A stretch of DNA of 27,266 bases from a virus: IMG/VR virus record IMGVR_UViG_3300036886_000023, positions 1 through 27,266 of that record; one strand, given 5' to 3'. The notes below the pieces were generated by a model. That model worked only from the letters and a program-made list of their open reading frames with translations, was not told where the DNA came from and did no database searches. Each line of letters begins with the position of its first letter. Position 1 is the stretch's first letter. Below are positions 1-27,266 of this stretch, piece after piece. The position numbers and the translations under genes are program-made.

Positions 1-40
1 TTGTACAGAGTATAGTTGAATAGAAAGAAAGAGGTGCCTT

Positions 41-280
41 ATGGAAAACCAACATCAGGATAAAGGCGGTTGTGCTATCGTTATGGGGATAGGAACCTTT
101 CTATTCCTGGCTTTTTGTGTATGGTTCCAAAGTCAACAAAGCGGCCCTAACATTAACAAGTACGATGTTAATGCTATTTTAATTCGCAACGCGAAACTTG
201 CCCAAGAGGAAACCGAGATAAAGGCGGAAATACATCGGCAAGATGTAGAACATACCGCCCATTTACTACGGAGGTATTGA
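41..280 (+). CDS. Small single-pass membrane protein
   Basis: I do not recognise this 79-residue protein. It has a short polar N-terminus (residues 1-10), one hydrophobic stretch at about residues 11-30 that can span a membrane, and a charged C-terminal half (about 45-75, rich in E, K, R and H) that looks helical. The start is supported by GAGGTG about 5 bases before ATG. The stop is followed after 3 bases by the next gene, and that gene's Shine-Dalgarno GGAGG lies inside this reading frame, so the two are probably translated together. A small phage membrane protein of this form could be a spanin, a holin-like protein or a host-envelope effector, but nothing in the sequence decides between them. 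Confidence 0.6.
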   Translation: MENQHQDKGGCAIVMGIGTFLFLAFCVWFQSQQSGPNINKYDVNAILIRNAKLAQEETEIKAEIHRQDVEHTAHLLRRY

Positions 281-283
281 ACT

Positions 284-484
284 ATGAAAACTATTTGCCA
301 ATCCGGCCTAACAGGCTATCAGTGTAATTTACAAGATAACTATGATGATTATGAACAATTTGTACATTTTTCCAGAATGTACAATCTTCATGGCCGATTA
401 GGATATCGCACACCTATGGCAGCATGGAAAGCTAACCCCGTGATTCAAGGTTCGGTCGAACCATCCGATTTTAGGAAAATATAA
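284..484 (+). CDS. Small conserved-looking phage protein, unknown function
   Basis: A 66-residue soluble protein with no signal peptide or membrane segment. The centre carries aromatic and acidic residues (YDDYEQFVHFSRMY), followed by LHGRLGYRTPMAAW and a C-terminal PVIQGSVEPSDF. This dense, motif-like composition resembles small conserved phage proteins, but I cannot name a family. Start ATG at 284 is preceded by GGAGG about 9 bases upstream, inside the preceding gene. Its TAA stop overlaps the next ATG by one base (TAATG), so it is the middle member of a three-gene coupled set. Confidence 0.6.
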   Translation: MKTICQSGLTGYQCNLQDNYDDYEQFVHFSRMYNLHGRLGYRTPMAAWKANPVIQGSVEPSDFRKI

Positions 485-666
485 TGGATTCTACATTACA
501 AGAATTGTATGGGACTGTCATACTATTGCCGACTGATATTCAAGCAATACTATTGCCAGTAATCGACCGACTTATGCTTGCCAACAAACAACGTAAGGAA
601 ACTCTTTCCGTTATTTTGGCGAGTCTACAAAGTTTGCGAGTCGAAATTAAATCCTTGAATCTTTGA
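484..666 (+). CDS. Small hypothetical protein
   Basis: A 60-residue protein starting at an ATG that shares one base with the previous stop (TAATG), an arrangement typical of translational coupling. It is leucine- and isoleucine-rich with an amphipathic helical look (LLPTDIQAILLPVIDRLMLA, then a basic and polar helix), and has no cysteines or catalytic motifs. It may be a small helical, possibly oligomeric, protein. Function unknown. It ends in TGA just before the interrupted HNH gene. Confidence 0.5.
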   Translation: MDSTLQELYGTVILLPTDIQAILLPVIDRLMLANKQRKETLSVILASLQSLRVEIKSLNL

Positions 667-672
667 TCTTGA

Positions 673-1293
673 GTGTACAAAACGCGAAAAGGGTATTGTA
701 TGACAACGCCCTATTTTAGAATGACGCCTGAAAAGCGCGCTGCTGCCTGTGCGCGCGGTAGTGCATATTATAGGGCGCATCCAGAAAGAAACAAAATATC
801 CCGCTTAAAACGGAAATATGGTATAACTATAACGCGCGCCGAATATCTTGCACTTGAAAAGCATCAACATGGAAAATGTGCAATATGTGGATTCAAACCA
901 CTATAGCGCAGACACCTTGAACTAGATCATTGTCATACTACTAACAAGGTGCGCGGGTTGCTTTGCAATCGGTGTAATGTCGTATTAGGTTGGTTCAAAG
1001 ATGATATTGCACGATTCAAGAAAGCAATCAAGTATCTTGAAAACCCACCATTCAGCAAAATACGCAATGACAATGGGATAGTATGGATTCAAGATGCCGC
1101 GCCCACGCCCACGCCCACGCCCACGCCCACGCCCACGCCCACGCCCACGCCCACGCCCACGCCCACGCCCACGCCTTGTCAATTGGACCGGGAGCAATTG
1201 ATAATGATAATTGATAAACAAACAAAACTATTAAACAAACAAGTAAAACTATTGCGCGGAATAATTCCGCCGTATCTAGGACAGTACATCTAA
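673..1293 (+). pseudogene. Endonuclease VII-type HNH gene interrupted by in-frame TAG
   Basis: One reading frame runs through this region, broken by a single TAG at 904-906. The likely start is ATG 700; GTG 673 is an alternative. Numbered from ATG 700, the first zinc pair is C60/C63 (KCAICG), the TAG is codon 69, and the frame continues with the catalytic block [20 protein letters not shown] (D76 H77 H79, second zinc pair C89/C92). This is the recombination endonuclease VII arrangement, also seen in the intact gene at 18818. After the catalytic domain come a Pro-Thr repeat and a basic helical tail ending at TAA 1291. Unless TAG is read through, the product lacks the active site. It is either a recent point-mutated homing endonuclease or a readthrough gene. 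The cysteines and HNH residues on both sides are intact, so any decay is young. Confidence 0.8.
1102..1173 (+). repeat. Twelve-copy CCCACG hexanucleotide repeat
   Basis: Twelve perfect copies of CCCACG in tandem, coding for (Pro-Thr)12 in the C-terminal linker of the interrupted HNH gene. The tract is GC-rich in an AT-rich neighbourhood. A unit of six bases changes linker length without shifting the frame, so copy-number changes by slipped-strand replication would be tolerated. It also generates meaningless long frames on the other strand (Ala-Trp and Arg-Gly repeats). Confidence 0.95.
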
Positions 1294-1376
1294 TTGTATA
1301 TACATAACTAAAAGTATAATCTATTTTGTACAAAGTATTACATAAGTATTACATTCATTACACTACAATGGGTGGT

Positions 1377-1415
1377 GTAGTCAATATGACTACATACTTA
1401 ATACACATTAAGTAT
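1377..1415. repeat. Two abutting perfect palindromic hairpins
   Basis: The first is GTAGTCA-ATA-TGACTAC (1377-1393, 7-bp stem, 3-base loop). It is followed without a gap by ATACTTAAT-ACAC-ATTAAGTAT (1394-1415, 9-bp stem, 4-base loop). An upstream ACTACA at 1362-1367 can also compete for part of the first stem. Neither hairpin is followed by a T run, so they do not look like terminators. Protein-binding or cruciform-forming sites in an origin or operator are the likelier reading. Confidence 0.6.
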
Positions 1416-1561
1416 CTCTGTAACCTATTGATATATAACAAGTTACAATCTATACTGTCATCATAAAGACTGCGCCTTTGAGCGCGCTGTTAGTATTGTT
1501 GCCCTGATGATTGTATGCGCAATGTAAAAGCGTGGGTATACATTAGTGAGATAGTAATGTA

Positions 1562-1689
1562 TTGACATACTATATATAGTGGGTATATGATGATTGACAT
1601 ACAATAGGTAGTGTCTAATGTATTTATACTACCTTTGGTAAGACATAGTAGGCAAAACATGCTACTAATTCACTAATGTATGACATACT
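1562..1689 (+). promoter_or_regulatory. Three TGACATAC boxes, possible operators or promoters
   Basis: TTGACATAC occurs at 1562-1570 and 1594-1602, and TGACATAC at 1681-1688 as part of the palindrome GTATGACATAC. The first two each contain a perfect -35 hexamer TTGACA. The first has TATATG 16 bases downstream; the second has TAATGT 16 bases downstream. The repeated box could be a repressor operator overlapping -35 elements. No gene starts directly downstream on the + strand, so this remains tentative. Confidence 0.3.
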
Positions 1690-1920
1690 ACTAATGGTGC
1701 AATCGTAAAGTCATATAGAGTAATGACTTATAAGATCGAATATGATCTAGTAAGCTATTCATACCTATCCGCGGAACCGATTGTAGGGGCGGGGTCAGAT
1801 TGAACGATTATGACCAAAATAATGGAATGGCCGAGTCGCCCTGCTCTTTTGACTGGCGTGATTTTCCAATTTGAAATGGACTAAATTCAAATTTTAGCCA
1901 AAAATTTTAACGAAAATCGT

Positions 1921-2094
1921 TCAGAAACCGCGGTTTTGACTAATAAGTAGATTTTGTTCCACGGGCAGAGTTCTCCGATTGTGTAATCTGCATAATGCGG
2001 AGCAAAATCTGCCATTGTAGGTTCGAGAGATAAAAGATTTTCCACAGACTTCACATACTCGTTCATGCTGGCGATGTGGGCGGTGTTTTCCCAT
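1921..2094 (-). CDS. Small zinc-finger-like protein
   Basis: A 57-residue basic protein with a likely zinc site: CEVCGK, then FCSALC about 13 residues later, giving four cysteines in a CxxC...CxxxC arrangement. The N-terminus is rich in His and Arg (MGKHRPHRQHER). Such small zinc proteins in phages often bind DNA or resemble fragments of HNH proteins; here no catalytic histidine follows. I chose the start at 2094 because GGGAGGG lies 7 bases upstream; a start at 2124 would bury that site. It begins two bases after the stop of the preceding minus-strand gene and is the last gene of a three-gene operon. Confidence 0.6.
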   Translation of the reverse strand: MGKHRPHRQHERVCEVCGKSFISRTYNGRFCSALCRLHNRRTLPVEQNLLISQNRGF

Positions 2095-2096
2095 CT

Positions 2097-2246
2097 TCAA
2101 ACCCTCCCATGCCGACGAGCGCACTCGAAGGCCATCTTCTGTTTACAAGTCGGCTTGGCGTTCAACCATTTGGTGATGTTGTCCGCATTAAGGCCGCCAA
2201 CCACTAAACAGGCAATCGCATAGATAATGAGCATGGTCGTGTTCAT
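2097..2246 (-). CDS. Tiny membrane protein (49 aa)
   Basis: A 49-residue frame that is easy to miss. It starts with an ATGA overlap on the stop of the upstream minus-strand gene and ends with a TGA two bases before the next ATG. Its last codons carry the Shine-Dalgarno of that next gene. Residues 1-19 (MNTTMLIIYAIACLVVGGL) form one hydrophobic helix, followed by a polar, basic C-terminus with two cysteines (C34, C42). The helix could be a membrane anchor or an uncleaved signal. The coupling on both sides is the main reason to believe it is real. Function unknown. Confidence 0.6.
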   Translation of the reverse strand: MNTTMLIIYAIACLVVGGLNADNITKWLNAKPTCKQKMAFECARRHGRV

Positions 2247-2557
2247 TGTTTGTTCCTTTGATTGACTCTGAGAATGTCTTGTTCATTCTCGTACTTTTGC
2301 ATCTGCTTGGCCAGTTGCTTTTGTCTGGCCTTCCGCTGCCTACGCAGTTTGATCGCGGCCTTGTTGGCTTCACGGTACTTTCTTTGTCGTTCTATAACCT
2401 CTGCTTTGTGAGTCTCATAATAATTAGCAGATTGTTCTTTAATATGGTCGCTATGTTCCACATAGTACAAGGCCCGGCACCTATGAACCGGAACAATTGG
2501 TTCCTTCTTCATCGGCGCCTTACAGGCTTTTATATCTTCTTTGCTTAATTTTTGCAT
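2243..2557 (-). CDS. Basic coiled-coil small protein
   Basis: A 104-residue, highly charged protein. Its N-terminus (MQKLSKEDIKACKAPMKKE) is followed by a long helical stretch from about residue 30 to 100, rich in K, R, E, Q and A, that would form a coiled coil (YYETHKAEVIERQRKYREAN and onward). The pattern of H/Y/K-rich helices resembles the N-terminal part of phage endonuclease VII-type HNH proteins, but no HNH core follows. It is the first gene of a minus-strand operon, with GAAGGG 8 bases before ATG and a near-consensus promoter just upstream. It may be a nucleic-acid-binding early protein or a truncated homing endonuclease relic. Confidence 0.65.
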   Translation of the reverse strand: MQKLSKEDIKACKAPMKKEPIVPVHRCRALYYVEHSDHIKEQSANYYETHKAEVIERQRKYREANKAAIKLRRQRKARQKQLAKQMQKYENEQDILRVNQRNKQ

Positions 2558-2578
2558 ACGTTTTTCCCTTCTATATAA

Positions 2579-2606
2579 AGTATACTACACTTTTTCTCGT
2601 TGTCAA
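2579..2606 (-). promoter_or_regulatory. Near-consensus sigma-70 promoter for the minus-strand operon
   Basis: On the minus strand a perfect -35 TTGACA (2606-2601) is followed after 16 bases by -10 TATACT (2584-2579). Transcription would start near 2572, directly before the Shine-Dalgarno GAAGGG (2571-2566) and the ATG at 2557, giving a very short leader. This is the best-looking promoter in the window and would drive the three minus-strand genes, probably early by host RNA polymerase. Confidence 0.7.
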
Positions 2607-2610
2607 GTCA

Positions 2611-3029
2611 AATTTCTCGAAATTGTCAATATAGATACATTACTAATTTAGTGAATTATTCCCCCATTGCGTGTGGGTGGATAACTATTTGATATAACTC
2701 CTTATCCAGCATGGATTTATAAAATCAGGTTTCAAAGCCGTCAAAATAAATGTAATTCTTGGCCATATAGTTTAACCAGGAAATATGCTATGTAGCACAC
2801 ATAACATATTTTATAAGGAATAGATAAGGCAAGGAATTACACACTTTTAGACAGTCAATCCAGCCCGAGGGCGTAACCCATTATTGAGAAACGACTTGTG
2901 ACTGTGCCGGCCATACCTTACCACCCATATAGGTCGGAACCAATACCAATAGGGGGTATGTCAAGGGCTTGATTCAATTGTAATAAATATACCATATATT
3001 CTGAGAATTTTTGAAGCAAAAGGGCTATT
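2611..3029. other. Non-coding stretch with hairpins
   Basis: No credible gene was found between the minus-strand promoter and the next rightward promoter. It includes GGATAA/TTATCC (2679-2684 with 2702-2707), a large interrupted inverted repeat (2751-2841), and unassigned sequence up to about 3000 with several short AT-rich -10-like words. It is the spacer between divergent transcription units. Confidence 0.5.
2751..2841. repeat. Large interrupted inverted repeat with nested hairpin
   Basis: TGTAATTC (2751-2758) and GAATTACA (2834-2841) are exact reverse complements, extended inward imperfectly by TTGGCC against GGCAAG. Nested inside, AAATATG (2781-2787) pairs with CATATTT (2805-2811), with a further ATGT/ACAT inner stem around the loop AGCAC. 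The element lies between divergent operons and could be an origin, an operator or the remains of a mobile element. Confidence 0.5.
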
Positions 3030-3058
3030 TTCACGTATTCTATAGTATACACTATATT
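3030..3058 (+). promoter_or_regulatory. Candidate rightward promoter with palindrome
   Basis: TTCACG (3030-3035) and TATATT (3053-3058) are separated by exactly 17 bases, an acceptable sigma-70 layout, about 40 bases before the Shine-Dalgarno of the gene at 3098. The spacer and -10 carry the palindrome TATAGT-ATAC-ACTATA (3041-3056), a possible operator. The word TAGTATAC inside it also occurs in the -10 region of the divergent minus-strand promoter. Confidence 0.35.
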
Positions 3059-3097
3059 GTCCTGAGAAATATGCAATCACCAAATGGAGGACCAAAC

Positions 3098-3277
3098 ATG
3101 GCCAAGCATTGGATTCAAGGCGCAATTAAACATCCGGGCGCATTAACCCGCAAGGCCAAAGCAGCGGGGGAATCGGTCAGCCAGTATATCAATCATCCTC
3201 CGGCAAATGCTAGTCCTCAGACTAAAAAGCAAATTCAATTGGCCAAAACCCTCCGGTCTATGCACCACCCGAAATAA
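3098..3277 (+). CDS. Small basic phage protein (KHWIQGAIKHPGAL type)
   Basis: A 59-residue basic protein beginning MAKHWIQGAIKHPGAL. Short proteins with this opening (W-I-x-G-A-I-K-x-P-G-A-L) are, as far as I recall, frequent in tailed phages near packaging genes, but their role is not established. The rest is helical and basic with no membrane segment. I chose ATG 3098 because GGAGG lies at 3086-3090; the frame remains open back to a TTG at 3011, but that extension would overlap the promoter and has no ribosome binding site. It is the first rightward gene after the control region. Confidence 0.75.
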   Translation: MAKHWIQGAIKHPGALTRKAKAAGESVSQYINHPPANASPQTKKQIQLAKTLRSMHHPK

Positions 3278-3283
3278 TAACTA

Positions 3284-3440
3284 TCAATGAGGGCGGCGGA
3301 CGCTAAGCGACTGCCGCGAGGTGACGGCGGATAAAGTGATGGGTACACCGGACCTGAATTGACAGGGCCATCTGTAATGGATGGGTACGATTAAGACCAA
3401 AGCAACGATGCCTCGAAGAAGACCCTGATACGGGGCAGAT
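3284..3440 (+). ncRNA. Candidate structured RNA or leader element
   Basis: This gap has no long frame, is clearly richer in G and C than its surroundings, and is dense in hairpins. GCGGC/GCCGC (3293-3297 with 3313-3317) encloses CGC-TAA-GCG (3301-3309). CCTG/CAGG is at 3353-3356 with 3363-3366. A 7-bp stem TGCCTCG/CGGGGCA is at 3409-3415 with 3431-3437. CCATC (3368-3372) can pair either with GATGG at 3338-3342 or with GATGG at 3380-3384, two mutually exclusive folds; GATGGGTAC is repeated exactly at both places. No T run follows, so it is not a simple terminator. It could be a phage small RNA, a cis-regulatory leader for the hydrolase gene downstream or a self-cleaving RNA; I do not recognise a known class. 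Confidence 0.45.
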
Positions 3441-3452
3441 AAATCCGAATAA

Positions 3453-4133
3453 TTGTTGCAAAAGTCCGTCGCGTTTAAACTATTATTCTTTCAATTACTA
3501 AAGCCACTCGGAAATAAAGTGGCCTCTATCGCTGGGTCATATGGCAACCAGCGGCCAGTCGAGACCCAAATGTTTAATCCAGGCGATGTGATTGGTTTTT
3601 CTGGTGCTTGCTTTACAAGCGACTTAGTAAACGTGGCAACATGGGGTATCCCTCGGGTAGATTTGAGTCACGTCGCCATACTTGCCAATTATAAAAACGA
3701 GTTATTCCTTTTTGAAAGCACTACACTTGATACTGCGCCTTGTGAGATCACTGGTAAAAAGATTGCAGGAGTACAGGCTCACAATCTGGATAGAACGATT
3801 AAGGAATATGAAGGTAAGGTCTTCCATTATCCGCTGACCAAACTTATCAATGCTGAACAAAGTAAGAAATTAAGTAATTTCTTATTTGATATGCTCGGCA
3901 TATCCTACAATATGATCGGTGCCTTCCGGGCGGGCGGTGTGGGATTCAGTTTCATTGAAGGTATATTACATAAAGAAAATCTCCATAGTATCTTCTGTAG
4001 TGAGTTGGCCATTGCGGCGCATCGTGAAATTGGGTTAATTAAAACAACTAATGCGGGACATTTCAACCCGAACCACATGTGCAGATGGGAATTATATCAG
4101 GGAATTCTTGCGGGCCATATCAGGATAAAATGA
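3453..4133 (+). CDS. Permuted NlpC/P60-like (YiiX-type) hydrolase
   Basis: The protein carries the order typical of circularly permuted papain-like NlpC/P60 enzymes. There is an N-terminal block FNPGDVIGFSG (residues 41-51), a probable catalytic His in LSHVAIL (H73), a conserved acidic FEST (E88), and a C-terminal FCSELAIAA with the probable nucleophile C182. Family members cleave amide or ester bonds in peptides, lipids or peptidoglycan; the phage substrate is unknown. The start is uncertain. TTG 3453 lies directly after an in-frame stop and has no clear ribosome binding site, while ATG 3570 (residue 40) would keep the whole domain. The stop overlaps the next ATG as ATGA. It opens a coupled operon of envelope-related genes. 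Confidence 0.7.
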   Translation: MLQKSVAFKLLFFQLLKPLGNKVASIAGSYGNQRPVETQMFNPGDVIGFSGACFTSDLVNVATWGIPRVDLSHVAILANYKNELFLFESTTLDTAPCEITGKKIAGVQAHNLDRTIKEYEGKVFHYPLTKLINAEQSKKLSNFLFDMLGISYNMIGAFRAGGVGFSFIEGILHKENLHSIFCSELAIAAHREIGLIKTTNAGHFNPNHMCRWELYQGILAGHIRIK

Positions 4134-4636
4134 AAGAAATATCACTCACACAGGGGAAAGTTGCATTAGTAGATGAAGAACTTTTTGATTCTCTTAATCA
4201 AAGGGAGTGGTGGTATTCTGAACGAAAATCATCCCACGGACGAACAGGCTATGCAATGGCCAATAAATTACCGTGGACTAGATATAATCACAAGACTGAA
4301 TTGATGCACCGTGTAATATTGGCACATTATGGAGTTGATTACAGAGGTAAAGATATTGACCATATAGATGGAAATGGTTTGAATAATCAATTGTCTAATT
4401 TGCGTGTTGTAAGTCGGTCGGAGAATAATGTTAATTCAGATAAACCTCAAAATAATACCTCTGGATTTAAAGGCGTTTATCCACATTCTACGGCGGACAA
4501 ATGGTGCGCACAGATAGGGGTCAATGGAAAGCGAAATTATCTAGGTTACTTTGATACTCCAATAGAAGCAGCAAAAGCATACAATGATGCCGCCCTAGAA
4601 CATTTTGGCGAGTTCGCAAGGTTAAATGTGATATGA
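4130..4636 (+). CDS. HNH homing endonuclease with AP2 DNA-binding domain
   Basis: A 168-residue freestanding homing endonuclease. The HNH core is at about residues 58-100: MHRVILAHYG (H60), KDIDHIDGNGLNNQLSNLR (D77 H78 as metal and general-base residues, N90 at the end of the motif). An AP2 domain follows at about 112-160 (GFKGVYPH, W125, GKRNYLGYFDTPIEAAKAYN), ending in FGEFARLN. This HNH-AP2 order is common in phage homing endonucleases. The start is placed at ATG 4130, overlapping the previous stop as ATGA, because the domain begins after it; an upstream ATG at 4079 would overlap 55 bases of the hydrolase gene. Its own stop overlaps the next ATG as ATGA, so it sits in the operon without breaking coupling. 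Confidence 0.9.
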   Translation: MKEISLTQGKVALVDEELFDSLNQREWWYSERKSSHGRTGYAMANKLPWTRYNHKTELMHRVILAHYGVDYRGKDIDHIDGNGLNNQLSNLRVVSRSENNVNSDKPQNNTSGFKGVYPHSTADKWCAQIGVNGKRNYLGYFDTPIEAAKAYNDAALEHFGEFARLNVI

Positions 4637-5196
4637 GACAGATTGGCCTACTGATTTTGCTTATGGTTGGACTGTGTGTAGGGACACCTATAACATCGTC
4701 GTCAACACCCACACATGTTCAACCCGAAAAAGAACGTCCTACTATGAATTTACCGGTTGATCTAAGACAGACCAACTGGACACAAGGTTCAGGCAGTTGC
4801 GTCCACGCTACTCTAATTAGTCTTTTCCGCTGGCAGGGCCGTTATAATATGGCCGACTATTGGCGGAAGACTTATGGCGGTGGCGAATACCCAGCCGATA
4901 CGGAAGCGAAGTTGGATAAAGAAGGCGTTCGATACGCTTATACGGCTGGCGAAAATGACGTTGCGTTCTTGGAATGGGCAATCGCCACTAGGAGAGGATG
5001 CGGCGTTACAGTCCAAGGCGGGGCACACTTCGTTTGTCTTGTTGAATTGACCGGCACCGAAGCCTGTATTATGGACAACAATGCGGTCCAAAAATATCAG
5101 TGGATGCCGAGGGAAAAGTTCTTGTCAGAATGGCGCGCTAGTAATTCCTGGGCATTGACGCCACTCTACACACCCAATGCTCCGAGACCACAATGA
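4633..5196 (+). CDS. Exported papain-like (C39-like) cysteine peptidase
   Basis: The N-terminus MRQIGLLILLMVGLCVG is a signal peptide or membrane anchor, followed by a polar linker to about residue 40. The rest looks like a C39-like papain-fold peptidase: QGSGSCVHATLISLFRW (nucleophile C56 in a helix), GGAHFVCLVEL (His132) and CIMDNN (D148 or N149 as third residue). These three elements are in the family order and spacing. Its substrate could be a peptide cross-link or a host envelope protein. It overlaps both neighbours by ATGA. Export of a cysteine peptidase beside a second papain-like hydrolase suggests action in the periplasm or at the cell surface, for lysis or superinfection exclusion; that is inference. 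Confidence 0.7.
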   Translation: MRQIGLLILLMVGLCVGTPITSSSTPTHVQPEKERPTMNLPVDLRQTNWTQGSGSCVHATLISLFRWQGRYNMADYWRKTYGGGEYPADTEAKLDKEGVRYAYTAGENDVAFLEWAIATRRGCGVTVQGGAHFVCLVELTGTEACIMDNNAVQKYQWMPREKFLSEWRASNSWALTPLYTPNAPRPQ

Positions 5197-5912
5197 AAGA
5201 AATCCGGTATAAGGAATTGTTTATGAGAATTCGTGACATACTTATTGGTTTACTTGTAATTTTACTTTTTTGTTTGGCGTTTGGATACTGTAGTGGCCAG
5301 GATATTCGGACCGAAGGATATACAAATGGAGTTATGGTATCGGAACGGATTATAAAACTTCCTCAAGATCAGAACAAATGGTATATCTCGGTCGTGGGAG
5401 AAGGTAAGGAATACCAAGAGATATTGGGTTGGTTCAACGAAGGCCAGTTGAAGACTTTGAAGGACCAAGTTCACTTTATCCCTGTCACTCCGAATACCCC
5501 AATTTACAAAGAGCGATACGAAAAAAACACAGACGGCAAGCCTATAGCATTGCCTATGGTTCGAGTTCAAGATGCTGATGGTCTAGTTGTGTTCGAGAAA
5601 GCCGGTAATGCACTTCCCATGAGCGGCAATGCACTTTATAATGCAATCGCTACAGATGTGAATGGTGTAGAACGGCGTCCATATCGTGATCGTAAACCCG
5701 ACCCGAAACCGAATCCAAAACCCGATCCCAAAAAACCTTTGGTTCCGATCAATGATCCTGATGCACAGCCGCTAGATGATGGCGGGGCACCAAAGGTCCA
5801 AGTTCCATTATGGCCAGCATGGTTAAATGGTGTATCAGAAGTTGAATCAAAAACTATACTCGTAGGAATTCTTGCGTTACTTGTATTACTCCCTTGGAGA
5901 AAAAAGGTATGA
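5193..5912 (+). CDS. Membrane-anchored protein with proline-rich linker
   Basis: Function not recognised. It has a hydrophobic N-terminal segment (about residues 14-32, signal or anchor), an extracytoplasmic domain of about 130 residues, a repetitive linker of Pro-Lys-Asp/Asn units (RKPDPKPNPKPDPKKP), and a C-terminal hydrophobic helix ending in PWRKKV. The ending, a membrane helix followed by a short basic tail, resembles proteins tethered to the cytoplasmic membrane. ATG 5193 overlaps the previous stop as ATGA; ATG 5223, with AAGGA upstream, is an equally good start and gives a more typical signal peptide. It ends in an ATGA overlap with the next gene. It may act with the neighbouring exported peptidase as a substrate, partner or anchor. 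Confidence 0.6.
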   Translation: MKEIRYKELFMRIRDILIGLLVILLFCLAFGYCSGQDIRTEGYTNGVMVSERIIKLPQDQNKWYISVVGEGKEYQEILGWFNEGQLKTLKDQVHFIPVTPNTPIYKERYEKNTDGKPIALPMVRVQDADGLVVFEKAGNALPMSGNALYNAIATDVNGVERRPYRDRKPDPKPNPKPDPKKPLVPINDPDAQPLDDGGAPKVQVPLWPAWLNGVSEVESKTILVGILALLVLLPWRKKV

Positions 5913-6274
5913 TTACTAACATTGTAATCGCTGTACTAGCTTTAGTTGTTCTGTTCAAAGTTGTGATGTTGCTCAAGGACAAGGTTCCTGGAATCAAATT
6001 GCCATCTTTGAAGGCCAAGATCGACGCCGACAAAGCGAAGGTTCATGCCAGCATTGGCGGACTGATCGACAAGATTTATGATACTGCGGTTCTATCTCGG
6101 GAGACGAATGAAGTTCTTCTGAAAGAATTGAACGGTACATTTGAACGTGTACTTAGTATCCGTTTGTCGTCACCCGAAGGTCGCGCCGAACTTGAGACCA
6201 AATTGATTGCCGCGAAGAAGATAGCAGAAGTTGCTGTTCCGCTGGCTGTCAAAGCCGCTGTATTGCTTGCATAA
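5909..6274 (+). CDS. Small membrane-anchored helical protein
   Basis: A 121-residue protein. An N-terminal membrane helix (about residues 3-22, ITNIVIAVLALVVLFKVVML) is followed by a basic and amphipathic helical region with regular K, E and A spacing, and a hydrophobic C-terminus (VAVPLAVKAAVLLA). The start at ATG 5909 uses the ATGA overlap and GGAG at 5896-5899; a TTG at 5894 is possible but weaker. The layout, one N-terminal helix plus a coiled coil, would suit a holin-related or spanin-like component, but I cannot assign it. It is the last gene of the 3453-6274 operon, and its stop lies four bases before the tRNA-like element. Confidence 0.6.
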   Translation: MITNIVIAVLALVVLFKVVMLLKDKVPGIKLPSLKAKIDADKAKVHASIGGLIDKIYDTAVLSRETNEVLLKELNGTFERVLSIRLSSPEGRAELETKLIAAKKIAEVAVPLAVKAAVLLA

Positions 6275-6278
6275 ATAC

Positions 6279-6351
6279 GGGCCGGTAGCCCAAGGGAGAG
6301 GCACGCCGACTAAAAGGTGATGAATTGCGAGTTAGAACCTCGCCCGGCCCA
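6279..6351 (+). tRNA. tRNA-like gene, irregular anticodon arm (possible CTA)
   Basis: A 73-base element. The acceptor GGGCCGG (6279-6285) pairs perfectly with CCGGCCC (6344-6350), with discriminator A. A T arm follows the pattern GCGAG-TTAGAAC-CTCGC. The D arm pairs GCC with GGC around a loop with GG. The anticodon arm is odd: CGCC pairs with GGTG (one G-U) around an eight-base loop GACTAAAA, or five pairs with a G-A mismatch and a six-base loop. The usual T33 is missing. CTA in the loop would read TAG; TAA (leucine) is another reading. The variable region has seven bases. No CCA is encoded. It is either a functional unusual tRNA or a decaying one; the intact acceptor and T stems argue against long decay. 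Confidence 0.6.
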
Positions 6352-6359
6352 CGCTAAAC

Positions 6360-6617
6360 ATGGCACCAAGAAATAAACAACCGTGTAGAAATTGTCCTAA
6401 AAAAATCACATCGCCACCTCCTACAGTTGTGGAGGTTACTATATCAAGCGAAAGTGAAGCAATGAAAATTTGGGACAACATATTAAGTGCATCTGCTCTT
6501 AGTATCGGCTTGATCGAGACTTATATACAACTGGATTTACCTGGGATGAATATAGCATCAATCAGGGCGTTGCGTACAAGGTTGGATAATATCATCAATG
6601 GGACACAAAATAACTGA
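6360..6617 (+). CDS. Small protein before terminase; possible small subunit
   Basis: An 85-residue protein lying directly before, and overlapping by 20 bases, the terminase large subunit gene. It has a basic N-terminus with CRNCPKK, a Pro-rich linker (SPPPTVVEV) and a helical C-terminus. Its position suggests a terminase small subunit or packaging accessory protein, but it is shorter than usual and I see no clear helix-turn-helix. No strong Shine-Dalgarno precedes ATG 6360; the tRNA-like element ends 8 bases upstream. Confidence 0.5.
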   Translation: MAPRNKQPCRNCPKKITSPPPTVVEVTISSESEAMKIWDNILSASALSIGLIETYIQLDLPGMNIASIRALRTRLDNIINGTQNN

Positions 6618-8271
6618 TGAATTTTTGAAGACCTTGCACAATGGAATGTTGGTTGGTACGTATACATCGTGTTCAAGATGGGCCAATAAGTGCCGCCTAA
6701 TGGGAGGTGATTTTCCTGGCGCGTACTCTTGGGAACACCATCCTTGGGTAAAAGAGTTACACGATTCGTGGGCACCTTATAATTATGTAATGAAGGGTGC
6801 CCAATTAGGTGTCACAGAAGTTGCGATCAATAGAGCGTTGTACACACTAGATCAAAAACAACGTGACGTGTTATATGTCCTACCGACGATGTTGAACGCT
6901 GGCCGTTTCAGTAAATCGAGATTTACTGTGGCGTTAGGTTTGAGTGAATATATCCGAAGGATGTTCACGGATATTAACTCGATCAACTTAAAACAAACGG
7001 CGACAAATAGTTTGCATATCGGCGGTGCAAAGGGCAGAAGCAATTTGAAGAACATTCCGGCATCCGAGTTGATTTTGGATGAATTGGATGAAATGGATCA
7101 AGAACAGATTGGTCTGGCTCTTGAACGACTGACCGGAAATTTACAGAAACATGTTTTTGGTATAAGTACACCGTCAGTACCCGAACACGGGATACATAAA
7201 CTTTACAATGATTCGACACAGGAACACTTCTTTTTTGAATGTCCGTGTTGTGGAAGAACAACTGAATTACTTTGGCCCGATTGTGTTGAGATTTGTGGTG
7301 AACATACTACTGATCCGCGATGCAAAGAATCATTTTTAAAATGTAAGGAATGTGGCGGAAGATTAGAACAGCGACAAAAACCTGAGTTTTTATCTGAGGG
7401 GCACTGGGAAAAGACGGCACCGAATTCTAATCCTGATGTACGTGGTTTTCAAATAAGTCAGTTATATAGTTTTACCGTGACACCGGGAGATTTGGTTGTC
7501 GCTTATTTTAGAGGATTCGGTGATGAATTCTCAGCGAAAGAATTTCACAACAGTAAATTAGGTTTACCGTTCGTGGGTGCGGGTGCGAGAGTTACAGATG
7601 AATGGGTGGCGAATTCCATTCGAGATCATTCGATGGACGCAACTCGCCCATCCAAAGGTGGCCGTTTAATCACGATGGGAATTGACCAAGGGCAAACGAT
7701 TTGCCATGCAGTAATTTGCGAGTGGTTCTTCGACAAAAGGATTGGTCACGATTTAAGCAATGCAGCAATTTGTAAAGTTTTGTGGGTTGGAACATTTGGA
7801 GCAGAAGATTGGGACTATGCTTATCAACTCATGTCCGAATGGCAAGTGGCCTATTGTGTAGTTGATGCTGACCCACAAATAAATGAGGCGAGACAATTTT
7901 GCCGTTACTTTAATGGCTACGCGGCGACAACAAGATACAGACGTGGGAAGGTTGCGAAAGAAGTTGTAATCACGGATGAAGACACCGGGGCACCGATGCT
8001 CACCGTAGATAGAAGTGCTTGGCTGGCAACATCACAAGGAAGATTTAAAACCGATCCAACGAGAATATGGTTGCCCCGAGATATACTAGATGAATTTAAG
8101 AAACAAGTTTGCAATCTCGTTCGGTCGTGGAAGAAAGACGATAAGACAGGTGAGGTATTATCGGTCTACATCAATGTAGGACCGGACCATTTCGGCCACG
8201 CACTGGCATACAGTGAGATAGCTTTGCATCAAGCACCGCTTCCTATGGATACAAAGATAACGAGTTATTAA
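6598..8271 (+). CDS. terL: Terminase large subunit, lambda GpA-like
   Basis: 557 residues, a full-length packaging ATPase and nuclease that cuts concatemers and pumps DNA through the portal. The ATPase half has a GpA-type Walker A, MKGAQLGVTE (65-74), a Walker B ILDELDE (159-165) and a coupling motif GISTPS (188-193). A zinc-ribbon-like insert has CPCC (215-218) and CKEC (249-252). The nuclease half has acidic residues in MGIDQG (D363) and VVDADP (D423, D425) and an ending GPDHFGHALAYSE (D530, H534). This combination is the lambda GpA family rather than the T4 or P22 terminases, which often implies cos packaging. The ATG overlaps the preceding small gene; the portal gene starts 2 bases after the stop. 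Confidence 0.95.
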   Translation: MGHKITDEFLKTLHNGMLVGTYTSCSRWANKCRLMGGDFPGAYSWEHHPWVKELHDSWAPYNYVMKGAQLGVTEVAINRALYTLDQKQRDVLYVLPTMLNAGRFSKSRFTVALGLSEYIRRMFTDINSINLKQTATNSLHIGGAKGRSNLKNIPASELILDELDEMDQEQIGLALERLTGNLQKHVFGISTPSVPEHGIHKLYNDSTQEHFFFECPCCGRTTELLWPDCVEICGEHTTDPRCKESFLKCKECGGRLEQRQKPEFLSEGHWEKTAPNSNPDVRGFQISQLYSFTVTPGDLVVAYFRGFGDEFSAKEFHNSKLGLPFVGAGARVTDEWVANSIRDHSMDATRPSKGGRLITMGIDQGQTICHAVICEWFFDKRIGHDLSNAAICKVLWVGTFGAEDWDYAYQLMSEWQVAYCVVDADPQINEARQFCRYFNGYAATTRYRRGKVAKEVVITDEDTGAPMLTVDRSAWLATSQGRFKTDPTRIWLPRDILDEFKKQVCNLVRSWKKDDKTGEVLSVYINVGPDHFGHALAYSEIALHQAPLPMDTKITSY

Positions 8272-8273
8272 AT

Positions 8274-10043
8274 ATGAACGAAACTAGTCCTATAAGAATT
8301 TTTGATTATCAGAAGCCTAATTGGTCATCAAATTCGAGTGACTGGCGAAAATGGCGGCTAACTTTTAGTGGTGGCGACGAATTTCGTTTTAATTATTTGC
8401 AAAAAATTGACGAACATGAAGATCAAGATCAATTCAATGTCCGAAGTAGTTTAACTCCGAGTCCGGCCTATGCTAAACAAGCGATAATTGACATACGTAA
8501 TGCGATGTTTGCGAGATTGCAAGATATTGTTCGGCGTGATGGCAGTCCGAGTTATCAAAATGCAGTTGAAGGATTGAATGGCGGTGTGGATCGCCGTGGG
8601 TCTACAATGAGTGCATTTATTGGGATTAAAGTTCTCACTGATTTATTGTTGATGGGTGCAGTTGGAATTTTTGTGGATAATCCTGCATTACAGGGACCGA
8701 CTATAAAAGATTCATTTGGATTGACGCCATATTTATATCAATATGCTGTAGAGGACATTTTATCTTTTACTTGTTCTGACCCAGCCGAACCTTCGGAGTA
8801 CCAAGCCGTATTGCTGCGGGACACTACGATGGAATATGATTCGTCCACGATGTTGCCAACTGCGATGACGCAACGGTATCGACGTTTGTGGATCGGTGAC
8901 GATGGTTACGTGATGGTTCAATTTTATGACAATGAAGGAACGGTGGAAGACAAACCGCCACTGAAACTTGGATTAACGCGAATTCCATTTGTATTATTGG
9001 ATATTGGTAATTCGTTAATCAAAGATACATGTAATCATCAGATTGCAATGTTGAATTTATGCAGTCACGATATTAACTACGCTTTACGGGCTAATTTTCC
9101 ATTCCTCACACAACAGAAAGATGCACGACAACAAGGTTCACATCTAAAAGGTACGGGAACTATAGATAATACTGGGACGACAGGTGGACAGGGGGCGTCG
9201 GATAATGAAGTTCGCCCCGGTGTTTCGCACGGCATCGCCTATGACATGAAGGCCGAACGGCCACAGTTTATCAATCCAAGTCCTGATCCTTTGAAGGCGT
9301 CGATGGATTTACAGGCAAAACTCGAAGCAGACATCCGTAAGTTGGTGAGTTTGGCCGTAATGACTCTTGCCACAAGGGCCAGTGCCGAGAGTAAAAATGT
9401 AGATAACCAAGGTATGTCCGCTGGTTTATCCTACATTGGTACAGTTTTAGAAAATGCCGAGCGAAAAATTTCCGAATATTGGGCAATTTATGAGGAAAAA
9501 GATGCAAACAAACGAGCTATCCCACTAATAACTTATCCCACAACGTATAGTTTGAAGGACGATGACGATCGGATCAAGGAAAGTGGCGATCTATCGAAAT
9601 TGGTAGCGGATACTCCAAGTCATACAGCAAAATGTGAAATTGGTAAACTAATAGTTCAAACTTTACTTGGTGGGAAAGTTTCAGTAGAAAAGATTGCGAA
9701 GATAAACGCTGAGATTGACGCTGCTGAATATACTACATCTGATCCATTGACAATTTTGCCCGCACAAGCACAGGGAGTGGTGGATACGGAAACAGCGGCA
9801 GCGGCTTTAGGATTTGGTCCCGATGTGGCGAAAAAAGCCAAGGCCGAACACGCCGAGAGAGTTGCGACAATTGCGGCAGCACAGGGCATCAGAGGCAGTG
9901 ATCCAGGTGCGAGAGGAGTGAAAGATTTAAGTTCTAATCAACAAGCCGGTTCACAAGAACGGCAAGTTGCTAACGATACAACACTCAAGGACACCACACA
10001 GAAACCAGTTCGTGGAGAGGGTGCCAATCCCAGCGGAGTATGA
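8274..10043 (+). CDS. Portal protein
   Basis: 589 residues placed directly after the terminase. The sequence has portal-like helical and mixed regions, such as SSLTPSPAYAKQAIIDIRNA near the start, a hydrophobic segment LTDLLLMGAVGIFVDNP, a long helical stretch after residue 340, and a disordered C-terminus rich in N, Q, T and G. Portals form the dodecameric ring at the capsid vertex, bind the terminase and later the connector. The assignment rests on position, length and overall composition rather than on a short diagnostic motif. The stop overlaps the next gene's ATG as ATGA. Confidence 0.85.
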   Translation: MNETSPIRIFDYQKPNWSSNSSDWRKWRLTFSGGDEFRFNYLQKIDEHEDQDQFNVRSSLTPSPAYAKQAIIDIRNAMFARLQDIVRRDGSPSYQNAVEGLNGGVDRRGSTMSAFIGIKVLTDLLLMGAVGIFVDNPALQGPTIKDSFGLTPYLYQYAVEDILSFTCSDPAEPSEYQAVLLRDTTMEYDSSTMLPTAMTQRYRRLWIGDDGYVMVQFYDNEGTVEDKPPLKLGLTRIPFVLLDIGNSLIKDTCNHQIAMLNLCSHDINYALRANFPFLTQQKDARQQGSHLKGTGTIDNTGTTGGQGASDNEVRPGVSHGIAYDMKAERPQFINPSPDPLKASMDLQAKLEADIRKLVSLAVMTLATRASAESKNVDNQGMSAGLSYIGTVLENAERKISEYWAIYEEKDANKRAIPLITYPTTYSLKDDDDRIKESGDLSKLVADTPSHTAKCEIGKLIVQTLLGGKVSVEKIAKINAEIDAAEYTTSDPLTILPAQAQGVVDTETAAAALGFGPDVAKKAKAEHAERVATIAAAQGIRGSDPGARGVKDLSSNQQAGSQERQVANDTTLKDTTQKPVRGEGANPSGV

Positions 10044-10609
10044 AAACTTGTAGTAAATGCAAAATTGAAAAAGAGGAAACGGAGTTTCATAAAAATAAGA
10101 GTCGCAAAAGTGGTTTAGCTGATTATTGTAAATCTTGTATGAAACTGAGTCTAAAAAACTGGTATGTAGGACATAAATCGGTTGCCCGTGATTATATAAA
10201 GCAATGGAAAGAAAATAATCGGGCTAGATGCAGAGAAGTTGATAGGAAGTGGTGGAAAAATAATCTCGAAAAACAACGACAATATAGGAATAAACCACAT
10301 ACTAAACTTATTCGGAATTTGCGGAGACGTTTGAATCATGTTTTGAGGGGTGTACACAAATCTGCACATACGATGGAATTGATCGGTTGTTCAATAGAAC
10401 AATTAAAAGAATATCTTGAGAAACAATTCCAATCTGGAATGAGTTGGGAGAATTATGGCGAGTGGCATGTTGACCACATCAGACCGTGTGCTAGTTTTGA
10501 TCTGACTGATCCAGATCAACAAAGAGTGGCGTTTAATTACCGAAATTTACAGCCCTTGTGGGCTAAGGACAATCTCAGCAAGGGTGCTAAATACGCGAGG
10601 GTAATGTGA
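10040..10609 (+). CDS. HNH homing endonuclease
   Basis: 189 residues. The N-terminus has a zinc ribbon with C4/C7 and C30/C33 (TCSKCKIEKEETEF, then YCKSC), followed by a basic helical linker. A DNA-binding helix has the signature ELIGCSIEQLKEYLEKQF, and the HNH core is WHVDHIRPCASF (H143, D145, H146) with FNYRNLQPLWAKDNLSKG as the closing motif. This architecture is typical of freestanding phage homing endonucleases. It sits between portal and the next head gene and overlaps the portal stop as ATGA. The next gene starts one base after its stop. The insertion has kept the coupling of the host genes. Confidence 0.95.
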   Translation: MKTCSKCKIEKEETEFHKNKSRKSGLADYCKSCMKLSLKNWYVGHKSVARDYIKQWKENNRARCREVDRKWWKNNLEKQRQYRNKPHTKLIRNLRRRLNHVLRGVHKSAHTMELIGCSIEQLKEYLEKQFQSGMSWENYGEWHVDHIRPCASFDLTDPDQQRVAFNYRNLQPLWAKDNLSKGAKYARVM

Positions 10610-10610
10610 C

Positions 10611-12656
10611 ATGGATATTTATAAAACTGCGCTTAACGAATTCAGTACAGGCCACTCGAACGTCGCCGCCGTTAGCAAACAAATTGTAGCATCGGGTTAC
10701 GCTCGGGATGCACTCAACGGGATCACGGTAAGGGCAGATACCGCGAATACTGGAACTTTATTCGTAGGGCCGAACGCCGGAGTCTCTGCCACTAACGGCT
10801 ACCAAATACCGGCTGGTGAGGAAGTTGTAATTCCGGTTGACAGTCCTGCTAAAGTCTGGATCATGGGAGTTACAACGGGAAACAGCATCCAAGTGGTTAC
10901 AGTTGCAAACTTGAACGCAGCATCTTTTTGGACACTGACTTACGGGGCACTTGGTACGACAATTCCGTTGGCTGAAACAGCTACCCACGAAACGGTACAG
11001 GCTGCGTTGGAAACAGTCTTAGGTGCGGGAAATGTAACGGTTAGTGGAAATGCTGGTGGACCTTACACTGTGACACTCGTTGGTACACTTGCGAAACATG
11101 ATGCCCTTCTGTTGACCGGTGAAGCAGTCAATGAGACCCAGACAATTACGATCACGGGCGCTGCTGCGTTGGACACAATGATTTTATCATGGGGTGGAAA
11201 TTCTTCTGCTTCCATCGTTTATAATCCTACTTCTACTGTTCTTCAAACAGCATTGGAAGGAATTAGTGGAATTGGTGTTGGACAAGTATCCGTGACTGGA
11301 ACAAGTCCTGGCCCGTATGCCGTTCAATTTACTGGAACTCTCGCGGATACTGATGTATCGGCAATCAGTGGTGTGGCCGGAAAGAATGAAGTCCAAACCG
11401 TGACGATTACTGGTGCATTGGCCGGGGACACGATGATTTTGACTCATGACAGTAATCCGACATCTGCGTTGGCTTACAATCTTTCAATCGGTGCCTTGCA
11501 AACTGCGTTGGAGGGACTTGCAAGTATTGGGAGTGGAAATGTTGTTGTGACAGGTGCGTCACCGACTTATACATGTACATTCCAAGGTGCCCATGCTCTT
11601 GAAGATATGGCTGCGATCACTGGTGTCGGTGGCAAGAATGAGGTACAAACCATAACAGTTTCCGGTGGTGTAGCCGGTGCTACGATGGTTTTGACATGTG
11701 GTGCAAATTCAACAAGTGCATTACCTTATAACGAAACTGGCGCTAATATTCAAACTGCCTTGCGAGCGTTGACCAGTATTGGCGCGGGTAATGTCAATGT
11801 GACTGGTGATGGTCCATATACTTGTACATTCGTGAGTGATAAAGCCAGGACAGATATGCCCACGATTACTGGTGTTGGAACTCGCAATGAGGTTCAGACA
11901 TTGACGGTAACTGGTGGTTATGCGAACAACACAATGGTTTTGACATGGGGTGGGACTTCGACTAGTGCGTTGCCTTATAATGAAACATTGGTGAATGTCA
12001 AGGCTGCGATTGTTGGACTTGGCATTGCGACCGGCGACGTGGCCGTGACTGGAACTCCTGGCAGTTCATACGTGTTTACATTTGGCGGGACATTAGCAGG
12101 AACGGATGTGTCTGCTATTACGGTGGCGGCACATTCCAATGAAGTTCAAACTATTACAGTTACACTCGGAGTTGGTGGCGATACGATGGTCCTCCATTGG
12201 GGCGGACATGATTCGGCATCTATTGCATACAATGTATCTGGTGCTGATCTTCAAACCGCTTTGGAAGGAATCACCGGTATCGGTGCCGGACAAGTTTCGG
12301 TAACTGGCGATGGTCCTTACGTGGTCACATTCACTGGAACATTAGCTGATACCGATGTTTCTGCGATCACTGGGACTGGAACTAATGCTACAATAGTCAC
12401 AGTGGTTGAGACGCACAAAGGCCATTCAACGACAGCCGCCGTGGTCGAAACTTATAAGGGTTACACTCTGACAATCAATAGTGTGGAAACTCATAAAGGA
12501 AATGCTTTAGCGGTCGGAGTAGTTGAGACTCACAAGGGCAACTTGGCCACGGTCGGTGTGGCTGAGACGTATAAAGGCGACCCTGATGCAGTTGTGACTT
12601 CTGTGATTTCAGTAAACGCCTCTGATACTTGTGGTTACAATTGGCTATCAGCATAA
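10611..12656 (+). CDS. Multi-repeat head fibre or decoration protein
   Basis: 681 residues. The N-terminal domain (1 to about 105; TGTLFVGPNAGVSATNG, IPAGEEVVIPV) resembles capsid-attached decoration or head-fibre bases. Then come about six tandem beta-rich modules of 80-85 residues. Five of them start with NE(V/T)Q followed by T(I/V/L)T at residues 174 and onward, each containing LQTALEG, I(G)xGxVxVTG and Y-T/V-F blocks. The C-terminus is a run of five short V-E-T-H/Y-K-G repeats. The modules are similar but not identical, so duplication is old. Between portal and connector, the protein is likely an external head protein that binds host or other surfaces. Confidence 0.7.
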   Translation: MDIYKTALNEFSTGHSNVAAVSKQIVASGYARDALNGITVRADTANTGTLFVGPNAGVSATNGYQIPAGEEVVIPVDSPAKVWIMGVTTGNSIQVVTVANLNAASFWTLTYGALGTTIPLAETATHETVQAALETVLGAGNVTVSGNAGGPYTVTLVGTLAKHDALLLTGEAVNETQTITITGAAALDTMILSWGGNSSASIVYNPTSTVLQTALEGISGIGVGQVSVTGTSPGPYAVQFTGTLADTDVSAISGVAGKNEVQTVTITGALAGDTMILTHDSNPTSALAYNLSIGALQTALEGLASIGSGNVVVTGASPTYTCTFQGAHALEDMAAITGVGGKNEVQTITVSGGVAGATMVLTCGANSTSALPYNETGANIQTALRALTSIGAGNVNVTGDGPYTCTFVSDKARTDMPTITGVGTRNEVQTLTVTGGYANNTMVLTWGGTSTSALPYNETLVNVKAAIVGLGIATGDVAVTGTPGSSYVFTFGGTLAGTDVSAITVAAHSNEVQTITVTLGVGGDTMVLHWGGHDSASIAYNVSGADLQTALEGITGIGAGQVSVTGDGPYVVTFTGTLADTDVSAITGTGTNATIVTVVETHKGHSTTAAVVETYKGYTLTINSVETHKGNALAVGVVETHKGNLATVGVAETYKGDPDAVVTSVISVNASDTCGYNWLSA

Positions 12657-12664
12657 GGTGACGA

Positions 12665-13168
12665 ATGAGCAACTGGCATTATGGTTCGGTAGAGGAAGCG
12701 ACTGAATACTTTAGTTACAGACTGCATGAGACAGTTTGGTCTGCGGCTATCGCTGCCGATCAACTTAAAGCACTTAATGCTGCCACTAAAATCATTGACG
12801 CTTTGAATTTTAAAGGCGACAAGCACACGGTATTCGTGTCAACTAGCACTGATGATGCGGGACTCCGAGCGGCAAATGCCGCACAGAGTTTGGAATTTCC
12901 ACGGGATGAAGACACGGCTGTCCCACCCCAGATTGAGCGGGCGTGCTACGAGATTGCACGTTCATTACTTGATGGGCGCGATCCAGAGACAGAGTTGGAA
13001 GCATTGGCGATGACAAGTCAAGGTTATGCGGCATTAAAAACACAGTATACACGCGATGGGTTACCATTTGAACACATAGTCAATGGTGTGCCAAGTTTTT
13101 CTGCATGGTGTTTATTGCGACCATTTTTACGTGATGTGAGTAATTTTCAAGTTAATAGAGCGAGTTAA
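12665..13168 (+). CDS. Head-tail connector protein (DnaT-like/gp6-like)
   Basis: 167 residues. The opening (YGSVEEATEYFSYRLHETVW) and the following ALNAATKIIDALNF, then PPQIERACYEIARSLLDG, match the helical pattern of phage head-tail adaptors of the HK97 gp6 / DnaT-like group. These form the ring below the portal. The C-terminal PFLRDV is common in the family. The start ATG 12665 is preceded by AAGGTG about 6 bases upstream. It comes before the scaffold and capsid genes, which is less common than after the capsid, but occurs. Confidence 0.75.
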   Translation: MSNWHYGSVEEATEYFSYRLHETVWSAAIAADQLKALNAATKIIDALNFKGDKHTVFVSTSTDDAGLRAANAAQSLEFPRDEDTAVPPQIERACYEIARSLLDGRDPETELEALAMTSQGYAALKTQYTRDGLPFEHIVNGVPSFSAWCLLRPFLRDVSNFQVNRAS

Positions 13169-13175
13169 TATTCTA

Positions 13176-13220
13176 CCAACTTTGTTGGGCTACATTACTG
13201 TATGACTGAGTAAAGTAATG
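13176..13220 (+). terminator. Paired hairpins before scaffold gene
   Basis: CCAAC-TTT-GTTGG (13176-13188) and CATTACT/AGTAATG (13193-13199 with 13214-13220) lie in the gap between connector and scaffold genes. No strong T run follows, so they may be RNA-processing or translation-control structures rather than terminators. The scaffold's Shine-Dalgarno AAAGG lies just downstream. Confidence 0.3.
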
Positions 13221-13254
13221 ATAGTAAGTTTTCTCTCAGGTAAAAGGTGTTGTG

Positions 13255-14088
13255 ATGACTGATTATCTATTTGATGTATTAGCATGTTATGAAAATGAAG
13301 ATGAAGCCGCTGCTGCCGCTGCCGCTGCTACCGAAGAACAAGAAGCTGCTGCTGCTGCGACTGCTGCCGCTGCTAAGGCTACATTTACCCAAGAACAGGT
13401 AAATAAATTTTTAGCCGACGACAGACGTAAGAACGAAACAACTCAAAAGGCCAAGGTCAAGGCTCTCCTAGAGGAAAAAGAAGCCAAGATTACCGAAGCT
13501 ATTAACAGTAAGACCCTCACTGAACAAGAGCGAGACCAACTTAAAGCCGACAAGGAAGCGGTCCAGACACAGTTGAAAGATTATCGTAGTAAAGAAGAAA
13601 CTTTACGCCGAGAACAAGTTCAACTTAAAGTAGAGTTGGATGGAAAAGTTACGGTTGCCGAAAAACGCGCTCAGGAGTGGGAAGGTCGCTACCGTGATGC
13701 ACAAATAAATCGTGAATTGCTGGATGCTTCTGTGAACAATGAAGCATATAATGCAACACAATTAGTCGAGATTCTTCAACCTAAGACAAAGATGGTTGAA
13801 GTAAAAGATACTGCTGGCGAGGGGACTGGCCAGTTTCAAATTATGGTCGATTTAAAAGTCGTGGATGACAAGGGAGTGCTAAGTGTCGTCCAATGTTCAC
13901 CCGCAGAAGCCGTAAAAAAGATGAAAACGTGCCCCACATTGTATGGGAATCTCTTTAAGACGGCTGCGACTGGCGGGGTTGGTGGAAATTCGGCTACCGG
14001 GGCCAATCCGGGTGGTGCTGGAAGTTTTGATCCTAAGACCAAGTTTACTCAGGAACAATTCCGTGCCGAGCGTGCAAAACGCAAATAA
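13255..14088 (+). CDS. Capsid scaffolding protein
   Basis: 277 residues directly before the capsid gene. The N-terminus MTDYLFDVLACYENEDEA is almost the same as the capsid's own start. It is followed by an alanine- and glutamate-rich low-complexity segment (about 19-45), a long helical charged region (about 50-160) likely to form a coiled coil, a beta-rich stretch, and a Gly-rich then basic C-terminus (FTQEQFRAERAKRK). Acidic, helical proteins with a basic C-terminal capsid-binding tail are typical scaffolds, and they leave the prohead before or during packaging. I choose ATG 13255, not the GTG at 13252, because AAAGG lies 7 bases upstream. Confidence 0.8.
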   Translation: MTDYLFDVLACYENEDEAAAAAAAATEEQEAAAAATAAAAKATFTQEQVNKFLADDRRKNETTQKAKVKALLEEKEAKITEAINSKTLTEQERDQLKADKEAVQTQLKDYRSKEETLRREQVQLKVELDGKVTVAEKRAQEWEGRYRDAQINRELLDASVNNEAYNATQLVEILQPKTKMVEVKDTAGEGTGQFQIMVDLKVVDDKGVLSVVQCSPAEAVKKMKTCPTLYGNLFKTAATGGVGGNSATGANPGGAGSFDPKTKFTQEQFRAERAKRK

Positions 14089-14147
14089 CTCAGGATGACT
14101 GAGGATCGTAATTACTAAAGAAATCAATCTTTATTTGGAGAGTTCTA

Positions 14148-15560
14148 ATGAACTATTTGTACGAAAACCTATTGGCTTGTTATGCCAATGATGTTGATGC
14201 TTTTATTCCCGAGGAATGGGCTGCCGAAACTCTGGAAATCCTGTTCGAGAATATCGTTTCTCTGAACTTGGTTTACCGTGATTTCAGTAACACGATTGCC
14301 AATTTCGGTGACGTGGTTCATACCCAGAAACCCGGTGAATTCCAGGTTACACGCCGGTCGAAGACTACGACTGCCGCTTCCTTGATCCAAGATGCAACGT
14401 CTACAGACGTTCAAGTTCCGTTGAATCAGTGGTTCAATGAAACTTTCATCATCGACCCCAGTGATATGAGCAAGTCCTACAAGGATTTGGTCAATATCTA
14501 CTTGCAATCCGCCGTTAAGGCTATTGCCCGTGGCGTTGATCGTGTTATTCTTGGTCACGCGGCTGCGAAACTGTTGGCTACCAATGCCAAGCGCGCCGGT
14601 GTTCTCAATGGCCTTACTTCGTCTACTGCGTATGATGCCGTGGTCGAATTGGACAAGATTATGAATGACAACAAAGCACCGCAAGACGGCCGCGCTTTGG
14701 TCATGTCAACTAGTCTCAAGTCCACGATGTTGAAGTGCGACAAGTTCGTGAAAGCGATGGAACGTGGTGATGGTGGTCAAACACTGGCTACTGCGTCTAT
14801 CGGTCACGTTTTGAACTTTGATACTTACATGGCTCAGAACACGAATTCCGTGTTGACCGGTGCCGACATCACTTTGGATGCAATTTCCGCTGCCGCTGTG
14901 GCTGCCGAAGCTGCTACCCTTACGACTGTCAGTTCGGGTGTCATCGCCAAGGGTGAGTTCATCGACGTGGTTGGAAATGGCCAGCCGATTTATGCAACCA
15001 ATGTGTCCACTACGACACTGACTTTGAGCGAACCGGTTAAGTATCCGTTGCTCGCAAGTGCTGTTCTTACACAGTACAAAAAGTGCGTCGTTGCGACTTC
15101 GCGTGACGCTGGTTGGAACGAAGGTATCGAACTCAAGACCATGACTTCTGGCAAGCCGCCACAAGTTGGTCAGTTGCTCGCGTTGGCTACCGCCAGTGAT
15201 GGTGTTACGCTCCGTGCGACTTACACTGTGATTGCCGTTCTCGCCGCTGCGACTACGACTGCTACGGTGTTGCTTGACCGTCCTCTGGACAGTGCGATTA
15301 CTGCGGATACGACTGCTGCATATCCTGGACCGTATGGTTCCATCAATGTGGCCTTGGGTCCGAATTGTCTCGCGTTGGTTTCGCGTCCTCTGGCTCCCCA
15401 AGCGGGTGCTGGCATGTTGACTGCGGTTCGGGATGCTTATGGTCTCGGCGTCCGCGTGTCAATGCAAGACGTAATCAACCAGGGTCGCGTTGTGGCGATT
15501 GATCTCCTGTGTGGGGTCAAGATGCTAGACACCGCCCGTGGTGCCGTTCTGCTCGGATAA
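14148..15560 (+). CDS. Major capsid protein, P22-coat-like
   Basis: 470 residues. The segment FIPEEWAAETLEILFENIVS...VYRDFSNTIANFGDVVHTQKPG and the later DATSTDVQVPLNQ, SKSYKDLVNIYL and AVKAIARGVDRVILG fit the P22 coat-like group of major capsid proteins with the HK97 fold. About residues 240-405 contain a Thr/Val/Ala-rich beta insertion. The C-terminal part (ALVSRPL ... VRVSMQDVINQGRVVAIDLLCGVKML) closes the fold. GGAGAG lies about 8 bases before ATG. The gene visibly uses more C-ending codons than its neighbours, consistent with high expression. A terminator hairpin follows, so capsid output can be tuned separately. Confidence 0.9.
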   Translation: MNYLYENLLACYANDVDAFIPEEWAAETLEILFENIVSLNLVYRDFSNTIANFGDVVHTQKPGEFQVTRRSKTTTAASLIQDATSTDVQVPLNQWFNETFIIDPSDMSKSYKDLVNIYLQSAVKAIARGVDRVILGHAAAKLLATNAKRAGVLNGLTSSTAYDAVVELDKIMNDNKAPQDGRALVMSTSLKSTMLKCDKFVKAMERGDGGQTLATASIGHVLNFDTYMAQNTNSVLTGADITLDAISAAAVAAEAATLTTVSSGVIAKGEFIDVVGNGQPIYATNVSTTTLTLSEPVKYPLLASAVLTQYKKCVVATSRDAGWNEGIELKTMTSGKPPQVGQLLALATASDGVTLRATYTVIAVLAAATTTATVLLDRPLDSAITADTTAAYPGPYGSINVALGPNCLALVSRPLAPQAGAGMLTAVRDAYGLGVRVSMQDVINQGRVVAIDLLCGVKMLDTARGAVLLG

Positions 15561-15573
15561 GCATTGCTAAATA

Positions 15574-15620
15574 AATCCATTCCGACTGGTACAATCGTGC
15601 CAGTCGGGTGGATTCTTTCT
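15574..15620 (+). terminator. Terminator-like hairpin after major capsid gene
   Basis: A long stem: CCGACTGG (15582-15589) pairs with CCAGTCGG (15600-15607) around a ten-base loop, and the stem extends outward by AATCCA (15574-15579) with TGGATT (15609-15614). CTTTCT follows, a weak T tract. It may terminate some transcripts or protect the capsid mRNA 3' end. Confidence 0.75.
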
Positions 15621-15633
15621 AGGAGTAAAAGCA

Positions 15634-15966
15634 ATGGGTATATCAGACTTATGGGGCCTTTTTAATCAATGGGGACCAGTTTTTGGATTGGTCACTGTTG
15701 CATTGATATTCTTTCTATGGAAAGATTGGAAACGCGAGAATCGCCTACAAGATCGTGTCGAAGCATTGGAACAAGATCAGAAGGACATAATTCTCCCATT
15801 ATTGGAAAAATGTACGACGATTATCGTACAGAATAATACTCTTATGGAAAGAGTAGAGATCGTAGTAAATCGGTGCGTCTTCGCTTGTAGATTCGCACAA
15901 GAAACTCAACGTCAGACAGACCAAGATTTATCGGAACAAATTCACGATACTTTGGAAGCAAAATAA
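15634..15966 (+). CDS. Small membrane protein with coiled coil (holin-like)
   Basis: 110 residues. A single membrane helix at about 13-29 (WGPVFGLVTVALIFFLW) is followed by KDWKREN and a charged coiled-coil region. AGGAG lies 8 bases before ATG. One membrane helix plus coiled coil resembles small holins of the BhlA/UviB kind, but a gene in the middle of the head-tail module is an unusual site for a holin. The TAA overlaps the next ATG by one base. Function is not established. Confidence 0.6.
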   Translation: MGISDLWGLFNQWGPVFGLVTVALIFFLWKDWKRENRLQDRVEALEQDQKDIILPLLEKCTTIIVQNNTLMERVEIVVNRCVFACRFAQETQRQTDQDLSEQIHDTLEAK

Positions 15967-16457
15967 TGGCGACTCAATTGGATCGAGTATCTCCGATAAC
16001 TTTGTATAACATGAAACGTCAATATGGCGCGGCAATCGTCATCCATAAGTTGATTTCTTCCACAACGGATGTAAGAACCGGAGTTAAGAATATAACGGAG
16101 ACACTTTATCCGGTTGCAAGGGCTGTGATTTTTCCAGAGGGTTATTCCAGGAAGAAACTTCCTCGATTTACGATGGAAAATCGAAAATGGCAAGCTGGTG
16201 GAAGCAGCGATATTGGCCAACGTGAAATTCTAATTGATCGCAAAGACACAATTGGACTAACTGATCTCAGTACGGATGATTGGATTGTTTATAAAGGTAA
16301 GAAATACCAAATTGTGAAAACAGATGCACCTGAGTTTGATACCTGTTTTTACATTACAGTCAGGGATATTGGTGAACCTCCCGAGGTACTTTTAAATATC
16401 CAAGTTGAAAGTCATTTACAAATTGACGATGCTGCGGCAGTCGATGAGGTGGAATAA
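15966..16457 (+). CDS. Head closure/head-tail adaptor-like protein
   Basis: 163 residues, soluble, beta-rich in its second half (QREILIDRKDTIGLTDLSTD, DWIVYKGKKYQIVKTDAPE, FYITVRDIG), the pattern seen in phage head completion and closure proteins, where a phrase like WIVYxGxxYxIV is common. It lies between the capsid and the tail-terminator-like gene, which fits. TAATG overlaps join it to both neighbours. The exact family cannot be fixed by eye. Confidence 0.6.
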   Translation: MATQLDRVSPITLYNMKRQYGAAIVIHKLISSTTDVRTGVKNITETLYPVARAVIFPEGYSRKKLPRFTMENRKWQAGGSSDIGQREILIDRKDTIGLTDLSTDDWIVYKGKKYQIVKTDAPEFDTCFYITVRDIGEPPEVLLNIQVESHLQIDDAAAVDEVE

Positions 16458-16942
16458 TGGATCAGTGGAACCGATGGATATTTGCGAGTATTGCAAAATA
16501 TTTTAAGGAATTAACCGGAGTTCCTACAACTATATTTATCGAACATTTAGATGAACGAACTTCTGCGTTGATGGCAGCATCGGATACGGCGGAAGTAAGA
16601 ATAACTGGCCCGTATATTCAACAACAAGGTAGTAATGAATACAAAATTCGCATGACTGTCAATGTTCTACTTATGAGTAGGTTTGATGGTGTGGCAAAGA
16701 ATTCATATAAAATTCTTGATTATGCTGGAATTTTTGTTGAAGCTATGAAAGGTCCGATACCAATTTATCAGATGGATGAAAATTACACCGAGGAAAATAA
16801 AGAGAATTTATTTCTTGGTTGTATGAGTATTCCGAATGGACAAAGCATTATGTCCGATAATTATGGCGAAATTGATACCACCGACCGTGTGAAGGCGAGT
16901 GAAATAGAGGCTAAGTACGAAGGCGTATTCACTGATGACTAA
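16457..16942 (+). CDS. Probable tail terminator/neck protein
   Basis: 161 residues. It starts on a TAATG overlap. The helix-then-beta layout (ASIAKYFKELTGVPTTIFIE, then VRITGPYIQQ, EYKIRMTVNVLLMS) fits tail terminators and minor neck proteins, which sit between the connector and the tail tube. Position before the tail-tube gene supports this. The GIY-YIG gene's start lies within the last 8 bases of this gene. Confidence 0.55.
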   Translation: MDQWNRWIFASIAKYFKELTGVPTTIFIEHLDERTSALMAASDTAEVRITGPYIQQQGSNEYKIRMTVNVLLMSRFDGVAKNSYKILDYAGIFVEAMKGPIPIYQMDENYTEENKENLFLGCMSIPNGQSIMSDNYGEIDTTDRVKASEIEAKYEGVFTDD

Positions 16943-17639
16943 ACTTTGGTATTTGTATATCATTACGAATTTGTGTAACAATAAATTGTATATTGGAGTT
17001 ACTACCAACCCAGAGAAACGATGGTGGAAACATTGTAATGGTTCCCGTCAAATCATTGGAAAAGCTATTAAGAAATACGGAAAAGAAAATTTTAGTTTCA
17101 CTGTTTGGTATCGTGGTCCCGAATTTCAAATCAAAATAATAGAACGTAAATATATTAAGCTATTCAATACCTATATTTCAGGGGGTAGGGGCTATAATGC
17201 GAGTTTGGGTGGAGAGGGAATATCGGGTTGTAGTGTAAGTATAGAGGCAAGAAAGAAAATATCGGATAAGGCAATGGGCCATAGGCGTTGTTTAGGGCAT
17301 AAACACAGTCTTGAAACACGTTTAAAAATGTCTCTATCTGGTAAAGGGAAAAATCTGGGACGTGTTCTTAGTGATGAACATAAAAAGAAAATAGGTTTAG
17401 CTGGAAAAGGTAGAAAACAGAGTGTCGAGGCTAGAAGAAAAACTGGCCAAGCACAACTTGAAGGTAAAAATCACCGGGCAAAACCAATACGAATAAATAA
17501 TATAGAATATTCATGTATCAAAGAGGCCGCACGTCTTCTTGATATACCATACGGTGTATTTCGGCACCAAATCCGAAAGTATGGTCTAACCGGAAAGTGG
17601 CCACCGGGTTGTGGTTATATTGTGAAACAAACAACTTAA
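16935..17639 (+). CDS. GIY-YIG homing endonuclease with NUMOD3 repeats
   Basis: 234 residues. The catalytic domain has YLYIITN (6-12) and LYIGVT (18-23) as the GIY and YIG segments, R29 in EKRW, H33, a probable catalytic glutamate in KIIERKYI (E70), and a closing GYN. The middle has two or more NUMOD3-type DNA-binding stretches (SLETRLKMSLSGKGKN and LSDEHKKKIGLAGKGR). The C-terminus (IKEAARLLDIPYGVFRHQIRKYG) is a helix-turn-helix of the NUMOD1/IENR kind. This is a complete homing endonuclease inserted between tail terminator-like and tail-tube genes. Its start overlaps the previous stop by 8 bases. Confidence 0.95.
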   Translation: MTKLWYLYIITNLCNNKLYIGVTTNPEKRWWKHCNGSRQIIGKAIKKYGKENFSFTVWYRGPEFQIKIIERKYIKLFNTYISGGRGYNASLGGEGISGCSVSIEARKKISDKAMGHRRCLGHKHSLETRLKMSLSGKGKNLGRVLSDEHKKKIGLAGKGRKQSVEARRKTGQAQLEGKNHRAKPIRINNIEYSCIKEAARLLDIPYGVFRHQIRKYGLTGKWPPGCGYIVKQTT

Positions 17640-17664
17640 TTAAGTTTAACTGAGGAGAAATACC

Positions 17665-18723
17665 TTGAATAATCGAATTGATTTACGGAACTGTCTTGTG
17701 AAAATCAGGGATGGTCTTGCTGGCACCGCTGCTTGTGCTGGAAAGACAAATGAGAAGTGGACTATCGTACTGGCCGGTGTTCATACTGGCACATGGACGA
17801 TAGTAGTTGACGCCGCTTCCAGTGCTGCTATTACCGATTTGGCTACGGCTGCGGTAGTTCAGTCAAAGTTGGAAGCAACTGATGGTATCGGTGAAGGTAA
17901 TGTTTTGGTCACTCTGAATGACCACACCTACACGATTGAATTCGTCGGTGCTTTGGCCGGATTGAATTCAAGTGTTGTCATCACTACGGTTGTGACTAGT
18001 TTGGGCGGTGGTACTGCCACTCCGATGAACACAGTCCAAGGTGGTGCGACTGTTCAACCTGTTGAAACGGATACTACATTGACAGTCGGTACTGTTGAGA
18101 TTGAAACTGCTTTCGGTGACGATGCGGTTCCAGTGGGTGCGCGTTTCACGATTGCCGGTGAACTTGTGGCTACGGTACATACCGTGACTGCTCATACACC
18201 GGATGACAATATAGGTCCGACAACCTTGATTACTTTTACACCGGCTCTCGGTGCCCCGACGACTAGTTACAGTGCAACTGCTGCACTCACATTCGCGGGC
18301 CACGAAATCACCATGAAGATGGGTGAGGGCGATGTGAAGTGGTCGGAAGTTAATGCCTATAAGTATCTATTGGATCGCGGTCAACTTGACAGTGTTATCA
18401 CTGGTGACGATGTTCCGATGGATGTTTCTCTCGGTGGAACTTTCGAGAATATTAAATCGGCAGGTGCCGAAGATATTACTCCGGTCGAAGCCCTGAAAGG
18501 GACTGGCCGGGCGGCTGCTTGGGTCTCTACATCCGATGATCCTTGCGAACCATATTGTGTGGACATTGTGGTTCTCAATGAACCGCCTTGTGGTGTACTC
18601 GGAACAACTGAGTATATTTTCCCGGATTTCCGTTGCGAAAAAAAGGATTTTGACATCAAGGCTTCTACAGTTGCTTTCTCTGGTAAATGTAATGCTTTAG
18701 AACCGATTATCAATCGGTCATAA
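17665..18723 (+). CDS. Major tail (tube) protein with inserted beta module
   Basis: 352 residues. The start is TTG 17665, supported by GAGGAG at 17652-17657 seven bases before it; no nearer ATG fits. The second half (about 215-352: GHEITMKMGEGDVKWSEVNAYKYLLDRG ... DVPMDVSLGGTFENI ... TEYIFPDF) has the tube-protein pattern of beta strands flanking a helix. Residues about 33-115 hold one copy of the module that is repeated in the gene at 10611 (WTIVLAGVHTGTW, VQSKLEATDGIGEGNVLV). The position after the neck genes and before the chaperones and tape measure supports a tube role. Two terminators follow. Confidence 0.7.
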   Translation: MNNRIDLRNCLVKIRDGLAGTAACAGKTNEKWTIVLAGVHTGTWTIVVDAASSAAITDLATAAVVQSKLEATDGIGEGNVLVTLNDHTYTIEFVGALAGLNSSVVITTVVTSLGGGTATPMNTVQGGATVQPVETDTTLTVGTVEIETAFGDDAVPVGARFTIAGELVATVHTVTAHTPDDNIGPTTLITFTPALGAPTTSYSATAALTFAGHEITMKMGEGDVKWSEVNAYKYLLDRGQLDSVITGDDVPMDVSLGGTFENIKSAGAEDITPVEALKGTGRAAAWVSTSDDPCEPYCVDIVVLNEPPCGVLGTTEYIFPDFRCEKKDFDIKASTVAFSGKCNALEPIINRS

Positions 18724-18733
18724 TGACGACTCC

Positions 18734-18755
18734 CTGATCCTAAGAGATCAGTTTT
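18734..18755 (+). terminator. Hairpin terminator with T run
   Basis: CTGATC-CTAAGA-GATCAG (18734-18751) followed by TTTT. A short but perfect 6-bp stem right after the tail-tube gene. Together with the next hairpin it forms a tandem terminator or attenuator. Confidence 0.6.
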
Positions 18756-18760
18756 AGAAC

Positions 18761-18799
18761 ACGGTGCCGATACAACTTCGGCTCGGCACCGTTATCTTT
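18761..18799 (+). terminator. Strong GC hairpin terminator
   Basis: ACGGTGCCGA (18761-18770) pairs perfectly with TCGGCACCGT (18783-18792) with a 12-base loop, followed by TATCTTT. The 10-bp stem is the strongest hairpin in the tail region. Read-through past both hairpins would set the ratio of tail-tube to downstream tail proteins. Confidence 0.7.
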
Positions 18800-18817
18800 A
18801 AAAATAAGGAATAGATA

Positions 18818-19276
18818 GTGGGACGACCAAAATTATCGAGAGTAAAACGAAAGACAAAAGTTTGTAATAGGTGTAATAAGCGTAAATCTATAAATAACTT
18901 TTACATCCGTCCCCAATCACCTGATGGTTATCAGTATGAGTGTATCAAATGTGCGAATGGACGAATACGGGAACTATATCAACGGCAGAAGAAAGATTTT
19001 AAGAATCTCCAAGACTGGCGTGATTATATTAAAAATAAGAATTTGCATAAAGTCGGATTAACTTTAAAACTTTATGAAGATTTATGTAAACAACAAAATT
19101 ATCGTTGTGCTATTTGTGGTAAGAAAACAAAATTACAGGTAGACCATAATCATATTACCGGAACTATTCGTGGTTTAATTTGTATGAATTGTAATACGTC
19201 ACTCGGGAAATTAAATTTGGATTCTGAGATGGCGATTAAGACTTTACTTTCTTATTTGAAAGGATGTGTATCGTGA
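18818..19276 (+). CDS. Endonuclease VII-type HNH endonuclease (intact)
   Basis: 152 residues, starting at GTG 18818 with AAGGA upstream. It has two N-terminal cysteine pairs (C16/C19 and C42/C45), a basic helical linker, then the recombination-endonuclease VII core: YRCAICG (C97/C100), LQVDHNHITG (D109, H110, H112) and IRGLICMNCNTSLG (C122/C125). This is the same family as the TAG-broken gene at 673-1293, but the two diverge strongly outside the core, so it is not a recent duplicate. It is a complete freestanding homing endonuclease. Its TGA overlaps the GTG of the next gene as GTGA. Confidence 0.9.
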   Translation: MGRPKLSRVKRKTKVCNRCNKRKSINNFYIRPQSPDGYQYECIKCANGRIRELYQRQKKDFKNLQDWRDYIKNKNLHKVGLTLKLYEDLCKQQNYRCAICGKKTKLQVDHNHITGTIRGLICMNCNTSLGKLNLDSEMAIKTLLSYLKGCVS

Positions 19277-19746
19277 AAATTGGCGGAATTGATCCTGCAA
19301 CATTACCAACTGTTTTTACATTAGTTATTCCCCGTGGTGACACTGGACGACTCGTATTTCAAGCTACTGGTTTGAAGGACATGGAAAAGTTCAAGAAACT
19401 TTGTCCTGAACCAGTGCCACCAATCATGCAGACTAAGGATGGTAAAGTAGCTGACGTGACTGACAAGGATTACGTCAATGATTTGACCGGATACTTAAAA
19501 CGACGGACGGCTTATTATGTCGTGTTCTCTTTGGAACCAAGTAATATTGAATGGGATACGGTAGACCTTGAAAGTCCCGGAACGTGGATCAATTGGGAAG
19601 TTGATCTAAAGAAGGCCGGACTGAGTGATGTGGAATGTGGCCGAGTTTTGTCTCTAGTCACCGAGGCTAATTGCCTTGATGAGGCTAAATTACAAAAGGC
19701 ACGGTTGCTTTTTCTAGCTGGGACGCAGGTGCCACTTCAAAAGTAA
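19273..19746 (+). CDS. Tail assembly chaperone (G-like)
   Basis: 157 residues. I prefer GTG 19273, which overlaps the previous stop as GTGA and has AAAGGA eight bases upstream; an ATG at 19264 is also possible but its ribosome binding site is too close. The position directly before a hidden -1 frame and the tape measure is that of lambda-like G tail assembly chaperones, which guide tube polymerisation around the tape measure and are absent from virions. The sequence has beta-rich N-terminal and helical C-terminal parts (AKLQKARLLFLAG). The last codons read CTT CAA AAG TAA, and an alternative frame opens there. Confidence 0.65.
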   Translation: MKIGGIDPATLPTVFTLVIPRGDTGRLVFQATGLKDMEKFKKLCPEPVPPIMQTKDGKVADVTDKDYVNDLTGYLKRRTAYYVVFSLEPSNIEWDTVDLESPGTWINWEVDLKKAGLSDVECGRVLSLVTEANCLDEAKLQKARLLFLAGTQVPLQK

Positions 19747-19943
19747 TCTGGCCCGAGTACAGAACAGGTCTCTATGTAATATGGAAGGCTTGTCTGAGGG
19801 TCGGAATTCGTCCTCCCGGCGTCCCTGATAATTGGGATGATTGTAGTGCAGAACAACAAGCAATGATCCTGGCATTTAATCAAACCTGTGAACACGATGA
19901 ATTGAAACAGGACGCGGCACTTGCAGGGGTAACATTGGAATGA
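19689..19943 (+). CDS. T-like extension of tail chaperone in -1 frame
   Basis: The -1 frame relative to the chaperone is open from 19689 to TGA 19941-19943. Beyond the chaperone stop it codes for 66 residues (VIWPEYRTGLYVIWKACLRV, then RPPGVPDNWDDCSAEQQAMI and onward). This resembles the second part of lambda-type GT chaperones: an aromatic helix, a W-D-D-like turn and an E-Q-Q-x-M helix. No ATG, GTG or TTG lies in this frame before an internal ATG at 19863, so it needs a -1 shift. CAA AAG at 19693-19698 and at 19738-19743, the latter just before TAA, are the candidate slip sites. Its TGA overlaps the next ATG as ATGA, as other real genes here do. Confidence 0.65.
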   Translation: MTKGTVAFSSWDAGATSKVIWPEYRTGLYVIWKACLRVGIRPPGVPDNWDDCSAEQQAMILAFNQTCEHDELKQDAALAGVTLE

Positions 19944-20419
19944 AAGCGATATTAACTGCAAGGGTGCCTAAACTTGATTTGGAAGGATATAAAACCAAAC
20001 TCCACGGATATATGGTCCAGTGCCTTAAAGAATCTGCTAAGAAATGGCTGGAATCGACCGCACACTATATCCCGGTGTGGTCGGGGGCATCGAGATCGAC
20101 CTTTTCACCATTAGCAAGTCATGTGGAGTACGCACTTGATATTTCACCTGTAGTTGCAGCTAGGGTCCATTTTGAAATGGATTATGGTGTAGCAGAATGG
20201 ACAACAGACCTAAGTACCGGTCAGTATATTTTTAGTTATGTAACAACTTTAGCCCATTTGATAGTGAATGAAAATTTTGATGCCACCCAATGGGGTTTTC
20301 ATTTACATCAACCGGGGCCATATCACTTTCAGGCAAGAGGTGATACGGCGTTTAGTATGTATGCGGCGGGTGTAGAATTACCTGACATCAGTAAATTTAT
20401 ACGAAGTGTGACCATTTAA
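19940..20419 (+). CDS. Minor tail/neck protein, HK97 gp10-like
   Basis: 159 residues. The pattern AKKWLESTAHYIPVWSGASRSTF near residues 34-56 is typical of the gp10-like family of tail completion or minor tail proteins (helix, then P-V-x-S-G-x-x-R-x-S). It is usually found among neck genes but also near the tape measure. The start is fixed by an ATGA overlap with the -1 frame gene. The stop is one base before the tape measure start. I cannot tell whether it is at the neck or elsewhere in the tail. Confidence 0.55.
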   Translation: MKAILTARVPKLDLEGYKTKLHGYMVQCLKESAKKWLESTAHYIPVWSGASRSTFSPLASHVEYALDISPVVAARVHFEMDYGVAEWTTDLSTGQYIFSYVTTLAHLIVNENFDATQWGFHLHQPGPYHFQARGDTAFSMYAAGVELPDISKFIRSVTI

Positions 20420-20420
20420 C

Positions 20421-23400
20421 ATGGCTGACGAGATTAAATCAGTATTAGGGTTCGATATATCTGGTGCGTTATCGCAATTGGAGATATTGGACGCTGCACT
20501 TGCGAAGAATGCGACTGCATTTCAGTCGCTAGGTTCGTCTCTTGATTCATTTAATACTAAGGGTGCCACGATTCCAGCCACTCTGGCTAAAATAAGTGCA
20601 TCTGCCCAACAGACTATCAATGATCTTCTTGGAGTACAGAAGGCTCAGGCGTCTCTCGCCAATCTTGGTGTAGGTTCAGGTAGTGGTATAGCTATTCCAA
20701 CTGCTGGCGGCCAGAACATAAATTCGATGCTAGGAATGGCAGATGCGGCAGGGAAAGTTGAGACCGCCATGACGAGTGCTGGTAATGCGGGTAAAAAAGC
20801 TGGTGATTCCATAACATTATCATGGCAAACGTTTGGAAGGGTTATTCAAACACAAGCATTGATCCGTGGGATCAATGAAATTCGTGATGCGTTAGAATTC
20901 GCAACCAAATCATTCATTGAATATTCTAAGACAATCAGTGAAATTGCCGCGATTGATCCTAGTCGAAAATTTGATGAAATTTCTGCTAGTGTCCGGCAAA
21001 TGTCGGATTCTTTCAATCAACCTATTCTAAAGGTCGCAGAAGCACAATATCAGATTCTATCTGCACAGTTTACCACTGTTGCAGATCAGACTAATATTAT
21101 GACTGCTGCCAATGAATTGGCTAAGGTTACAAATCAAGGTCTTGATACATCGGTTAATATTTTGACCGGTACATTAAATGCGTATGGTGAATCTTCTGAT
21201 ATGGCCGCTTTACGTGCGGGCCAATTCTTTGAGACAGTATCCTTGGGTCGTGTCCGTACAGCAGACTTGGCCACAGCTTTAGGCCGCGTACAAACGATTG
21301 CACATTTAAGTGGCGTCAGTATTGAAGAACTTGATGCTGCGATGGTTTCGTTGAGTATTGGCGGTGTAAAATCTACGGAGGCTGCAACGCAATTGCGTGG
21401 TGTATTGACTGCTTTACTAAAACCGTCTCAGGATATGAAAGCAGCTTTCACTGAGATCGGAGTTTCATCCGGCCCTGCGGCAATTGCAACCTTTGGTCTT
21501 CAAGGTGCCGTTCAAAAGTTGATGGAAACTACGGGCGGGGCTGCCGAAGAAATGCAGAAATTGATGCCTAATGTCCGTGGATTCGCGGGTGGAGCACGTT
21601 TAGCTGAATCAGGGGCCGACGCATACAGAAGTGCGTTAGAAAAAATCCAAAATCTTCCTTCGGATTTATTAAAACAGAAGGAAATGGAATTAGCCGCAAC
21701 TTCTGCTGAACAATTGACTACGGAAATAAACAAAGTTAAAAATGCTTTGACTGTTGATGTTGGTGCAGATTTAACTAGACAACTTTCTACTTTAATGACT
21801 CTGATTGGACAGATCACGGGTACATCAGGTGGTGCTGTCCTTGGAAATATATTGACTTCATTTGCGGATCAGATTCCTTATTTCGTGGCCGGACTCGGGG
21901 CTATCGCTGCTGGTTTAGTTGTATTAAAAGTTGAATCTTTCGCGGCTACTCAAGGTGTTGGTTCATTGAAGATGGGTTTAGTTAGTTTATTGGCTCTTGC
22001 ACCAATGGCGATGGCACTTGGTCAAACTATTGGAGAGAGTATCAATGCTGCTTCCCGTGCTGCCGCCGATAAACTTACTGTCACTACAAATGAAGAATTA
22101 GAAAGTAATAAAAGGGCGGCAACTGTAAAAGAACAACTTGAGATAAATCTCCTAAATACAAAGATGCAATTACTGCGTCAAGGATTATTGGAAGCTGACA
22201 AAATTTATATACAGGATGTGGCTAATTTTGAAACGTCGATGAAACAGATGGAGAAATCTGCGACTACTTCATTCAGCAATATGGCGTCTGCCAGAAAAAG
22301 TCTGTCTAATGAATTGAAAAGTTTGTCTGAATCAGAGTATTCTAGTCAGGAATCCAATACTAAGAAAATTGGTGACCTGATGGCTAAACAGTCCGACCGG
22401 AATTTTGAACGTAATTTGTTTGTGTTTGGTGGTGATACGAACCAACAATTTCAGGCATACGTAGATCATGCTAACGAATTAGCGAAGGCTGCTGCTAAAT
22501 TAACAGCAGAAGCAAAAGACCCGGCACAAAAGGCTGCTGCTGATGAAATGTGGCAACGTGCCGATGCTGCTGCTAAGACGGCTGAACAGTTGGCCAAGTC
22601 AGATAATGATTCTTGGGAACAAACTAAGGCATTTGAGTTATTGACTCATTTGGATACTCAACATTATCAGTCATTAAACAATCAAAATATTCTATCCGGC
22701 AAGATTGCAAAAGACCTTGAGGATCGAAGTGCGTCTCTCGCCAAGAATAATGAAGAACTTGAGAAACTTGGACTTGAGATTCAAGACAAATATAAAGCCA
22801 TTGCCAAGGACGAAGCGGCGGGTGATAAAGGTAAAAATGCACTTGCTAAGGATATGGCCGATCTTCAAAAGTTGACGGCTGATTATGCAGCTAAAACAAA
22901 GTCGGCTATCAGTGATGCTGTTTCTGGTGGTTTCATGGCTGATCCTAAAGTTTTCGATAAACTTAAACGGGACGCGGATCGTGCATTGAATAGTATTGAC
23001 ATTCAGAATATTACTATTATGCCGTCTGCTTTAGCAACTGCTCTTAGTGCTTTACAAGCACAGGCTGATAAAATGACTTTATTGATCCCTGCGGAAATTA
23101 GACAGGGTTCAGGGACAGATGTTCAACGTCAGGGGTCCGCGATAGGTGTCACACAAGAATATCAAAAACAACAAGACCTTCTCATTAAACAAAAAGGCAC
23201 TTTAGACAATATAGCTGCCGATCAAAAGACACTTGTGAATGAATTAAATACCTCAATCGCTGCGAATAAATCGACAATTGGTGATACACACCAACTTAAT
23301 ACGGATAGTGAAGCGTTGATTCAGGCTCGGGCCGCATTAAATGCCCTTGAAGACAAATTCAAGGAACTATCGGATACTGCTGGACATTGGCAACAAAAAG

Positions 23401-24257
23401 ACATTGATGCTTTGAATCAATTGATTGCTAAAGTAAAAGAAACTGACGCAGTTGTAAATGGTGTAGGTAAAACTGATGTGTCAGGAGTAGCCACACAATT
23501 TCAGAATCAAGTAAATGCCGTTGATGCGTTGGTGAAAAAACAGGTTGAAAATGATGCAGCAATTAAAAAGGCTGATGAGGATACTAAAAAGCAAGCCGAC
23601 ACTACAGATGATGTAAAAGCGGCTGCTGATAAAGTCATCCAACCAATTGACCAACAAATAACTGCCATTACCGATGCAATAGGTAAGACAGAATCACTTG
23701 CGGAACATTGGTTGAATGTAGCTTCTGCGGCTGCACAAGCGGCTGCTGCTTCTGCTAGTGCAAATAGTGCAGCTAGTGGAGGTGGTGGAGACGGGGGATT
23801 TAATACACCGGCTTTATCATCCCCCGATACGGGCGGCGGCGGATCAGTAATTACTAATCCATATTTTGCGTCTGGTGGTTTGGTAGTAGGAGGTGGGCAT
23901 ACTTTATTGGGCGGGGATGCAACAGGATTTGGCGGTAGTTCTGGTGCCGGGACTCCAACTGGTGGGGGTAATACTATGTTAGGTGGGGCGGTAACTGATA
24001 CAATTCCTGCCATGCTTAGTCCAAATGAATTTGTAGTTAATGCTGCCGCCACAAAGAAATGGTTTACACAACTTACAGCAATAAATTCTGGTTTAACCCC
24101 GCATTTTTCTCAAGGAGGTTCAGTATCTAATACAGGTATTTCCGGGGATGTTAATATAAATGTCAATGGTGCGGCACAACCGCAAGAAACAGCACGCGAA
24201 GTAATCAAGGCGATCAACCGCGAACAACGGCGAGGCACGTCTAAAATAAGAGGATAA
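20421..24257 (+). CDS. Tape measure protein
   Basis: 1278 residues, the longest gene here, as expected for the protein that sets tail length. Residues about 150-420 match the TP901-type core (IRDALEFATKSFIEYSKTIS, TAANELAKVTNQGLDTSVNI, AALRAGQFFETVSLGRVRTA). Hydrophobic segments about 485-545 (FVAGLGAIAAGLVVL; LVSLLALAPMAMALGQ) could cross or destabilise a membrane during DNA entry. A long helical, charged middle follows. The C-terminus is Gly-rich, then has AMLSPNEFVVNAAATKKWF, a common tape measure ending, and VNINVNGAAQ. The ending KAINREQRRGTSKIRG is basic. It starts one base after the previous stop. Confidence 0.95.
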   Translation: MADEIKSVLGFDISGALSQLEILDAALAKNATAFQSLGSSLDSFNTKGATIPATLAKISASAQQTINDLLGVQKAQASLANLGVGSGSGIAIPTAGGQNINSMLGMADAAGKVETAMTSAGNAGKKAGDSITLSWQTFGRVIQTQALIRGINEIRDALEFATKSFIEYSKTISEIAAIDPSRKFDEISASVRQMSDSFNQPILKVAEAQYQILSAQFTTVADQTNIMTAANELAKVTNQGLDTSVNILTGTLNAYGESSDMAALRAGQFFETVSLGRVRTADLATALGRVQTIAHLSGVSIEELDAAMVSLSIGGVKSTEAATQLRGVLTALLKPSQDMKAAFTEIGVSSGPAAIATFGLQGAVQKLMETTGGAAEEMQKLMPNVRGFAGGARLAESGADAYRSALEKIQNLPSDLLKQKEMELAATSAEQLTTEINKVKNALTVDVGADLTRQLSTLMTLIGQITGTSGGAVLGNILTSFADQIPYFVAGLGAIAAGLVVLKVESFAATQGVGSLKMGLVSLLALAPMAMALGQTIGESINAASRAAADKLTVTTNEELESNKRAATVKEQLEINLLNTKMQLLRQGLLEADKIYIQDVANFETSMKQMEKSATTSFSNMASARKSLSNELKSLSESEYSSQESNTKKIGDLMAKQSDRNFERNLFVFGGDTNQQFQAYVDHANELAKAAAKLTAEAKDPAQKAAADEMWQRADAAAKTAEQLAKSDNDSWEQTKAFELLTHLDTQHYQSLNNQNILSGKIAKDLEDRSASLAKNNEELEKLGLEIQDKYKAIAKDEAAGDKGKNALAKDMADLQKLTADYAAKTKSAISDAVSGGFMADPKVFDKLKRDADRALNSIDIQNITIMPSALATALSALQAQADKMTLLIPAEIRQGSGTDVQRQGSAIGVTQEYQKQQDLLIKQKGTLDNIAADQKTLVNELNTSIAANKSTIGDTHQLNTDSEALIQARAALNALEDKFKELSDTAGHWQQKDIDALNQLIAKVKETDAVVNGVGKTDVSGVATQFQNQVNAVDALVKKQVENDAAIKKADEDTKKQADTTDDVKAAADKVIQPIDQQITAITDAIGKTESLAEHWLNVASAAAQAAAASASANSAASGGGGDGGFNTPALSSPDTGGGGSVITNPYFASGGLVVGGGHTLLGGDATGFGGSSGAGTPTGGGNTMLGGAVTDTIPAMLSPNEFVVNAAATKKWFTQLTAINSGLTPHFSQGGSVSNTGISGDVNINVNGAAQPQETAREVIKAINREQRRGTSKIRG

Positions 24258-24261
24258 CAAA

Positions 24262-24756
24262 ATGAAACAACTGAGTAAATTAGATGTACGTGGAATGTGG
24301 CATATCCAAATTATCAATGATGGTAAAGTCGATCACGATTTTATGTGTCCAAATGGAATTGTGGATGAAGGTATTGAATATTTATTGGACGTTGGTTTTC
24401 ATAATGGAACCAAACTTACGCCGTGGTATCTCGGGATAATTGATAATCTAAGTTATACCGCACTCGATCCTGCTGATGTGATGACAAATCACGCCGGTTG
24501 GATTGAATTTATCCTATATGCTGGTGGAGTTCGTCCTACGTGGGCGATGGATGCTGCTGCGAGTCGTGCTATTACCAATTCTTCACCTATTGATATTACC
24601 ATTAGTTCTGCGGGTAATCTTCGCGGGTTATTTGTTACCAGTGGTTCTGCATTAAGTGGAGAGGCCGGAACATTGTGGGCCACAGCAATCTTCGGAGCAG
24701 TTTATCCGGTAGCGAATGGCACTGTTATCCGTCTTACTTATATTATCAGCGGTTGA
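24262..24756 (+). CDS. Small distal tail protein
   Basis: 164 residues, no signal peptide. Patterns such as WYLGIIDNLSYTALDPADVM, HAGWIEFILY and LRGLFVTSGSAL, then GTLWATAIFG, are typical of a widespread small phage protein found next to tail fibre genes. These proteins are beta-rich and probably structural (tail tip or capsid-associated); I recall no established function. It begins four bases after the tape measure stop. Confidence 0.65.
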   Translation: MKQLSKLDVRGMWHIQIINDGKVDHDFMCPNGIVDEGIEYLLDVGFHNGTKLTPWYLGIIDNLSYTALDPADVMTNHAGWIEFILYAGGVRPTWAMDAAASRAITNSSPIDITISSAGNLRGLFVTSGSALSGEAGTLWATAIFGAVYPVANGTVIRLTYIISG

Positions 24757-24769
24757 TTTGAGGTGAACT

Positions 24770-25846
24770 ATGCTTCTCTGGATTGACAGTTTTGATAACT
24801 ATGGTACTACTACGGGTTCTACAATCGTGCCAACTGGTATTCTTGGACGGAAGTACTTAGTATCAAATATTACTCAGACGGGGTATGTACTTGTAGAATC
24901 CGGTCGTCTGGGTGGCTATTCTCTAAGGATAGGTTACGACGATACTCAATATTTATCCCCCGGTCCTTTAACGACGGACGCGACATTGATCGTAGGCTGC
25001 GCTTTAAAATTTGACTCCCTTCCAACTGGGAATGATTTACGTTTTTTAAATTTTTACGACGGCACAACATTGGGAGTTAATTTTAGATTAACATCCGGGG
25101 GCGAAATTGCTGTTTATTGTGGTGCCACTTTATTAGGTACATCTGCGGGCGGTGTGTTTACTGCTGGTGCTTGGCATTACATGGAATTTAAAGTGGTGTG
25201 TGCTACTACTACCGGTACTTGGGAGGTCCATATAGGAGGTGTTGATGTTCCGTGTGGTACGGGCGTCGGGACGACAAAAGCTGGGAGCAATGACTATCAT
25301 ACTACATTCCGGTTGACTGGTACACATACAAATGAAGTATATATGCCCTATTTTGACGATCTATATTGTTTGGACGGTGTAGATAGTGGAATTACCGGTG
25401 CGGCCAACGATGATTTCCTGGGAAATATGGTTGTCACTACTATTCTTCCAGAAACACCCGATACTGCTCAGTTAGATTTTACTCCCAGTGCGGCAGTAGA
25501 TCACTATACTTGTGTCGATGATCCAGTCTGCACCGATGACACAGATTATTTGGAGTCATCTACATCTGGACATTATGATCTATTTAATTTTAGTGACGCA
25601 AGCATCGCGGGCGATATAAAGGGAATTATGATAAATGCCGATTGCCGAGAAACAGATGCTACTAGTTACGGTATAAAAACTGTCTGTAAATCTGGTACTA
25701 CGACAAATGATGGGAGTACACAAGCAATTGGATCGACGAATTACGTAACACGTTCGAGGATTTTGGAAACTGACCCCGATTCTGCATCGCTGGCGTGGGA
25801 TTTAACAGGATTAAACGCGGCACAATTCGGAATAAAGGTCCCATAA
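24770..25846 (+). CDS. Tail fibre-like protein with lectin-like N-terminal domain
   Basis: 358 residues. Residues about 1-215 have the beta-sandwich pattern of LamG/concanavalin-like domains of phage structural proteins: LLWIDSFDNYG, GYSLRIGYDD, LIVGCALKFDSLP, AGAWHYMEFKVVC, WEVHIGGVDV and a closing FDDLYCLDG. The rest (about 220-358, ILPETPDTAQLDF ... YGIKTVCKSG) is a second beta domain seen in phage tail proteins. Carbohydrate or surface binding at the tail tip is likely. AGGTG lies a few bases before ATG. Confidence 0.7.
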   Translation: MLLWIDSFDNYGTTTGSTIVPTGILGRKYLVSNITQTGYVLVESGRLGGYSLRIGYDDTQYLSPGPLTTDATLIVGCALKFDSLPTGNDLRFLNFYDGTTLGVNFRLTSGGEIAVYCGATLLGTSAGGVFTAGAWHYMEFKVVCATTTGTWEVHIGGVDVPCGTGVGTTKAGSNDYHTTFRLTGTHTNEVYMPYFDDLYCLDGVDSGITGAANDDFLGNMVVTTILPETPDTAQLDFTPSAAVDHYTCVDDPVCTDDTDYLESSTSGHYDLFNFSDASIAGDIKGIMINADCRETDATSYGIKTVCKSGTTTNDGSTQAIGSTNYVTRSRILETDPDSASLAWDLTGLNAAQFGIKVP

Positions 25847-25847
25847 T

Positions 25848-26936
25848 ATGCCAGGTTCACTTGTTGTAACAAGAGAATATACTGATGTACTCGGGTCTGG
25901 TGCAGGATCGGCTCGTGTAACTCGACAATATGTTGATATTCTTTTTCATCCTCCCGGTCCTACGCGGGTTACTAGAGAATATGTCGAAGTTTTAAGCAAA
26001 GATTTAAGTGCAATTACGTATGATATTCAGATCATTCATCATATAGATTTTATTTCTGATGCAACAGAAGTATTTGGGACGATTATTGAAACAGTAGAAA
26101 ATGTATTAGAATTTGAGTATGGTTCTTATCCTGGATTATTGTCGGAGGCAACTTGTACTGTAGTTCAATATGATTTCACAGTTGAACATACTCTTGATTT
26201 AGTAGATGTGATGGGGCAATCAACAGTTGTAGAGACTGAGTTAGATTTGATTCAGAATATAAAGACTGGATACGGTGCGACAATTGAACATGAACTTGGT
26301 TTTGTTCAGTCAGTAATCGCTCTTGGAATTTTTCCTTTAACAATAGAACATGCATTAGGTTTGCAACAATCCTGTACTATTTATTCAGAAAGTGATAAGA
26401 AACTAGGTAAACAATACCATCCATTCCTCGGGTTTGGTTCGACAGATAACCCTACACCTCCAAATAGTATATTGACTGGTACTAATCTTACTGTTACTGC
26501 ACCTTTCCAATTCGTGTGGCCATCAACGGGAACAGTCACCGATTGGATAACTTTGCGGGCACCAGAGTTTGGGAATAAAGATAAATTGACTTTCAACCGA
26601 GTAAATAGAGAAACTCGCGGCGGGAGTTTAATAGTTTATGCAAATCCGATGTGGCCTAAGACACAGACATTGGCTCTGACTTTTACGGGTTTAAAACAAA
26701 CGGAAGTTCAAGATTTATTGGATTTCTTAAACGACCATCTTGGCGTAGAGATCGGTTTGATAGATTGGGAAACTCGTTATTGGCGGGGTATCATTACGAC
26801 TACGACCAATCCTGTGATCGAGGATTCATTTGATAATTATACGGTTAATTTGGAATTCGAGGGTGAGTTGATTTTAAATTGGACACCACAGATTTTGGCG
26901 ATACCTTCTGGACTTCCTTGCCGGATAAGGGAATAA
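25848..26936 (+). CDS. Distal tail protein with N-terminal short repeats
   Basis: 362 residues, starting one base after the previous TAA. The N-terminus has three nine-residue near-repeats: VTREYTDVL (7-15), VTRQYVDIL (24-32) and VTREYVEVL (41-49). The middle has repeated blocks around VEHTLDLVD, IEHELGFVQ and IEHALGLQQ. The C-terminal part (about 215-362, beginning near VTAPFQFVWPSTG) contains a tail-protein-like fold with LALTFTGLKQTEVQDLLDFL. The order suggests a tail-tip protein that links to the fibre. Function is inferred from position. Confidence 0.55.
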   Translation: MPGSLVVTREYTDVLGSGAGSARVTRQYVDILFHPPGPTRVTREYVEVLSKDLSAITYDIQIIHHIDFISDATEVFGTIIETVENVLEFEYGSYPGLLSEATCTVVQYDFTVEHTLDLVDVMGQSTVVETELDLIQNIKTGYGATIEHELGFVQSVIALGIFPLTIEHALGLQQSCTIYSESDKKLGKQYHPFLGFGSTDNPTPPNSILTGTNLTVTAPFQFVWPSTGTVTDWITLRAPEFGNKDKLTFNRVNRETRGGSLIVYANPMWPKTQTLALTFTGLKQTEVQDLLDFLNDHLGVEIGLIDWETRYWRGIITTTTNPVIEDSFDNYTVNLEFEGELILNWTPQILAIPSGLPCRIRE

Positions 26937-26937
26937 A

Positions 26938-27266
26938 ATGCTAGGTGGATTATCTTCGTTCCCCCGAAAAATATGGGACGGGTTGAAAGGTTTATCGCCT
27001 CAATCCCGGTATCAAAGAGAGGTAGGAGGAAATCCACCCCCTACTGGCGAAGATTTTGGCCAAGTCCTAGATGAAGTTATTGCCACCCAGACTGGCATTT
27101 TGGATGTCCACCAATTGGTTTGTGATATTGATAATAAAGTCGACGAATTAAAACTACAAGAGGGGACGCCGGGTACCGACGGTAAAGACGGCCAAAAGGG
27201 CGACCAAGGGACGCCGGGTACCGACGGTAAAGACGGCCAAAAGGGCGACCAAGGGACGCCGGGTAC
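26938..27266 (+). CDS. Collagen-like fibre protein, 3' end missing
   Basis: A gene starting at ATG 26938, one base after the previous TAA, and running off the window. The first part is MLGGLSSFPRKIWDGLKGLS, then a Pro-rich segment and a coiled-coil-like helix (EVIATQTGILDVHQLVCDID, then NKVDELKLQ). It is followed by Gly-X-Y collagen-like repeats of 15 residues (GTPGTDGKDGQKGDQ). Such proteins form trimeric fibres in phage tails; the helix before the repeats may be the trimerisation start. The far end, which would hold the receptor-binding domain, is not in the window. Confidence 0.85.
   Translation, partial: MLGGLSSFPRKIWDGLKGLSPQSRYQREVGGNPPPTGEDFGQVLDEVIATQTGILDVHQLVCDIDNKVDELKLQEGTPGTDGKDGQKGDQGTPGTDGKDGQKGDQGTPG
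27163..27266 (+). repeat. Exact 45-bp tandem repeat
   Basis: Copies start at 27163, 27208 and 27253 (the last cut by the window end) and are identical at DNA level. They encode collagen-like 15-residue units. Identity at third codon positions shows recent expansion or gene conversion. Such arrays change copy number by recombination and also break assemblies, so the true length is unknown. Confidence 0.95.

What the first reader, a model, noticed from the sequence alone, without database searches (positions are those of the whole stretch)
6279..6351. Lone tRNA-like gene with CTA in an irregular anticodon loop
Acceptor and T stems are perfect, but the anticodon arm has an eight-base loop GACTAAAA (or a mismatch) and lacks T33. 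CTA in the loop would decode TAG, the same codon that breaks the HNH gene. An enlarged loop is also a known property of frameshift-suppressor tRNAs. It may be a novel suppressor, a tRNA-like regulatory RNA or a decayed tRNA.
Basis: partly seen in the sequence, partly recalled or inferred. Interest (0 to 1): 0.65.

Follow-up and report, generated by a model that had tools for sequence, protein, structure and literature searches.

The report
Phage tRNA-shaped RNA lacking an anticodon
Between two genes this virus carries a small RNA shaped like a transfer RNA, but the part that reads codons is replaced by a short hairpin; related viruses keep the same shape while the letters change, so it looks like a real RNA family that does something other than translate, rather than a stop-codon-reading tRNA.

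Summary
The element at 6279-6351 is real and tRNA-derived. A phage-tRNA covariance model scores it 32 bits; the next best place in the window scores 9. ARAGORN (default) and Rfam do not report it. Its anticodon arm is not enlarged but shortened. I found relatives of the phage (viral contigs, TerL 55-67% identical; one match in a Planctomycetota MAG). Five distinct relatives carry the same kind of element downstream of a ~476-aa gene: 7-bp acceptor, 3-bp D stem, 5-bp T stem and, in place of the anticodon arm, a 3-bp hairpin with a GACAA loop. A model built from three of them, without the window, scores the window element at 56 bits, above every ordinary tRNA tested (best 47.6). Over six sequences all 108 base-pair cells are paired and nine of 18 pairs show compensatory change. 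The window copy has GACTAAAA in the loop and A56 in the T loop, and sits elsewhere: inserted between two genes that lie 4-5 nt apart in its two closest relatives. A suppressor or frameshift tRNA is not supported. Most likely it is a non-decoding tRNA-like RNA (possibly a decaying copy), processed from the operon transcript; the function is inferred only.

The parts
6279..6351 (+). tRNA-like element, whole (four helices, discriminator A6351, no encoded CCA: ACGC follows)
   Evidence: sequence; CM R1 32.2 bits; CM R2 (built without it) 56.0 bits
6279..6285 (+). acceptor stem 5' strand GGGCCGG, pairs with 6344-6350 CCGGCCC (7/7)
6288..6302 (+). D arm GCC-CAAGGGAGA-GGC (3 bp, GG in loop)
   Evidence: same D-arm motif TAGCCCAANGNAGAGGC in L041 and L046
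6305..6318 (+). mini-hairpin in place of the anticodon arm: GCC-GACTAAAA-GGT (a fourth pair C6304-G6319 is possible); relatives have GCA-GACAA-TGC, CCC-GACAA-GGG, CCT-GACAA-GGG
6327..6343 (+). T arm GCGAG-TTAGAAC-CTCGC (5/5 pairs; A56 instead of C56)
6344..6350 (+). acceptor stem 3' strand CCGGCCC
5894..6274 (+). upstream gene w5894 (126 aa from TTG 5894; ATG at 5909 has the better Shine-Dalgarno), stop TAA 4 nt before the element
   Evidence: homologs in most relatives
6360..6617 (+). downstream gene w6360 (85 aa, CRNCP protein, possibly small terminase by position), ATG 8 nt after the element, no Shine-Dalgarno (-1.7 kcal/mol)
6598..8271 (+). terminase large subunit (GpA type), used to find the relatives
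   Evidence: Pfam PF05876 2.5e-31

Best explanation
The element is a non-decoding tRNA-like RNA. It belongs to a family found in this phage lineage in which the acceptor, D and T arms of a tRNA are kept and the anticodon arm is replaced by a short hairpin with a GAC..AA loop (GACAA in the relatives). Shown by computation: the tRNA fold, the family, the compensatory changes, the absence of a usable anticodon in the family, and the position between co-directional genes. Inferred: it is transcribed with the operon; RNase P recognises the stacked acceptor/T arm (it does not need an anticodon) and cuts at G6279, 4 nt after the stop codon of the upstream gene; a 3' processing enzyme trims near A6351; this releases a stable ~72-nt RNA and separates the flanking messages. 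The boxB-like GACAA loop would be the place where a protein binds, in the relatives at least. The window copy is a member at a new intergenic site, with a 3-nt insertion in the loop.
For: CM R2, built only from L041, L046 and L047, gives the window 56.0 bits, E = 2.2e-14, above every ordinary tRNA tested (best Myrna tRNA-Leu 47.6, GiJojo tRNA-Leu 43.8). R2 finds further members in whole relative records: L255 78.8 and L256 74.1 bits, each directly behind the same ~476-aa gene, as are L041 and L047; in L046 an HNH gene lies between. MAFFT, unguided, aligns window GAC-TAA-AA with GAC---AA. A8: 108/108 cells paired, 9/18 pairs with changes on both sides, 0/500 shuffles reach the observed pairing or covariation values (number of pair types is not unusual); RNAalifold predicts the same helices. 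L046 vs L041: 12 of 14 differences are in paired sites and keep every pair (P about 5e-6 under random substitution), while the neighbouring protein is 57.8% identical. A GAC..AA loop on a 3-bp stem at the right offset occurs in 0.07% of shuffles of the window's own middle and such a loop in 1 of 360 ordinary tRNAs. GACAA is the P22 boxB pentaloop with GNRA-like fold (PMC12550061).
Against: The window copy is the most divergent member: 3-nt loop insertion, A56, no conservation of the site in the two closest relatives, and a different location from all other members. The family is small (five distinct relatives plus the window); other copies are degraded (L257, L258/L259). Phage tRNA-Leu of the GiJojo/Myrna type also score 44-48 bits with R2, so descent from such a tRNA with parallel arm loss is not excluded. 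Processing, expression and protein binding are inferred; cutting here would leave the downstream gene almost leaderless and without a Shine-Dalgarno.
Confidence: 0.55

Rival explanations
1. A decaying copy: a phage tRNA or a member of the mini-hairpin family was inserted between the two genes in this lineage and is drifting without function.
For: A56 and the 3-nt loop insertion are unique to this copy; the two nearest relatives have an empty site with 4-5 nt between the genes; degraded members exist in other records (L257, L258); R1 score 32 bits is at the low end of real tRNAs.
Against: All 18 pairs of the four helices are intact in the window copy, and both odd features lie in loops; a drifting 72-mer should also lose stem pairs.
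Confidence: 0.3
2. An amber-suppressor tRNA (anticodon CTA) that reads the TAG in the endonuclease VII gene at 904-906.
For: CTA is in the loop; that TAG is the only one of 30 gene stops in the window that is TAG, and the frame goes on across it.
Against: No T33 in any register, arm one base short, A56; none of the other genes has an in-frame TAG; relatives' elements have GACAA with no CTA; the TAG sits in a homing-type endonuclease gene, a class that often decays.
Confidence: 0.04
3. A +1 frameshift-suppressor tRNA with an expanded anticodon loop.
For: Eight unpaired bases in the predicted loop.
Against: Such tRNAs keep a 5-bp stem with an 8-nt loop (18 nt; general knowledge); here the whole arm is 16 nt or a 3-bp hairpin.
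Confidence: 0.01
4. A tRNA-derived attachment site or gene fragment left by integration.
For: tRNA fragments at integration sites are common (PMC9897764).
Against: The element is complete from G1 to A73 with both acceptor strands, lies inside the structural gene cluster next to the terminase, and comparison with the empty site in relatives shows a gain of little more than the element.
Confidence: 0.03

Closest known systems
Phage tRNA-Leu genes of the GiJojo / Myrna type
   Same: D arm TAGCCCAA..AGAGGC, similar acceptor and T stems, class-I length; best-scoring ordinary tRNAs with R2
   Different: They have a full anticodon arm and are annotated as tRNAs; the family here has a mini-hairpin and no anticodon
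tRNA-like stable RNAs of phage T5 (RNA1, RNA2, RNA3)
   Same: Phage-encoded tRNA-like RNAs of unknown function, as annotated in AY543070
   Different: No relation shown: parts of RNA1 and RNA2 score only 13-18 bits even with the general model R1
tmRNA tRNA-like domain
   Same: Acceptor and T arm without an anticodon (PMC2481249; general knowledge)
   Different: No tag-coding part; Rfam tmRNA models do not match the window
mascRNA / tRNA punctuation (RNase P and Z processing of tRNA-like structures in longer transcripts)
   Same: tRNA-shaped element inside a longer transcript, proposed processing route (from memory, a lead only)
   Different: Processing not tested here; phage, not nuclear or mitochondrial
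P22 boxB hairpin
   Same: GACAA pentaloop on a short stem (PMC12550061)
   Different: boxB is a free hairpin in nut sites; here the loop caps the third arm of a tRNA fold, and the window copy has GACTAAAA

Membership tests
GACAA mini-hairpin tRNA-like family (defined here) | 7-bp acceptor, TA linker, 3-bp D stem, 2-nt linker, 3-bp hairpin, 8-9 nt linker, 5-bp T stem with 7-nt loop | tested here: met
   alignment of the window to R2 end to end, 56.0 bits; all pairs formed
GACAA mini-hairpin tRNA-like family (defined here) | loop GACAA | tested here: inconclusive
   window has GAC-TAA-AA, a 3-nt insertion
GACAA mini-hairpin tRNA-like family (defined here) | location downstream of the ~476-aa gene (seen in all other members, not taken as defining) | tested here: not met
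   window element lies between w5894 and w6360; no ORF like the 476-aa protein is in the 27-kb fragment's ORF list
functional elongator tRNA | 5-bp anticodon stem, 7-nt loop, T33 | tested here: not met
functional elongator tRNA | C56 and T-loop consensus TTCRANY | tested here: not met
   TTAGAAC, A56
functional elongator tRNA | covariance score over the Rfam tRNA gathering score | tested here: not met
   RF00005 no match
amber-suppressor tRNA | anticodon CTA at 34-36 after T33 | tested here: not met
amber-suppressor tRNA | in-frame TAG in several genes of the phage | tested here: not met
   only the endonuclease VII gene
+1 frameshift-suppressor tRNA | 5-bp stem with 8-nt anticodon loop | tested here: not met
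   16-nt arm
processed by RNase P / RNase Z | cleavage at the acceptor ends | not testable with these tools
   needs RNA sequencing or an in vitro assay

The most novel reading that the evidence does not exclude
Tailed phages carry a widespread, so far undescribed class of tRNA-shaped RNAs from which the anticodon arm has been removed or replaced by a mini-hairpin. Besides the covarying GACAA family in this lineage, a scan for D and T arms too close together hit at least 119 stretches in viral contigs; 51 of the 80 examined keep at least 6 of 7 acceptor pairs and the length of the middle is bimodal (peak at 8 nt, again at 16-19). They would be non-decoding RNAs for processing, decoy or protein binding.
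Probability: 0.45. Interest if true: 0.75.

Novelty: new variant of a known kind. Interest (0 to 1): 0.6.

Why it matters
Phage tRNA genes are usually read as helpers of translation or as escapes from anticodon nucleases. A covarying tRNA fold with the codon-reading arm replaced by a boxB-like loop cannot decode, so it points to another use of the tRNA shape in phages. Standard tRNA finders and Rfam miss these elements, so they are likely under-annotated. The models and coordinates given here make the question testable by small-RNA sequencing and RNase P assays.

Tried and rejected
Single-protein searches with TerL, coat and tape-measure proteins found no relatives; distant phage TerLs were too divergent for an alignment search; a hand-made TerL motif pattern worked. 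blastn of the region or element against named phages gave nothing useful. Suppressor hypothesis: checked stop usage and in-frame TAGs, rejected. Genome-wide TAG recoding: rejected, same calls. The host as source: one related Planctomycetota genome has no good match, and a strict family pattern finds none in 392 Planctomycetota genomes (exact pattern only, and it requires GACAA, so weak evidence). Rfam: no family for the window; for the relatives only L251 (the L041 element), below the gathering score. Literature: no description of anticodon-less phage tRNA-like RNAs found in the open-access library; subscription papers were not searched, so novelty is not certain.

Full report
OBSERVATION. It folds as a cloverleaf, -31 kcal/mol, z -3.1. 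Acceptor and T stem in tRNA geometry occur once in the window and 0 times in 48 Mb of Markov-1 sequence. ARAGORN finds no tRNA in the window; in pseudogene mode it lists this one as 'Pyl|Leu(ctaa)'. Rfam has no match at the gathering score or, for the tRNA family, even at E = 10. A covariance model built from 31 phage tRNAs (R1) gives it 32.2 bits, E = 1.5e-8 for the window, next best 9.3; phage tRNAs from T5 and GiJojo score roughly 26-82 with it, many of them being training sequences. So it is tRNA-derived, but aberrant. Two corrections: the arm is shorter, not longer, than canonical (16 nt with a 4-bp stem, against 17), and position 56 is A.

SURROUNDINGS. The window is a whole IMG/VR record of 27,266 bases of a tailed phage with GpA-type terminase, P22-like coat protein and many HNH / endonuclease VII genes. 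The element lies 4 nt after the stop of w5894 and 8 nt before the ATG of w6360, all on the same strand. w6360 has no Shine-Dalgarno, unlike most genes here. Of 30 gene stops, 18 are TAA, 11 TGA, and the only TAG is the one inside the endonuclease VII frame; no other apparent gene has an in-frame TAG. This does not suggest a suppressor system.

RELATIVES. A TerL motif pattern found two relatives (TerL 62% and 51%), and their alignment brought in 80 viral loci at 55-67% TerL identity and a Planctomycetota MAG contig. Gene order w4633-w5193-w5894-(thioredoxin)-w6360-TerL is shared by many. In the two closest, L014 and L015, w5894 and w6360 are adjacent with 4-5 nt between stop and start (TAA-GACC-ATG; TAA-ATCTC-ATG); the window has 85 nt there, almost all of it the element. 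L012 has a thioredoxin-like gene in that place. So the element is a precise insertion (or is lost in the others) and is not conserved at this site.

A FAMILY ELSEWHERE IN THE SAME PHAGES. R1 found tRNA-like elements missed by ARAGORN in L041 and L046. Both lie downstream of a ~476-aa gene without Pfam match. Comparing the two: 14 differences, 12 in paired positions with every pair kept (P about 5e-6), 2 in 39 unpaired positions, though the neighbouring proteins are only 57.8% identical. A third copy, missed by R1, follows the same gene in L047. In these, the anticodon arm is a 3-bp hairpin with a GACAA loop (GCA-GACAA-TGC, CCC-GACAA-GGG). MAFFT aligns the window as GAC-TAA-AA without guidance. 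A relaxed descriptor run over 912 kb finds only window, L041, L046, L047 and two ordinary tRNAs, and nothing in a Markov control.

LEAVE-OUT TEST. Model R2, built from L041, L046 and L047 only, scores the window at 56.0 bits (E 2.2e-14), with the TAA shown as an insertion; ordinary tRNAs from T5, GiJojo, Myrna and a tRNA-rich relative score at most 47.6. In the whole records of 43 relatives R2 finds L041, L046, L098 (near-identical to L046), L047 and two more, L255 (78.8) and L256 (74.1), again directly behind the ~476-aa gene, and degraded copies L257 and L258/L259. For the six distinct sequences all 108 cells pair, nine pairs show two-sided changes, and slid structures drop to 33-47% paired. 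The hairpin itself covaries (C-G, G-C, G-U; C-G, A-U, U-G). Under shuffling of the window's own middle, a GAC..AA loop on a 3-bp stem at that offset comes up in 0.07% of cases; this figure was computed after the motif was seen and is therefore only a guide. Rfam does not hold the family: only one member reaches 26.9 bits with the tRNA model, below its cut-off of 29.

WIDER PATTERN. Two other elements in relatives' records have an even plainer loss: L106 CCGG-CAGG-CCGG (52 bits with R1) and L111 CGGCC-GGA-GGCCG. Of 80 examined (some are duplicates), 37 have 7/7 and 14 have 6/7 acceptor pairs; the middle is bimodal in length (7-11 and 15-19 nt, peak at 8). The upper peak in part reflects the cut of the pattern at 22 nt. 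Rfam's tRNA model scores several at 41-53 bits and in L206 one follows a GOLLD RNA by 3 nt. About a third lack a good acceptor stem and are probably fragments. No control scan with normal spacing was possible.

HOW IT WORKS. Shown: tRNA fold, family, covariation, no anticodon, intergenic position in a gene run. Inferred, in order of confidence: co-transcription with the operon; cutting by RNase P at G6279, because that enzyme reads the acceptor/T stack (established knowledge); release of a stable RNA; a protein-binding role of the GACAA loop, known as the P22 boxB pentaloop with a GNRA-like fold (PMC12550061). For the window copy decay is the main rival: A56, the loop insertion, and the empty site in the nearest relatives. 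I put membership in a non-decoding tRNA-like family at about 0.8, function in this copy at about 0.55, and the RNase P processing step at about 0.35.

KNOWN? Phage tRNAs, T5 tRNA-like stable RNAs, tmRNA and viral tRNA-like structures are known kinds. I found no open-access description of this family or of anticodon-less phage tRNA-like RNAs; that is not proof of novelty.

Noticed in passing
window 673-1293: Endonuclease VII / HNH frame broken by a TAG at 904-906 and carrying a (CCCACG)n tract coding for a Pro-Thr repeat; the frame is intact on both sides.
   Followed up: partly
L133, L134, L151, L159, L169, L172, L195, L160 and others: Three-armed tRNA-like elements in unrelated viral contigs: acceptor, D and T arms intact, anticodon arm absent, linker often CTTGGGTC or similar ending in a variable-loop-like GGTC/GTGC.
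   Followed up: partly
L206:6773-7223: A GOLLD RNA (263 bits) ends 3 nt before a three-armed tRNA-like element; GOLLD is known to lie near tRNAs, but here the neighbour has no anticodon arm.
   Followed up: no
L106:1501-1568 and L111:1501-1568 (records of L091 and L041): tRNA-like elements with tetraloop (CCGG-CAGG-CCGG) and triloop (CGGCC-GGA-GGCCG) hairpins in place of the anticodon arm; the L041 record holds two different such elements.
   Followed up: partly
L046:2043-2549: An HNH endonuclease gene is inserted between the ~476-aa gene and the tRNA-like element, its stop overlapping the element's first bases; L041 has no such insertion.
   Followed up: no
window 6274-6360; L014, L015, L041, L046: Most relatives have a thioredoxin-like gene between the w5894 and w6360 homologs; it is missing in the window, L014 and L015.
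   Followed up: partly
window 1294-3010 and about 3280-3450: About 1.7 kb without clear genes, and a GC-rich, possibly structured stretch before the gene at 3453; no Rfam match.
   Followed up: no
window 27163-27252: Two perfect 45-nt tandem copies coding for a collagen-like GTPGTDGKDGQKGDQ repeat at the contig end.
   Followed up: no
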